The notes under the pieces are model-generated. The model saw only the letters and a program-made list of their open reading frames with translations. It was not told the origin of the DNA and ran no database searches. From the NCBI GenBank assembly GCA_019348255.1, contig JAHWJU010000006.1:1-55071 (forward strand): 55,071 nt of DNA, in the 5' to 3' direction. Within the stretch, counting starts at the first letter, position 1. The number at the start of each line of letters is the position of its first letter. The position numbers and the translations under genes were made by a program. This document shows, piece after piece, positions 1 to 55,071 of this stretch. This DNA comes from Actinomycetota bacterium. Lineage in GTDB: Bacteria > Actinomycetota > Acidimicrobiia > Acidimicrobiales > CADCTF01.

Positions 1-1067
1 AGTTCCTGAACGACTACGTGATCGGCCAGGACCGGGCCAAGAAGATCCTGTCGGTCGCCGTCTACAACCACTACAAGCGGGTGCAAGCCGGCAGCAACGA
101 GGGTGACATCGAGCTGTCCAAGTCGAACATCCTGCTGCTCGGCCCAACCGGCTGCGGCAAGACGCTCCTGGCCCAGACGCTGGCCCGAATGCTCAACGTC
201 CCCTTCGCCATCGCCGATGCCACGGCCCTGACCGAGGCGGGCTACGTGGGCGAGGATGTCGAGAACATCCTGCTCAAGCTGATCCAGGCCGCCGATTACG
301 ACGTCAAGAAGGCCGAGACCGGGATCATCTACATCGACGAGATCGACAAGATCGCCCGCAAGAGCGAGAACCCTTCCATCACCCGCGACGTCTCCGGCGA
401 GGGGGTTCAACAGGCCCTGCTCAAGATCCTGGAGGGCACCACGGCCTCCGTTCCCCCGCAGGGGGGAAGGAAGCACCCCCACCAGGAGTTCATCCAGATC
501 GACACGACCAACATCTTGTTCATCTGCGGTGGTGCCTTCGCCGGACTGGACAAGATCATCGAGGGCCGCGTCGGCCGCAAGTCGATCGGCTTCCGCACCA
601 CCGTCGACAAAGAGGAAAAGGACCTCTCGGAGGTCTTCATCCACGTGGCCCCGGAGGACCTCCTCAAGTTCGGCCTCATCCCCGAGTTCGTGGGCCGGCT
701 GCCGGTGATAGGTGCTGTTTCGAACCTCGACCACGAAGCACTCATCCGCATCCTGGTCGAGCCCAAGAACGCGCTGGTGAAGCAGTACAAGCGCACCTTC
801 GCCCTCGACAACGTCGAGCTCGAGTTCGCAGACGACGCCCTTCATGCCGTGGCCGACCAGGCCCTGTTGCGGGGAACGGGCGCTCGGGGGCTGCGGGCCA
901 TCCTCGAAGAGGTGCTTCTCGAGGTGATGTACGACCTGCCGAGCCGCACCGACATCGGCAAGTGCGTGATCGACCGGTCCGTCGTCATGGAGCGGGTCAA
1001 TCCCACCCTCGTACCGCGGGCCGAGCCACCGGCCAAGAACGACCGACCCCGGAGGGCCGCCTCTTAA
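1..1067 (+). CDS. clpX: ATP-dependent Clp protease ATP-binding subunit ClpX (5' end missing)
   Basis: ClpX is the AAA+ unfoldase that feeds substrates to ClpP in the cytoplasm. The reading frame is already open at base 3, so the N-terminal zinc-binding domain and roughly the first 60 residues lie outside the window; the GTG at 18 is an internal valine. Visible are Walker A GPTGCGKT (bases 141-164), the pore loop GYVG, Walker B IIYIDEID, the RKH pore-2 loop (GGRKHPH), the IGF ClpP-docking tripeptide (KSIGF) and sensor 2 GTGARGLR. All motifs are canonical, so the enzyme should be active. The next gene starts 51 bases downstream with its own promoter-like hexamer. Confidence 0.97.
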
Positions 1068-1106
1068 CAGGCGCACGAGACGGCGGCGCGGCCCTGCCGT
1101 GGCGCG

Positions 1107-1112
1107 TAGGCT
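1107..1112 (+). promoter_or_regulatory. Putative -10 hexamer, leaderless start
   Basis: TAGGCT ends 6 bases before the ATG at 1119, so transcription should begin at or next to the start codon. It matches the TAnnnT hexamers seen before many other genes in this window. No convincing -35 is visible. Confidence 0.5.
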
Positions 1113-1118
1113 CGGGCC

Positions 1119-1655
1119 ATGCGAAAAATGATCAAAGTGGCGCTCGTGGCTGGTGCGGCCGGAGCGGCTGCCGGGGGCGTGCAGGCGTTCCGTCGGGACG
1201 AGGCCACGGAAGTCATCGGCCAGAAGGCGCTCAAGGGGGCCGGCGAGGCGGCTGCCGTGGGTGCGGTCGTCGGCTACCTCCTCGACCGTCGCGAGAAGAA
1301 GCGCCAAGCGAAGGCTCGCGCCCGCTTTGGCGCTGCCCTCACCACCACCGGGCTGGTAGAGGCCGCTCGGGCGGCGCGTCCGGCCTTCGAGCACGCCTTC
1401 GACGTCATGTCCCAGGCGGCGGAGACGGCGCGGCCCCGGGTCGAGCAGGCCGTGGATCTCGCCCGTCCCGTCGTGGGGCAAGCGGCCCGGTCCGCTCGTG
1501 AGCTCGCGCACGAGGCTGCTGGAGCGGCCCGTCCGCGGGTGGAGCACGCAGTAGAGGTGGCGCTGCCCCGGGTGGAGCAAGCGGCACGTGTGGCACGCGA
1601 GCGAGCCCTGGAGGCGGCAGAGTCGGCGCGACCCCTGGTGGCCAGGGTCGCCTGA
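1119..1655 (+). CDS. Small Ala/Arg-rich helical repeat protein, unknown function
   Basis: I do not recognise this 178-residue protein. The N-terminal 55 residues contain two Gly/Ala-rich hydrophobic stretches (VALVAGAAGAAAGG near 7-20, GEAAAVGAVVGYLL near 42-55), which could be short membrane-associating helices, followed by a basic patch DRREKKRQ. From about residue 80 onward the sequence repeats a unit based on ARPRVEQAV / ARPxxxxA, with Pro at the repeat boundaries. This suggests a chain of amphipathic helices, as in apolipoprotein-like or granule-surface proteins. It lies between clpX and the ValRS-like gene and appears to have its own leaderless promoter. A membrane- or surface-coating role is only a guess. 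The ATG start is supported by the hexamer spacing. Confidence 0.7.
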   Translation: MRKMIKVALVAGAAGAAAGGVQAFRRDEATEVIGQKALKGAGEAAAVGAVVGYLLDRREKKRQAKARARFGAALTTTGLVEAARAARPAFEHAFDVMSQAAETARPRVEQAVDLARPVVGQAARSARELAHEAAGAARPRVEHAVEVALPRVEQAARVARERALEAAESARPLVARVA

Positions 1656-1702
1656 CCCCGCCGGCTGGCTGTCCCACCCCCGGTCGCCGTCGGCCCCGCC
1701 GC

Positions 1703-1708
1703 TAGGTT
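1703..1708 (+). promoter_or_regulatory. Putative -10 hexamer upstream of the ValRS-like gene
   Basis: TAGGTT ends 10 bases before the ATG at 1719. The spacing suggests a 5' UTR of only a few bases and argues against the in-frame TTG at 1707, which overlaps the hexamer. Confidence 0.4.
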
Positions 1709-1718
1709 GGCCGCCACG

Positions 1719-3440
1719 ATGCCGGGACCGCAGAGAACCGTCACCGCACCGCTGCGCGTCTGCCGCGGCCTCGGATACGACCAGCTGGCCATGGTGGTGG
1801 CGGCCGATGCAGTGGTGCGCCGCTCGTGGTCCCAGGGCAGGCCGGCGGAGCTCCTCATCCCTGCCGTAGGTGCGGACGGAGCGGCCCGCTACCAGTTCGA
1901 GCGCGAGCTCAGCCGGGAGGGTCACGATCGCGTCACCCTTGGTCCTGACGCCTACGAGCAGCGGGCCGCGGCCTTCGTTGACCAGCGGATGGCGGCGGTC
2001 TCAGAGGTGCTGGCCGGTCTCGGGGTGGCCTGCTCCCTCACGGAGGTGTCGACGGCGTCGCCGGAGGTGGTGCGAGCCAGTCGGACCGCGTTCGTGACTC
2101 TCTACGAACAGGGGCTGATCGAACACAGCCAGCGGGTGGTGCTGGGCTGCCCACGGTGCCGCACGCCGCTCGACCGGCTGGACGTCGAGGAGGCGCAGTT
2201 GGAGGGGGAGCGCCTGACGCTGTCGGTTACCACGAGCGACGGCCACGAACTGCTGGTGGAGACCGATGCGCCGGAGTTGCTTCCGGGGGCGGTGGCGGTG
2301 CTGGTTCCTGCCGGCCATCCTGCCGCGGGAGGCGAGGCGGTCGTCCCCGTGGCCGCCCGGCAGGTTCCGGTCCTGGAGAGCCCGGAGGACACGGCGGTCC
2401 GCTTCGTGGTCGCCGCCCACGATGTCGACGCCCACGAGCTCGTGCTGCATGCCGGGTTGCCGATGGTGCCGGTGTTCGACGGCTCGGGGGTGGTCGGCGC
2501 ACCCGGGCCGCTCCACGGCCTCGGCCGCTACGCCGCCAGAGCCGCGGCCCGCCAGCTGCTCGTCGCCGAGGGTGTCGTCGTGGCGGCCCAGCCCGGGCTC
2601 GAGCAGGTGCAGCGGTGCGGGTGCTGCGGCAGCGTGGTGGTCCCGCACCTGGGGTGGCACTGGTTCCTGCGCTCGGGGGAGATGGACGTGGGAGCCGGCG
2701 ATGCGGTGCGCGACGGGCTCATCAGCTTCGTCCCCTCAGATGCCCGCGAGGAGTTCCTTGCGGTGGCCGCGGTGCGGCGCGACTGGTGCCTCAGCTCGGC
2801 GGTGGCCGGAGGGGTAGCGGTCCCCGCAGCGCGCTGCCTCGATTGTGGACGCCTGGCGGTGGAGACAGAGCCGACGCTGTCCTGCGGTGGCTGCATGGGG
2901 CCGTTGACGGCGGAGCAGGAGACTCTGGATTCCCGCTTCGTCGCAGCCGTGTGGGCATTGGTGCTGGGGGGTTGGCCGCAGCGGAGGGCGGCAGGCAACG
3001 ACGGCCACGAGGCCGCTGCGGTGGTCGCCGGGCAGGATCTTGCTGGTTGGGTGCTCCCGGCCGTAGCCCTCGGGCTGCGGCTGGCCGGCACCAGCCCCTT
3101 CTGCCGGGTGATGGTCCACCCGTGGCCGACGCCGGTGGATCTCCACGCTGGGTCATTCGTCGACGACACGATCGACCGGCGGGTCCGCCGCCTGGCTCTG
3201 GTCGAGGGTACCGGCGACCTCACGACGGCGCACCTGGCTGTTGAAGCTCTCGACCAGCCCGAGGCTGCCTGCGGTGATGACCCAGAGGCGGCGGCCGACG
3301 CGGCCGCGGCCTTGGCCGCACTGGGGGAGGAGGCGCCTCGCCACGCCGCCGGGCGTCTTGCAGCGGCGCTCAGAGCCGGCGTACCCGCTGAGGCGGCCGA
3401 GCGACTGCGGGCGATGGCGCTACCCATCCTGGGCGAATAG
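1719..3440 (+). CDS. Degenerate valyl-tRNA synthetase-like protein lacking catalytic signatures
   Basis: This 573-residue protein occupies the position between clpX and folC where many actinobacteria carry valS. Class I synthetase features align end to end with ValRS: EREL near residue 60, LYEQGLI and CPRC near 135-147, a CP1 editing-like segment, RDWCLS near 354, the zinc cysteines (CGCCG, CLDCG, CGGCMG) and an LDSRFVAAVW stretch resembling LDTWFSSALW. The ATP-binding HIGH motif reads about GYDQ (residues 19-22), and where KMSKS should lie (about 470-485) there is no lysine. The anticodon-binding domain and C-terminal coiled coil are absent; ValRS is usually near 850-900 residues. Aminoacylation is therefore unlikely. 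Possible roles are trans-editing, tRNA or amino-acid sensing, or decay in progress. ATG 1719 is preferred over TTG 1707. An active valS must lie elsewhere. Confidence 0.8.
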   Translation: MPGPQRTVTAPLRVCRGLGYDQLAMVVAADAVVRRSWSQGRPAELLIPAVGADGAARYQFERELSREGHDRVTLGPDAYEQRAAAFVDQRMAAVSEVLAGLGVACSLTEVSTASPEVVRASRTAFVTLYEQGLIEHSQRVVLGCPRCRTPLDRLDVEEAQLEGERLTLSVTTSDGHELLVETDAPELLPGAVAVLVPAGHPAAGGEAVVPVAARQVPVLESPEDTAVRFVVAAHDVDAHELVLHAGLPMVPVFDGSGVVGAPGPLHGLGRYAARAAARQLLVAEGVVVAAQPGLEQVQRCGCCGSVVVPHLGWHWFLRSGEMDVGAGDAVRDGLISFVPSDAREEFLAVAAVRRDWCLSSAVAGGVAVPAARCLDCGRLAVETEPTLSCGGCMGPLTAEQETLDSRFVAAVWALVLGGWPQRRAAGNDGHEAAAVVAGQDLAGWVLPAVALGLRLAGTSPFCRVMVHPWPTPVDLHAGSFVDDTIDRRVRRLALVEGTGDLTTAHLAVEALDQPEAACGDDPEAAADAAAALAALGEEAPRHAAGRLAAALRAGVPAEAAERLRAMALPILGE

Positions 3441-3446
3441 GCGCCT

Positions 3447-4751
3447 GTGGACTTCGCCGAGGCGCTGCGGTGGTTGGACGAGCGGATCAACCTCGAGTCG
3501 TCGGTCGCACCCGCTGCCGAGCTCCCTCGGACGCCGCCCCGGCTGGACCGCATGGTGCAGCTCGTGGGGTTTCTGGCCGACCCGCAGCAGGCGTACCCGG
3601 TCCTCCACCTCACCGGGACGAACGGGAAGACCTCGACGGCGAGAATTCTCACCCGGCTGCTCGAGGTGGCCGGTCTCAGCGTCGGCACCTACACCAGCCC
3701 CCACCTCGAATCGATCACCGAGCGAATCGCCTGGAACAGCGAACCCATGGACCAGAACGCGATGGCCGCCGCACTGAGCGCGGTCGCGTCGGTGGTGCCG
3801 TTCATGGACGAGCCTCCCACCTACTTCGAGGCCCTCACGGCAGCCGCCTTCCGCTGGTTCGCCGAGGTGGCGGTGCACGCGGCGGTGGTGGAGGTCGGCA
3901 TTCTCGGGCGATGGGACGCCACCAACGTCGCCGAGGCTCAGGTTGCGGTCGTGACGAACGTCGGCGCCGACCACCTCGACTACGCCGGCAGCCGGGAGGC
4001 GGTCGCCCGGGAGAAAGCCGGCATCGTCAAACCCGGCAGCATCCTGGTGCTGGGCGAGACGGACCCCGAGCTGGTCGACATCTTCGCCGCCACCCCGGCC
4101 GAGGGTGTCTGGTTGCGTGGGCGCGACTTTGCGGTGGTGGAGAACCTCCTGGCTCACCAGGGGCGCTCCATAGGCATTCGCACGCCGGGCGCGAGCTACG
4201 AGGACCTGTACCTGGGTCTGCGGGGAGCTTTCCAGGCCGACAACGCGGCGATTGCGCTGGCCGCGGCCGAAGCATTCCTCGGAGTCCCACTCGAGGAAGG
4301 GCTGGTTAAGGAGGCGTTCCTGACCGTGGGTTCGCCGGGTCGGCTGGAGGTGATGAGCCACCAGCCCCTGTGCGTGCTCGACGGGGCCCACAATGCGCCA
4401 GCGGCGGCCGCACTCGGTTCCGCCCTCGTTGAGGAGTTCGTAGAGCCCCGGAGGTGGACGGTGGTGATGGGGGTGCTCCGGCCCCACGACCCCAAGGAGC
4501 TTCTTGGTGCCCTCGACCTGGAGGGGGCCCGGGTCATCGCCTGCCGCCCCAGCTCACCACGAGCGGTCCCGGCAGCCGACATCGCCGCCGCCGCCGCCGG
4601 GTTGGGGTTGGAGTCGGAGGCCGCAGGCTCTCCGGCCGAGGCCGTCAGCCGCGCCCTCGCCCTCAGCACCGCCGAGGATGCCGTGCTGGTGACCGGTTCG
4701 CTCTACGCCGTGGGGGAGGCGCGCAGGGCGCTGCAGCAGGGCCTGGGTTGA
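3447..4751 (+). CDS. folC: Folylpolyglutamate synthase / dihydrofolate synthase
   Basis: FolC adds glutamate to dihydropteroate and/or extends polyglutamate tails on folates, using ATP in the cytoplasm. The 434-residue length is typical. The Mur-ligase-type P-loop GTNGKTST is at about residues 57-64, [12 protein letters not shown] follows near 85, and DATNV plus [10 protein letters not shown] mark the central ATPase domain. The C-terminal domain has the LDGAHNAPA motif. The start is GTG 3447, six bases after the stop of the ValRS-like gene, so co-transcription is likely. A FolP2-like gene lies far downstream at 52.8 kb, but the other folate genes are not in the window. Confidence 0.93.
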
Positions 4752-4782
4752 ACCCACTGCGGGCGGTGCCGGTCGAACCCAC

Positions 4783-4788
4783 TACCCT
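4783..4788 (+). promoter_or_regulatory. Putative -10 hexamer for ndk
   Basis: TACCCT ends 10 bases upstream of the ndk ATG at 4799, implying an almost absent 5' UTR. Confidence 0.4.
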
Positions 4789-4798
4789 TTGCGAACCC

Positions 4799-5221
4799 AT
4801 GGACCGCACCTTCGTCATCTGCAAGCCCGACGCCGTCGCCCGGGGCCTCGCCGGGGAGATCCTGGCCCGGCTCGAGCGCAAGGGCCTGAAGCTGCTGGCG
4901 GCGGAGCTGCGCACCATCGACCGGGAGACAGCCGGCCGCCACTACGAGGAGCATCGGGACAAACCCTTCTTCGGCGAGCTCGTTGACTTCATCACTGGGG
5001 GACCGGCGCTGTTGATGGTGGTGGAGGGGCCGGGAGACACCTGGCGGGTGGTGCGAACGATGATGGGGACGACCAACCCGAAAGAGGCCGCCCCCGGCAC
5101 CATCCGTGGCGACTTCGGCACCCTTGTCACCCAGAACCTCGTCCACGGCTCCGACGGCCCGGAGTCGGCCGAGCGGGAGATCGGGATCTTCTTCCCGCAT
5201 CTGACCAGCTCCCCCTCCTGA
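4799..5221 (+). CDS. ndk: Nucleoside diphosphate kinase
   Basis: Ndk transfers the gamma phosphate of ATP to nucleoside diphosphates through a phosphohistidine intermediate. The 140-residue protein begins [13 protein letters not shown], the typical N-terminus. The catalytic histidine lies in [16 protein letters not shown] near residue 116, and GTIRGDF precedes it near residue 100. The ATG at 4799 gives a normal-length protein; a longer in-frame reading from 4454 would run back through folC and is rejected. The gene lies between folC and the mre cluster. Confidence 0.96.
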
Positions 5222-5270
5222 ACCGCCGGACATTCTGCTGTGACGGCTGGCGATCCTGGGCGGGCTCTCC

Positions 5271-5276
5271 TAGCCT
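5271..5276 (+). promoter_or_regulatory. Putative -10 hexamer for the mreB operon
   Basis: TAGCCT lies about 38 bases before the mreB GTG at 5315. Unlike most promoters here, this leaves room for a short leader containing GAGGAGGG at 5299-5306, a good Shine-Dalgarno sequence. Confidence 0.45.
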
Positions 5277-5314
5277 GGGACCGACCTCCGACTTCGTCGA
5301 GGAGGGCTGCCCGC

Positions 5315-6352
5315 GTGTCCGACAACTTCTTCTCCGGCCTGATGGGGCGGGACATGGCCATCGACCTCGGCACGGCCAACACCCTCGTCTACGTGCGCGG
5401 GAGGGGCATCGTCTTGAACGAGCCGTCCGTGGTGGCGGTCAACACCAAGGACATGCGCCCGCTGGCCGTGGGGGCGGAGGCCAAGCGCATGATCGGTCGG
5501 ACGCCTTCGCACATCCAGGCCATCCGCCCCTTGAAAGACGGCGTCATCGCCGACTTCGAGATCTGCGAGAAGATGCTCCGGTACTTCATCCAGAAGGTGC
5601 ACCCGCGGCGCTTCGCCAAGCCCCGGATGGTCATCTGCGTGCCCTCTGGCATCACCGGGGTGGAGAAGCGGGCCGTGCAGGAGGCAGCGGAGTACGCCGG
5701 CGCGCGGAAGCCGGCCTACATCATCGAAGAGCCGATGGCGGCAGCCATCGGCGCAGGGCTGCCGGTCCACGAGCCCACCGGCAACATGGTGGTCGACATC
5801 GGCGGCGGCACCACCGAGGTGGCGGTCATCTCTCTGGGTGGCATCGTCACCAGCCAGTCGATCCGCATCGGCGGCGACGAGCTGGACGAGGCGATCATCC
5901 AGTACATCAAGAAGGAGTACTCCCTCGCCCTCGGCGAGCGGACCAGTGAGGAGATCAAGATCGTCCTCGGCTCGGCCTGCGCGCTCGAGGAGGAGATCCA
6001 CGCCGAGATCCGTGGGCGTGATCTGATCACCGGCCTGCCCAAGACGATCATCGTGACCACTGTGGAGATCCGCGAGGCGCTGGAAGAGCCCCTGTCGGCC
6101 ATCGTCGACGCCGTCAAGATCACCCTCGACAAGACGCCACCGGAACTGGCGGCAGACATCATGGAGCAGGGGATCGTGCTGACCGGCGGTGGAGCGCTGC
6201 TCACGGGCCTCGATGCGCGCCTGAGCAGCGAGACGGGCATGCCGATCGTCGTGGCCGACAACCCGCTCCTGAGCGTGGCCGTGGGGGGTGGGCAGTTCCT
6301 GGAGGAGTTCGAGGCGTTGAAGGACGTCCTGCTGCCGCCGAACTACTCGTAA
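5315..6352 (+). CDS. mreB: Rod shape-determining actin homologue MreB
   Basis: MreB forms membrane-associated filaments that direct lateral peptidoglycan synthesis by the rod complex. The 345-residue protein has the actin-fold phosphate loops [11 protein letters not shown] near the N-terminus and [15 protein letters not shown] in the middle, [14 protein letters not shown] between them, and adenosine motif [11 protein letters not shown] near the C-terminus. GTG 5315 follows GAGGAGGG with eight-base spacing and gives the standard N-terminus [18 protein letters not shown]; the earlier in-frame GTG 5240 would add an unusual leader. It heads a tight operon with mreC, mreD, mrdA and rodA. Confidence 0.96.
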
Positions 6353-6364
6353 CTCCCGGAGCCC

Positions 6365-7198
6365 GTGGCTGTCTACCGCCGACCTGCCCGCTCGCGCTTC
6401 ACCCTGCTTTTGTTGGTGCTGACGTCGGTCACCCTGTTGACCCTCGACTACCGGGGGTCGGGCTCCGGCGCCATCTCCCTCGTGAAGGACGGTGCACGCG
6501 ACGGCTTCGCCCCCATCCAGCGCTTCAGCGACCGGCTCATGCGACCAGTGGGCAACCTCGTCGGAGGCATCCTCCACTACGGCGACCTGGAGAGGGAGAA
6601 CGAGCAACTCCGCCGGGAGAACGCAGAGTTCCGCGGCGACGTCCTTCGGGCCGACGACGCGGAACGCGAGCGCCAGGCACTGCTCGACCAACTCGACCTG
6701 GCCACGCCACAGGACATCCCTCGGGTCGATGCGCGGGTGGTGGCCACCTCGCCCACCAACTTCGCGTTCACGGTCGAGATCGACAAGGGGACGAGCTCGG
6801 GCCTGGCCACCGGCATGCCCGTGGTGACCGGGACCGGACTGGTGGGACGGGTGGCCGAGACGTCCCAGACCCGGGCGGTGGTCCAGCTCCTCACCGACAA
6901 GAAGTTCAGCGTGGGAGTACGGCTGGCGACCTCCGGCGACTTCGGCGTGGCCAACGGGCAGGGCACCCTCAAGTCGTTGTCCTTGGACCTGATCGACCCG
7001 GCGTCACCCGTCGACAAGGACGAGGTGGTGGTGACGAGCGGGCTCCAGCAGAGCCAGTTCCCCCCCGGAATCCCCGTCGGCAAGGTCGAACAGGCGACCA
7101 CCCGACCCGGAGGGCTACAGCAGGACATCACCATCGTGCCCGTGGTCGATCTGCGGCGCCTGTCGTTCGTCACCGTCTTGCAGTGGAGCCCGGGGTGA
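6365..7198 (+). CDS. mreC: Rod shape-determining protein MreC
   Basis: MreC is a bitopic membrane protein whose extracytoplasmic beta domain activates the PBP2-RodA synthase. The 277-residue sequence has a basic N-terminus, one transmembrane helix near residues 12-28 (FTLLLLVLTSVTLLTL), a coiled coil rich in Glu/Arg near 73-110, and the beta-barrel domain with GTGLVGRV and VVTSGLQQSQFPPGIPVG. It starts with GTG twelve bases after mreB and overlaps mreD by a GTGA. Confidence 0.93.
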   Translation: MAVYRRPARSRFTLLLLVLTSVTLLTLDYRGSGSGAISLVKDGARDGFAPIQRFSDRLMRPVGNLVGGILHYGDLERENEQLRRENAEFRGDVLRADDAERERQALLDQLDLATPQDIPRVDARVVATSPTNFAFTVEIDKGTSSGLATGMPVVTGTGLVGRVAETSQTRAVVQLLTDKKFSVGVRLATSGDFGVANGQGTLKSLSLDLIDPASPVDKDEVVVTSGLQQSQFPPGIPVGKVEQATTRPGGLQQDITIVPVVDLRRLSFVTVLQWSPG

Positions 7199-7701
7199 AG
7201 GCGCGGCTCCGGATGACGCTGATCCTCCTGGTCACCCTCGTGGTGCACCTCACGGTTCTCAGCCGGTTGCGCGTCGTAGGAGTGCGCCCCGACGCCCTGC
7301 TGCTGCTGGCCGTCACCGTCGGTCTAGTGGGCGGGACGGACCGGGGCGCGGTGGCCGGGTTCGTGTCGGGTGTGCTGGCGGATCTGTTCCTGCAGTCGCC
7401 GTTCGGCCTGTCCGCTCTGGTGTACTCCCTCGTGGGCTTCGCCGTCGGATCGGTCCAGTCCGCCATCCTCCGGTCCGCTTGGTGGATCCCGGTGGTGACG
7501 GCGCTGGCGGCAAGCACGGCGGGAACGGTGTTGTACGCGCTGGTGGCGGCCATGGTCGGCCAGCCCGAGTTCGTGTCCCCCCGCCTGCCGGTCATCGCCG
7601 TCCTGGTGGGGCTGATGAACGCCGCGTTGGCCCCCGTGGCGGTGCGCCTTGTGTCGTGGTCCCTGCGTCGTGGCGGCCCCGACCGGCCCTACGCTTTCTG
7701 A
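7195..7701 (+). CDS. mreD: Rod shape-determining membrane protein MreD
   Basis: MreD is a small polytopic membrane subunit of the rod complex. The 168-residue protein is almost entirely hydrophobic with about five predicted helices and the typical segment GFVSGVLADLFLQSPFGLSA. GTG 7195 overlaps the mreC TGA as GTGA, indicating translational coupling; a slightly longer in-frame start at 7183 is less likely. It is followed six bases later by mrdA. Confidence 0.88.
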   Translation: MKARLRMTLILLVTLVVHLTVLSRLRVVGVRPDALLLLAVTVGLVGGTDRGAVAGFVSGVLADLFLQSPFGLSALVYSLVGFAVGSVQSAILRSAWWIPVVTALAASTAGTVLYALVAAMVGQPEFVSPRLPVIAVLVGLMNAALAPVAVRLVSWSLRRGGPDRPYAF

Positions 7702-7707
7702 CACACC

Positions 7708-9603
7708 ATGTCCACCGACTCCTCCCGGCTCCGCCTCGCCGTGCTCGGCGTGATGGTCGTCTCGTTGTTCTCCGCGCTGTTCGCCCGCCTCTGGTACCTC
7801 CAGGTCCTGGACTCCGACACCTTCGTGGCCGCGGCAACGACCAACCACATCCGCCTCGTCCACGAGGACGCGCCCCGCGGCCGCATCCTCGACCGCAACG
7901 GCAACGTGTTGGTGGACAACCGCCGATCTCAAGCCATCACCGTCAACCGCAACCTCCTCTCCAAGCGACCCGACGGCGACGAGGTCAAGGCTCGGCTCGC
8001 GGCACTGCTCGGGATCACCAGGGAGGACCTCGACCGGCGCATCGCCGACGTCCGCTACAGCCAGTACAAGCCGATACCCGTGGCCGAGGACGTCCCCGAG
8101 GAGCTCTACGTCTACGTGAAGGAGCACCAGGAGGAGCTTCCCGGGGTGGAGGCGACGATCGTGTCGCAGCGAACCTATCCGAACGGGCCGCTGGCCGCCC
8201 ATGTGCTCGGTTACGTCGGCGAGATCAACGACCGGGAACTCGACGAGCGCAAGCGCAGCGGTTACCGCCTGGGCGAGAGCATCGGCAAGTCGGGTGCCGA
8301 GCTCATGTACGAGGAGATCCTGCGGGGGGAGCCCGGCGTCACGAAGCTGCAGGTGAACGCCACCGGTGAGGTCGTGAAGGGGGAACCCCTGGCCCGCCGG
8401 CCACCCTCTCCGGGCCGGGACGTCAGTCTCACCCTCGACCTCCACATCCAGCGGCTGGCCGAGGAGTCGTTGCAGCAAGGTCTGGAGGCCGCCCGCCTGG
8501 CCGCAGACCGTGAGCATCGGAAGCGGTTCCTCGCCCCGGCCGGCTCGGTGGTGGTGCTGGATCCGAGCGACGGGGGGGTACTGGCCATGGCCTCCTACCC
8601 GACCTACAACCCTGGCGACTTCGTCAACGGCATCAAACCCGACGTCTTCGCCACGCTCACCGATCCGGCCAACCACTTCCCCCTCAACAACCGGGCGGTG
8701 CAGGGCCAGTACGCACCGGGTTCGACCTTCAAGCTGATCACCGCGGTGGCGGCGATGCAGAAGGGGATGATCGCCGGCAACACGTCGATCACCGACGAGG
8801 GCAGCTTCCGGGTGCCGAACTGCAGGGGTGAGCGCTGCGTTTTCAGCAACGCCGGCAAGCACCCATGGGGCCGGGTCGACCTGCGCCGCGCCATCTCCGT
8901 TTCGAGCGACGTCTACTTCTACAACCTGGGTGCCCGGTTCTGGATCGAACGGGGCCGCTTCGGCAACGGGATCCAAGACACAGCGCGCCTCTTCGGCTTC
9001 GGTGAGAAGAGCGGCATCCCCCTCGCCAGCGAGAAGGCGGGGGTGATCCCGGACCCAGAACGCAAGAAGCGGCTCAACGAGGAGAAGCCCCAGGTGTTCC
9101 CGGAAGGGCGGTGGTTCACCGGCGACAACGTCAACATGGCCATCGGTCAAGGAGATGTCCTGGTCACGCCGCTCCAGCTGGCGAACGCCTATGCGGCCTT
9201 CGCCAACGGCGGCACGCTGTTCGAGCCCCGCCTCGGCCTCGGCGACCCACCCAAGCCGCTGCGGGAGGTGGGGCTCACGCCGGCCATGCGCCAGCCCATC
9301 CTCGAAGGCCTGCTGGGTGCCGTCAGCACCGAAGACGGCACCGCCAGTGCCGCGTTCTCCGGGTTCCCCCACCAGAGCTTCCCGCTCGCGGGCAAGACCG
9401 GGACGGCGCAGGTGCGGGGCAAGCAGGACTCGGCGTTGTTCGCCGCCTTCGGCCCGGTCAGCGCGCCCCGCTACGCGGTGGCCGTGGTGCTCGAGGAGGC
9501 GGGCTTCGGCGGGTCGGCTGCCGCGCCGGTGGCTCGTCGGATAATCGAGGGCACGCTGGGCCCGCCACCGACCCCTGTCCGACTGGGCAGCGGCAACGAC
9601 TGA
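7708..9603 (+). CDS. mrdA: Penicillin-binding protein 2, rod-complex transpeptidase
   Basis: This class B PBP crosslinks peptidoglycan with RodA during elongation. The 631-residue protein has an N-terminal membrane helix near 9-30, a dimerisation/pedestal region containing PRGRILDRNGNVL, and a C-terminal transpeptidase domain. The active-site serine is in GSTFKLIT (SxxK), the second motif reads SSD in SVSSDVYFYN where many PBPs have SxN, and the third is KTGTAQ. An insertion with two cysteines (NCRGERC) sits between the first and second motifs. The gene starts at ATG 7708 and rodA follows 34 bases after its stop. Confidence 0.94.
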   Translation: MSTDSSRLRLAVLGVMVVSLFSALFARLWYLQVLDSDTFVAAATTNHIRLVHEDAPRGRILDRNGNVLVDNRRSQAITVNRNLLSKRPDGDEVKARLAALLGITREDLDRRIADVRYSQYKPIPVAEDVPEELYVYVKEHQEELPGVEATIVSQRTYPNGPLAAHVLGYVGEINDRELDERKRSGYRLGESIGKSGAELMYEEILRGEPGVTKLQVNATGEVVKGEPLARRPPSPGRDVSLTLDLHIQRLAEESLQQGLEAARLAADREHRKRFLAPAGSVVVLDPSDGGVLAMASYPTYNPGDFVNGIKPDVFATLTDPANHFPLNNRAVQGQYAPGSTFKLITAVAAMQKGMIAGNTSITDEGSFRVPNCRGERCVFSNAGKHPWGRVDLRRAISVSSDVYFYNLGARFWIERGRFGNGIQDTARLFGFGEKSGIPLASEKAGVIPDPERKKRLNEEKPQVFPEGRWFTGDNVNMAIGQGDVLVTPLQLANAYAAFANGGTLFEPRLGLGDPPKPLREVGLTPAMRQPILEGLLGAVSTEDGTASAAFSGFPHQSFPLAGKTGTAQVRGKQDSALFAAFGPVSAPRYAVAVVLEEAGFGGSAAAPVARRIIEGTLGPPPTPVRLGSGND

Positions 9604-9637
9604 TGCGAGCGGTGTCCGCCACGAGGAGCCGTTGCCG

Positions 9638-10837
9638 ATGAGCGCCGGCCCCACCATTACGTCCCCAGCCAGCCGCAGCGCGTCCGGCGGCGCGCCCGGT
9701 GCTGGCGCCTCCCGCTCACCCCTGCGCCGCACCGACGGCGCCGCACCTTGGCGCCATGTCGACCTGACCCTGGTGGGGGCGGTACTGGCGCTGTCGTCGT
9801 TCGGTCTCCTCATGGTCTACAGCGCCACCCGGAGCCGGCTGGCCGAGGCCGGTCTAGACCCTCAGTACTACCTGCAGCGCCAGGCGCTCTTCGTCGCCAT
9901 CGGTGTCGGGGTGATGATCGTCACCACCGTCATCGACTACCGCGTCTACCGGGACTTCGCGCCGATGATCTACGCGCTGACGGTCGGGCTGCTGGTGATG
10001 GTGCTGCTGTTCGGGGCGATAAACCGTGGCCAGCAGGCGTCGTTCAACCTCGGCGCCTTCCAGGTCCAACCGTCGGAGTTCGCCAAGATCTCGCTGATCG
10101 TCTGCCTGGCTGCCTACGTATGGGCGGTGCGGGCCGAGGTGGACGGCCGGCGCCTTCTCGTCATCCTGGCCACCGCCGGCGTGCCGATGGCCCTCATCTA
10201 CCTGCAGCCCGACCTGGGTACCACTCTGGTCTTCGGCGCCATCTTGATGGGGATGCTGCTCGTATCCGGTGCACGGCCCCGCCACCTCGTTGCCCTGCTC
10301 CTGCTGGGCGTGGCCGCCGTCGTGGTGGTGATCCAGCTAGGTGTGCTGAAGCAGTACCAGATCGACCGCCTCACCTCCTTCCTCGATCCGAAGAACGACA
10401 CCCAGCGGTCCGCCTACAACCTCGACCAGTCCAAGACGGCAATCGGGTCCGGCGGGATCCTCGGGAAGGGCCTGTTCCGCGGCAGCCAGACCAACCTCTC
10501 CTACGTGCCCGAGCAGCACACCGACTTCATCTTCACGGCGGTGGGGGAGCAGTTGGGCCTCCTGGGTTCCGGGCTGTTGCTGGTGTTGTTCGCGTTGGTC
10601 GTCTGGCGGACCTGGCGAGCGGCGGTGCTGGCCAAGGACCACTCCGGAACGATGATGTGCGTGGGAGTGCTCGCCATGCTCACGTTCCAGATCTTCGAGA
10701 ACGTGGGGATGACCATGGGGATCATGCCCATCACCGGCATCCCCCTTCCCCTCCTCAGCTACGGGGGCTCCTCCACCCTGGCCACCTTCGCGGGCATCGG
10801 CCTCGTGCTCAACGTGCACATGAGAAGATTCACTTAG
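9638..10837 (+). CDS. rodA: Rod shape-determining SEDS glycosyltransferase RodA
   Basis: RodA polymerises lipid II glycan strands together with PBP2. The 399-residue protein has a 40-residue cytoplasmic N-terminal tail followed by about ten membrane helices. SEDS hallmarks are visible: QPSEFAKI near residue 145, YLQPDLGTTLVF near 190, YVPEQHTDFIF near 290, and PLLSYGGSS near 370. ATG 9638 follows GAGGAG at 9623-9628 and is preferred over the in-frame TTG at 9632. It is the last gene of the mre operon. Confidence 0.94.
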   Translation: MSAGPTITSPASRSASGGAPGAGASRSPLRRTDGAAPWRHVDLTLVGAVLALSSFGLLMVYSATRSRLAEAGLDPQYYLQRQALFVAIGVGVMIVTTVIDYRVYRDFAPMIYALTVGLLVMVLLFGAINRGQQASFNLGAFQVQPSEFAKISLIVCLAAYVWAVRAEVDGRRLLVILATAGVPMALIYLQPDLGTTLVFGAILMGMLLVSGARPRHLVALLLLGVAAVVVVIQLGVLKQYQIDRLTSFLDPKNDTQRSAYNLDQSKTAIGSGGILGKGLFRGSQTNLSYVPEQHTDFIFTAVGEQLGLLGSGLLLVLFALVVWRTWRAAVLAKDHSGTMMCVGVLAMLTFQIFENVGMTMGIMPITGIPLPLLSYGGSSTLATFAGIGLVLNVHMRRFT

Positions 10838-10879
10838 TTCGCCGTCGCTGGCGTGATGGGAGCGGCGGCGGGGCGGCAC

Positions 10880-10885
10880 TAGACT
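10880..10885 (+). promoter_or_regulatory. Putative -10 hexamer for the radical-SAM gene
   Basis: TAGACT ends 9 bases before ATG 10895, consistent with a 5' UTR of about two bases and a separate transcript from the mre operon. Confidence 0.45.
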
Positions 10886-10894
10886 TGCGCCCAA

Positions 10895-12838
10895 ATGGAA
10901 TCTCTTTGGCCGAGGATCGAACCGCTCCTGGCCAGGGTGCAGAAGCCGGCGCGCTATATCGGGTGTGAGGAGGGGGCGCGGGTTGCCCAGCACGCTCCCT
11001 GGAAGGTGGCATGGCTGCTCCTGTACCCGGACTCCTATGAGATCGGTTTGCCCAACCAGGGCCTGCAGATCCTCTATGAGCTGCTGAACGAGCGCGACGA
11101 CGCCGTGGCAGAGCGGGCCTATGCACCATGGGTGGACATGGAGCGGCAGTTGCGGGCGGAGGGGATCCCGCTGTTCAGCGTCGACAGCCACCGGCCCGCC
11201 GGCGAGTTCGACCTGTTGGCGTTCAACCTCTCCGCCGAGCTCGTCTACACCAACCTGCTCAACTGCATAGACCTGGCCGGGGTGCCCGTGCGGGCGGGCG
11301 AGCGGTCGCCGACGGACCCCCTGGTCGTGGCCGGCGGGCACTGCACCTACAACCCGGAACCCTTGGCCGACTTCGTGGATGCTTTCGTGATCGGCGACGG
11401 CGAGCAGGTCGTCGCCGAGATCACGGAAGTGGTGGGGGACTGGAAGCGAGGCGGTCGCACCCCCGGTTCCCGGGAACGGGTGCTGCGGGCACTCGCCGCC
11501 GTGCCAGGCGTCTACGTCCCGTCCATGTACGACGTCGACTACGACGGCGAGCGCCTTGTGGGCGTCCGGCCCCGGTATCCGGACGTGCCGGCCCGGGTGG
11601 AGAAGCGGACCATCGCCGACCTAGCGGCCTGGCCGTACCCGAAGCGCCAGCTCGTTCCGCTCACCGAGGTGGTGCACGACCGCCTCAACGTGGAGATCTT
11701 CCGGGGGTGCACCCGCGGGTGCCGCTTCTGCCAGGCGGGCATGATCACCCGTCCGGTCCGGGAGCGTCCGGCGGCACAGGTGCGCCAGATGATCAGCGAC
11801 GGCCTGGCCCGCACCGGTTACGACGAGGTGGCGCTGACATCGCTGTCGAGTGCCGACTACTCCGGCATCGACGAGGTCGTACGAGGCGTTGTCAACGACC
11901 CATCCTGTTCGGCCCAGGTCGGAGTGAGCCTCCCCAGTCTCCGGGTCGACGCCTACACCGTTGGTCTCGCCGCCGAGATCGCCAAGGTGCGCCGTACGGG
12001 GTTGACCTTTGCCCCGGAGGGGGGCACGTGGCGCATCCGCCAGGTGATCTCCAAGCTCATCCGCGAAGAGGACCTCTACGGGGCGGTGGACTCGGCGTTC
12101 AGCCAGGGCTGGCAGCGGATCAAGCTGTACTTCCTCATCGGGCTGCCGACCGAGGCCGACGAGGACACCCTGGGCATCGCCGAGCTCGCCCGCAACTGCG
12201 TGGCCATCGGGAGGAAGCACACCAACCGCGTGACGGTCAGCGCCTCGGTGGGGGGGTTCGTCCCCAAGCCGCACACGCCGTTCCAGTGGTTCGGGCAGAA
12301 CTCAGAAGCCGAACTTCGGCGCAAGGTCAACCTGCTCAAAGACGAAACCCGCCGGGACCGAGGCGTGCAGCTCAAGTGGCACGACCCCAAGGCGACGCTG
12401 GTCGAGGGCATCGCCAGCCGCGGCGACCGCCGCATCGGCGCGGTCATCGAAGACGTGTGGCGTGGCGGCGGCGTCTTTCAGGAGTGGTCGGAGTTCTTCC
12501 GCCTCGAGCTGTGGCAGGACGCCATGGCCCGCCACGGGCTCTCCATCGACTGGTACGTCCACCGGGACCGGACCGAGGACGAAGTGTTGCCTTGGGACCA
12601 CATCTCGGCCGGCCTCCACAAGGACTTCCTGTGGGGGGATTGGCAGGACGCGCTGGCCCAGTCGGGCGTCGAGGACTGCCGCTGGACCCCCTGCTACGAC
12701 TGTGGCGCCTGTACCGGCTACGGCATCGAGCACCGGGTGGCGTCGGCCGTGCCCCCGGCCGGCGGTTCCCAGGGCACAGGCCAGGATCTCGCCAGTGGCG
12801 GGTTCGTTCCGGTCGCCCTTCTGGGGGCGCGGCCATGA
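10895..12838 (+). CDS. B12-binding/radical-SAM protein (TIGR03960-like)
   Basis: The 647-residue protein matches the family of cobalamin-binding-like radical-SAM proteins usually found beside a DUF2344 partner and RNase E/G. The N-terminal half looks like a cobalamin-binding fold (PDSYEIGLPNQGLQ near 45-58; GGHCTYNPEP near 150). The [4Fe-4S]/SAM cysteines are in FRGCTRGCRFCQAG near residues 268-281 (CxxxCxxC), followed by LTFAPEGGT. The C-terminus has a further cysteine cluster (CYDCGACTGYG). The substrate is unknown; the conserved neighbourhood suggests tRNA or rRNA modification, but this is inference. It overlaps the next gene by ATGA. Confidence 0.88.
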   Translation: MESLWPRIEPLLARVQKPARYIGCEEGARVAQHAPWKVAWLLLYPDSYEIGLPNQGLQILYELLNERDDAVAERAYAPWVDMERQLRAEGIPLFSVDSHRPAGEFDLLAFNLSAELVYTNLLNCIDLAGVPVRAGERSPTDPLVVAGGHCTYNPEPLADFVDAFVIGDGEQVVAEITEVVGDWKRGGRTPGSRERVLRALAAVPGVYVPSMYDVDYDGERLVGVRPRYPDVPARVEKRTIADLAAWPYPKRQLVPLTEVVHDRLNVEIFRGCTRGCRFCQAGMITRPVRERPAAQVRQMISDGLARTGYDEVALTSLSSADYSGIDEVVRGVVNDPSCSAQVGVSLPSLRVDAYTVGLAAEIAKVRRTGLTFAPEGGTWRIRQVISKLIREEDLYGAVDSAFSQGWQRIKLYFLIGLPTEADEDTLGIAELARNCVAIGRKHTNRVTVSASVGGFVPKPHTPFQWFGQNSEAELRRKVNLLKDETRRDRGVQLKWHDPKATLVEGIASRGDRRIGAVIEDVWRGGGVFQEWSEFFRLELWQDAMARHGLSIDWYVHRDRTEDEVLPWDHISAGLHKDFLWGDWQDALAQSGVEDCRWTPCYDCGACTGYGIEHRVASAVPPAGGSQGTGQDLASGGFVPVALLGARP

Positions 12839-13566
12839 AGCTGCGGTTCCGTTTCGCGAAGCAGGGCAAGATCCGCTGGACGAGCCACCGCGACCTGGCC
12901 CGCATGTGGGAGAGAGCCTTTCGCCGCACCCAGATGCCCCTCGCCTATTCCGCCGGCTTCTCTCCGCGGCCGAAGGTGAGCTTCGGGCTCGCCCTGTCCA
13001 CCGGCCACGAATCGGTGGCCGAGTACCTCGACGTCGAGCTCGATCCGGAGCGGGTGGTCGGGCTCGACATCGCCTCGCTGCCCGACCGCCTGACGGCAGC
13101 GCTTCCCGGTGGAGTCGACGTCATGGCTGGCGCCGTCATCGACGAGGCGGCGGGATCGCTGCAACACGAGGTCACCTCGTGCCGCTACGAGCTCGTAGCG
13201 GCCGGCGCCGGCATCGACGAGCTGCGCGAGCTGGCCACCGGGGCGCTCGCCGCCGACGCCCTGGTTGTCACCCGCCACCGCAAGGGCCAAGCCGTCACCG
13301 ACGACATCCGGCCCGCCATCCTGTCACTCGCCGTTGTCGAAGAGGTCGACGGCGGCGTCCTGATCACCGCCGAGGTGGCGACCCAGCCCCGGGGGCTGCG
13401 CCCGGCCGAGCTGCTGGCAGCGCTGTCTGCGGACCTCGTCGAGGTCCGGGTGCGCAGGACCCACCAATGGATTTCGTGCGCCGACGGCGCGCGGGAGGAA
13501 CCCATCCCCCTCCGGCGCGACGTCCATGACGCACCACCTGCTCCGGAACTGGAGCGGGTGTCATGA
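12835..13566 (+). CDS. DUF2344 / TIGR03936 family protein
   Basis: This 243-residue protein begins MKLRFRFAKQGKIRWTSHRDL, the signature N-terminus of the DUF2344 family, with AYSAGFSPRPKVSFGLAL near residue 40. Some bacteria have it fused to the C-terminus of the upstream radical-SAM protein; here the two are separate but overlap by four bases (ATGA), so 1:1 coupled synthesis is likely. The biochemical function is not established. The C-terminal 30 residues are variable and charged. RNase E/G follows after a 15-base gap. Confidence 0.85.
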   Translation: MKLRFRFAKQGKIRWTSHRDLARMWERAFRRTQMPLAYSAGFSPRPKVSFGLALSTGHESVAEYLDVELDPERVVGLDIASLPDRLTAALPGGVDVMAGAVIDEAAGSLQHEVTSCRYELVAAGAGIDELRELATGALAADALVVTRHRKGQAVTDDIRPAILSLAVVEEVDGGVLITAEVATQPRGLRPAELLAALSADLVEVRVRRTHQWISCADGAREEPIPLRRDVHDAPPAPELERVS

Positions 13567-13581
13567 GAAGGGACTCCTCCC

Positions 13582-15510
13582 ATGTCCGATCCCGTCTCCG
13601 GGCGCGCCACCGCGCCACCGGGTGGATTGAACGCATCAGGACAGCCGCAGCCGTCGGCGCCGTCTTCTGAGCGTCCGCCCGGGGGCGGAGACACCGGCGC
13701 AGCGCAGGTCGAGGGCGTAGCAGGAGCGGCCGGAGGCGCCGGCGCCGCCAAGCGCCGGCGCGGGTCCCGCGGAGGCCGGGGCCGCAGGTCGGGTGGGGCT
13801 GCCAAGGGCTCCGGCCCGGAAGCCGCCGACGGTGCCGCGCCGGGCGGGGGTCGTGGCACCACCGCGGACGAGGCCCCAGGGGCCGGCCTCGCTCCTGCCG
13901 CCCCCTCCCGCCGGCCGAAGATCGGCGACACGCGGCCGGCACCCGCTCCGCCGCCGGAGCCTCGCATCGGCGACACCCGTCCAGCACCGCCGCCGGGATC
14001 GGGCGACGGTGATGCGGTTCCCGCAGGCGAAGCGGCCGGGGGGGCCAAGGTGGGCAAGAAGAAGCGCCGACGGGGCGGGCGGGGCAGAAGTGGCGGGGCC
14101 CGTGAGGGAGCCGTCGAGGTGGTTCGGGGCGAGCAGGGGTCGGCGGACCAGCTGGAGGAGCCAATCGAGGTCGATCCGGAGACGGTCGAGCTCAGGCGGG
14201 GCAAGGAGCGCAACGGCCGGCCCCTGGGCCGGTACCTGATGGCGGTGCACGTGCGGCCGCACGCGACCCAGATCGCGGTGCTGGAGGGGCGGGCCCTGAT
14301 CGAGCACTACGTGTCCCGTCCCACCGACGACGCCAGCCAGATCGACGGCAACATCTACCTGGCCAAGGTGCAGAACGTCCTGCCCGGCATGGAGGCGGCC
14401 TTCGTCGACATCGGCACCCCGAAGAACGCGGTGCTCTACCGGGGCGACGTCCGCTACGACCCCGACGACGTCGAGGGCGGAAAGGGTGCCTCTGGGCGCT
14501 TGACCGCCGACACCCGGATCGAACAACTGCTGCGGCCGGGCCAGACCATCGTCTGCCAGGTGACGAAGAACCCCATCGGCACCAAGGGCGCCCGGCTGAC
14601 CCAGGAGGTGTCCCTGCCGGGCCGCTTTGTCGTGCTCATACCGAACTCCGACACCTACGGCATCTCCAAGAGGCTGGGCGACGAGGAGCGCCGGCGTCTC
14701 CGGCGCATCCTGGACGAGGTGAAGCCCGAGCACCACGGGATCATCGTGCGGACGGCGGCCGAGACCACCACGGCCGACGAGCTGCGCCGGGACGTGGTGC
14801 GCCTCCTCAAGCAGTGGGAGGCCATCGAGGCCGCGGCCAAGCGCTCCAAGGCTCCGGCGCTGCTCTACAAGGAGCCCGACCTCGCCGTGCGGGTGATCCG
14901 CGAGGAGTTCAACAAGCAGTACCGGGGCGTGGTCATCGACGACCGCGCCCTGTACGAGGAGGTGCGGGAATACGTCGTCAGCATCACTCCCGAGCTGGCC
15001 GACCGCGTCGAGTTCTACGACCACGACCAGGACCCCCTGCCCATCTTCGAGCGGTTCCACATCCACGAGCAGCTGCACAAGGCGCTCGACCGCAAGGTGT
15101 GGCTGCCGTCGGGAGGCTCCCTCATCATCGAGAGGACCGAGGCGCTCACCGTCATCGACGTCAACACGGGCAAGAACGTGGGCACCTCCAACCTGGAGGA
15201 GACCGTGTTCCGGAACAACCTCGAGGCGGCCGACGAGATCGCCCGCCAGCTCCGCCTCCGCGACATCGGCGGGATCATCGTCATCGACTTCATCGACATG
15301 GAGATCAAGCCGAACCGCGAGCAGGTGATGCGGTCCTTCCGGGAGGCACTGGCTCGGGACAAGACCCGCACCCAGGTGTTCGACATCTCCGAGCTGGGCC
15401 TGGTGGAGATGACGCGCAAGCGGGTGAGCGAGGGCCTGGTCGAGTCGTTCAGCCAGGTCTGCCCCACCTGCGTGGGGCGCGGTCTGGTCTTCGACGACAC
15501 TCTGCTGTAG
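13582..15510 (+). CDS. rne: Ribonuclease E/G with long disordered N-terminal extension
   Basis: RNase E/G cleaves single-stranded RNA at 5'-monophosphorylated ends in mRNA decay and rRNA/tRNA maturation. The catalytic core begins near residue 215 with the S1 domain (NIYLAKVQNVLPGMEAAFVD), then the 5' sensor/DNase I-like part with metal-binding aspartates in TVIDVNTGKN and IIVIDFIDM, and ends with the zinc-link CPTC. The first 210 residues are low-complexity and basic, with RG-rich patches (KRRRGSRGGRGRR, KKKRRRGGRGR) and a repeated IGDTRPAP peptide. There is no C-terminal scaffold, as the protein stops about 15 residues after CPTC. ATG 13582 lies 12 bases after the purine-rich GAGAAGGGA. Confidence 0.93.
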   Translation: MSDPVSGRATAPPGGLNASGQPQPSAPSSERPPGGGDTGAAQVEGVAGAAGGAGAAKRRRGSRGGRGRRSGGAAKGSGPEAADGAAPGGGRGTTADEAPGAGLAPAAPSRRPKIGDTRPAPAPPPEPRIGDTRPAPPPGSGDGDAVPAGEAAGGAKVGKKKRRRGGRGRSGGAREGAVEVVRGEQGSADQLEEPIEVDPETVELRRGKERNGRPLGRYLMAVHVRPHATQIAVLEGRALIEHYVSRPTDDASQIDGNIYLAKVQNVLPGMEAAFVDIGTPKNAVLYRGDVRYDPDDVEGGKGASGRLTADTRIEQLLRPGQTIVCQVTKNPIGTKGARLTQEVSLPGRFVVLIPNSDTYGISKRLGDEERRRLRRILDEVKPEHHGIIVRTAAETTTADELRRDVVRLLKQWEAIEAAAKRSKAPALLYKEPDLAVRVIREEFNKQYRGVVIDDRALYEEVREYVVSITPELADRVEFYDHDQDPLPIFERFHIHEQLHKALDRKVWLPSGGSLIIERTEALTVIDVNTGKNVGTSNLEETVFRNNLEAADEIARQLRLRDIGGIIVIDFIDMEIKPNREQVMRSFREALARDKTRTQVFDISELGLVEMTRKRVSEGLVESFSQVCPTCVGRGLVFDDTLL

Positions 15511-15589
15511 GCGCCCGCCGCCGGCCTTGGCCCACAACCGGGCCGCTCCTGTACGATGGCCGGCTGTTGTCCAGCGGCCGGAGGCCTGG

Positions 15590-15901
15590 GTGTACGCAGT
15601 CATAAAGACGGGTGGCAAGCAGTACCGGGTCGTCGAAGGCGAGCGCCTCGATGTCGAGCGGGTCACGGCCGACGGCGACGAGGTCTCCTTCACTCCGGTG
15701 CTCCTGGTCGACGGCGACACCGTGGTCGCCTCCGCCGGCGATCTGGCCGGCGCGTCGGTGGCCGCCCGCGTGGTGGGCGAGGTCAAGGGCCCGAAGATCC
15801 GCGGCTTCACCTACAAGAACAAGACCAACCAGCGCCGACGCTGGGGGCACCGCCAGAAGTACACGACGATCGAGATCACAGGCATATCGAGGGGTAGCTG
15901 A
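15590..15901 (+). CDS. rplU: 50S ribosomal protein L21
   Basis: L21 binds 23S rRNA in the large subunit. The 103-residue protein has the family N-terminus [13 protein letters not shown] and C-terminal [20 protein letters not shown] 15590 gives the standard length; the earlier in-frame start at 15527 would add 21 unusual residues. A TACGAT at 15552-15557 may be the -10 of an rplU-rpmA transcript. rpmA follows one base after the stop. Confidence 0.96.
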
Positions 15902-15902
15902 C

Positions 15903-16178
15903 ATGTCGAAGACGAAGGGCGGCGGGTCCACCCGCAACGGCCGCGACTCCCAGGCCAAGCGACTGGGCGTCAAGGTCTTCGATGGCCAGACGGTCACGGC
16001 CGGAGCCATCATCATCCGCCAGCGGGGCACCCGTTTCCACCCGGGCGAGAACGTCGGTCGCGGCGGTGACGACACCCTGTTCGCCTTGGCCGAGGGCAAG
16101 GTCAAGTTCGGCGCCCGCAAGGGCCGCAAGCTGGTCGACGTGCTGCCCGACGAGAGCGCCGAAGCCGCAGCGGTCTGA
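15903..16178 (+). CDS. rpmA: 50S ribosomal protein L27
   Basis: L27 reaches towards the peptidyl-transferase centre. The 91-residue sequence begins [20 protein letters not shown], close to the standard [16 protein letters not shown], without the N-terminal cleavage extension found in Firmicutes. [18 protein letters not shown] is conserved. The start is one base after the rplU stop, and the rplU-rpmA-obgE order is widely conserved. Confidence 0.96.
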
Positions 16179-16194
16179 CCCCGGCCCTCCGGGG
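16179..16194 (+). terminator. Hairpin between rpmA and obgE
   Basis: CCCCGG-ccct-CCGGGG forms a perfect 6-bp stem with a 4-base loop directly after the rpmA stop. No T-run follows, so it may be a partial terminator, a processing or stability element, or chance in GC-rich DNA. Confidence 0.35.
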
Positions 16195-16214
16195 AACAGG
16201 CGGCCGCGCTTGCC

Positions 16215-17450
16215 ATGTCCGCGTTCGTCGACGAGGCCCAGGTCCATGTGAAGGCGGGCAACGGGGGCGCGGGATCGGTGTCGTTCCGAAGGGAGGCGCA
16301 CGTCCCCAAAGGCGGCCCCGACGGCGGCGACGGGGGCAGAGGCGGTGACGTCTGGCTGGTGGCCGACCGCAACGTCGCCTCCCTCCTCGCCTTCAAGGAC
16401 CATCCCCACCGCGCCGCCGGCAGCGGCACCCACGGCGCCGGCAAAGGGCGCCACGGCTCCCGGGGTGGCGACCTGATGGTGGCGGTGCCGGAGGGGACGG
16501 TGGTGCGCGACCTCGAGGGCCGGGTGGTGGCCGACCTCGTCCACGCCGGCGATCGCTACCTGGCAGCCAAGGGGGGCGCCGGCGGTCGCGGCAACGCCCG
16601 CTTCCTGTCCAACCGCCGGCGGGCGCCGGCGTTCGCGGAGCAGGGCGAGGTGGGGGAGGAGCGCTACCTCGACCTCGAGCTCAAGCTCATGGCCGACGTG
16701 GCCCTGGTGGGCCTGCCCAACGCCGGCAAGAGCACCTTCATCTCCCGGGTCTCGGCCGCCAAGCCCAAGATCGCCGACTATCCCTTCACCACCCTGGAGC
16801 CTCACCTCGGGGTGGTTCGCTTCGGCGGCCACGAGTTCGTGCTGGCCGACATCCCCGGGCTCATCGAGGGTGCCAGCGAGGGCCGCGGGCTCGGGCACCG
16901 CTTCCTGCGCCACGTGGAGCGGGCGCGGGTGCTGCTGGTGCTGTTGGACCTGGCCTCGCTCGACGGGCGGTCACCGGAGGAGCAGCTGTCGGTGCTCATC
17001 GGGGAGCTGGGCCGCTACCGGCCCGAGCTGCTCGACCGTCCCCGCCTGGTGGTGGGCTCCAAGGCCGACGCCGCCCAAGATCAGGCGGGATGGGAGGGCC
17101 TGAGGGTGTCGGCCCTCACCGGCGAGGGGCTGGCGCAGGTGCTCGGCAGGCTGGTCGACCGTGTCGCCGAGGCACGGGCCCAGGCTCCGACGGCTGATAC
17201 CTTCGTCGTTCACCGCCCCGAGCCCGAAGGGATACGGGTCGAGCGGGGCGACGACGGCTCCTTCGTGGTGCTGGGGCGGCCGGCGGCGAGGGCGGTGGCG
17301 GTGAGCGATCTCACCAATGCCGACGCGCTCGCCTTCGTGCAGCACCGGCTGAAGCAGCTAGGGGTCGACAAGGCGCTGGCCCGGGCGGGAGTGCGCGAGG
17401 GTGACCTGGTCCGCATCGGAGGCTTCGCCTTCGAGTACGAGCCCGGCTGA
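16215..17450 (+). CDS. obgE: Obg GTPase, ribosome assembly
   Basis: ObgE (CgtA) is an essential GTPase acting in 50S assembly and stress control. The 411 residues show the glycine-rich Obg fold (GNGGAGSVSFRREAHVPKGG at about 15-35), the G domain with GLPNAGKST near 165 and DIPGLIEGAS near 212, and a C-terminal OCT domain (VSDLTNADALAFVQHRLKQ near 358). The ATG at 16215 follows the hairpin after rpmA. proB begins one base after its stop. Confidence 0.95.
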   Translation: MSAFVDEAQVHVKAGNGGAGSVSFRREAHVPKGGPDGGDGGRGGDVWLVADRNVASLLAFKDHPHRAAGSGTHGAGKGRHGSRGGDLMVAVPEGTVVRDLEGRVVADLVHAGDRYLAAKGGAGGRGNARFLSNRRRAPAFAEQGEVGEERYLDLELKLMADVALVGLPNAGKSTFISRVSAAKPKIADYPFTTLEPHLGVVRFGGHEFVLADIPGLIEGASEGRGLGHRFLRHVERARVLLVLLDLASLDGRSPEEQLSVLIGELGRYRPELLDRPRLVVGSKADAAQDQAGWEGLRVSALTGEGLAQVLGRLVDRVAEARAQAPTADTFVVHRPEPEGIRVERGDDGSFVVLGRPAARAVAVSDLTNADALAFVQHRLKQLGVDKALARAGVREGDLVRIGGFAFEYEPG

Positions 17451-17451
17451 C

Positions 17452-18540
17452 ATGCTCGCCGTCGTCAAGGTCGGCACCTCGTCCATCACCAGCCCCTGCG
17501 GCGTCATCGACCGCGACGCGGTGGCCAAGCTGTGCGACGAGGTGGCGGCGCTGCGAGCGCAGGGTCACCAGATGGTGGTGGTGACCTCGGGGGCCATCGC
17601 CGCCGGCCTGCCGGCGCTGCAGATGAGCCGGCCGTCGGACCTGGCCACGCTCCAAGCCGTCGCCGCCGTCGGCCAGAGCCGTCTCATGCGGGTCTACGAC
17701 GAGGTCTTGCAGGGCCATGGCCTGGTGGGTGGGCAGGTGCTGCTGGCGCCGCTCGACTTCGTCCACCGTTCCCAGTACCTCCACGCCCGCCAGACGGTGC
17801 TGCGCCTGCTCGAGCTGGGCGTGATCCCCATCGTGAACGAAAACGACGCCATCGCCGACGACGAGATCCGCTTCGGTGACAACGACCGGCTGGCGGCGCT
17901 GGTTGCCCACCTGGTGGGGGCCGACACCCTGGTCCTGCTCACCGACACCCCCGGCCTCTACACCGCCGACCCGCGCCTGCACGAGGACGCGTCTCTCATC
18001 GAGGAGATCCTGGAGGTCGACCACGAGCTCGAGCAGGTGGTGGCCGGCGGCATCGGCTCCGACAGGGGCAGCGGGGGAATGGCCTCCAAGCTGGCGGCGG
18101 CCAAGATCGCGGCCTGGTCGGGGGTGCGGGCGGTCATCGCCGGCGCGGCGCGACCGGGGGTGCTCGCCGCCGCTCTCGCCGGCGAGCCCGGCGTCGGCAC
18201 CGTTTTGCGCCCACGCGACCGGCGCCTGCCTGCCCGCAAGCTCTGGATCGCGTTCGCCGTCGGCGCCTCGGGAACGGTGGTGGTCGACGACGGAGCCCGC
18301 CGCGCCCTCATCGAGCGCAACACCTCGCTGTTGCCGGCCGGCGTGACGGGGGTGGAGGGGCGGTTCGACGCCGAGGCGGCGGTGGAGATCGCCGGCGCCG
18401 ACGGCAAGGTCTTCGCCAAGGGCCTCGTCCGCCACGGAGCGGTCCGCATCCGGGAGTGGGCCGGGCGGCGCACGGCCGAGCTGCCCCCGGACCTCGCCCA
18501 CGAGATCGTCCACCGCGACGACCTCGTCATGCTCCCCTGA
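17452..18540 (+). CDS. proB: Glutamate 5-kinase with PUA domain
   Basis: ProB phosphorylates glutamate in the first step of proline synthesis. The 362 residues comprise an amino-acid kinase domain (VVKVGTSSI near 4-12, VVTSGAIAAG near 45, VNENDAIADDEI near 131, GSGGMASKLAAA near 205) and a C-terminal PUA domain from about 270. It starts at ATG 17452, one base after obgE. Its partner proA is not adjacent but 6.25 kb away, separated by the minus-strand PspA cassette. The two genes are adjacent in many genomes, which suggests insertion of the cassette. Confidence 0.95.
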   Translation: MLAVVKVGTSSITSPCGVIDRDAVAKLCDEVAALRAQGHQMVVVTSGAIAAGLPALQMSRPSDLATLQAVAAVGQSRLMRVYDEVLQGHGLVGGQVLLAPLDFVHRSQYLHARQTVLRLLELGVIPIVNENDAIADDEIRFGDNDRLAALVAHLVGADTLVLLTDTPGLYTADPRLHEDASLIEEILEVDHELEQVVAGGIGSDRGSGGMASKLAAAKIAAWSGVRAVIAGAARPGVLAAALAGEPGVGTVLRPRDRRLPARKLWIAFAVGASGTVVVDDGARRALIERNTSLLPAGVTGVEGRFDAEAAVEIAGADGKVFAKGLVRHGAVRIREWAGRRTAELPPDLAHEIVHRDDLVMLP

Positions 18541-18545
18541 GTGGC

Positions 18546-19325
18546 TCAGCTGGTGGCCGTTCCGCCTTCCACCTGCGCCGTGCCGGCGCCCTCGGCCGGC
18601 GCTGCCTCGAGGCCGAGCTGGGCCCGGATCTGGCTGAGGCGGGCCTGGGCCTCGGAATCCATGGCCGCCTTTTCGACCTCCAGCATCCGGGACTCCACCG
18701 TCTCACCCTGGATCTCCGACGTCCCGAGCGCCTTGGCGTAGCGGGTCTCGATCTTGTCCCGGACCTCGTCGAAGGTGGGGACGTCCTGGCCCACCGTCTC
18801 CGACAGCGAGGCCATGGCCTTGTTCATCTGCTCCTGCATCTTGGCCTGGTCGAGCTGAGAGAGGAGCTTCTGGCGCTCCGTGAGCCGCTGCTGGAGCACG
18901 ACGGAGTTCTGTTGCACCGCTCCCTTGGCCCGGTCCGACGCCTGGGTGGCGGCCAGGTGCTGCTCCTTCAGCGACTCGACCTGCTTCTCCACGGCGATGA
19001 GCCGGTCGGCGAAGGACTGGGCGGCGTTGGTGAGCTCGGTGGCGCGCTTGGTGTCACCCTGTTTCTGGGCGTCGTCGGCCATGAGGACGGCCTGGCGCGC
19101 CTTGGCGTTCAACCCCTCGAGCTCCTGCATGGCCCGGTTGAGCTGCATCTCGGTCTGCTTCTGGTTGGCGATGACGTTGGCCGCCTGCTCCTTGAGCCGG
19201 CGGTGCTGGTCCTGGGCCTCGATGATCGCCTGCTCCAGCTGCACCTTGGGGTCGGCGACCTCGTTGAACTTCCCGGTGAGGGCGGCGGTGATGTAGCGGC
19301 CGATGCGCCGCAGCAGTCGGATCAT
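18546..19325 (-). CDS. pspA: PspA/IM30 family membrane-stress protein
   Basis: PspA/IM30 proteins are ESCRT-III-like and assemble on damaged inner membranes. The 259-residue protein has the family layout: an amphipathic N-terminal helix (MIRLLRRIGRYITAAL), ADPKVQLEQAIIEAQ near 24-38, and long Gln/Lys/Glu-rich coiled coils to about residue 225, followed by a low-complexity Ala/Gly tail. It is the last gene of the six-gene minus-strand cassette, 18 bases after the coiled-coil gene, and has a private -10-like TAACCT seven bases upstream. It converges on proB with five bases between the stops. Confidence 0.92.
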   Translation of the reverse strand: MIRLLRRIGRYITAALTGKFNEVADPKVQLEQAIIEAQDQHRRLKEQAANVIANQKQTEMQLNRAMQELEGLNAKARQAVLMADDAQKQGDTKRATELTNAAQSFADRLIAVEKQVESLKEQHLAATQASDRAKGAVQQNSVVLQQRLTERQKLLSQLDQAKMQEQMNKAMASLSETVGQDVPTFDEVRDKIETRYAKALGTSEIQGETVESRMLEVEKAAMDSEAQARLSQIRAQLGLEAAPAEGAGTAQVEGGTATS

Positions 19326-19332
19326 GCCGGCC

Positions 19333-19338
19333 AGGTTA
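19333..19338 (-). promoter_or_regulatory. Putative -10 hexamer for pspA, leaderless
   Basis: On the minus strand TAACCT ends 7 bases before the pspA ATG, allowing pspA to be expressed apart from the rest of the cassette. Confidence 0.45.
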
Positions 19339-19343
19339 GGCCG

Positions 19344-20114
19344 CTACCCCGTCGCCGTCGTGCCCTGTGGCCGTTCTGTCTCCTCCAGGGCCTGACGGAG
19401 GGATTCCAGTTCGACCACCACCCCCTCCACGTCCTCGCTGAGTGGCCCGAGGTCGCTCACGTCGGCCGCGTTGAGCGAGATCTCCAGCGATCTCGCCACC
19501 GCCTCGTTGAGCTGGGCATTGAGCAGGCGGAGCCGGTCGGTGGCATCCTCGGCGACTCGCCGAAGGCGCTCCACCGAAGCCAGTTGCGCCTCTATGGCTT
19601 TCTGCGTGCGCGCCAGCGAGCCGGCCGCGAGGTCGTCGCCTCGGGCCCGCCGGCGCTCGTCTTGCACCTCGACCAGTTGCCGGCGGATGTGCGGCTCGTC
19701 GAGAGTCTGCAGCGCCCCGACCAGGGCGTCGCCCTGGCACGCGATGCGCCAGCACTCGGACACGCCGTCGCCGATGCGCCGGCCGATCACCCGTAGGCGT
19801 TCCTGGATCACGCCCGACTGCGACCGGCGCACCACATCGTCGAACCGGCGCTGGGCGTTCAGCGCATCGGCCACGAACCGGCGCCAGGGCTCCTGCACCG
19901 CCATCGGGTTGATGCGTTCGTCCTGCTGGCGACGAGGCACGGCCAGGGCCACCCGGGCGGCCCAGGCGGCCGCCCCGGCCAGTACCGCCAGCGGGCCCAG
20001 GCCACCGATGATGCCGACCGCGGTGCCCGCGCCGGCCAGCAGGATGGCCGACGGCGACACCACCGCCTCGGCCACCGCTCGGGTCCTCACCCGCTCCGGT
20101 AGGCGAGCGATCAT
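19344..20114 (-). CDS. Membrane-anchored coiled-coil protein, unknown function
   Basis: This 256-residue protein has two adjacent hydrophobic helices near residues 20-57 (SAILLAGAGTAVGIIGGLG, LAVLAGAAAWAARVALAV) and then a charged helical region to the C-terminus rich in Arg, Glu, Leu and Ala, consistent with a cytoplasmic coiled coil. The layout loosely resembles XpaC-type proteins that accompany TelA/PspA-like genes, but I see no diagnostic motif. ATG 20114 is only two bases after the VWA gene stop, so it belongs to the cassette. A role as a membrane anchor or partner of PspA is plausible from position alone. Confidence 0.72.
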   Translation of the reverse strand: MIARLPERVRTRAVAEAVVSPSAILLAGAGTAVGIIGGLGPLAVLAGAAAWAARVALAVPRRQQDERINPMAVQEPWRRFVADALNAQRRFDDVVRRSQSGVIQERLRVIGRRIGDGVSECWRIACQGDALVGALQTLDEPHIRRQLVEVQDERRRARGDDLAAGSLARTQKAIEAQLASVERLRRVAEDATDRLRLLNAQLNEAVARSLEISLNAADVSDLGPLSEDVEGVVVELESLRQALEETERPQGTTATG

Positions 20115-20116
20115 CG

Positions 20117-21913
20117 TCAGAAGTTGGAGATGACGGCCGTGAAGACCTTGTTGATGGTCTGGGGGTCGCTGGCGTCGTAGCTCGCGGCGTTGGTCGCCTC
20201 GGCCAATCGCTTCAGTACGTTTTTGTCCGCATCGCTGCCGTAGGCGATGGTGAACAACCTCACGGGCGATCTGGCCTGTCCCTCGGAACCGGCCCGCAGC
20301 TTGGCGATGGTGGCGTTGAGATCGTTGAAGTCGTCCTCGTTGCGGCCGTCGGTGAGCAGCACCACGGCGTTGATCCGCTCAGGGTCGTACTGGGCCTTCA
20401 TGAACTCGAAGGACGCGATGGAGGTGGTGTAAAGCGGAGTGCCCTCGGTGGGGACGAGGTTGTTGATGCGGCTGGCGATGGTCTCTCGGTTCTGGGAGAT
20501 CTCGCCGATGGGAACCAGGTCGAGGAAGTCGCGGGGCTCCCTGGGCGAGATGTTCGTGGAGAAGATCCGCAGTCCCACCTGGTCCTCCGCCTTGAACTGG
20601 GACAGCGCCTCGACGGAGGCCCGCTTGGCGAGGTCGAGTTTGGTCTCACCACCTTCGACCTCCTCGCCCATCGACCCCGACACGTCGACCACCAGCAGCA
20701 CCTTGGCCGCCTTGCGCTGCTCCCCCCACTTGTCGAGCAGCCGGCTGAGGACGTCGGGCGCGGGGACGCCCAGAGTCGTCTGCGGCTGACCCGGGTCGAC
20801 GCCGTTGGCGCGGACGATTGGCTCACCGACCGCCACGGACGGATTGCCGGGGCGGAAGCCGAACTGCAGCACCTTGCGCTGGTTGGCAGGCTGTTGCACG
20901 AAGGCCTCGAAGGCGCGAGCCGCGGTCTTCTGCTCGTCTTTCACCCAGCTGGCGTCGAGAACGAAGAAGGGGTTGTCGCTGAAGAGCGTCCCGTCTTTCG
21001 GGTAGACGGCGACGAGCGGAACCCGGGGCTTCCGCGGCTGTTCACCGGGGTCGAGGATGCCGTCGGGATTGCCGGCGTTGTAGTCGAGGATCGACTTCTC
21101 CTCGACGGCGACGGCAGAGATGTACGTGAGCCCGGCCCCGGCACGGTCGTTTCGGTACAGGCCGTTGAGGAAGGTCGGCGTGATGTCGCCGTAGTGCACT
21201 ACCGACGACTCGACGCCTCGCATGAAGGCGTCCACGTCGGGGCGGCCGAGGTCTTCGAGGGTGAGGTCACTCTGCTTGCCGGTCGCCGCGTAGTACTGGG
21301 CGATCGTGGCCGACAGCCCGCTGGTCGAGAAGTTGGGGTTCGTCTTGCCCAGCTTGAACGCACCCCACTCGGGGTGCCCCTTGCTGGCCCAGCCTTCCGG
21401 GCTCTTGGCCAGGGCGAGCAGGTCGGCGAAGCCGATCGGGGTCTCCGGGTACCCGAGAGCGTCGGCCATGGGTTTGGGCATGGCGATCACGAGGGGCGTG
21501 ACCATGAACGGCTTGGCGTCGTCGGGGGCCATGGGTTTGGCGCCCTTGGCCTGCAGCCTGTGGTTGAGGATCGCGCCCCACGAGCTGGCCGACGGTGACC
21601 AGATCACCGGCCGGGGGCCGTCGGTACCGGGGGTCGGCCAGCCATCGGCGAGCAGGGTGGCCCCGACACCAGAGGAGGTCTTGTTGACCCGCACGAAGGC
21701 ACACGGCTCGGCCTTTCTGGCCCCGTCACTGTCGTTGAACTTTTCGGCCAGCTCGGTTAGCAGGTCGAACTTCTCCGGCGACACGGCCATGTCGACGGCC
21801 GCGCAGCCGGAGGGGACGTCGCCGCCGGCGCGGTCCGAGTCGACGTCGACGTCGCAGGCGCCGGCCAGCAGCGCCAGGACCATCACCAAAAGCGACAACC
21901 GACGCCGTCTCAA
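20117..21913 (-). CDS. Lipoprotein with solute-binding-like domain fused to VWA domain
   Basis: The 598-residue exported protein starts with a basic n-region (RRRR), a hydrophobic stretch and the lipobox LAGAC, placing the lipidated Cys near residue 20. Residues about 35-380 resemble an extracellular solute-binding (type 2 periplasmic-like) domain with SPEKFDLLTELAEKFN and WSPSASSWGAIL. A von Willebrand factor A domain fills the C-terminus, with MIDAS VVDVSGSMGEE near 408, TPLY near 480 and VVLLTDGRNEDD near 517. VWA domains bind protein partners through Mg2+. TTG 21913 overlaps the previous stop as TTGA and gives a clean signal peptide; a longer start at 21988 would put Arg-rich sequence and a 79-base overlap in front. 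It is the central gene of the cassette. Confidence 0.85.
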   Translation of the reverse strand: MRRRRLSLLVMVLALLAGACDVDVDSDRAGGDVPSGCAAVDMAVSPEKFDLLTELAEKFNDSDGARKAEPCAFVRVNKTSSGVGATLLADGWPTPGTDGPRPVIWSPSASSWGAILNHRLQAKGAKPMAPDDAKPFMVTPLVIAMPKPMADALGYPETPIGFADLLALAKSPEGWASKGHPEWGAFKLGKTNPNFSTSGLSATIAQYYAATGKQSDLTLEDLGRPDVDAFMRGVESSVVHYGDITPTFLNGLYRNDRAGAGLTYISAVAVEEKSILDYNAGNPDGILDPGEQPRKPRVPLVAVYPKDGTLFSDNPFFVLDASWVKDEQKTAARAFEAFVQQPANQRKVLQFGFRPGNPSVAVGEPIVRANGVDPGQPQTTLGVPAPDVLSRLLDKWGEQRKAAKVLLVVDVSGSMGEEVEGGETKLDLAKRASVEALSQFKAEDQVGLRIFSTNISPREPRDFLDLVPIGEISQNRETIASRINNLVPTEGTPLYTTSIASFEFMKAQYDPERINAVVLLTDGRNEDDFNDLNATIAKLRAGSEGQARSPVRLFTIAYGSDADKNVLKRLAEATNAASYDASDPQTINKVFTAVISNF

Positions 21914-22800
21914 CTCAGTCGTCCCCGCAGAGCCAATAGCACGCCGGGCGAGGGTAGCCCGTCGTCGCCCGATCCCGGACCCGCCCAACCTTCCGACAGG
22001 AGCGATCGCGCTGTCGCCTCCTTGTCGAAGGAGCGGGGGAGCTTCCCGGTGGTGGCCAGAACCGCATCGACGCTGGTGGTCGGCGCGGGATTCACCACGG
22101 TCACCGTCGGCGGAGGCGTTCCGGCTGTCGCCGCCGTCGTGAGATAGACGGCGACGTCGGGAGCTTGGATCAAGAACCGTTGGAGGTCCGTGGCGTTGCG
22201 GGCTCTCGCCTGCCCGACGCGGGCTTCGAGGTTGGCCAAGAGGTCTTCGGCCCGGTCGAGGTCGTTGCTCGCGTAGCTGGCGTCTCCGAAGAACCCGTTC
22301 AGCACGGCGGCGCGCACGAACAGCCCGGACGGCGATTCAGGGGTGTCGGCGCCGATCAACAAGCGGGGATCCTGGTCGACCGCATCGGCGAGGCACTTCC
22401 ATGACGGCGTGGCTGCACATGCCGGCGGCAGCCGGCCCTGTTTTGCGACCGCCACGACCGGTGTACGTCCCAGGGCCTCGAACCCGGTGAAGAGCGTTGC
22501 CTTGTTCGCGAGCTTGCGGGCATCGTCGACCATCGCCGCCCACGGTCCAGGAGCGAGCCACGCCAGAAGTTCAGTCTCGTCCGGCCCGCGGGCGGCTATC
22601 AACCGGTCGGTTGTCGTACCGGCCGGCTCGACCACAGCAGCGGGGATCGACTGGCAAACCGGGCCGAGCTCGGAGGCGCACACGACGGTGCCGGCGGCCT
22701 TGCTCCCGCCGGAGGCGCCGCCCGGCAGGCCGTAGCGGTAGACGAACGCACCGGCCACCATGCTCACGGCCGCCACGAGGGCCAGGACCCGCGCGATCAT
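21910..22800 (-). CDS. Exported solute-binding-like protein, unknown ligand
   Basis: The 296-residue protein has an N-terminal hydrophobic helix (VLALVAAVSMVAGAFVYRYG), either a signal anchor or a signal peptide without an obvious lipobox, then an extracytoplasmic domain with four early cysteines (CASELGPVC and later CAATPSWKC). The pattern of ILLIGADTPESPSGL-like strands and helices resembles type 2 solute-binding domains, as does the N-terminal half of the following VWA lipoprotein, suggesting the two interact or share an origin. ATG 22800 overlaps the AAA+ stop as ATGA, and its own stop overlaps the next TTG start. No close functional match is recognised. Confidence 0.75.
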   Translation of the reverse strand: MIARVLALVAAVSMVAGAFVYRYGLPGGASGGSKAAGTVVCASELGPVCQSIPAAVVEPAGTTTDRLIAARGPDETELLAWLAPGPWAAMVDDARKLANKATLFTGFEALGRTPVVAVAKQGRLPPACAATPSWKCLADAVDQDPRLLIGADTPESPSGLFVRAAVLNGFFGDASYASNDLDRAEDLLANLEARVGQARARNATDLQRFLIQAPDVAVYLTTAATAGTPPPTVTVVNPAPTTSVDAVLATTGKLPRSFDKEATARSLLSEGWAGPGSGDDGLPSPGVLLALRGRLS

Positions 22801-24221
22801 CAGCCGCCCATCACCGCCTCCGCCGTCGGCACGGGGGCCGCCGGCGGGGGCACGACGTCTTCGGCCAGCAACTCCATCAGCTGTTCGTTCGTGGGCTCGC
22901 TGATCGTCACCAGCCGGCTGGCCTGGTGGGCCATGGCGGATTCGAACAGGTTGCGGGCCAGCCTGCCGTTGCCGAACCCCTTGTCCCGCGGCTGGCTCTG
23001 GAAGTACCGGCTGGCCGCCGCCTTGGCCTCCGCGCCACAGGTGTAGGACGACTTCTTGCACATCGACTCGAAGATGCTCACCAGCTCGTCATTGGTGTAG
23101 TCCGGGAAGTGGATGGTCTTGGGGAAGCGCGACCGCAGCCCCGGGTTCGACTCCACGAACTTGTGCATCTCGTCGGGGTAGCCGGCGGCCACCACCACGA
23201 TGTCGTCGCGGTGGTCCTCGATCAGCTTGACCAGGGTGTCGGTGGCCTCCTGGCCGAAGTCCTTGTCGCCCCCCCGGGCCAGCGCGTACGCCTCGTCGAT
23301 GAGCAGCACCCCCCCCAGCGCCGAGTCGAACACCTCCTTGACCTTGAGCGCGGTCTGGCCCACGTACCCGGCCACCAGCCCGGCCCTGTCCGTCTCCACC
23401 AGATGGCCCTTCTCCACCACCCGCAAGGTGCGGTAGATCTGAGCCAGCAGGCGCGCCACCGTGGTCTTGCCGGTTCCGGGGTTGCCGGTGAAGACGAGGT
23501 GGCGGCTCGACTCGACCACGGGCAAACCCCGGTCCTCCCGGAGCTTTTGCACCTGCAACAGGTTCGTCACGAGCTTCACCTCGGCCTTCACCGGCGCCAG
23601 GCCGATCAGCCCGTCCAGCTCCGCCAGCAGCTCCTCGATGGGCCGAGCCGGCTCCTCGGGCGCGGGTGACCGCGCCGCGGCGGCATCGCTGGCCGGCGCG
23701 CCTGCGGCTCCACCGGGGCGGGGAAGGCCCCTGCGGTCGAGGGCGCGCAGCAACACGTTGCGGAAGCGCTCCACCGCCGCGAGCTCGCTCTCGCTGGCGA
23801 CGGCGTCCAGCGCGCAGACGTTGTGGGCCAGCCGGATGGCGCGCTCGTAGTAGGTCCACGCATGGCGGGTGCGCTGGCGGCGGTCCGTCTCCACCAAGAT
23901 GTCGAAGAGCAGTGAGGGAGCGGCCAACCAGCTGCGCTTTCCAGCCACCAGCTGGGCTTCCCGCACGTCGTCGGGCGTGGCGTAGGCCGGAAGGGACGGC
24001 AAGCGGGAGGCGAAGGCGCCGATCAACGCCCAGAGCTCGGCATCGGTGTGGCGCCCGTCGGCATCGACCACAGCGGCCACCAGGTTGAAGGCCTCGACGG
24101 TGACGTCCATCGGTGGCTTGTCGGGCGGCATCCCGGGCACGATGTCGTGCGCGATCTGCGCGAGCACCGGCGACAGGTCGTCGATGAACTGGCGCACGGG
24201 CGCTTCCAGCAGGTCGTCCAT
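22800..24221 (-). CDS. CbbX/CfxQ-type AAA+ ATPase with N-terminal helical domain
   Basis: The 473-residue protein has an N-terminal alpha-helical region of about 150 residues that looks TerB-like (AFNLVAAVVDADGRHTDAEL), a Pro/Ala linker near 170-195, and a C-terminal AAA+ domain of the CbxX/CfxQ group: Walker A FTGNPGTGKTTVARLL near 244, pore-loop-like GYVGQTA near 285, Walker B GGVLLIDEAYAL near 305, and sensor and arginine residues in NPGLRSRFP near 360. CbbX remodels RuBisCO, but no RuBisCO gene is nearby; here the ATPase more likely drives remodelling within the PspA/VWA cassette. ATG 24221 is seven bases after the lipoprotein stop. Confidence 0.85.
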   Translation of the reverse strand: MDDLLEAPVRQFIDDLSPVLAQIAHDIVPGMPPDKPPMDVTVEAFNLVAAVVDADGRHTDAELWALIGAFASRLPSLPAYATPDDVREAQLVAGKRSWLAAPSLLFDILVETDRRQRTRHAWTYYERAIRLAHNVCALDAVASESELAAVERFRNVLLRALDRRGLPRPGGAAGAPASDAAAARSPAPEEPARPIEELLAELDGLIGLAPVKAEVKLVTNLLQVQKLREDRGLPVVESSRHLVFTGNPGTGKTTVARLLAQIYRTLRVVEKGHLVETDRAGLVAGYVGQTALKVKEVFDSALGGVLLIDEAYALARGGDKDFGQEATDTLVKLIEDHRDDIVVVAAGYPDEMHKFVESNPGLRSRFPKTIHFPDYTNDELVSIFESMCKKSSYTCGAEAKAAASRYFQSQPRDKGFGNGRLARNLFESAMAHQASRLVTISEPTNEQLMELLAEDVVPPPAAPVPTAEAVMGG

Positions 24222-24228
24222 GGGGCCG

Positions 24229-24786
24229 TCAGTCTGCCTGGCCGGGCCGGCGGAGCCGGACCACCGCCCGGCCAGCAAGGGCCACGGCCATCCTCTCCAC
24301 CTGCGGTGGGGGAGTCGCCGCGACCTCCAGGGTCACGTAGGACCGCCCGACCAGGACGTGCAGCGTCGCCGTCTCCTCGACGTAGATGGCTCTGTCTCCC
24401 AAGCCCGGCTCTTCCTTGGCATTGGGGTACTGGCCGAGCACGGCATCGAAGCGGGCGCCGGCGCTGAAGCCGGTCCGGCGCACCTCGTCGGCCATGTCGG
24501 TGGTACGCACCAGCTCCACCAGCACGGCCTTCGAGTCGTCGTGGGTGGCCCAGGCGCAACCGCTGCGCCCCGCCAGGGCATCGGTGGCCGAGGATTGGCT
24601 CGCCGCTGGTCCCGCCACCGGCCCCTGCAGGATCTGTTCCACCTCGGTCTTCGCCAGGAGCTGGCAGGCGGCCAGGCGGCGAGGCTGGCCTTCGGCATCG
24701 CCGCACCCGCTCTGCACCAGGCCGGCGAGCACCAGCACCGCCATCATCAACGACCTCGCCGGCCTGTGGCACGGGCGCCGGTACAT
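24229..24786 (-). CDS. Small secreted lipoprotein, DUF3558-like
   Basis: The 185-residue protein carries a basic n-region (MYRRPCHRPAR), hydrophobic core and lipobox LVQSGC near residue 26, followed by CQLLAKTEVEQILQGPV and SGCAW, the layout of DUF3558 actinobacterial lipoproteins. It is the first gene of the minus-strand cassette. ATG 24786 is seven bases from the divergent proA ATG at 24794, so its promoter must overlap proA coding sequence. A shorter start at 24747 (MMAVLVLAG) is possible but lacks positive charges. A longer in-frame reading from 24882 overlaps proA and is rejected. Function unknown. Confidence 0.7.
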   Translation of the reverse strand: MYRRPCHRPARSLMMAVLVLAGLVQSGCGDAEGQPRRLAACQLLAKTEVEQILQGPVAGPAASQSSATDALAGRSGCAWATHDDSKAVLVELVRTTDMADEVRRTGFSAGARFDAVLGQYPNAKEEPGLGDRAIYVEETATLHVLVGRSYVTLEVAATPPPQVERMAVALAGRAVVRLRRPGQAD

Positions 24787-24787
24787 T
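24782..24787 (+). promoter_or_regulatory. Putative -10 hexamer for proA, leaderless
   Basis: TACATT ends exactly 6 bases before ATG 24794. It overlaps the presumed start codon of the divergent lipoprotein gene, so the two genes may compete for this short region. Confidence 0.45.
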
Positions 24788-24793
24788 GACGAC

Positions 24794-26047
24794 ATGGCGA
24801 CCACGCAACTCAGCCTCCCAGACCTCGGCCGGAGAGCCAAGGCCGCCTCCCGCGCCCTCGCTCTCGTGCCCACCGCAGCCAAGGACTCGGGCCTCCAGGA
24901 GGGGGCTGACCTTCTTCAGTCACGCGTGGGGGAGATCCTGGAGGCCAACGGCGCCGACGTCTCCCGCGCCCAGGAGGCGGGGACGGTGCCGGCGGTGGTG
25001 GACCGGTTGCGGCTCGACGAGAGCCGGCTGGAAGGGATGGCAGCCGGGCTGCGTGACATCGCCGGGTTGCGCGATCCGGTGGGGGAGGTGCTCGAGGGCT
25101 GGACCCGGCCGAACGGGATCCACATCGACCGCGTCCGGGTCCCCCTCGGTGTGGTCGGGATCATCTACGAGAACCGACCGAACGTCACCAGCGACGCCGC
25201 CGGGCTCTGCGTCAAGTCCGGTAACGCCGCCTTCCTCCGCGGCTCGTCGGCGGCGATCGACTCGAACCGAGCCATCGCCGCGGTGCTCAGAGAGGGCTTC
25301 GCGAAGGCGGGCCTGCCGGAGGACTCGGTCGTCCTGGTGGAGGACACCTCCCGCCAGTCGGCGACGGAGTTCATGCGGCTGCGAGGGATCATCGACTGCC
25401 TCATCCCGCGGGGCGGCCCCTCGCTCATCTCCGCCGTGCTCGAGCACGCCACCGTCCCCTACGTGATCGACGGCGACGGTAACTGCCATGTGTACGTCGA
25501 CGCCTCCGCCGACCTCGAGATGGCGGTGGCGCTGGTGCACAACGCTAAGACGTCGCGGCCGTCGGTCTGCAACGCGGCGGAGTCGCTGGTGGTGCACGAA
25601 GCAGTGGCGGAGCGCTTCTTGGCCATGGCGGCCACCGCCCTGGAGGGCGTCGAACTGGTGGGCGACGAGGCGGCGCAACGGATCCTGCCGTCGATCGGCC
25701 AGGCTTCGGAGGAGGACTTCGGACGGGAGTTCCTCGACCTGAAGATGAGCGTGGCCGTGGTCCGGTCGCTGGACGATGCCATCACCCACGTGAACCGGTT
25801 CGGCTCCGGCCACAGCGAGGCGATCGTCACCACCGACCTCGTCGCCGCCCGCCGCTTCGTCCGCGAGGTGGACGCCGCGGCGGTGCTGGTGAACGCGTCC
25901 ACCCGCTTCGTCGACGGCGGCGAGTTCGGCTTCGGCGCCGAGATCGGCATCTCGACCCAGAAGCTCCACGCGCGAGGTCCGATGGGCCTGCGTGAACTGA
26001 CGACGACCAAGTACCTCATCCACGGCAACGGCCAGATCAGGGTCTGA
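24794..26047 (+). CDS. proA: Glutamate-5-semialdehyde dehydrogenase
   Basis: ProA reduces glutamyl-5-phosphate to glutamate semialdehyde with NADPH in proline synthesis. The 417 residues carry the family blocks PLGVVGIIYENRPNVT near 117-132, KSGNAAFLRGSS, the catalytic cysteine in SRPSVCNAAE near 260, and EFGFGAEIGIST near 377. ATG 24794 gives the normal length; the longer in-frame reading from 24386 lies antisense to the lipoprotein gene and is rejected. The gene is separated from proB by the PspA cassette. Confidence 0.95.
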   Translation: MATTQLSLPDLGRRAKAASRALALVPTAAKDSGLQEGADLLQSRVGEILEANGADVSRAQEAGTVPAVVDRLRLDESRLEGMAAGLRDIAGLRDPVGEVLEGWTRPNGIHIDRVRVPLGVVGIIYENRPNVTSDAAGLCVKSGNAAFLRGSSAAIDSNRAIAAVLREGFAKAGLPEDSVVLVEDTSRQSATEFMRLRGIIDCLIPRGGPSLISAVLEHATVPYVIDGDGNCHVYVDASADLEMAVALVHNAKTSRPSVCNAAESLVVHEAVAERFLAMAATALEGVELVGDEAAQRILPSIGQASEEDFGREFLDLKMSVAVVRSLDDAITHVNRFGSGHSEAIVTTDLVAARRFVREVDAAAVLVNASTRFVDGGEFGFGAEIGISTQKLHARGPMGLRELTTTKYLIHGNGQIRV

Positions 26048-26076
26048 AACTAGACCGGACGGTCAAGGAGCAGCGG

Positions 26077-26082
26077 TAGGCT
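26077..26082 (+). promoter_or_regulatory. Putative -10 hexamer for moxR, leaderless
   Basis: TAGGCT ends 6 bases before ATG 26089, identical in sequence and spacing to the hexamer before the gene at 1119. Confidence 0.5.
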
Positions 26083-26088
26083 GACCCG

Positions 26089-26994
26089 ATGTCCGTGGCC
26101 ATGAACCCGCCTTGGCGCTTCGACTCCGTGGCCGCGGTGCGCGACGGGCTACAGGGCGTCGACTACCTCTCCGACGAGGGCATCGCCGGCGTCGTCTACC
26201 TGGCCGACCGCCTCGGGAAGCCGGTGCTGGTGGAGGGGCCGGCCGGTACCGGTAAGACCGAGCTGGCCAAGAGCACCGCTCGCATGACCGGGGCCCGGCT
26301 CATCCGCCTGCAGTGCTACGAGGGGTTGGACGAGGCCAAGGCGCTGTACGAGTGGAACTACAAGAAGCAGCTCCTCCGCATCCAGGCCCAGCGGGTGGGC
26401 GAGGAGGCCGGCGCCGGCGGCTGGAGCGAGATCGAGGACGACATCTTCAGCGAGGACTTCCTGCTCACCCGCCCGCTGCTCGAAGCCATCCGGTCCCCCG
26501 AACCGGTGGTGCTGCTGATCGACGAGGTGGACCGGGTGGAGGTGGAGACCGAAGCCCTGTTGCTCGAGGTGCTGTCGGACTATCAGGTGTCGATCCCCGA
26601 GCTCGGCACGGTGGAGGCCGCCTCCATCCCGCTGGTCTTTCTGACCTCCAACAACACCCGTGAACTGTCTGAGGCGTTGAAGCGGCGCTGCCTCTACCTG
26701 CACCTCGACTACCCGACGCTGGAGCGGGAGAAACAGATCGTCCTCACCCGGGTGCCGGACGTGTCGGACCATCTTGCCGACCAGATCGTGCGCATCGTGC
26801 GCTCGATCAGAAGCCTCGAGCTGAAAAAGCACCCGTCGGTGTCGGAGACCATCGACTGGGCCCGCACCCTGGTGCTGCTCGGACTGGACAACATCGATGC
26901 GGATCAGGCCAAGCAGACCCTGCACATCCTGCTCAAGTACCAGTCCGACATCGCCAAGGCCGCGAAGGAGCTCAGCGTCAACGGCGCCCGCTGA
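26089..26994 (+). CDS. MoxR-type AAA+ ATPase
   Basis: MoxR ATPases act as chaperones, commonly with VWA proteins, for metal-enzyme maturation or complex assembly. The 301-residue protein has Walker A VEGPAGTGKTELAKS near 48-62, Walker B PVVLLIDEVDRVE near 140, sensor 1 LTSNNTRELS near 183, and an arginine finger region LKRRCLYLHLDYP. It is paired with a VWA protein starting 18 bases after its stop, the standard MoxR/CoxE arrangement. No CO dehydrogenase or other obvious client is encoded nearby. Confidence 0.9.
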   Translation: MSVAMNPPWRFDSVAAVRDGLQGVDYLSDEGIAGVVYLADRLGKPVLVEGPAGTGKTELAKSTARMTGARLIRLQCYEGLDEAKALYEWNYKKQLLRIQAQRVGEEAGAGGWSEIEDDIFSEDFLLTRPLLEAIRSPEPVVLLIDEVDRVEVETEALLLEVLSDYQVSIPELGTVEAASIPLVFLTSNNTRELSEALKRRCLYLHLDYPTLEREKQIVLTRVPDVSDHLADQIVRIVRSIRSLELKKHPSVSETIDWARTLVLLGLDNIDADQAKQTLHILLKYQSDIAKAAKELSVNGAR

Positions 26995-27012
26995 GCGTCC
27001 GGCGCGAGATCG

Positions 27013-28434
27013 ATGATCAACCTGCTGGCCGGGTTCATCCAGGAGCTGCGCGACGCCGGACTACCGGTCTCGCTGACCGAGAACCTCGATGCCATGGAGG
27101 CACTGCGCCACGTCCCCCTCGACGACCGCGAGGCGTTCAAGTACGCGCTGGCCGCCACCCTCGTGAAGAACAACAGCCACTGGAAGACCTTCGAGACCGT
27201 GTTCGAGGTCTACTTCTCGTTGCGCGGGCCGCACTACGCGATCGCCGGGCTCGACGAGGGCGACGAGAAGGTGGCAGAGCTGGTGAGCGAGATGCTGGGC
27301 CATGGGGAAGGCGGCGCCGGCATGGAGGCCCTGTCGCCCGAGGAGCTGGCCGAGATGCTCTACCGCGCCCTGCAGGACGCGGACGAGGCGATGATGCAAG
27401 CCATCGCCCGACACGCGGTGCAGCGGTTCGCCGGCATGGAGCCGGGGCGTCCCGTGGGCGGCACCTATTACCTGTACCGCACGCTGCGCAACCTCGACCT
27501 CGACGGGGTGCTGGAGAAGCTGCTGGCCGAGGCCCAGGACTCCTCGGACGGACTGAGCGAACTCGAAGAGCGGCTCGTCCGAGACGAGTACGAGCACAGG
27601 ATGGACAAGCTGCGCAAGGAGATCGAGGCCGAGATCCGCCGGCGCCTGGTAGCCGACCGCGGAGCCGAGGCGATGGCAAAGACGCTGCGCCGGCCGCTGC
27701 CGGAAGAGGTCGACTTCATGCACGCCAGCCGGGAGGAACTGGCCATGATGCGCCGGGCCATCCACCCCCTCACCCGGCGACTGGCGGTGCGGCTGGCCCG
27801 CAAGCGGCGCCACGGCCGCAGGGGCCCCCTCGACTTCCGCGACACGGTCCGGCACTCGCTGTCCTACGGCGGTGTGCCGGCAGAGCCCAAGTTCAAGTAC
27901 CCACGGCCGTCGAAGCCGGAGATCGTGGTCATCGCCGACATCTCCGGGTCGGTGGCTGCTTTCGCCCGGTTCACGTTGCAGTTCGTCTACGCCATGAGCA
28001 CCCAGTTCTCCAAGGTGCGCAGCTTCGTGTTCATCGACGGCATCGACGAGGTGACCAGGTTCTTCGACGGCGTGGACGACGTGATGGACGCCGTCCACCG
28101 CATCAACACCGAAGCAGACGTCATCTGGGTCGACGGCCACTCCGACTACGGCCACGCACTGGAGACCTTCTGGGACCGGTGGGGCAGGGACATCACCCAG
28201 AAATCCAGCGTGATCCTGCTGGGCGACGCCCGCAACAACTACCACGCCTCGGGCGCATGGGTGGTGAAGGAGATCGAACAGCGGGCTCGGCACGTCTACT
28301 GGCTCAACCCCGAACCCCGGGCCTACTGGGACACCGGCGACTCCATCGTGAGCGAGTACGGCGCCCACTGCGACGGCGTGTTCGAGTGCCGCAACCTGAA
28401 ACAGCTCGAGCGCTTCGTGGAGCAGCTGGCCTAG
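27013..28434 (+). CDS. VWA domain protein, CoxE-like
   Basis: The 473-residue cytoplasmic protein has an N-terminal helical domain ([20 protein letters not shown]), a charged middle region with [22 protein letters not shown] and [24 protein letters not shown], and a C-terminal VWA domain whose MIDAS is [12 protein letters not shown] near residue 312; [11 protein letters not shown] and [11 protein letters not shown] follow. This matches CoxE/YehP-type partners of MoxR ATPases. Its stop codon overlaps the stop of the convergent SPFH gene in CTAG. Confidence 0.87.
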
Positions 28435-29399
28435 CTCTTGACCGCTCCGTTGCCGGCGAGGGTGTCGCCGCTGCCGAAGAGCTCGCGCATGCCCCCCAGG
28501 GCGCCGAGCACGGCCATCGCCTCGGTGGGGAGGAAGACCTTCGTGGCCTGGCCGTCGGCCACCTTGGCCAGCGTCTCCAGGTACTTGATGGCCAAGACGT
28601 CCGCGGTGGGGTTGCCGGTGTGGATGGCGTCGTAGACCTTGCGGATCGCTTCGGCCTCGCCCTCGGCCACAGCCACCTGCCGGTACTTCTCGGCTTCAGC
28701 CCATGCCCTGGTGGCCTCCGCCTGGCCCTCGGCGTCGAGGATCTGGGACTGGCGGTGCCCCTCGGCGGCAAGGATCTTCGACTGCTTGTCGCCCTCGGCC
28801 CTGGCGATGGCCGCCTCGCGGTCGCCCTGGGCGGTGGTGACGGTGGCCCGCCGCGTCCGCTCGGCCTTCATCTGCTCGTGCATGGCCGACATCACGTCCG
28901 AGGGCGGGTCGATGCGCTGGATCTCCACCCGCACCACCTTGGTGCCCCACTTGTCGGTGGCATCGTCGAGGATGTTGCGCAGCTGGGTGTTGATGGTGTC
29001 ACGGGAGGTGAGGGCCTCGTCGAGCTGCATGTCGCCGACGACGTTGCGGAGGTTGGTCTGGGCCAGCTTGGTCACCGCCAGGTAGAAGTCGACCACGTTG
29101 TAGACGAGCCGCTGGGGGTCGGTGGCCTCGTAGTAGACGACGGCGTCGACCGAGACCACCACGTTGTCGGAGGTGATCACCTCCTGGGGCGGGATGTCCA
29201 CCACCCGCTCCCGCATGTCGACCCGCACCATGCGGTCGATGAAGGGGAAGATGAGGCGGAGCCCCGGCTCGACTGTGGCGTGGTACTTCCCGAGGCGCTC
29301 CACCAGCCCCCGTTCGAACGGGCGGATCACTTTGACGCCGCTCACCACCACCATGAAGAAGATGAAGGCGATGGCGGCAAGGAGAACGACGAAGGGCAT
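28431..29399 (-). CDS. SPFH/band 7 protein, paraslipin-like
   Basis: SPFH proteins form large membrane-associated rings that organise membrane microdomains and proteases. The 322-residue protein has an N-terminal membrane helix ([19 protein letters not shown]), the SPFH core ([16 protein letters not shown] near 23-38; [17 protein letters not shown] near 82-98), and a C-terminal Ala/Glu-rich coiled coil. ATG 29399 lies two bases after the NfeD gene stop; SPFH-NfeD pairs are widely conserved. The convergent VWA gene ends in the same CTAG. Confidence 0.9.
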
Positions 29400-29401
29400 G
29401 G

Positions 29402-29896
29402 CTATGACACTCCTTGTGCGGGAAGGGCCGTGGGCGGCTCTTCCAGGGGTAGGACAACCAGCCGGGTTCCATCGACGCGGGTGACGAGGACGGTGGAGCC
29501 TTTGGGGATCGGCATTCCGGTGAGGCTCTCGGCCCGCCACTCCTCCCGGTCCAGACGTATGACACCCGTCGCTCCCGATCCCGGCCCGATCTCCTGCACC
29601 ACCAGTGCCTCCCGGTTGACCCAGCGGTTGGCGCCACTGGTGGAGCTGGGGGTACGGGCATCGAGCTGGCGGGCCAGCGGTCGCATGGCCGCGAAGCTGG
29701 CGACGGAGGCACCCAAAAAGACCAGCCACTGGACGGTGAGCGGCGCGCCGGCGAAGGCCGTGACGGTCGCCAACAGCGCACCGAAGGCGAACGGCGCCAA
29801 GAAGAACGACCCGGCCAGAGCCAGCTCGCCGGCGGTGAAGCCGATGACGGCCAGCATCCAGATCCACCGCCACGTCTCAGGCTCGTTCCAGCCCAT
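29402..29896 (-). CDS. NfeD-like membrane protein
   Basis: The 164-residue protein has hydrophobic helices near 12-30, 33-52 and 55-72, followed by a cytoplasmic OB-fold domain ([37 protein letters not shown]), the arrangement of short NfeD1b proteins that partner with SPFH proteins. It lacks the N-terminal ClpP-class protease domain of long NfeD forms. It precedes the SPFH gene by two bases, so the pair is co-expressed. Confidence 0.87.
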
Positions 29897-29953
29897 GGGA
29901 AAAGGGTACGTCCCCGCAGCCCCGATTGGTGCCGCGTGTGCTAGTTCGAGCCG

Positions 29954-30430
29954 GTGCCCCGACAGGCGAAGTCAACCACTCCCTTCTCGGTGACCGACGT
30001 CCAGGAGCTGGCGGCGTCCGCCGAGGAGGTCTACTCCCTTCTGGCCGATCCTTCGCGGCGACCGGAGTGGATGACGGAGCTGAAGAGTGTCGAGGGAACG
30101 GGCTCGGGGCGGCGGGTCGAGGTGGGGGACCGCTTCGAGGGCGTGAGCTCGATCCTGTTCCACGACTTCATCGGCGTGAGCGAGATCAAGGCGGCCGAAC
30201 CCCCCGTGCGCCTCGACGAGGAGGTGGTCATCGGTGCCCGCTTCACCAGCGTCTGGGAGCTGAGCGAGGTGGCCCCGAGCCGGACGCGCCTGCGCCACGT
30301 GCTGGAGGTGCAGTTCCCGGGCGGGCCCTTCAGCTGGCTCGAACGCCTGATCCTGCGCCGGAGGCTCCAGCGGATGCAACGCCAGAGCCTGGTGAACCTG
30401 TCCGCCCGTTGCCGCCAGGACCCCGGCTGA
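29954..30430 (+). CDS. SRPBCC-family (START-like) lipid/ligand-binding protein
   Basis: The 158-residue protein fits a polyketide cyclase/dehydrase SRPBCC domain: VQELAASAEEVYSLLADPSRRPEWMTELKSVEG at the N-terminus, then alternating strands (VGDRFEGVSS, FTSVWELSEV, TRLRHVLEVQF) and a C-terminal helix. These domains form a cavity for hydrophobic ligands; the ligand cannot be told from sequence. GTG 29954 is the start; a TAGTTC six bases upstream may be a weak -10. It converges with cysH, and the two stops share a perfect palindrome. Confidence 0.78.
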   Translation: MPRQAKSTTPFSVTDVQELAASAEEVYSLLADPSRRPEWMTELKSVEGTGSGRRVEVGDRFEGVSSILFHDFIGVSEIKAAEPPVRLDEEVVIGARFTSVWELSEVAPSRTRLRHVLEVQFPGGPFSWLERLILRRRLQRMQRQSLVNLSARCRQDPG

Positions 30431-30440
30431 ACCGGTTCAG
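30427..30440. repeat. Perfect 14-bp palindrome containing both convergent stop codons
   Basis: CTGAACCGGTTCAG contains the TGA of the SRPBCC gene on the plus strand and the TGA of cysH on the minus strand. It may act as a minimal two-way terminator, although no T-run is present. Confidence 0.6.
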
Positions 30441-31111
30441 AGGTGCAGGCCGCACTCCGTCTTCTCCGAACCCGGCCACCGCCCCGCTCGAGGATGCTCT
30501 CCCGGTGCAACCGGACGGGTGGTGGGAGCGCAGCCGATGGAGGCATAACCCTGGTCCAACAGCGGGTTGTACGGGACACGGTGCTGGACGAGGTAGTTGG
30601 ACACGTCGAGGTCGCTCCAGGTGGCCAACGGGTTGATCTTCACGAGCCCCCGACGGTCGTAGCCGACCACCGGCGCTCCCCTCCGGGTGACGGATTCGGA
30701 CCTGCGCAGGCCGCTCATCCACGCCAGCTTGTCCTCCAGGGCTTCCTCCAGTGCCGCCACCTTGGCCTGCGAGCAGCACAGGACCGGGTCCTGGATGTGG
30801 AAGGCGACCTCCGGTTCCGGCACCCGCATGACCCGCAGGTTGAGGTCGTAGCGCCGTTTCACCTGCTCCAGCGTCTCGAGCGTCTCGGGCATGTGGTCGC
30901 CGGTGTCGATGAAGACGACTTCGATGTCGGGCTTGATCCTGGTGGCCAGGTCTATGAGGACGGCATCCTGCATCGACGCCGCGATGCAGATCCGGTCCCC
31001 GAAGGTCTGGGTGGCCCAGGAGATCACTTGGCTGGCCGGCGCCGTCTCGAAGCGTCGGTTGATCGCGTCGATGTCGGGGATCCGCTCGCCGATCAGATCA
31101 CAAACGGTCAT
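30437..31111 (-). CDS. cysH: Adenylyl-/phosphoadenylyl-sulfate reductase with altered cluster motif
   Basis: CysH reduces APS or PAPS to sulfite with thioredoxin. The 224-residue protein has the PP-loop-like nucleotide site IAASMQDAVLID near 39-50, FIDTGDHMPETLETL near 70, the Cys pair LCCSQ near 110, RRSESVTR near 130, and the C-terminal catalytic ECGLH. APS reductases bind a [4Fe-4S] cluster with CC and CxxC; here the second pair reads GCAPTT near 193, so the fourth cysteine is Thr. Cluster-free PAPS reductases lack all four. Whether this enzyme carries a cluster is unclear; a cysC kinase in the window would provide PAPS. ATG 31111 overlaps the upstream reductase stop as ATGA; an in-frame start at 31123 is less likely. 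Confidence 0.88.
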   Translation of the reverse strand: MTVCDLIGERIPDIDAINRRFETAPASQVISWATQTFGDRICIAASMQDAVLIDLATRIKPDIEVVFIDTGDHMPETLETLEQVKRRYDLNLRVMRVPEPEVAFHIQDPVLCCSQAKVAALEEALEDKLAWMSGLRRSESVTRRGAPVVGYDRRGLVKINPLATWSDLDVSNYLVQHRVPYNPLLDQGYASIGCAPTTRPVAPGEHPRAGRWPGSEKTECGLHL

Positions 31112-32907
31112 GTAGCGGCACACTCCCCGGCGCGCACCTCGGCCACATAGGGCCCCTGCTCTCCGTAGTCGATGTAGAACTCAGGGGCGTCGTCCGGCGT
31201 CGGCCACTCGTCGAGCGGCTTCAACTCGCCGGCCAGTGCGGTGGCGCCGCCCGACCGCGCCAGCCACATGTGGAAGGGCTCTCCTGCTGTGCGCTCGGCG
31301 GCGAAGCGACCCACGATGCTCACGACGGCGTCGGCCGCCCGCTTGGCCGGCACCCGCAGCGCCTTGGTCCCGAACTGGACCTCCATCTGGCCGACGTGAC
31401 CGCCCAGGTACATCTGGTATCCGGGCGCCGCCGTCTGGTGCGCCCGCCGCTCCACGCCCTGGAACCCGATGTCGGAGGTGTGGTGCTGTCCGCAGCTGTT
31501 GGAGCAGCCGGAGATGTTGACCCGGATGCCGCCGACGTCAGCCAGGCCGGCCTGTTCGAGAGCGTCACCGATGGCCCCCGCCAGCCCCCGACTCTGGGTG
31601 ACGGCCAGGTTGCAGGTGTCGGTTCCGGGGCAACTGACGACGTCGCGGGCCAACTCGGCGCCAGGTTGGGCCATGTCGATGGCAGCCAGTCGCTGGTAGA
31701 GCAGCGGTAGCTGGTCCTCGGTGAGATCCCGGAAGACGAGGTTCTGGCGGTTGGTGGTCCGCACCGAGCACCGCAGCTCGCGCTGGATCGCGGCCAGCTC
31801 CCGGAACTGGTGGCTGGTGATGTCGCCCAGTGGTGCCGAGGCCACCGCCGACACCGTCTGCTTGGCCACGCCTCGCACCACGTTGGCGTCGAGCCACCGC
31901 TGGTAGGGGTCGGAGCGTTGCAGCGTGACGTACCTGCCCACCGGCGACGGATCGATGCCCGTGGCCACTCCGGCCGGGGCGTCCCCCCGCTCCTGCACCA
32001 CCTCGGGCACCCCCCCGACCCAGCTCGAGGAGGCGACAAGGAACTTGCGCTCCCGGAGGATCCTGTCCCGCAGCTCGTCGGCGCCCATGGTGTCGAGGAG
32101 CCACTTCATCCGGGCCCGCAGCTTGTTGTCCCGGTTGCCGTAGTGGTCGAACACCCTCAGGCAGGCCTCGATGGTCTCCATCAACTGCTCCCTCGGCGTG
32201 AACTCCTCGAGGGCCTGCGCCGGGTGCGGGTTGGCTCCCAGCCCCCCGGCGAAGAACACACGGAACCCCGGCTCCACGCTCCCGTCGGGAAGCGGCCGGG
32301 CCACCGCCACCACACCGACGTCGTTGAACATGGCTTGGCCGCAGTCGGTGGAGCAACCGGAGAAGTTGATCTTGAACTTGCGGGGGAGGCGCTGGGCGTA
32401 GGGGTGGTGAAGGAAGTGGCGGAAGGTGGCCTCGGCCCAGGCGCTGATGTCCAGCACCTCGAACGGGCAGGCGCCGGCCAGGTGGCAACCGGTGACGTTG
32501 CGCACGGTGTCGCCGCAGGCCTCCCGGGTGGTCATGCCGGCATCGGCGAGCTCCCCCAGCAGGTCGGGGATCCGCTCGAGCGCCACGTAGTGGAACTGGA
32601 TGTTCTGGCGCGTCGTGATGTGGCCCCAGCCCCGGGAGTACTTCTCGGCGATGCGCCCCAGTACCTCGAGCTGCTCGGGGGTCACCGACCCGTAGGGGAG
32701 CTTGACCCGGACCATCTGGTTCCTACCGCCCTGGCGTTGGCCGTAGATGCCGTTGTTGAGGCGGAACACCCGGAACCGGTCCTCGTCGATCTCGCCTGCC
32801 TCGTAGAGGGCCAGCATCTCCCGGAACTTGACGATGTCGGCTTCGATCTCCGCCCTGGCCTCGATGTCGAAGCCTCCGCCGATCTCGATCGTGTGAGTCA
32901 TTGCCAT
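31108..32907 (-). CDS. Ferredoxin-type sulfite reductase (NirA/SirA family)
   Basis: The enzyme reduces sulfite to sulfide by six electrons with siroheme and a [4Fe-4S] cluster. The 599-residue sequence has the substrate-binding region GWGHITTRQNIQFHYV near 95, TGCHLAGACPFEVLD near 140, and the four cluster cysteines in SCPGTDTCNLA (Cx5C) and ISGCSNSCGQHH (Cx3C). Nitrite and sulfite reductases share this fold; coupling to cysH by ATGA and the nearby cysDNC genes favour sulfite. ATG 32907 is preached by TGAGGG eight bases upstream and is favoured over the in-frame GTG at 32949. Confidence 0.9.
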   Translation of the reverse strand: MAMTHTIEIGGGFDIEARAEIEADIVKFREMLALYEAGEIDEDRFRVFRLNNGIYGQRQGGRNQMVRVKLPYGSVTPEQLEVLGRIAEKYSRGWGHITTRQNIQFHYVALERIPDLLGELADAGMTTREACGDTVRNVTGCHLAGACPFEVLDISAWAEATFRHFLHHPYAQRLPRKFKINFSGCSTDCGQAMFNDVGVVAVARPLPDGSVEPGFRVFFAGGLGANPHPAQALEEFTPREQLMETIEACLRVFDHYGNRDNKLRARMKWLLDTMGADELRDRILRERKFLVASSSWVGGVPEVVQERGDAPAGVATGIDPSPVGRYVTLQRSDPYQRWLDANVVRGVAKQTVSAVASAPLGDITSHQFRELAAIQRELRCSVRTTNRQNLVFRDLTEDQLPLLYQRLAAIDMAQPGAELARDVVSCPGTDTCNLAVTQSRGLAGAIGDALEQAGLADVGGIRVNISGCSNSCGQHHTSDIGFQGVERRAHQTAAPGYQMYLGGHVGQMEVQFGTKALRVPAKRAADAVVSIVGRFAAERTAGEPFHMWLARSGGATALAGELKPLDEWPTPDDAPEFYIDYGEQGPYVAEVRAGECAAT

Positions 32908-32953
32908 GCGGGGATCCCTCAGGTGCGATGAAGAGCGGCCGCAGGACACCCAA

Positions 32954-32970
32954 GGCGTCCCGCTGACGCC
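32954..32970 (-). promoter_or_regulatory. Inverted repeat at the predicted transcription start of sulfite reductase
   Basis: GGCGTC and GACGCC flank a 5-base spacer, forming a perfect 6-bp dyad about 50-65 bases upstream of the ATG. It abuts the putative -10 and overlaps the expected start site, so it may be an operator for a sulfur regulator or a 5' hairpin. Confidence 0.35.
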
Positions 32971-32971
32971 C

Positions 32972-33001
32972 TGTCTAGCAAAACCTGAGTAATCCGATCA
33001 A
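32972..33001 (-). promoter_or_regulatory. Putative sigma-70-type promoter of the sulfite reductase-cysH operon
   Basis: On the minus strand TTGATC (33001-32996) and TAGACA (32977-32972) are separated by 18 bases. This is one of the few places in the window where a TTG-type -35 is visible. The predicted leader of about 58 bases contains a Shine-Dalgarno TGAGGG. Confidence 0.45.
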
Positions 33002-33038
33002 GTTTCCGCCCTTTCACCGCCCGGGAACTCCCCGGCTG

Positions 33039-34385
33039 TCAGTCCCGGAGCAGCTCGGCGATCCGGTAGGCCAGGTCGAGCGACTGGCGGGCGTTGAGGC
33101 GGGGGTCGCACATCGTGGTGTAGCGGCTGTCGAGATGCGCCTCCAGAACCTCCTCCGCTCCGCCCAGGCACTCGGTGACGTCGCCACCGGTGAGCTCGAT
33201 GTGGACGCCGCCGGGAACCGTGCCCTCGGCCCGGTGGACGGCGAAGAACTCCTTGATCTCGGTCATCACGTCGTCGAAGTGCCGTGTCTTGCGCCCGGAC
33301 GGACTCCCGAAGGTGTTGCCGTGCATGGGATCGACGGCCCAGACCACGGGGTGGCCGGCGGCCTTGACCGCCCGGACCAGCGGCGGCAGCGCGTCGGCGA
33401 CCTTGCCGGCGCCCATACGGCTGATGAGGGTGAGCCGCCCCGGCGTGCGGTCCGGGTCCAGCAGGGCGCACAGCGCCACCGTCTCCTCGGCGGTGGCGGC
33501 GGGACCGAGCTTGCAGGCGATCGGGTTCTTCACGCCGCGGAGGAACTCCACGTGCGCCCCCTCGAGCCCACGGGTGCGCTCCCCGATCCAGAGCAGATGG
33601 GCCGAGCAGTCGTACCAGTCGCCGGTGAGGGAGTCGCGGCGGGTGAGGGCTTCTTCGTAGCCGAGGATGAGCGCTTCGTGGCTCGTCCAGAACTCGACCT
33701 GATGGAGCCGCTGTTCCGAGGCCAGGTCGATGCCGCACGCCTTCATGAACCGAAGGGCGCGCTCGATCTCGGCGGCCAGCGCCTCGTAACGGCGGCCCTC
33801 GGCGCTGCTGGCCACGAACTCCTGGTTCCAGACGTGGACCTGGGAGAGGTCGGCGAAGCCTCCCTTGGTGAAGGCGCGCAGAAGGTTCAGGGTCGCCGCG
33901 GCCTGGTTGTAGCAGGCCAGCAGCCGCTCGGGGTCGGGCACCCGGGCTTCGAGTGCGGGTGCGTCGTCGTTGACCATGTGGCCCCGGAAGGAGGGGATCT
34001 CGATGCCGCCGACGTTTTCGTAGGCAGCCGACCGGGGCTTCGCGAACTGGCCTGCGACGCGGCCGACCTTGACCACCGGCACCCCGGATCCGTAGGTGAG
34101 GACGACCGCCATCTGCAGGATCACCCTGAGGTTGTCCCGGATGGTGTCGGCGGAGAAGTCGTGGAACGACTCGGCGCAGTCACCAGCCTGGAGAAGGAAT
34201 GCTCGGCCCGCCGAGACCTCTGCCAGGCTGGACTGCAGGCTCCTGGCCTCTCCGGCGAACACCAGTGGCGGAACGCCCGACAGCTGCTTGAGCACCCGTT
34301 CGAAGGCGGCCTCGTCCGGCCAATCCGGCTGCTGGTCGGCTCGGTGCTCGCGCCACGAGTCGGGCGACCACTGCTGGATGTCCAC
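33039..34385 (-). CDS. Class II 3-deoxy-7-phosphoheptulonate synthase
   Basis: The enzyme condenses phosphoenolpyruvate and erythrose 4-phosphate to start the shikimate pathway. The 448-residue protein has the class II blocks FLLQAGDCAESF near 78, KVGRVAGQFAKPRS near 120, SFRGHMVND near 146, EFWTSHEALILGYE near 245, NPIACKLGP near 290, ISRMGAG near 320 and VDPMHGNT near 350. The start is uncertain: GTG 34385 begins at the homologous N-terminus, while an in-frame TTG at 34427 would add 14 residues. It lies between the two sulfate-assimilation gene groups. Confidence 0.92.
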   Translation of the reverse strand: MDIQQWSPDSWREHRADQQPDWPDEAAFERVLKQLSGVPPLVFAGEARSLQSSLAEVSAGRAFLLQAGDCAESFHDFSADTIRDNLRVILQMAVVLTYGSGVPVVKVGRVAGQFAKPRSAAYENVGGIEIPSFRGHMVNDDAPALEARVPDPERLLACYNQAAATLNLLRAFTKGGFADLSQVHVWNQEFVASSAEGRRYEALAAEIERALRFMKACGIDLASEQRLHQVEFWTSHEALILGYEEALTRRDSLTGDWYDCSAHLLWIGERTRGLEGAHVEFLRGVKNPIACKLGPAATAEETVALCALLDPDRTPGRLTLISRMGAGKVADALPPLVRAVKAAGHPVVWAVDPMHGNTFGSPSGRKTRHFDDVMTEIKEFFAVHRAEGTVPGGVHIELTGGDVTECLGGAEEVLEAHLDSRYTTMCDPRLNARQSLDLAYRIAELLRD

Positions 34386-34489
34386 GCCTCCAGCGTCGCA
34401 GCGGGCCCGGAGTTGTGCAAAGGCCAATCCCGCGACGGCACGCTCTCCTGCGATAGTGGAACAGCCCCGTGGGAGGAAAAGGCTGGATC

Positions 34490-35419
34490 ATGAGCAGTGG
34501 GAGCAGTGTCATCGGCCGGTACGAGCTGAGCCACCTCGGCGCCCTGGAGGCGGAGGCGGTGTCGGTGATGCGCGAGGTCGCCGCCGAGTTCGAGCGCCCG
34601 GTGCTGCTGTTCAGCGGCGGCAAGGACTCCATCGTGTTGCTGCGCCTGGCTGAGAAGGCCTTCCGCCCCGGACGGTTCCCGTTCCCGGTCATGCACATCG
34701 ACACCGGCCACAACTTCGACGAGGTGCTGGAGTTCCGCGACCGCCGACTGGCCGAGATCGGTGAGCGGCTCATCGTGGCCTCGGTCCAGGAATCGATAGA
34801 CCGGGGTCGGGTGGCGGAGGAGACGGGGCCCAGGCCCAGCCGCAACCGGGCCCAGACGACGACGCTGCTCGATGCGATCGAGAAGTACGAGTTCGACGCC
34901 TGCTTCGGCGGGGCCCGCCGCGACGAGGAGAAGGCGAGGGCGAAGGAGCGGATCTTCTCCTTCCGGGACCATTTCGGCCAGTGGGACCCGAAGGCCCAGC
35001 GCCCGGAGCTGTGGTCCCTCTACAACGGCCGCATCTGCAAAGGCGAGCACATCCGCGCCTTCCCCATCAGCAACTGGACCGAGCTAGACGTATGGCAGTA
35101 CATCGAAAAGGAACAACTCGAGATCCCGTCCATCTACTTCAGCCACCGCCGCAGGGTCTTCGAACGCGACAGCATGTTGCTGGCCGTCGGCCCCCACGTC
35201 GCACCCTCCGGCGACGAGGAGGCGTTCGAGGCCAGCGTCCGTTACCGCACCGTAGGAGACATGACCTGCACCGGGGCGGTGGAGTCCACGGCCGCCACGC
35301 TGGCAGAGGTGATCGAAGAGGTGAGGTCGACGCGCGTCACCGAGCGGGGCGCCACCCGGGCCGACGACCGCTTCTCCGAAGCAGCCATGGAGGACCGCAA
35401 GAAGGAAGGCTATTTCTGA
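34490..35419 (+). CDS. cysD: Sulfate adenylyltransferase subunit 2
   Basis: CysD, with the GTPase CysN, makes APS from sulfate and ATP. The 309-residue protein has the PP-loop LLFSGGKDSIVLLRL near 41-55, HIDTGHNFDEVLEFRD near 72, GGARRDEEKARAKER near 140, and RPELWSLYNGR, typical of CysD. ATG 34490 follows GGGAGGAAAAGG at 34470-34481. It overlaps cysN by one base (TGATG). A possible -10 (GATAGT) lies at 34452-34457. Confidence 0.95.
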   Translation: MSSGSSVIGRYELSHLGALEAEAVSVMREVAAEFERPVLLFSGGKDSIVLLRLAEKAFRPGRFPFPVMHIDTGHNFDEVLEFRDRRLAEIGERLIVASVQESIDRGRVAEETGPRPSRNRAQTTTLLDAIEKYEFDACFGGARRDEEKARAKERIFSFRDHFGQWDPKAQRPELWSLYNGRICKGEHIRAFPISNWTELDVWQYIEKEQLEIPSIYFSHRRRVFERDSMLLAVGPHVAPSGDEEAFEASVRYRTVGDMTCTGAVESTAATLAEVIEEVRSTRVTERGATRADDRFSEAAMEDRKKEGYF

Positions 35420-36669
35420 TGCCGGACCTTCTCCGGTTGGCCACCGCCGGTTCGGTAGATGACGGGAAGAGCACGCTCATCGGCCGGCTGCTCTACGACT
35501 CCAAGGCGATCCTCGAGGACCAGTTGGCCTCGGTCGAACGGGCCAGCACCCAGCGGGGGTACGACTACACGAACCTCGCCCTCCTGACCGACGGCCTGCG
35601 GGCCGAGCGCGAGCAAGGCATCACCATCGACGTCGCCTATCGGTACTTCGCCACGCCCCGTCGCAAGTTCATCATCGCCGACACCCCGGGCCACGTGCAG
35701 TACACCCGCAACATGGTCACCGGGGCATCCACCGCTGACCTGGCCGTCGTGTTGGTGGATGCCCGCAAGGGACTGCTCGAGCAGTCCCGCCGGCACATGT
35801 TCATCGCGACGCTCCTTCGCATCCCCCACGTCGTGGTTGCCATCAACAAGATGGATCTGGTCGACTGGGACGAAGCTGTGTTCCGAGACATCGTGCGCCA
35901 GTGCTCGGACTTCGCCACCCGCCTGGAGGTCGCGGACCTGACGTTCGTGCCCGTCTCGGCGCTCCACGGCGACAACGTGGTCGAGCGGAGCCAGAACATG
36001 CCGTGGTACCGGGGCCTCCCCCTCCTCCAGCACCTGGAGGACGTCCACATCGCTTCGGATCGCAACCTCATCGACGTGCGCTTCCCTGTGCAGTGGATCG
36101 TCCGGCCGATGTCGGACGCGTACCACGACTATCGCGGCTACGCCGGGCAAGTGGCGAGCGGCGTCGTCAAGGTGGGCGACAGCGTCATGGTGCTGCCCTC
36201 CGGGTTGGCGACCCGGATCGAGAGCATCGACACCTTCGACGGCCCGGTGGAGGAGGCCTTCGCCGGCATGTCGGTGGTGCTGCGCCTGACGGACGACCTC
36301 GACATCTCCCGCGGCGACATGCTGTGCCGGCCGAACAACAAGCCGACCGTCGGCCAGGACGTGGAGGCGATGGTCTGCTGGCTCATCGACCGGCCACTGG
36401 CCCCGGGCGCCAAGTACGCGGTCAAGCACACCACCCGGTGGTCGCGGGCGGTGGTGCGCGACCTGCGCTACCGGCTGGACATCAACACCTTGCACCGTGA
36501 CGAGGACGCCTCCAACCTGGGGCTCAACGAGATCGGCCGCGTCGCCATCCGACTGACCTCCCCGTTGCTCTACGACAGCTACCGCCGCAACCGCACCACC
36601 GGGAGCTTCATCCTGGTGGACGAGGCCACCAACGCCACGGCGGGCGCCGGCATGATCCTCGAGGGCTGA
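35419..36669 (+). CDS. cysN: Sulfate adenylyltransferase subunit 1 (GTPase)
   Basis: CysN is an EF-Tu-like GTPase that drives the unfavourable formation of APS. The 416-residue sequence has G1 AGSVDDGKSTLIGRLLYD near 10-27, the G2 region EREQGITIDVAYRYF near 66, G3 DTPGHVQYTRNM near 87, G4 NKMDL near 142, and two beta-barrel domains. There is no fused C-terminal APS kinase; CysC is encoded by the next gene three bases downstream. Confidence 0.95.
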   Translation: MPDLLRLATAGSVDDGKSTLIGRLLYDSKAILEDQLASVERASTQRGYDYTNLALLTDGLRAEREQGITIDVAYRYFATPRRKFIIADTPGHVQYTRNMVTGASTADLAVVLVDARKGLLEQSRRHMFIATLLRIPHVVVAINKMDLVDWDEAVFRDIVRQCSDFATRLEVADLTFVPVSALHGDNVVERSQNMPWYRGLPLLQHLEDVHIASDRNLIDVRFPVQWIVRPMSDAYHDYRGYAGQVASGVVKVGDSVMVLPSGLATRIESIDTFDGPVEEAFAGMSVVLRLTDDLDISRGDMLCRPNNKPTVGQDVEAMVCWLIDRPLAPGAKYAVKHTTRWSRAVVRDLRYRLDINTLHRDEDASNLGLNEIGRVAIRLTSPLLYDSYRRNRTTGSFILVDEATNATAGAGMILEG

Positions 36670-36672
36670 CCG

Positions 36673-37212
36673 ATGGCGCGGCGCCGGCTCGACGACGGCA
36701 TGACGGTATGGCTGACGGGGCTGCCGTCGGCCGGCAAGACGACCCTGGCCCGGGGCCTGGAGAAGCGGCTGCTGGTGGAGGGCTACCGGGCCGAGATCCT
36801 CGACGGCGACGACCTGCGGGCCCGGATCGGCCGCGAGCTCGGCTTCTCCCGTGAGGACCGCAACGAAAACGTGCGACGGATCGGTTTCATCGCCCATCTG
36901 TTGAGCCGCAACGGCGTCGTGGCCGTCTGCTCCGTCATCTCGCCGTACCGGGAGTCGCGGGACGAACTGCGGGCTCTCCACGGCGAGCGCTTCTTCGAGG
37001 TGCATGTGGCGACCCCGGTGGACGTCTGCGGCGAGCGAGACGTGAAGGGTCTGTACGCCCGCCAGCGAGCGGGGGAGATCTCCATGCTCACCGGGGTCGA
37101 CGACGTCTACGAAGAGCCGTTGGCCCCGGAGGTGGTGGTGCCCACGCACCTCCAGACGGTCGAGCAGTCCGTGGCCCAGGTCTGGGATTCCCTCGTCGCC
37201 TGGTGCCCCTGA
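36673..37212 (+). CDS. cysC: Adenylylsulfate kinase
   Basis: CysC phosphorylates APS at the 3' position to give PAPS, for reduction or sulfation. The 179 residues have P-loop LTGLPSAGKTTLARGL near 14-29, LDGDDLRARIGRELGFS near 42-58, RNENVRRI, the active serine region CSVISPYRESRDELR near 94, and GLYARQRAGEI plus GVDDVYEEPLAPEV. It closes the cysDNC operon. Its presence matters for judging whether CysH here uses PAPS. Confidence 0.95.
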   Translation: MARRRLDDGMTVWLTGLPSAGKTTLARGLEKRLLVEGYRAEILDGDDLRARIGRELGFSREDRNENVRRIGFIAHLLSRNGVVAVCSVISPYRESRDELRALHGERFFEVHVATPVDVCGERDVKGLYARQRAGEISMLTGVDDVYEEPLAPEVVVPTHLQTVEQSVAQVWDSLVAWCP

Positions 37213-37318
37213 GCCCATAGTCCGTACAGCAGGGCCCGATTCTCGGAGGCGCGTGCATACCGCCGGCAACGGCGTGGGTAGGGCCGCGGCGCACAACGAG
37301 GAGACAGGAGGACAAGAG

Positions 37319-37765
37319 ATGTCCACCAAGGAAAAGTCAATAGAGGTCGATCGCCCGCTTTCCACCGTGTACAACCAGTGGACGCAGTTCGAGGAGTTTC
37401 CCCAGTTCATGGAAGGCGTAGAGAGCGTCACGCAGATCGATGACCGGCGGCTGCACTGGGTGGCCGAGATCGCCGGTACCCGCCGGGAGTGGGAGGCCGA
37501 GATCGTCGACCAGGAGCCCGACCGGCGCATCGCCTGGCGAAGCCTGGACGGCACCGGCAACGCCGGGGTGGTGTCGTTCGAGCCCGCCGGGGCCGACCGC
37601 ACAAAGGTGGTGCTCGACCTCGACGTGGAGCCCGAAGGAGTGGTGGAGCAGATCGGGGACAAGCTGGGGTTCGTCTCGAAGCGGGCCCAGGGCGACCTCG
37701 AGCGCTTCAAGGAGTTCATCGAGTCGCGCCCCCAGGAGACGGGCGCCTGGCGAGGTCAGCTCTAG
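37319..37765 (+). CDS. SRPBCC-family protein, cyclase/dehydrase-like
   Basis: The 148-residue protein has the SRPBCC layout of the cyclase/dehydrase group: KEKSIEVDRPLSTVYNQWTQFEEFPQFMEGV at the N-terminus, RLHWVAEIAGTRREWEAEI, and a long C-terminal helix (KRAQGDLERFKEFIESRP). Such proteins are often associated with membrane or stress functions in actinobacteria; the ligand is unknown. ATG 37319 follows AGGAGGACAAG at 37307-37317, one of the strongest Shine-Dalgarno sites in the window; the in-frame upstream start at 37253 is not used. Confidence 0.82.
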   Translation: MSTKEKSIEVDRPLSTVYNQWTQFEEFPQFMEGVESVTQIDDRRLHWVAEIAGTRREWEAEIVDQEPDRRIAWRSLDGTGNAGVVSFEPAGADRTKVVLDLDVEPEGVVEQIGDKLGFVSKRAQGDLERFKEFIESRPQETGAWRGQL

Positions 37766-37799
37766 GGGCAGCCGAGGGAACCGGCATCCGTCGCCGTCT

Positions 37800-37819
37800 C
37801 CGCCGGCTCTCGCCGGCGG
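37800..37819 (+). terminator. 8-bp GC hairpin downstream of the SRPBCC gene
   Basis: CCGCCGGC-tctc-GCCGGCGG forms a perfect stem and tetraloop 35 bases after the stop codon. No T-run follows, as is usual in very GC-rich actinobacteria, so termination is only a proposal. Confidence 0.4.
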
Positions 37820-37878
37820 CGGCGGCAGGTGCTCGTGCCCACCGGACACAGCCTTGCCCGGGCCGCTCCAGTGGCACC

Positions 37879-37884
37879 TATCGT
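37879..37884 (+). promoter_or_regulatory. Putative -10 hexamer for the F420 oxidoreductase
   Basis: TATCGT ends 9 bases before ATG 37894. Confidence 0.4.
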
Positions 37885-37893
37885 CAAGCCCCC

Positions 37894-38823
37894 ATGAGGC
37901 CCTTCCGCTTCGGCGTCCAGACCTCGAGTGCTCCAAACGGCAGGCTCTGGCGGGAGCGGGCGCGCAAGATCGAGGACCTGGGATATTCCACGCTGTACGT
38001 CCCCGATCACTTCGGTGACCAGTGGGGCCCGATCGTGGCCCTGACCATCGCGGCCGAAGCCACCGAGAGCCTGAACGTCGGCGCCCTCGTCTTCGACAAC
38101 GACTACCGCCATCCGGTGGTGTTGGCCAAGGAGATCGCCACCCTGGACCTGGCCAGTGAGGGCCGCGTCGAATTCGGCCTCGGAGCGGGGTGGATGAAGA
38201 GCGACTACGACGAGGCGGGCCTGGCCTATGACGCCCCGGGCGTGCGCATCGACCGCATGGTGGAGGGCCTGGCGGTCATGAAGCAGCTGTGGCGGCAGGG
38301 GCGGGCGCACCACGAGGGCGCCCATTACACCGTCTCCGGGGCCCAGGGCCATCCCCGGCCCCACTCGGCCGGCGGGCCGAGGATCGTCATCGGCGGCGGG
38401 GGGCGGCGCGTGCTCTCCATCGCGGCCCGGGAGGCCGACATCATCGGCGTCAACCCCAGCCTGGCTGCCGGCCACGTCGGCCCGGAGGTGGCGGCATCAT
38501 CGACGGCGCCCTACTACCGCGAGCGCATCGGCTGGATACGAGAGGCCGCCGGCGACCGGTTCGCGGACCTCGAACTGCAGTGCCTGACCTTCATGGTGCA
38601 GTTCACCGACGACCGCCGGGGAACCTACGAAGCGGTGGCTCCGCTGTTCGGGCTGACCCCTGAGGAGGCGGCCGAGGTGCCCATCGCGCTAGCCGGCACC
38701 GTCGAGGAGATGGTGGAGACCCTGCAGCAACGGCGCGAGGAGTACGGCTTCAGCTACATCGTGGTCCACGACCCGGAGATGGAGCAGTTCGCCGAGGTCG
38801 TGGCCAGGCTGTCCGGCACCTGA
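37894..38823 (+). CDS. LLM-class F420-dependent oxidoreductase
   Basis: Luciferase-like monooxygenase family enzymes of this group use the deazaflavin F420 or FMN. The 309-residue TIM-barrel protein begins MRPFRFGVQTSS and shows YVPDHFGDQWGPI near 41, VGALVFDNDYRHPVVLAKE near 62, EFGLGAGWMKSDYDEAG near 92 and the phosphate-binding IVIGGGGRRVL near 163. The substrate cannot be deduced. It is convergent with the esterase gene, with 11 bases between stops that include the palindrome GAGCCGGCTC. Confidence 0.87.
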   Translation: MRPFRFGVQTSSAPNGRLWRERARKIEDLGYSTLYVPDHFGDQWGPIVALTIAAEATESLNVGALVFDNDYRHPVVLAKEIATLDLASEGRVEFGLGAGWMKSDYDEAGLAYDAPGVRIDRMVEGLAVMKQLWRQGRAHHEGAHYTVSGAQGHPRPHSAGGPRIVIGGGGRRVLSIAAREADIIGVNPSLAAGHVGPEVAASSTAPYYRERIGWIREAAGDRFADLELQCLTFMVQFTDDRRGTYEAVAPLFGLTPEEAAEVPIALAGTVEEMVETLQQRREEYGFSYIVVHDPEMEQFAEVVARLSGT

Positions 38824-38834
38824 GCCGGCTCCGG

Positions 38835-40004
38835 TCACGGTGCCAGCGCCGCCTCCACCGCGGCCTGCACCAGCGACCCGACCCGCTCTCCCACCAACAG
38901 GTCGATCTCGAGTCGGTCCAGCGTGACCGCCATGGAGATCTCCGCTTTGGGATCGGCGAAGGCTACCGAGCCACCGAAGCCCGAGTGGCCGAAGGAAACG
39001 GGATGTGGACCGACGGGGGAGAGGAACGAGCCGCCGCCCATGAAGCCCATGCGCCACTGGACGGGGATCATCAGCACCAGGTCCGGCCGCGTGTTCTGGA
39101 TCGAGGTGGCCGCGGCCAGTGTGGCCGGGTTGAGCAGCGTGACTCCCTCCAGCGAGCCTCCCCGCTCGAGGGCCCCGTAGAGCTTGGCCAACGACCGCGC
39201 CGTGAAGCACCCGCTGAACGAAGGCGCCACCGTCTCGAGTCCCTCCTTGCTGTTGACGAACCCGATCATGTCCCCGTCGGGCGCCAGCACCCGCAACAGG
39301 AGGTGGTCGGGAGGAAGGATGGCCTCGGCCGCTGCCAGCGACAGGTCGTTGCCGAACACGGGGGCCACCCGGTCGTGCTCCTCGGGCGGGGTGCCGATGA
39401 ATAGGCCGTCCAGGCCGAGCGGCCCTGCGATCTCCTCGGCCAGGAACTGGGGGAGCGGTCGGCCCTCGATGCGCCGGACCAGCTCTCCCACGAGCCAACC
39501 GAAGTTCACGGCGTGGTAGCCGTTGGCCGTACCCGGCTCCCACAGGGGCTCCAGGCGCTCGACCATCTCCACCATGGCCTCCCACTCGGCCATCTCCCAG
39601 ACGTCTGAGACCTCCCCCCGGATCTGGGGGATCCCTGCTTCGTGAGTGAGGCAGTGCCGGATCGTCACGCCGTCTTTGTTCTTGCGGCCGAACTCGGGCC
39701 ACAGGGCAGCTACGGGAGTGTCGTAGTCGAGCCGGTGGCGCTCCATCACCATGTGCAAAGCGGTGGCAGCCACACCCTTGCTGGTCGAGAACGAAACGGC
39801 CATGGTGTCGCGCCTCCACCGTTGCTCCTCCAGGCCGCGAAAGCGCAGGCCCCCCCAGAGGTCGACCGCGGGCTGGCCACGGTGACGGATGGCCACGGAA
39901 GCGCCGTGGTGGCGTCCCTGGGCCAGGTGCTCCCCGAGAAGCTGTGCGACCCGGGCGAAGCGGGGGGCGCACTCTCCTTCCACCTCCGCCGGAAGCTTCA
40001 CCAT
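38835..40004 (-). CDS. Serine beta-lactamase-fold hydrolase (EstB/class C-like esterase)
   Basis: The 389-residue cytoplasmic-looking protein has no signal peptide. The nucleophile motif is FSTSKGVAA (SxxK, near 72), the tyrosine motif is in NGYHAVNFGW near 162, and the third motif is FGHSGFGGS near 340 (HxG). These are typical of EstB-like esterases and class C beta-lactamase relatives; a true antibiotic-degrading role is unlikely without export. ATG 40004 is preferred over the adjoining TTG 40007 because a TACCTT lies exactly six bases upstream. Confidence 0.85.
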   Translation of the reverse strand: MVKLPAEVEGECAPRFARVAQLLGEHLAQGRHHGASVAIRHRGQPAVDLWGGLRFRGLEEQRWRRDTMAVSFSTSKGVAATALHMVMERHRLDYDTPVAALWPEFGRKNKDGVTIRHCLTHEAGIPQIRGEVSDVWEMAEWEAMVEMVERLEPLWEPGTANGYHAVNFGWLVGELVRRIEGRPLPQFLAEEIAGPLGLDGLFIGTPPEEHDRVAPVFGNDLSLAAAEAILPPDHLLLRVLAPDGDMIGFVNSKEGLETVAPSFSGCFTARSLAKLYGALERGGSLEGVTLLNPATLAAATSIQNTRPDLVLMIPVQWRMGFMGGGSFLSPVGPHPVSFGHSGFGGSVAFADPKAEISMAVTLDRLEIDLLVGERVGSLVQAAVEAALAP

Positions 40005-40010
40005 CAAACC

Positions 40011-40016
40011 AAGGTA
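40011..40016 (-). promoter_or_regulatory. Putative -10 hexamer for the esterase gene, leaderless
   Basis: On the minus strand TACCTT ends 6 bases before ATG 40004, predicting transcription from the start codon itself. Confidence 0.45.
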
Positions 40017-40076
40017 GACGGGGCCGTAGCCAATGGGCCCTCATGCTCGGCCGCCTCCGGCGTGTCACCGTCTGCG

Positions 40077-40082
40077 TAGGAT
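40077..40082 (+). promoter_or_regulatory. Putative -10 hexamer for nadD
   Basis: TAGGAT ends 12 bases before ATG 40095, so a leader of about five bases is expected. Confidence 0.4.
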
Positions 40083-40094
40083 CGGAGCCCCTCG

Positions 40095-40736
40095 ATGACC
40101 TTCCCGCCCCCCACCGAGAGCGGCCCCCTCCGCGGCGGTCCCCACGGCATCGGCGTCTTGGGGGGGACCTTCGACCCGGTTCACATCGGCCACCTGGTTG
40201 CCGCGGTGGAGGTGCGGCACGCGTTGGGCCTCGATCAGATGCTGTTGATGCTCGCCGGCCAGCCGTGGCAGAAGGTCGGGAGCCGCCGCGTCACCCCGGC
40301 CGCCGACCGACTGGCGGTGCTCGAGGCGGCGCTGCGGGAAGCTCAGGGCCTGGAACCGTCCACCCTCGAGATCGACCGGGGCGGCGCCAGCTACACCGCC
40401 GACACGCTGGCCGAGTTGCGGGAGCGCTGGCCGCAGGCGGGGCTGCACGTGGTGGTCGGAGCCGACGTGGCCGCCGAGCTCGGTACCTGGGTGCGGGTGG
40501 AGGAGGTCAAGGCCATGGCGGAGTTGGTGGTGGTGGGCCGGCCGGGGGCGGCGGCACCGTTGGAACAGCTGGCGGAGGAGGGTTGGCGGGTGACGCCGGT
40601 GTCGATCCCGCCCATCGGGATCTCGTCGTCGGAGGTCCGGGCGAGGGTGGCGGCGGGGCGACCGATCGATTACCTGGTGCCGGCGGCCGCGATCCACGAG
40701 ATCGCGAAGCGGGGTCTGTACGCTGCGCGCAGATGA
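40095..40736 (+). CDS. nadD: Nicotinate-nucleotide adenylyltransferase
   Basis: NadD makes nicotinic acid adenine dinucleotide in NAD synthesis. The 213-residue protein has the nucleotidyltransferase signature GVLGGTFDPVHIGH near 20-33, a central VVVGADVAAEL near 117-127, and the C-terminal PIGISSSEVRARV near 176 (SxxxR). The first 17 residues are a short Pro/Gly-rich tail. It overlaps the next gene by ATGA, in the conserved order nadD-lytR_C-rsfS. Confidence 0.94.
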   Translation: MTFPPPTESGPLRGGPHGIGVLGGTFDPVHIGHLVAAVEVRHALGLDQMLLMLAGQPWQKVGSRRVTPAADRLAVLEAALREAQGLEPSTLEIDRGGASYTADTLAELRERWPQAGLHVVVGADVAAELGTWVRVEEVKAMAELVVVGRPGAAAPLEQLAEEGWRVTPVSIPPIGISSSEVRARVAAGRPIDYLVPAAAIHEIAKRGLYAARR

Positions 40737-41164
40737 CTCCGGCGGTGCCCCGATTGCCCCACGACTGGCGACGCCTGCAGGCGCTCGTAGCCGTCGCCGG
40801 CCTCGTGGGGGCGGTGGCGGTAACCGCCGCCCTGGTGACGACGCCGGCCTCGTCGGTCTCCACTGCAGTCCGACCGAACGTCGAGGGGCTGGCGCAGCGC
40901 CCCCGCGTCGAGATCCGGGGCGGCAACCCCTACCGCGCGTTCCAGTTGGCCGACCGGCTGGCCGCTGACGGAGCGACGATGACCACCGTGCAGCCGGCAG
41001 CCGAGGGCTCCAGCCCGGCCGACACCGCCATCGTGTACTACGACCGCAGGCACGCCGCCACGGCGGCCCAGATCCGAAAGTTGCTGGGCCGGGGAACGGT
41101 TCGTCGTGAGCAGGTGTTCGAACCTAGAGCCGACGTGACCATCGTCTTGGGAAAGGAAGCCTGA
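40733..41164 (+). CDS. Membrane-anchored LytR C-terminal domain protein
   Basis: The 143-residue protein has one N-terminal membrane helix (LVAVAGLVGAVAVTAALVTT near 17-36) and an extracytoplasmic domain with VEIRGGNPYRAFQLADRLAADGATMT and AIVYYDRRHAATAAQIRKLLG, which fits the LytR_C domain found alone or after LCP domains in actinobacterial envelope proteins. Its precise function is not known. ATG 40733 overlaps the nadD stop, so it is translationally coupled; rsfS follows five bases after its stop. Confidence 0.78.
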   Translation: MTPAVPRLPHDWRRLQALVAVAGLVGAVAVTAALVTTPASSVSTAVRPNVEGLAQRPRVEIRGGNPYRAFQLADRLAADGATMTTVQPAAEGSSPADTAIVYYDRRHAATAAQIRKLLGRGTVRREQVFEPRADVTIVLGKEA

Positions 41165-41169
41165 CACGC

Positions 41170-41580
41170 GTGATGACGACAAGAAGGGCCAGCGACCTCG
41201 ACGAGGTCAGAGGTTGGGCGGCCCTCGCGGCCCGGGCTGCGGATGCCAAGAAGGCGACGGACACAGTCGTCCTCGAGGTGGGCCCCGTCCTCGCCATCAC
41301 CGACGCCTTCGTGATCACCAGCGCCGGCAATCCCCGCTTGGTGCGGACGATCACCGAGGAGATCGAGTTGCAGCTCAAGGCCGGGGACGGGCCGCGCCCG
41401 CTGCGAATCGAGGGCCTCGACGACGCCCGCTGGGTCCTCATGGACTACGGCGACTTCATCGTCCACGTCTTCCTCGACGAGGCCCGGACCTACTACGACC
41501 TCGAGCGCCTCTGGTCGGACGCGGAGCGGCTCGACTGGGAGACGCTGGCCGCCTCGCGCTCTGCCGCCAGCGGCGAATAG
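41170..41580 (+). CDS. rsfS: Ribosomal silencing factor RsfS
   Basis: RsfS binds L14 and blocks 30S-50S joining when nutrients are low. The 136-residue protein contains TDTVVLEVGPVLAITDAFVITSA-type core (split here as VLEVGPVLAITDAFVI), followed by DDARWVLMDYGDFIVHVF and TYYDLERLW, the strongest family signature. GTG 41170 and ATG 41173 are adjacent in-frame starts; AAGGA at 41154-41158 fits either. Confidence 0.93.
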   Translation: MMTTRRASDLDEVRGWAALAARAADAKKATDTVVLEVGPVLAITDAFVITSAGNPRLVRTITEEIELQLKAGDGPRPLRIEGLDDARWVLMDYGDFIVHVFLDEARTYYDLERLWSDAERLDWETLAASRSAASGE

Positions 41581-41612
41581 CCCGCATCGGCGGGAGCCGA
41601 AGCGGGCGCCCG
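41581..41612. terminator. Hairpin and palindrome between rsfS and tRNA-Ala
   Basis: CCCGC-atcg-GCGGG directly follows the rsfS stop, and the palindrome CGGGCGCCCG lies at 41603-41612. They sit between the convergent rsfS and tRNA genes and could end either transcript. No T-run is present. Confidence 0.35.
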
Positions 41613-41633
41613 GGTGGACCTTTGGGTGGACCT
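41612..41633. repeat. Short direct repeat duplicating the tRNA 3' end
   Basis: GGGTGGACCT occurs at 41612-41621 and again at 41624-41633. The second copy includes the last seven bases of tRNA-Ala (minus strand) plus three flanking bases, so the first copy is a duplicate of the tRNA 3' end just downstream. Confidence 0.6.
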
Positions 41634-41700
41634 GGGGGGATTTGAACCCCCGACCTTCACCATGCCATGGTGCTGCGCTACCGAGCTGCGCTACAGGCCC
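41627..41700 (-). tRNA. tRNA-Ala (anticodon GGC)
   Basis: The minus strand folds into a 74-base cloverleaf: acceptor GGGCCTG/CAGGTCC with the G3:U70 pair that marks tRNA-Ala, D stem GCGC/GCGC, anticodon loop ATGGCAT giving anticodon GGC (codon GCC), variable loop AGGTC and T arm GGGGG-TTCAAAT-CCCCC. The discriminator is A73. The first anticodon-stem pair is a G-A mismatch. CCA is not encoded; CCC follows, so it must be added by the CCA enzyme. Confidence 0.95.
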
Positions 41701-41730
41701 AGGAGGTCGTCACCCTAGCATCGGCCGGTA

Positions 41731-42000
41731 TCAGTCCCGGCCGGTGAAGCGGTCCACCAGCTCCGGCGGGGCCTGCTCCGGGCTGCCGGCGCGATGGGGC
41801 GGCCGGGGGTCGTATTCGATCAGCAGCTGGATCGCCTGGGCGACCTCGTCGCCGCTCTCCCAGCGGGCCAGGCTGGGCGCCATGTCGATGCCGGCGGACA
41901 CGCCGGCGGCGGTTACCTAGGCGCCAGGCGGGAGAGCACCTCGTATGGTCCGACGCCGTCGAGCACGGTGAAGCCGTCGAAAATCAAGAAGACGAGGTCC
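41731..42000 (-). pseudogene. DJ-1/PfpI family pseudogene with internal deletion and frameshift
   Basis: On the minus strand, one frame from about 41999 reads DLVFLIFDGFTVLDGVGPYE and then VLSRLAPR before a TAA, matching the N-terminus of DJ-1/PfpI proteins. Immediately after, in a second frame, comes VTAAGVSAGIDMAPSLARWE, then a stretch with IEYDPRPPHRAGSPEQAPPE and a TGA at 41731-41733, matching the C-terminus. The middle of roughly 100 residues, including the cysteine nucleophile elbow, is missing, and no start codon is obvious. The gene is dead. The leuS promoter-like hexamer lies just upstream, on the other strand. Confidence 0.75.
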
Positions 42001-42013
42001 GCCCCGGAGTCTC

Positions 42014-42019
42014 TAGCAT
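42014..42019 (+). promoter_or_regulatory. Putative -10 hexamer for leuS, leaderless
   Basis: TAGCAT ends 6 bases before ATG 42026. No Shine-Dalgarno sequence is present, which fits a leaderless transcript. Confidence 0.5.
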
Positions 42020-42025
42020 CTTGCG

Positions 42026-44446
42026 ATGGTCGAGCCCTACGACGCGCAGGCAGTCGAGCGCAAGTGGCAACAACGTTGGGAGTCGGAGGGCACCTACGAG
42101 GTCGACAACGACGACCCCCGGCCCCCGTACTACGTGCTCTGCATGTACCCCTACCCGAGCGGCCCGGCCCACATGGGCCACGTCCGCAACTACACCTTCG
42201 GCGACCTGATCGTGCGCCACCGCACCATGCACGGCCACGCCGTCCTCAGCCCCTTCGGCTTCGACTCGTTCGGGCTGCCGGCGGAGAACGCGGCGATCAA
42301 GACCGGCGTGCACCCCCGCGTATTCACCGAGGAGCGCATCCCCGAGCTGACCGACAGCGTGAAGCGCATGGGTGCCGTGTACGACTGGCGGCGCGAGGTG
42401 CGCAGCCACGACCCGGAGTACATGCGGGCGACCCAGACCATCTTCCTCAGGCTCTGGGAAGCGGGGCTCGCCTACCGGGCCAAAGCTCCCGTCAACTGGT
42501 GCCCCGGCTGCCACACCGTCCTGGCCAACGAGCAGGTGCGAGCCGACGGTACCTGTGACCGTTCGGGAGACGTGGTCCAAAAGCGCGATCTCGAGCAGTG
42601 GTTCTTCAAGATCACGGCTTACGCGCAGGAGCTGCTCGACGACCTCGACGGCCTCGAGTGGCCGGAGCGGGTGAAGGTGATGCAGCGCAACTGGATCGGC
42701 CGGTCCGAGGGTGCCGAGTTCGAGATGGCGGTCGAGGGCACCGAGCACCGGCTGCGGGTGTTCACCACCAGGCCCGACACCAGCTTCGGGATGACCTATG
42801 CCGTCATCGCGCCCGAGCACCCGCTCGCGCTCGAGATCACGACGCCCGAACAGCGGGCCGCGGTGGAGGACTTCGTGGCTCAGGTGCGGATGGCCAGCGA
42901 CGTGGAACGGCTGTCGTCGGAGGGGCCGCTCGAAAAGCGCGGCGTCTTCACCGGCGCCCACGCGGTGAACCCGTTCAACGGCAAGCCGGTGCCCGTCTAC
43001 CTGGCCGACTACGTCCTCATGACCTACGGCACGGGGGCGATCATGGCCGTGCCGGCCGAGGACCAGCGGGACTGGGACTTCGCCAAGGCCTACGGGCTGC
43101 CGGTGGTGCGGACGGTGCAGCCACCCGAAGGTTGGCAGGGCGAGGCCTACCCGGGAGAGGGCCCCCGCATCAACAGCGAGTGGCTCGACGGCATCGTCGA
43201 CACCGGCGAGGCCAAGGCCAAGGCGGTGGAGTGGCTCGAAGCGGAGGGCATCGGCGAGCGCAAGGTCAACTACCGCCTGCGCGACTGGCTGCTCTCCCGC
43301 CAGAGGTTCTGGGGCTGTCCCATCCCGGTCGTGAACTGCCCCGACCATGGAGCGGTTCCCGTGCCGGAATCCCAGCTCCCGGTGGTGGCTCCCGACGACG
43401 TCGAGTTCCGGCCCACGGGCGAGTCGCCTCTGCGGTTCCACGAAGGCTTCCTCCGTACTACGTGCCCCATCTGCGGCGGGCCGGCCGAGCGCGAGACCGA
43501 CACGATGGACACCTTCGTCGACTCCTCCTGGTACTTCCTGCGCTTCTGTGACCCGCAGAACCGGCTGCTCCCCTTCTCCCAGGAGGCGGTCGAGCGCTGG
43601 ATGCCGGTCGACCAGTACATCGGCGGGATCGAGCACGCCATCCTCCACCTGATGTACGCCCGCTTCTTCACCAAGGCCCTGGCTGACGTGGGGCTGGGGC
43701 CGCCATCGTTGCGGGAGCCTTTCCGGCGGTTGTTCACCCAGGGCATGATCCGCATGGACGGGACCAAGATGTCGAAGTCGAGGGGCAACCTCGTCGGCCC
43801 CGGGCGCTACCTCGACACCACCGGTGCCGACGCGCTGCGGCTGTTCCACCTGTTCGTGGGCCCTCCCGCGGACGACGTCGACTGGAGCGACCAGAGCGAC
43901 GAGGTGATCGAGGGGTGCGCCCGCTTCTTGAGGCGGGTGTGGCGCCTGGCCCTGGAGCCGGAGCAGGCGGCACCGCCGCCGGCTGAGCCGGACAACGTGG
44001 AGCGGGCATCACACCGGGTGATCGCGCGCGTCAGTGACGAGTACGAACGGTGGTCCTACAACACCGCGGTCGCATCGCTCATGGAGTTCACCAACCTGCT
44101 CTACAAAGAAGGCGCCACCGACTTCGCCGTCGACACGCTGTTGTTGCTGCTGGCGCCCATGGCCCCCCACATCACGGCCGAGCTGTGGGAGAGGCGCCAT
44201 GGCGCCCACATCCACGCCCAGCGGTGGCCCACGGCTGACCCCACCAAGCTGACCCTGGAGTCGACCACCATGGTGGTGCAGGTCAACGGCAAGGTGCGCG
44301 ACCGCCTGGAGGTGGCGCCCACCATCGTCGCCGAGGAGGCGGAGCGCCTCGCGCTGGCGTCGCCCCGGGTCCAGGAGCTGCTGGCCGGCGCCCCACCCCG
44401 AAAGGTGGTCGTCCGGCCACCGAAGCTGGTGAACATCGTCCACTAG
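42026..44446 (+). CDS. leuS: Leucyl-tRNA synthetase
   Basis: LeuRS charges tRNA-Leu. The 806-residue protein is complete, with HIGH as YPSGPAHMGHVRNYT near 43-57, CPGC near 163, the CP1 editing domain with FTTRPDTSFGMTY near 246 and YGTGAIMAVPAEDQRDWDF near 335, and KMSKSRGN near 577, then anticodon-binding and C-terminal domains (VVQVNGKVRDRL near 755). It is a useful contrast to the ValRS-like protein at 1.7 kb, where the equivalent catalytic motifs are lost. Confidence 0.97.
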   Translation: MVEPYDAQAVERKWQQRWESEGTYEVDNDDPRPPYYVLCMYPYPSGPAHMGHVRNYTFGDLIVRHRTMHGHAVLSPFGFDSFGLPAENAAIKTGVHPRVFTEERIPELTDSVKRMGAVYDWRREVRSHDPEYMRATQTIFLRLWEAGLAYRAKAPVNWCPGCHTVLANEQVRADGTCDRSGDVVQKRDLEQWFFKITAYAQELLDDLDGLEWPERVKVMQRNWIGRSEGAEFEMAVEGTEHRLRVFTTRPDTSFGMTYAVIAPEHPLALEITTPEQRAAVEDFVAQVRMASDVERLSSEGPLEKRGVFTGAHAVNPFNGKPVPVYLADYVLMTYGTGAIMAVPAEDQRDWDFAKAYGLPVVRTVQPPEGWQGEAYPGEGPRINSEWLDGIVDTGEAKAKAVEWLEAEGIGERKVNYRLRDWLLSRQRFWGCPIPVVNCPDHGAVPVPESQLPVVAPDDVEFRPTGESPLRFHEGFLRTTCPICGGPAERETDTMDTFVDSSWYFLRFCDPQNRLLPFSQEAVERWMPVDQYIGGIEHAILHLMYARFFTKALADVGLGPPSLREPFRRLFTQGMIRMDGTKMSKSRGNLVGPGRYLDTTGADALRLFHLFVGPPADDVDWSDQSDEVIEGCARFLRRVWRLALEPEQAAPPPAEPDNVERASHRVIARVSDEYERWSYNTAVASLMEFTNLLYKEGATDFAVDTLLLLLAPMAPHITAELWERRHGAHIHAQRWPTADPTKLTLESTTMVVQVNGKVRDRLEVAPTIVAEEAERLALASPRVQELLAGAPPRKVVVRPPKLVNIVH

Positions 44447-44521
44447 GCGCTTCGTCGGGGCCCCGTGCCGGCCCTGCGAGAACTTTGTAACGCTTCAGGA
44501 GGAGGCGGGGTCGGAGGCGGC

Positions 44522-46198
44522 ATGACCCTGGTGCAGGCCCCTGCTTCCACCCTGCCCGGACGCATCGAGGCAGGTACGAGCCGTGGTGGGACGATCACCT
44601 TCGTCAACGGCGGTGGGCGGGACCCGGTCCCCTGGGCACAGCTGCACGAGGAAGCCAGGGCCGGCGCGGCGGCCCTGCAGGCGCGAGGCATCGGGCCGGG
44701 CTGTCATGTGTCCCTCCTGGGCCCCACCACGCGGGCACTGGTCACCGCGGTTCAGGCCACCTGGCTCGCCGGCGCCACCGCCGTCGTGCTGCCGCTGCCG
44801 ATGCGCCTCGGCTCTGTCGAAGAGTTCGTGGCCCAGACCCGGGTGCGGATCCGAGGCGCGGACTCGGCCCTCGTGGTGGCGGACGGAGACCTGGCCGCCT
44901 TCATCGAGCGCAGGCCCGACGACCCGCCGCTGGCCATCCTCGGCGACCTCATGGCCGGAGCCGGAGGTGCGACGTCGGGGCGCTACGAGCCACCGGTGAT
45001 CGACCCGAACCAGTTGGCCGTCCTGCAGTTCACCAGCGGCTCCACGTCGGATCCCAAGGGCGTGATGCTTCCCCACCGGGTGCTCCTGGCCAACCTCGAC
45101 GGTGTCGCTGCTGCGGCTGAGCTCGACCCTGATGAGGACGTGTTGGTGTCGTGGCTGCCGCTCTACCACGACATGGGCCTGATCGGGCTCCTGACCCTCT
45201 CGATGATCAGTGGCACCGACCTGGTGCTGGGCGCGCCGCAGGATTTCATGGCCGCTCCCGCTCGGTGGATGCAGTGGATGAGCGATTTCCGGGGCACGGC
45301 GACAGCCGGCCCCAACTTCTCCTACGCCCTCGCCGCCCGGGCGCTGCGGCGCCTCGACGGCCTCGACCTCTCGCGCTGGAGGGTCGCCCTGAACGGTGCG
45401 GAGCCGGTGGACGCCACGACCTTCACCGACTTCGTGCAGGCCGCCGGCCGCCACGGGTTCCGTCCCGGTGCGGCGTTTCCCGCCTTCGGCATGGCCGAGG
45501 TCGCCATCGCCGGCAGCTTCCCCCCGCCGATGCGGGGGCTCGTGGTCGACACCGTCGACCGGCGGGTGCTGGAGACGGATCGCTACGCCGCGCCGGTGCC
45601 TGAGGACGCCCCTGGTGGTACCGCGCTGGCCCGGCTGGGACGGCCCATCCCCGGGTTGGAGATGCGCATCTGTGACCCCCAGAGCGGCCAGGTGATGGCC
45701 GAGCGGGAGGTGGGGGAGCTCGAGATCAGGGGCACGTCGGTGACCACCGGGTACTACCGCCATCCGGAGGCCACCGAGGCGCTGTTCCACGACGGCTGGC
45801 TCCGCAGTGGCGACCTGGCGTACCTGGTCGAGGGAGAGCTCGTCATCTGCGGGCGCATCAAGGACCTCATCATCGTGGGCGGGCGCAACGTGTTCCCGGA
45901 GGACGTGGAGCGTGCCGTCGCCGGGGTCGACGGGGTGCGGCCCGGCAACGTCATCGCCTTCGGCGTCGAGGGCCGCAAAGGCCGGGAGGCTTTGGTGGTG
46001 GTGGCGGAGACGAAGGCCACCCACGGCGTCGACGGCGTACGGGCCGCAGTCGGGACCAAGGTGCGCGAAGCCATCGGGCTGCCCCCCGAGGAGATCGTGC
46101 TGGTCACCCCGGGCACCCTCCCCAAGACCTCCTCGGGCAAGCTGCAGCGCTCCCTCTGTCGCGACCGGTACCTGGACGCCGCCCTGAGTCCCGTCTGA
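44522..46198 (+). CDS. Fatty acyl-AMP ligase-like adenylate-forming enzyme
   Basis: The 558-residue ANL-superfamily enzyme activates a carboxylate (probably a fatty acid) as an acyl-adenylate. Motifs are the P-loop LQFTSGSTSDPKGVMLPH near 178, WLPLYHDMGLIGLL near 216, FGMAEVAIAGSF near 325, GYYRHPEATEALFHDGWLRSGD-type A7 region near 410-430 (seen as GWLRSGDLAYL), GRIKDLIIVGGRNVFPEDVE near 446 and the C-terminal catalytic lysine in PKTSSGKLQRS near 540. ATG 44522 follows GGAGG at 44513-44517; the in-frame GTG at 44465 is less likely. No acyl-carrier or PKS gene is adjacent, so CoA- versus AMP-ligase activity is open. Confidence 0.87.
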   Translation: MTLVQAPASTLPGRIEAGTSRGGTITFVNGGGRDPVPWAQLHEEARAGAAALQARGIGPGCHVSLLGPTTRALVTAVQATWLAGATAVVLPLPMRLGSVEEFVAQTRVRIRGADSALVVADGDLAAFIERRPDDPPLAILGDLMAGAGGATSGRYEPPVIDPNQLAVLQFTSGSTSDPKGVMLPHRVLLANLDGVAAAAELDPDEDVLVSWLPLYHDMGLIGLLTLSMISGTDLVLGAPQDFMAAPARWMQWMSDFRGTATAGPNFSYALAARALRRLDGLDLSRWRVALNGAEPVDATTFTDFVQAAGRHGFRPGAAFPAFGMAEVAIAGSFPPPMRGLVVDTVDRRVLETDRYAAPVPEDAPGGTALARLGRPIPGLEMRICDPQSGQVMAEREVGELEIRGTSVTTGYYRHPEATEALFHDGWLRSGDLAYLVEGELVICGRIKDLIIVGGRNVFPEDVERAVAGVDGVRPGNVIAFGVEGRKGREALVVVAETKATHGVDGVRAAVGTKVREAIGLPPEEIVLVTPGTLPKTSSGKLQRSLCRDRYLDAALSPV

Positions 46199-46205
46199 TC
46201 GCTTC

Positions 46206-46244
46206 GGGCAGGCTGAACGTCGCAGAGCGACGATGAGCCTGCCC
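46206..46244. terminator. Nested two-stem palindrome between convergent genes
   Basis: GGGCAGGCT (46206-46214) pairs with AGCCTGCCC (46236-46244), and inside it CGTCGC (46218-46223) pairs with GCGACG (46227-46232) around an AGA loop. The 3-base bulges gaa and atg separate the two stems. It lies between the acyl-AMP ligase and the convergent oxidoreductase and probably stops both transcripts. Confidence 0.6.
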
Positions 46245-46252
46245 AGAGTCGT

Positions 46253-47254
46253 TCAGGCAGTTTGGAGCTGGCGGATCACCTGCGAACGGGCGTCGGCGTC
46301 GTGGGAGACGGGGAAGTAGAAGCCGACCCGCTGTACGACGCCGAAGCGTTGCAGGATCCGCTCCGCCACCTGGTCCAGGTCGGCCACGACGGCGAAGGCC
46401 TCCAGCATCTCGTCGCTGATGAGCCCGGCCATGTCCGCCCATCGTCCCTGTTTGGACAGTGCGTTGAGCTCGCCCTGCAGGTCGCCCCATCCGTGGAGCT
46501 CCAAGACGTTGCGGTAGGCCGGGGTGGAGCCGTAGAAGGCGATCTGGCCGCGGATCATCGAGGCCGCAGCCTCGCGCTCCTGCTCGTCTCCGGTGACGAC
46601 GAAGACACTCGCGGAGAGCTGGTAGCCGTCCGGGGTGCGGCCGGCGGTGGCCAGGCCCCGCTCCACTGCCGGGAGCGTCACCTCCTTGAGGTACCGCTCC
46701 GTCGTGAACGGGTGTACGAGCATCCCGTCGGCCACTTCCCCGGCCACCTCGGTCATCCGGGTTCCCACCGCGGCGAGGAAGACCTTGGGCGGCCCGTGGG
46801 GGTTGGGGCCCGGGGAGAAGAAGGGGGTCATCAGCGTGTGGGTGTAGAAGTCGCCCCGGAAGTCGAGCCTGGACCCGTTGTTCCAGCAGTCCCAGATGGC
46901 GCGCATGGCGAGGACGAACTCGCGCATGCGGGCCGCGGGGTGTGACCAGGGCATGGAGAAGCGCTTCTCGATGTGCGGCTTGATCTGCGAGCCCAGGCCC
47001 AGGATGAACCGGCCGTGGGAGGCGAGCTGGATGTCGTTGGCCTGCACCGCCGTGATCATCGGGTTCCGGGCGAAGGCGACGGCGATACCGGTGCCGAGCT
47101 CCACCCGCTCGGTGGCCAGGGCCGCGAGCAACAGCGGCATGAACGGGTCGTGACCCGTCTCCACCGACCAGAGCCCGTCGAGGCCGGCGGCTTCCTGGAG
47201 CTTGGCCATGTCCGCCGCCTCCTGGAGCCCGCCGAGGCCGCCGTCGACCTTCAC
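46253..47254 (-). CDS. LLM-class F420-dependent oxidoreductase (TIGR03617-like)
   Basis: The 333-residue TIM-barrel enzyme resembles the TIGR03617 branch of putative F420-dependent oxidoreductases. It begins MKVDGGLGGLQEAADMAKLQ and shows ETGHDPFMPLLLAALATERV near 32-51, GTGIAVAFARNPM near 54, FILGLGSQIKPHIEKRF near 83 and VFLAAVGTRMTEVAGEVADG near 158. GTG 47254 overlaps the PAC2 stop as GTGA. The substrate is unknown. It is the third gene of a minus-strand operon with a phosphotransferase and a PAC2 protein. Confidence 0.86.
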   Translation of the reverse strand: MKVDGGLGGLQEAADMAKLQEAAGLDGLWSVETGHDPFMPLLLAALATERVELGTGIAVAFARNPMITAVQANDIQLASHGRFILGLGSQIKPHIEKRFSMPWSHPAARMREFVLAMRAIWDCWNNGSRLDFRGDFYTHTLMTPFFSPGPNPHGPPKVFLAAVGTRMTEVAGEVADGMLVHPFTTERYLKEVTLPAVERGLATAGRTPDGYQLSASVFVVTGDEQEREAAASMIRGQIAFYGSTPAYRNVLELHGWGDLQGELNALSKQGRWADMAGLISDEMLEAFAVVADLDQVAERILQRFGVVQRVGFYFPVSHDADARSQVIRQLQTA

Positions 47255-48147
47255 CCCTGGCCTTCCTCCCGCAGGAAGCGCTGCAGCTCGGCGGCGATCT
47301 CGTCCCCGGTGGGCAGGTCGTTCTCGTCGAACATCGGGGTGGTGAAGGGAGGCGCCGACGGACCTGCAGCCTCAGCGTCCAACTGGCGCTCCATGCCCTC
47401 CACCATCGTCACGTGCTCCTCGTTCTGGGCGATGAGCATGTCGACGCGCTCGCGGGTGACCGCTGCTGCCGCCCGCAGCTCGGAGGTATCGAGGGTCAGC
47501 CCTGACACGTGCGCGAGCCGGTCCAGCAGCTCGGCACTCGCCTCGGGGTACGGCATCCCCGAGACGTAGTGGGGGACCATGGCCCAGAGGCTGAGCGCGG
47601 TGATGCCCTGCGACTCGAAGCCCTTGATGAGGGCGGCGTGGATGCCAGCGGGGACCTCCCGGACCCCGGGGATGAACCCCACGTCGTTGGCGACGACCTG
47701 CTCGGCGGCCGTGGCGATGACCCGCACCGGCCGTGTGTGGGGCATCGGTGCCGGGAAGCCGCCCAGTCCTACGGCCGCCCGCACCCCGAGGTTCTTCGCG
47801 AGCGTCACCAACTCGTCGGTGAAGGCGCGCCAGCGATAGTCGGGCTCTGGCCCCACCAGCAACAGGATGTCCTTGCCGACGCGATCGGTGCCGTTCCGCA
47901 GCTGGATGTCGGGCCACGTGAGCGACTCGAGCACGCCGTCCACGATGCGCTGGGTGGGCCGGCGGGAGCGGTGGTCCACGAGCACGTCGGAGTCGAAGGT
48001 GGCGATCGTCTCGGTGCGGGTGGCGCCGGCGAGGGCGGCCATGGCATTGGCGCCGGCGAGGCCGGCGTCGACCCAGCCCTCGAGGCCCATCACCAGCACC
48101 GGCCGGTCGAGGGGGATGTCGGGCTGGTCGATGCGGATCAACGCCAT
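47251..48147 (-). CDS. PAC2 family protein
   Basis: PAC2 (proteasome assembly chaperone 2-like) proteins are widespread in actinobacteria; their bacterial role is not settled. The 298-residue protein shows VLVMGLEGWVDAGLAGANAM near 18-37, DILLLVGPEPDYRWRAF near 93, GLGGFPAPMPHTRPV near 127 and GITALSLWAMVPHYVSGMPY near 182. ATG 48147 overlaps the phosphotransferase stop (ATGA) and its stop overlaps the next GTG, so the three genes are tightly coupled. Confidence 0.87.
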   Translation of the reverse strand: MALIRIDQPDIPLDRPVLVMGLEGWVDAGLAGANAMAALAGATRTETIATFDSDVLVDHRSRRPTQRIVDGVLESLTWPDIQLRNGTDRVGKDILLLVGPEPDYRWRAFTDELVTLAKNLGVRAAVGLGGFPAPMPHTRPVRVIATAAEQVVANDVGFIPGVREVPAGIHAALIKGFESQGITALSLWAMVPHYVSGMPYPEASAELLDRLAHVSGLTLDTSELRAAAAVTRERVDMLIAQNEEHVTMVEGMERQLDAEAAGPSAPPFTTPMFDENDLPTGDEIAAELQRFLREEGQG

Positions 48148-49166
48148 CAGCCCACCCGCTCCGCCGTGGCCAGGGCTGCCTCGGCCAACCGCACGACCGA
48201 GTCACCGAAGGTCTCCCAGGCCGCGCCGTCGGCGCCCATGGCGCCGGCGGCATACCGGGTGTAGACGCCGTCGAGGATGCAGGCGAGCTTCCAATAGGCG
48301 AAGCAGACGTAGAAGTCGAGGGCACTCAGGTCGTAGGGGGACCGCGCCTCGTAGAGAGCTCGAAGCTCCTCGCGCCGCGGGAACCCGGGGAGCTCGGTGG
48401 CGCCGGAGCCCACGACGGCGAAGGAGTCGGAGGGGTCCTTCCAGTACACGAGCAGCAGCCCGAGGTCGGCCAACGGGTCGCCCAGGGTGCAGATCTCCCA
48501 GTCGAGGACCGCCTTCACCCGGCCGTCGGCCTCCAGCAGGCAGTTGTCGAGGCGATAGTCACCGTGCACCAGCGTCGTGGCCTGTTGCTCGGGGACGTGG
48601 GCGACGAGGAACTCGTGCATCTCGTCCACCGCCGGTACCTCTCGCAGCTTCGACTGCTGGAACTGGCCGTACCAGCGCTTGAGCTGGCGCTCGATGTAGC
48701 CGTCCCTGCGGCCGAGGTCTCCCAGCCCGATCCCCCCCGGGTCCACCGAGTGGATGGCGGCCAACGCCGCGATCAGTGAAACCGCCGCCGCTGTCCTCGC
48801 CTCCGGCTCGAGTGACTTCGCCGCCTCGACGTCGCGGACCACCAGGCCCTCGACGAACTCCATGACGAAGAAGGGCCCGCCGTTGACATCCCGGTCATCG
48901 CAGCAGGCGAGGGCAGCGGGCACGGGGACCGCGGTGGGACCCAGGGCCGAGATGATGCGGTGCTCTCGCAGCATGTCGTGCGCCGTCGGCAACACCTGGC
49001 CGAGGGGCGGCCGGCGTAGGACCCAGGAGGCGCCGGCGCCGTCGGTCACCTTGTAGGTGAGATTGGAGCGTCCGCCCGGGATCAGCTCGAACTGCAACGG
49101 CAGCTGGACGCCGTCGACGTTGGCGTCGAACCAGGCGCTCACCTTGGCCACGTCGATGCCCTCCAT
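48147..49166 (-). CDS. Aminoglycoside phosphotransferase-like (ACAD10/11-type) kinase
   Basis: The 339-residue protein belongs to the APH/choline kinase fold group that includes the kinase part of ACAD10/11, which phosphorylates hydroxyacyl-CoAs in some bacteria. Motifs are GGRSNLTYKVTD near 31-42, FVMEFVEGLVVRD near 98, the catalytic loop VHGDYRLDNCLL near 199 (HGDxxxxN) and VLDWEICTLGDPLADLG near 216 (metal-binding D). ATG 49166 is preferred over TTG 49175; TACGGT lies eight bases upstream. An acyl-CoA substrate is a guess from family relatives. Confidence 0.85.
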   Translation of the reverse strand: MEGIDVAKVSAWFDANVDGVQLPLQFELIPGGRSNLTYKVTDGAGASWVLRRPPLGQVLPTAHDMLREHRIISALGPTAVPVPAALACCDDRDVNGGPFFVMEFVEGLVVRDVEAAKSLEPEARTAAAVSLIAALAAIHSVDPGGIGLGDLGRRDGYIERQLKRWYGQFQQSKLREVPAVDEMHEFLVAHVPEQQATTLVHGDYRLDNCLLEADGRVKAVLDWEICTLGDPLADLGLLLVYWKDPSDSFAVVGSGATELPGFPRREELRALYEARSPYDLSALDFYVCFAYWKLACILDGVYTRYAAGAMGADGAAWETFGDSVVRLAEAALATAERVG

Positions 49167-49174
49167 CGGGTCCA

Positions 49175-49180
49175 ACCGTA
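49175..49180 (-). promoter_or_regulatory. Putative -10 hexamer for the phosphotransferase operon
   Basis: On the minus strand TACGGT ends 8 bases before ATG 49166. The same hexamer occurs on the plus strand at 49195-49200 for the divergent gene, so two near-leaderless promoters lie back to back in 41 bases. Confidence 0.45.
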
Positions 49181-49194
49181 GTTGCGGCGCCGGG

Positions 49195-49200
49195 TACGGT
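49195..49200 (+). promoter_or_regulatory. Putative -10 hexamer for the thioredoxin-like gene, leaderless
   Basis: TACGGT ends 7 bases before ATG 49208. Confidence 0.45.
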
Positions 49201-49207
49201 CTCGGGC

Positions 49208-49930
49208 ATGGGCCCGTCCGCCACCGGCGACGTCACCGACGCCACCTTCGAACAAGCCGTACTCGACCGCTCCGAGCAGGCCCCGGTGGTGGTCGATCTG
49301 TGGGCTCCCTGGTGCGGGCCGTGCAAGACGCTGGGGCCGGTGCTCGAGAAGGTGATCGGGGAGACCGACGGCAAGGTCGAGTTGGCCAAGGTGAACGTGG
49401 ACGAGAGCCCGCGGGTGGCGGCCACGTTCCGGGTGCAGTCGATCCCCGCCGTCTTCGCCCTGCGGGACCGCCAGATCGTCGACCAGTTCATCGGCGCGGT
49501 GCCCGAGGCGCAGGTGCGGGCCTTCGTCGAGCGCCTGCTCCCACAACCGAGCCCAGCCGACAAGCTCGTCTTCATCGGCACCGAGGACGCTCTGCGGGCG
49601 GCGCTCGACCTGCAACCCGACCATCCCGCGGCCGTGGTGGGGCTGGCGGAGCTCCTGGTGGGGCGGGGCGCGACGGAGGAGGCTCTGTCCCTCCTCGCCC
49701 GTGTCCCGGAGACCGCTGAGACGCGGCGGGTGGCAGCCCTCGCCCGGATGACCGAGGCCGGGAGCCTGCCCACCTCCGGCGATCTCGAAGCCAAGCTCGA
49801 CGCCCTGTTGGAGCGGGTGAGGGATGACGAGTCGGCGCGGCAGGAGCTTCTGGACCTCCTCGAGATGCTCGGGCCCGACGATCCCCGCACGAACCGGTAC
49901 CGGCGGGCCATGACCTCCCGGCTGTTCTGA
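49208..49930 (+). CDS. Thioredoxin-domain co-chaperone-like protein (YbbN/CnoX type)
   Basis: The 240-residue cytoplasmic protein has an N-terminal thioredoxin domain with VDLWAPWCGPCKTLGPVL (active-site CGPC near 36-39) and the cis-proline in VQSIPAVFA near 78, followed by a helical C-terminal half with tetratricopeptide-like repeats (DALRAALDLQPDHPAAVVGL, RQELLDLLEMLGPDDP). This is the layout of YbbN/CnoX, which protects proteins under oxidative stress and hands them to chaperones. Unlike E. coli YbbN, the intact CGPC suggests redox activity. Confidence 0.87.
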   Translation: MGPSATGDVTDATFEQAVLDRSEQAPVVVDLWAPWCGPCKTLGPVLEKVIGETDGKVELAKVNVDESPRVAATFRVQSIPAVFALRDRQIVDQFIGAVPEAQVRAFVERLLPQPSPADKLVFIGTEDALRAALDLQPDHPAAVVGLAELLVGRGATEEALSLLARVPETAETRRVAALARMTEAGSLPTSGDLEAKLDALLERVRDDESARQELLDLLEMLGPDDPRTNRYRRAMTSRLF

Positions 49931-49947
49931 GGCGCCGCTCGTTCTCG

Positions 49948-50247
49948 TTGCCCCGACGCCACGGCGACCACTGGCGCTGGGTGGGGGGCCCCGTCCCCCC
50001 GGGGGCGGCCGCCATCACCCTCGGGAACCTGATCTCGGTCCGCCGCAGCGCGGCCGACGACGACCGGCTCCTGCGCCACGAGCTGGTCCACGTTCGCCAG
50101 TGGCGAGAGCTGGGAGCTGTGCGGTTCTTGGTCCGCTACCTCGGGGCCTATCTCTACTGGCGGCTCCACGGCTACCCCCACTGGGGTGCCTACCGCCGTA
50201 TCCCCCTCGAGGTCGAAGCCGAGTGGGAGGCGCGGCGCAGGGGCTGA
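49948..50247 (+). CDS. Small HExxH-motif protein
   Basis: The 99-residue protein contains LLRHELVHVRQW near 41-52, a zinc-metalloprotease-type HExxH, followed by aromatic-rich helices (YLGAYLYWRLHGYPHWGAY). Such short proteins resemble DUF4157-like minimal peptidase domains, but there is no obvious third ligand or signal peptide and activity is uncertain. The start is probably TTG 49948, 17 bases after the thioredoxin-like gene; no ATG or GTG is available before the conserved region. Confidence 0.65.
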   Translation: MPRRHGDHWRWVGGPVPPGAAAITLGNLISVRRSAADDDRLLRHELVHVRQWRELGAVRFLVRYLGAYLYWRLHGYPHWGAYRRIPLEVEAEWEARRRG

Positions 50248-50276
50248 CAGCCCTGGTTCAGGCCCGTCTCCTCCGG

Positions 50277-50282
50277 TACCGT
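50277..50282 (+). promoter_or_regulatory. Putative -10 hexamer for comEA
   Basis: TACCGT lies about 47 bases before GTG 50330, giving a short leader with GGGGA at 50318-50321 as a possible ribosome-binding site. Confidence 0.3.
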
Positions 50283-50329
50283 GGCGTTGCCGCTTCCCCC
50301 GGTCGACCTCTCGTCCCGGGGATCAACGC

Positions 50330-51028
50330 GTGCCCGATCTGCCTCCTCCTCCGCCCGTACCAGATCATCCGTGGCGCAGCGCCCTCGCTGCCGCCGCCGC
50401 GCTGCGGGACCGTTGGTCGATGCCGGCTGCAGCGGCAGGCGTCGCCGCCGCCGTCGTGGTGCTGGGGGCGGTGGCGGTGGCGGCCTTTCGCACCACCTCG
50501 GCCCCACCGGTGGAGCTCACCCTGCCTCGGGCCGCTCCGTCGGACCCGGGAGCGGCGAGCGCCACCCCTGCCGCTGAGGGTGGCGGTGTGCCGGGAGAGG
50601 TCGTGGTGCACGCCGCGGGGGCGGTCGTCCAGCCGGGGCTGTACCGGCTCGGCGGCCGTGCCCGTGTGGCCGACGCCGTGGACGCCGCCGGAGGACCGGG
50701 GCCGGACGCCGACCTGGATGCGTTGAACCTCGCCGCCCGGCTGGGCGATGGCGACCGCATCTACGTGCCCCGGAAGGGCGAGATCGTCCCCGGCGCGCCG
50801 CCGGCGGCGGGTCCGGCGGGTGGTCCCGCCGGCCCGTTGGACCTCAACACCGCCACTGCCGATCAGCTCGATGCCCTTCCCGGTATCGGCCCCGCCACAG
50901 CCGAGGCCATCATCGCCTACCGCAAGGAGCACGGCCGGTTCCGCTCGATCGACGAGCTGCTCGAGGTGAGGGGCATCGGCGAGGCGAAGCTGGCAGCCTT
51001 GCGGTCGAAGGTGCGGGTGAACCGGTGA
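50330..51028 (+). CDS. comEA: Competence DNA-binding protein ComEA
   Basis: ComEA binds incoming double-stranded DNA at the outer face of the membrane. The 232-residue protein has a short Pro-rich cytoplasmic tail, a membrane helix near 31-52, a variable linker, an SLBB domain (VVVHAAGAVVQPGLYRLGG near 88; GDGDRIYVPRKGE near 138) and a C-terminal helix-hairpin-helix pair (LNTATADQLDALPGIGPATA, LLEVRGIGEAKLAALR). GTG 50330 removes a Ser/Arg-rich leader present in the longer open frame. It overlaps comEC by GTGA. Confidence 0.9.
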   Translation: MPDLPPPPPVPDHPWRSALAAAAALRDRWSMPAAAAGVAAAVVVLGAVAVAAFRTTSAPPVELTLPRAAPSDPGAASATPAAEGGGVPGEVVVHAAGAVVQPGLYRLGGRARVADAVDAAGGPGPDADLDALNLAARLGDGDRIYVPRKGEIVPGAPPAAGPAGGPAGPLDLNTATADQLDALPGIGPATAEAIIAYRKEHGRFRSIDELLEVRGIGEAKLAALRSKVRVNR

Positions 51029-52809
51029 CCGACCGTGAGGTCGCAGTGCTGGCGCTCGCCATCCTGGCCGGTGCCTGGCTGGCCCGGCCCGTGCCGCTGC
51101 TGGCAGCACTGGCCGCGGCCACCCTTGCCTTGCTGGTGCGCCGGCCGGTGGCCGTCTGTCTGGCGGCGATGGTGCTGGCATCCTCACTCGGAGCCCGTGC
51201 CTGGGAGGGGGTGCGTTCTGCCCCGAAATCAGGGATGATCTCGGCGCGGGCCACGCTCGTGAGTGACCCCGAGCATCTGCCCGGCGGGGTGCGGGCCGAG
51301 TTGCGCGTCGGCGGGCGGCGGGTGCAGGCCTTCGCCCGCGGCGCCGCCGCGTCCACCCTGGGCGGGCAGCTGGCAGGCGAGCGGGTGACGGTAAGGGGGA
51401 GGCTCAGGCCGATCGGCGGCAGGAGCCGCACCTATCTGGCCCGGCGGCACATCGGCAGCCGCCTCGACATCGATCGGCTGGGGGACCCGGACCCGGGGGG
51501 GCCGGTGAGCCGGTTCACCAACGCCTTGCGGCGGACGCTGGTGCGGGGGGCGTCGCCCCTCGGCCAGGAGCGGCGCGCCCTGTTCACCGGCCTCGTCCTG
51601 GGCGACGACCGCGAGCAGTCACCGCTCGAGGTGGACGACTTCCGGGGCGCGGGGCTCAGTCACCTGCTGGCGGTGTCGGGCCAGAACGTCGCGTTCGTCT
51701 TGGCTCTGGCCAGCCCGCTGCTGCGCCGGCTGGGGCTGCGCTCACGCTTCGTCGCCGGCTTGGGGATCGTCCTGGCGTTCGGCGTACTCACCCGTTGGGA
51801 GCCCTCGGTCTTGCGGGCGGTGGGCATGGCCGCCGTGGCGATGGCTGCCACCACCGTCGGCCGAGCGGCAAGGCCGCTGCGGCTGCTCTCTCTGGCCGTG
51901 GCCGGGCTCGTCCTGATCGACCCGTTGCTGGCTGGCGCGGTCGGATTCCTGCTCTCGGTCGCCGCCTGCACCGGCATCGCCGCCCTCGGACCGGTGCTGG
52001 AGCGCCGGCTCCCCAGCGCCCTCGCGGTGACGCTCGCCGCCCAGGCCGGGGTGACGCCCTTGCTGGTTCCGCTCTTCGGCGGGGTGCCGCTCGCCTCCAT
52101 CCCCGCCAACCTCCTGGCCGGCCCGGTCGCCGGCCCGGTGATGGTGTGGGGGCTGGTGGCGGGACTGCCGGCCGGCCTGCTGGGCGGGCGGGCAGCCGAG
52201 TTGCTCCACCTGCCCACCGCCGCCGCACTGTGGTGGATCTCCGGCGTGGCATCCATTGCGGCCGGGCTCGGCCTGGGCGAGGTGGGCACGAGGGGAATGG
52301 TCGCCCTGGGCGGCGCCGCGCTGGCGTTGGTGATCGGGCGGCGCGCAGCCCGCTGGCCCTGGCCACTGGCGCCGGCGCTCGCCGTCGTCGCCGCGGCGGC
52401 GGCGGCTGCCTTCTATGTCGACCCACGGCCTGGCCCCGGCAGCCGCCAGATCGCCTCCGGCGTGCGGCTCTGGCGTCAGGACGACGCCGTGGTGCTGGTC
52501 GTGGAGGAGGAGGGAGACCAGACCCGCCTGCTGGCAGCACTCCGACAGGAGCGGCTCCGGCGGGTGGACGTCCTGGTGCTGGGTTCGGGGGGAGCCGGTG
52601 GGGCAAGGGCGGCCGAGGCCGTGCGCCACCGGGCCCGTGTCCGCCTCACCCTGGCACCGGTTGGGAACCGGGTACCCGGTGCTCATACCTTGTCGCCCGG
52701 TGAGGAGGTGAGAGCCGGCCGCCTCAGCGTCACCGCCCTCACCAGCGGCCGGACCCTCGAGGTGCGCGTACGATCCGTGGCCGATGCGCCTGGCGCTCGG
52801 CTCCCGTAG
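51025..52809 (+). CDS. comEC: ComEC/Rec2 DNA uptake channel with degenerate C-terminal domain
   Basis: ComEC forms the membrane channel for single-stranded DNA uptake. The 594-residue protein has N-terminal membrane helices, an OB-like DUF4131 domain (near 75-150), and the competence domain with FTGLVLGDDREQSPLEVDDF near 190 and the signature GLSHLLAVSGQNVAFV near 211, then about eight more helices to residue 465. The C-terminal 120 residues sit where most ComEC proteins have a metallo-beta-lactamase domain, but VDVLVLGSGGAGGARAAEAV near 513 replaces the usual HxHxDH motif. The putative nuclease is therefore inactive or absent. GTG 51025 overlaps comEA. Confidence 0.88.
   Translation: MTDREVAVLALAILAGAWLARPVPLLAALAAATLALLVRRPVAVCLAAMVLASSLGARAWEGVRSAPKSGMISARATLVSDPEHLPGGVRAELRVGGRRVQAFARGAAASTLGGQLAGERVTVRGRLRPIGGRSRTYLARRHIGSRLDIDRLGDPDPGGPVSRFTNALRRTLVRGASPLGQERRALFTGLVLGDDREQSPLEVDDFRGAGLSHLLAVSGQNVAFVLALASPLLRRLGLRSRFVAGLGIVLAFGVLTRWEPSVLRAVGMAAVAMAATTVGRAARPLRLLSLAVAGLVLIDPLLAGAVGFLLSVAACTGIAALGPVLERRLPSALAVTLAAQAGVTPLLVPLFGGVPLASIPANLLAGPVAGPVMVWGLVAGLPAGLLGGRAAELLHLPTAAALWWISGVASIAAGLGLGEVGTRGMVALGGAALALVIGRRAARWPWPLAPALAVVAAAAAAAFYVDPRPGPGSRQIASGVRLWRQDDAVVLVVEEEGDQTRLLAALRQERLRRVDVLVLGSGGAGGARAAEAVRHRARVRLTLAPVGNRVPGAHTLSPGEEVRAGRLSVTALTSGRTLEVRVRSVADAPGARLP
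52769..52774 (+). promoter_or_regulatory. Putative -10 hexamer for the FolP2-like gene, inside comEC
   Basis: TACGAT ends 9 bases before ATG 52784 and lies within the last codons of comEC, allowing expression independent of the competence genes. Confidence 0.35.
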
Positions 52810-53617
52810 GTACGACCTCACCACCCGCGCCCTGGTGATGGGCATCCTCAACCGCACCACCGACTCCTTCTTCGACAGGGGCGCCTACTTCGACCTCGAC
52901 GACCTGCTCCGCCACGCCGAGCGCCTGGTGGCCGACGGCGCGGACATCCTCGACGTCGGGGGGGTGAAGGCGGGACCCGGCCCCGAGGTGTCCGAGCCGG
53001 AGGAGCTCGACCGGGTGGTCCCGGCGGTAGAGGCGCTGGTGAGCCGGTTCGACCTGCCTGTCTCGGTCGACACCTGGAGGGCGGAGGTGGCGCGGCACGG
53101 CTTCGCCGCCGGCGCCGTGATGGGCAACGACATCAGCGGGTTCGCCGACCCGCAGTACCTCCCGGTTGCCGCGGCCGCCGGTGCCACGGTGGTGGCGACC
53201 CACATCCGCCTGGCGCCCCGGGTTCCGGACCCCGAGCCCCCGTACCCCGGTGGGGTGGTGCCGGCGGTGCGGGACTTTCTCACGGAGCGAGCCCGACGGG
53301 CCGAAGAAGCCGGCCTGCCTCCGGAGCGCATCGTCATCGACGCCGGCCTCGACCTCGGCAAGACGTGGCAGCAGTCGGTCGAGTTGCTTCGGGCATCGGC
53401 GCAACTGGCCGTGCTCGGCTACCCCCTGCTCCTGTCGGCGTCGAACAAGACCTTCCTGGGCCGTCTGCTCGGCCTGGAGGTCGACCAGCGCCGGCACGCT
53501 TCGATGGCCGCCACCGCCCTGGGGGTCAGCCGGGGCTGTCGCATCGTGCGGGCCCACGACGTCCGGGGCGCCCGCCGCGTGTGCGACGTGGTGGCGGCGG
53601 TGCTGGAGGCCGCCTGA
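52784..53617 (+). CDS. Dihydropteroate synthase homologue, FolP2-like
   Basis: The 277-residue TIM-barrel protein belongs to the DHPS family, but its motifs are those of actinobacterial FolP2: VMGILNRTTDSFFDRG near 18-33 and DVGGVKAGPGPEVSEPEE near 57-74, where catalytic DHPS has NxTPDSFSDGG and DxGGESTRPG. HIRLAPRVPDPEPP replaces the usual MHMRGxPxxMQ segment, and ASNKTFLG replaces SRKSFIG. The mycobacterial FolP2 paralogue is not regarded as a functional DHPS, so pterin binding or a different condensation is possible. It overlaps comEC by 26 bases and precedes holA by one base. Confidence 0.82.
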   Translation: MRLALGSRRYDLTTRALVMGILNRTTDSFFDRGAYFDLDDLLRHAERLVADGADILDVGGVKAGPGPEVSEPEELDRVVPAVEALVSRFDLPVSVDTWRAEVARHGFAAGAVMGNDISGFADPQYLPVAAAAGATVVATHIRLAPRVPDPEPPYPGGVVPAVRDFLTERARRAEEAGLPPERIVIDAGLDLGKTWQQSVELLRASAQLAVLGYPLLLSASNKTFLGRLLGLEVDQRRHASMAATALGVSRGCRIVRAHDVRGARRVCDVVAAVLEAA

Positions 53618-53618
53618 G

Positions 53619-54617
53619 ATGGGCGCTCCGGCCCGCTCCGTCGAGTGCGGGTACCTGGTGCGGGGTGACGATCCGGCCCTGCTGGCCGACGCCCTGCGAA
53701 ACCTGGTGGCAGCGGTGCTGGCGGGCGAGGATCCGGCGCTGGCGGTCGAGGAGTTCGTCATCGAAGCCGGCGACGACCAGCGGGTGGCGGCGGTGCTCGA
53801 CGCCTGCCTCACCCCTCCGTTCCTCAGCGCCCGGCGGGTGGTCGTGGTGCGCAACGCCGGCGCGTTGGTCGCCGAGGAAGGCGCCCGTCTCGCCGGCTAC
53901 CTCGAACACCCCCTGGACTCCACGGTGCTCGTGCTGGTGGCCGGCGGTGGCACCGTCCCCGCCAAGCTGGTGGCCGCGGTGAAGAAGGCGGGCGAGGTGG
54001 TCGACGCCGGCCTGCCCCGCCAAGGGCGCCAGCGCACCGGCTGGCTGGTCGAGCGGCTGAAGGACGCTCCGGTCGACCTCGACGCCGCGGCCGCCACCCT
54101 CCTCGGACAGCACCTGGGCGAGGACATGGGGCGCCTGTCCGGACTGCTCGAGACGCTGGCCGGCGCCTACGGCCCCGGGGCCCGCATCGGTACGGCCGAG
54201 CTCGAGCCGTTCCTGGGCGAAGCCGGAGGGGTGGCTCCATGGGACCTCACCGACGCCCTCGACCGGGGCGACTACGAGGGCGCGCTGACCACTCTGCGCC
54301 GGCTGCTGCACGCCGGCGACCGACATCCGCTGGTGGTGATGGCGACCCTGCACCGTCACTACGCGGCGATGTTGCGGCTCGACGGCGCCGGGGCCCGCAC
54401 CGATGGCGAGGCCGCCGCGCTCCTGGGCATCAAGGGCAGCCCCTATCCGGCGAAGAAGGCGCTCGTCCAAAGCCGACGCCTGGGCTCCGTCGGGGTACGC
54501 CGCGCCATCCGGCTGCTGGCCGAGGCCGATCTCGACCTTCGGGGGGCCAAGGCCTGGCCCGAGGAGTTGGTGATGGAGGTGCTGGTGGCCCGGCTCTGCC
54601 AGCTGGCCCGGGGCTAG
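53619..54617 (+). CDS. holA: DNA polymerase III subunit delta
   Basis: HolA opens and loads the beta clamp as part of the clamp loader. The 332-residue protein begins with a RGDDPALLADALRNLV segment, has LTPPFLSARRVVVVRNAG near 68-85 and VDAGLPRQGRQRTGWLVER near 128, then KGSPYPAKKALVQSRRLG near 270 and an LDLRGAKAWPEELVMEVLV C-terminal helix, all typical of the delta subunit. ATG 53619 is one base after the FolP2-like gene. comEA-comEC-holA is a common order; the FolP2-like gene is the extra one here. Confidence 0.9.
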   Translation: MGAPARSVECGYLVRGDDPALLADALRNLVAAVLAGEDPALAVEEFVIEAGDDQRVAAVLDACLTPPFLSARRVVVVRNAGALVAEEGARLAGYLEHPLDSTVLVLVAGGGTVPAKLVAAVKKAGEVVDAGLPRQGRQRTGWLVERLKDAPVDLDAAAATLLGQHLGEDMGRLSGLLETLAGAYGPGARIGTAELEPFLGEAGGVAPWDLTDALDRGDYEGALTTLRRLLHAGDRHPLVVMATLHRHYAAMLRLDGAGARTDGEAAALLGIKGSPYPAKKALVQSRRLGSVGVRRAIRLLAEADLDLRGAKAWPEELVMEVLVARLCQLARG

Positions 54618-54630
54618 AGCCGACCGCGCC

Positions 54631-54636
54631 TAGCCT
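54631..54636 (+). promoter_or_regulatory. Putative -10 hexamer for the M16 peptidase
   Basis: TAGCCT ends 8 bases before GTG 54645, near-leaderless. Confidence 0.45.
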
Positions 54637-54644
54637 CCTGCGCC

Positions 54645-55071
54645 GTGAGCCCGACCCGCACCCGCAGGAAGATCCCCAAGCCGGCGCTGGCCGTCGAGCG
54701 CTTCACCCTCGCCAACGGGTTGCGGGTGGTGCTCAACCCCGACCGAGCCGCCCCCACCGTCGGCATCACCGTCAACTACGACGTCGGGTTCCGCAGCGAG
54801 CCGGAGGGGCGTACCGGTTTCGCCCATCTGTTCGAGCACCTCATGTTCCAGGGCTCGGCCCATCTGGAGAAGGGCGAGGCCGACAAGCTCATCGAGGGCA
54901 ACGGCGGCATCGAGAACGGCAGCACCCGGGCCGACTACACGAACTACATCTCGATGCTCCCGGCCAACGCCCTCGAGCTAGGCCTGTTCCTGGAGGCCGA
55001 CCGCATGCTCGGCGTGCGCCTCACCGAGGAGAACCTGCAGAACCAGATCGACGTGGTCAAAGAGGAGATCC
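54645..55071 (+). CDS. M16-family zinc metallopeptidase (3' end missing)
   Basis: Only the first 142 codons lie in the window. The visible part has the M16 (pitrilysin/processing peptidase) N-terminal block: FTLANGLRVVLNPD near 19-32, the inverted zinc motif HLFEHLMFQG near 66-75 (HxxEH), IEGNGGIENGSTRADYTNY near 89 and LELGLFLEADRM near 113. There is no signal peptide, so a cytoplasmic enzyme is likely, although many M16 relatives are exported. GTG 54645 fits the upstream hexamer. A second M16 gene often follows in such loci and would be outside this window. Confidence 0.92.
   Translation, partial: MSPTRTRRKIPKPALAVERFTLANGLRVVLNPDRAAPTVGITVNYDVGFRSEPEGRTGFAHLFEHLMFQGSAHLEKGEADKLIEGNGGIENGSTRADYTNYISMLPANALELGLFLEADRMLGVRLTEENLQNQIDVVKEEI

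Follow-up and report, generated by a model that had tools for sequence, protein, structure and literature searches.

Pseudoenzymes derived from aminoacyl-tRNA synthetases (aaRSs) are already known. HisZ, a paralog of HisRS, is the regulatory subunit of HisG, and SLIMP, a paralog derived from SerRS in insect mitochondria, acts in protein complexes; LeuRS-I and the halobacterial LeuRS2 are duplicates of a class I aaRS in which aminoacylation is lost or reduced. In the available part of the review of aaRS duplications that describes these cases (PMC9437257), ValRS does not occur (0 occurrences), and in the literature searched, with most subscription papers outside its scope, we found no description of a ValRS paralog of the kind reported here. 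A ValRS-derived pseudoenzyme in the ancestral valS slot is thus new as far as that literature goes. The protein, a degenerate ValRS-like protein denoted VRSL, is like HisZ derived from an aaRS, predicted not to adenylate and apparently kept for another role, which for HisZ is regulatory; HisZ differs in coming from HisRS and in having a known partner. Action in protein complexes, as in SLIMP, is also what we propose for VRSL. LeuRS-I still makes leucyl-adenylate, whereas VRSL has lost the adenylation motifs, and LeuRS2 keeps affinity for tRNA, whereas VRSL has lost most of the tRNA-binding part (PMC9437257). With bacterial ValRS itself (valS; structure 1gax) VRSL shares the core fold, the CP1 insertion, two zinc sites and the ancestral clpX-folC locus, but it is without HIGH, KMSKS, Asp81 and key editing residues, and it has neither the C-terminal end nor the greater part of the anticodon-binding region. 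To alt_ValS (NF000540) it is distantly homologous within the class I core; by contrast, alt_ValS is a complete enzyme from another ValRS branch and is encoded on another contig.

The VRSL gene occupies positions 1719–3440 of the window, by which we mean the whole 55,071-nucleotide stretch analysed (features are on the plus strand unless stated otherwise; G and L numbers denote genomes and loci). It encodes 573 residues from an ATG, with a TTG at 1707 as a possible alternative start. Pfam tRNA-synt_1 matches the protein at 1.1e-21, and T. thermophilus ValRS 1gax, the top entry by sequence, matches at 5e-33 by phmmer. The curated models expected to recognize a functional ValRS stay below their cut-offs, with 153.9 bits for PRK05729 (NF004349; residues 29–467; cut-off 704) and 141.6 bits for TIGR00422 (cut-off 612.1). 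Codon use is of the coding-gene type (GC3 0.85), although the CAI of 0.617 is the lowest among seven neighbouring genes (folC, 0.661). The first-pass annotation had described a ValRS-like protein in the valS locus, with a full, uninterrupted frame and normal codon use, and on each of these points the ValRS models, the 1gax match, the synteny and the open frame bear it out. Orthologs at 35–46% identity, in a conserved synteny, put the observation far beyond chance.

An AlphaFold2 model built on a 38-sequence alignment has a mean pLDDT of 91.8 and a pTM of 0.91. Foldseek places 1gax at the top, and VIA-align 2 superposes the model on 1gax with Z 33.7 and rmsd 3.5 over 567 aligned residues; its second rank is an IleRS, tied at Z 33.2. 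As in the ValRS superfamily, the predicted structure has a class I core with an inserted CP1, and a ValRS is the nearest solved structure. Because the whole model overlays residues 32–685 of the 862 in 1gax, VRSL is predicted to comprise the entire class I core of ValRS, CP1 included, together with a remnant of the helical region, which excludes its reading as a fragment. The first-pass annotation had reported the anticodon domain and about 300 C-terminal residues as gone; the full domain is indeed absent, with the match ending at 1gax residue 685, but the helical rudiment remains. We regard it as shown that VRSL descends from ValRS.

Catalytic residues were compared in an alignment of 16 VRSL rows with 56 ValRS-like rows, drawn both from Actinomycetota and from other phyla; counts are given against 55 ValRS, with the G019 row omitted. 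Equivalents of HIGH, Asp81, R216, D279, W456 and KMSKS are near-universal in these 55 rows. In the window gene, the tetrapeptide aligned to HMGH reads GYDQ (aa 19–22; 1773–1784); across the family the first His of HIGH is present in 3/16, the Gly in 1/16 and the last His in 5/16, as against 55/55 for each in ValRS. Relatives G015, G055 and G068 carry HLAH here, a half-way form. None of the 16 VRSL retains the KMSKS loop, which is either deleted or replaced, and the alignment puts its approximate former site at 3114–3128. These losses are predicted to remove aminoacylation. The initial claim that VRSL has neither HIGH nor KMSKS holds in that both motifs are lost, but the HIGH region is present and has been replaced. 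That intact motifs had merely been misplaced is ruled out by the alignment and the structure, the very comparison that the first-pass annotation had proposed for the HIGH/KMSKS positions and the CP1 pocket.

The amino-acid site has changed as well. Asp81, which we take to act in this site of ValRS, has its equivalent in 0/16 VRSL, and the position of W456 of T. thermophilus ValRS, presumably part of the valine pocket, is occupied in the aligned window gene by Arg406 (2934–2936), with Arg in 14/16 VRSL and Trp in 55/55 ValRS. VRSL could in principle sense valine, valyl-adenylate or tRNA-Val through its old binding surfaces and regulate something in response, and retention of the whole core fold, a Trp495 equivalent in 11/16 and a conserved Asp404 would suit such a role. 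It is nonetheless unlikely. The loss of Asp81, the arginine at position 456 and the missing HIGH and KMSKS speak against use of the old pocket, so that the valine sensor considered at first finds little room; a role in tRNA binding, including the tRNA sensor suggested alongside it, is opposed by the missing full anticodon domain and by an acidic, nearly lysine-free composition (0–4 Lys per protein, pI 4.3–5.0). The near-loss of Lys in the family is not accompanied by a clear increase in Arg.

For editing, we considered T214, R216 and D279, whose roles in ValRS editing we assume. The threonine-rich CP1 motif TTRPET is replaced by TDAPEL in the window gene (aa 182–187; 2262–2279), and the second CP1 motif, KVTPAHDPLD, by FVVAAHDVDA (aa 229–238; 2403–2432). 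The R216 equivalent is kept in 0/16 VRSL, that of T214 in 3/16, the window gene among these, and that of D279 in 4/16, with Ala in the window gene. Changes of T219 to Leu and at K270 were not counted as evidence for loss of editing because the complete alt_ValS has Leu at the first position and no Lys at the second. In IleRS, Thr241 and Asp342 are involved in editing (PMC9023258), and by our reading of the alignment they would correspond to T214 and D279. The residue losses have very probably removed editing from VRSL. A trans-editing factor, which the first-pass annotation entertained and which would here clear Thr-tRNA-Val, would be compatible with the kept CP1 fold and with a D276 equivalent in 13/16 VRSL; with R216 gone throughout, D279 and T214 mostly lost though the window gene still has its Thr, and an alt_ValS that carries its own TTRPE and Asp, we consider this highly improbable.

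That alt_ValS was found on another contig of the window's genome, at 1273 bits against a cut-off of 900, when an active valS was sought elsewhere as the first-pass annotation had advised. It is complete, with HIGH, KLSKS, TTRPE, the D279-equivalent Asp and DTW. Among 59 relatives, alt_ValS exceeds the cut-off in 51, including all ten VRSL genomes in that set, and it does so in 4/5 further VRSL genomes, which gives 14/15 in all; the sole VRSL genome lacking a match, G068, is 76% complete. The two genes lie on different contigs in all 14 genomes that have both. No second, bacterial-type ValRS was matched in VRSL genomes (three candidates scored per genome; the window's genome searched separately). 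Judged by sequence, then, the working ValRS of these genomes is the separate, archaeal-like alt_ValS. That VRSL compensates for an editing-deficient ValRS is ruled out by the TTRPE and Asp that alt_ValS keeps. Two other synthetase frames were seen along the way. G019, which also has alt_ValS, encodes on the minus strand of L051 (4848–7940) a full-length ValRS-like protein with HLGH and KMSKS in which part of the CP1 editing domain is deleted; it may be a further ValRS paralog, different in kind from VRSL and without editing. The window itself holds at 42032–44299 a class I synthetase frame of 809 aa with weak matches to ValRS models, presumably leuS.

VRSL scores above 300 bits in 15/397 genomes of the order, distributed over 10 families (the 59 relatives were searched first). 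The next matches reach no more than 147 bits, and most of them are frames of some 1050–1100 aa. Six of these were placed in the tree as ValRS; that of G007 has HIGH and KMSKS. The window gene's best identities to other VRSL are 41–46%. A pattern search with alignment matched 290 stretches, 200 of which encoded relatives; the best 80 of these 200 comprise eight VRSL loci (L085–L092, 35–47% identity) and 72 others at 26–32%, 19 of which, with frames of 878–1052 aa, entered the tree. No VRSL relatives were found in viral contigs, nor in named genomes with a single-protein query. About 100 C-terminal residues are missing from VRSL of G004 and G008, and an internal piece from that of G047. G055 contains two VRSL genes that are 90% identical, on separate contigs (L043 6413–8134 and L044 1–1518); perhaps two strains were binned together.

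In the examined VRSL contigs, as far as they reach, the order of genes is clpX, a small ORF, VRSL, folC, ndk and mreB; G004 and G047 showed no recognisable small ORF, and in G055 one contig shows clpX-VRSL and the other VRSL-folC. In the window, clpX runs from 3 to 1067, its 5′ end cut by the window, and adjoins a small helical ORF (1119–1655); folC (3447–4751) starts 6 bases past the VRSL stop codon. The small ORF, which is also present in the absence of VRSL, has a weak DUF883_C glycine-zipper match (22.9 bits, cut-off 27). Full-length bacterial valS lies between clpX and folC in G439 and G450, of the same class, and also in G398 and G421; in G402, G406 and G451 it directly precedes folC, and the retrieved sequence showed no clpX. 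In G412, also of the same class, alt_ValS stands between clpX and folC (L220 4905–7451, minus strand), and here the replacement of valS may have happened in place. Members of the order without VRSL whose loci were read have clpX and folC adjacent or separated by VRSL-free DNA, and the VRSL profile found no remnants in seven such clpX-folC gaps (best score, 2.1 bits).

Phylogenetically, the VRSL rows form a single clade (SH-aLRT 100), within which the window's end branch of 1.11 is the longest of 13. Three short or partial sequences (G047, G090 and G055b) were omitted from the ValRS trees and conservation lists; the ValRS-like row of G019, a very long one, fell near the root of the first tree with a long-branch warning and was left out of the later topology test. 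A tree that joins VRSL with the ValRS of G439 and G450 has a log-likelihood 7.3 above that of the free search (p-AU 0.66), and union with the order's other ValRS is also unrejected (p 0.24). The joint tree agrees with descent in place, with the long VRSL stem not firmly placed. The same pseudoenzyme might instead stem from a transfer or gene conversion into the slot, with the resident valS not its ancestor, as the long stem and the free tree would allow, the latter setting VRSL beside Gemmatimonadota ValRS at an unsupported 14/0. We think this rather improbable: the slot is the one that native valS occupies in same-class genomes, likelihood is higher for the tree in which VRSL joins native ValRS, and the G450 ValRS is the top match to the VRSL profile among the full-length ValRS frames examined, at 361 bits. 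In a tree of 32 genomes built from ClpX, FolC and MreB, the presence of VRSL needs 5 changes, a number that fits old presence with several losses, gain and loss not being distinguishable. Because its occurrence is so patchy, with 15/397 genomes and 5 changes on the tree, VRSL is dispensable in many lineages.

Where VRSL is present, codon comparisons show the family to be under purifying selection. By NG86, in pairs that exclude the window's own gene, dN/dS is 0.219 for VRSL of G015/G068 (folC 0.223, clpX 0.195) and 0.193 for the two G055 copies. For G010/G066 the value is 0.387 or 0.351 depending on which of two alignments is used (folC 0.194, clpX 0.027), and two more distant pairs give 0.385 and 0.535. 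Differences in the G015/G068 pair are distributed 80/62/228 over the codon positions, the third being dominant. The family thus combines lost catalytic motifs with purifying selection, as expected of an aaRS-derived pseudoenzyme, and the marks of a pseudogene, a disrupted frame or, in the pairs compared, a dN/dS near 1, were not seen. The first-pass annotation had judged the gene probably maintained and had named a dN/dS near 1 as the finding that would overturn this; the least diverged pairs lie at 0.19–0.22 and G010/G066 at 0.35–0.39.

Constraint has also shifted within the protein. Two putative four-Cys zinc sites are complete, the first formed by C144 and C147 (2148–2159) with C300 and C303 (2616–2627), the second by C373 and C376 (2835–2846) with C389 and C392 (2883–2894). 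All eight cysteines are present in 16/16 VRSL, compared with 36–53 of 55 ValRS per position, and the zinc-type cysteines noted at the outset are thereby confirmed. In VRSL these positions are kept more strictly than in active ValRS. Mean pairwise identity (11 rows each, near copies G068 and G066 omitted) is 0.37 for VRSL versus 0.71 for ValRS in the N-terminal Rossmann/HIGH segment, 0.60 versus 0.56 in the CP1 tail with its zinc half-site, and 0.56 versus 0.60 in the second zinc module. In addition, 24 columns are at least 90% conserved among 13 VRSL rows with a letter that is rare in ValRS; these near-invariant residues include R406 (13/13), L187 (13/13), H314 (12/13), M393 and D328, some of the set lying at old pockets. 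The pattern indicates that selection guards the scaffold of VRSL, most of all at its zinc ribbons and CP1 stalk.

Two further readings were weighed. VRSL might be a slowly decaying relic that does little, its frame open mainly because a G+C content of 70% makes stop codons rare; its scattered occurrence, with clean absence from other genomes, low CAI, the long branch of the window copy and the shortened copies in some genomes all point this way. The dN/dS of 0.19–0.22 in two pairs with predominantly third-position differences, the invariant zinc cysteines, the VRSL-specific residues and the confidently predicted fold argue against decay, and we hold it to be improbable. Alternatively, the near-invariant R406, H314, L187, M393 and D328 could belong to an enzyme whose remodelled pocket carries out new chemistry. 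We are more doubtful still of such an activity, as no new catalytic set is recognisable and the neighbours (clpX, folC, ndk, mre) include no adjoining biosynthetic gene.

The account we favour, and regard as fairly probable as a whole, is that of a pseudoenzyme formed in place after takeover by alt_ValS and retained as a partner-binding scaffold, putatively stabilised by zinc, or as a regulator. We infer that VRSL arose in situ, as opposed to by transfer into the slot, from the ancestral bacterial valS of a clpX-valS-folC-ndk-mreBCD locus, and that events ran in the following order. The archaeal-like alt_ValS elsewhere in the genome would have taken over the charging of tRNA-Val, after which the old valS would have given up its capacity to bind ATP and valine and to edit, along with most of the region that binds the anticodon, while purifying selection preserved the folded class I core together with CP1 and both zinc ribbons. 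Without catalysis of its own, VRSL would then serve as a scaffold or a regulatory subunit, its zinc-ribbon/CP1-stalk surface being where a partner, most likely another protein, binds. We favour a non-catalytic, partner-binding VRSL because selection guards the scaffold, and by analogy with HisZ and SLIMP. The parts of this account differ in strength: that VRSL is a pseudoenzyme is very likely, that its role is binding is reasonably likely, and that the partner is a protein somewhat less so. A role as regulator is possible. More tentatively, VRSL may represent a new regulatory class in which an essential enzyme, once replaced, has had its shell put to new use in place, in the manner of HisZ and HisRS. 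Constraint would have shifted away from the active site and onto the zinc-ribbon/CP1-stalk surface, and R406, H314, L187 and M393 would form a new site for a ligand or partner.

In practical terms, annotation pipelines may mislabel proteins of this type as valine--tRNA ligases. For the family, VRSL amounts to a natural experiment on what becomes of an essential enzyme once another version has replaced it: the old valS has kept its slot and its predicted fold and has lost its catalytic motifs, and selection appears to guard other parts. Should a partner come to light, the few aaRS pseudoenzymes known from bacteria would be joined by a class I regulator of ValRS origin.
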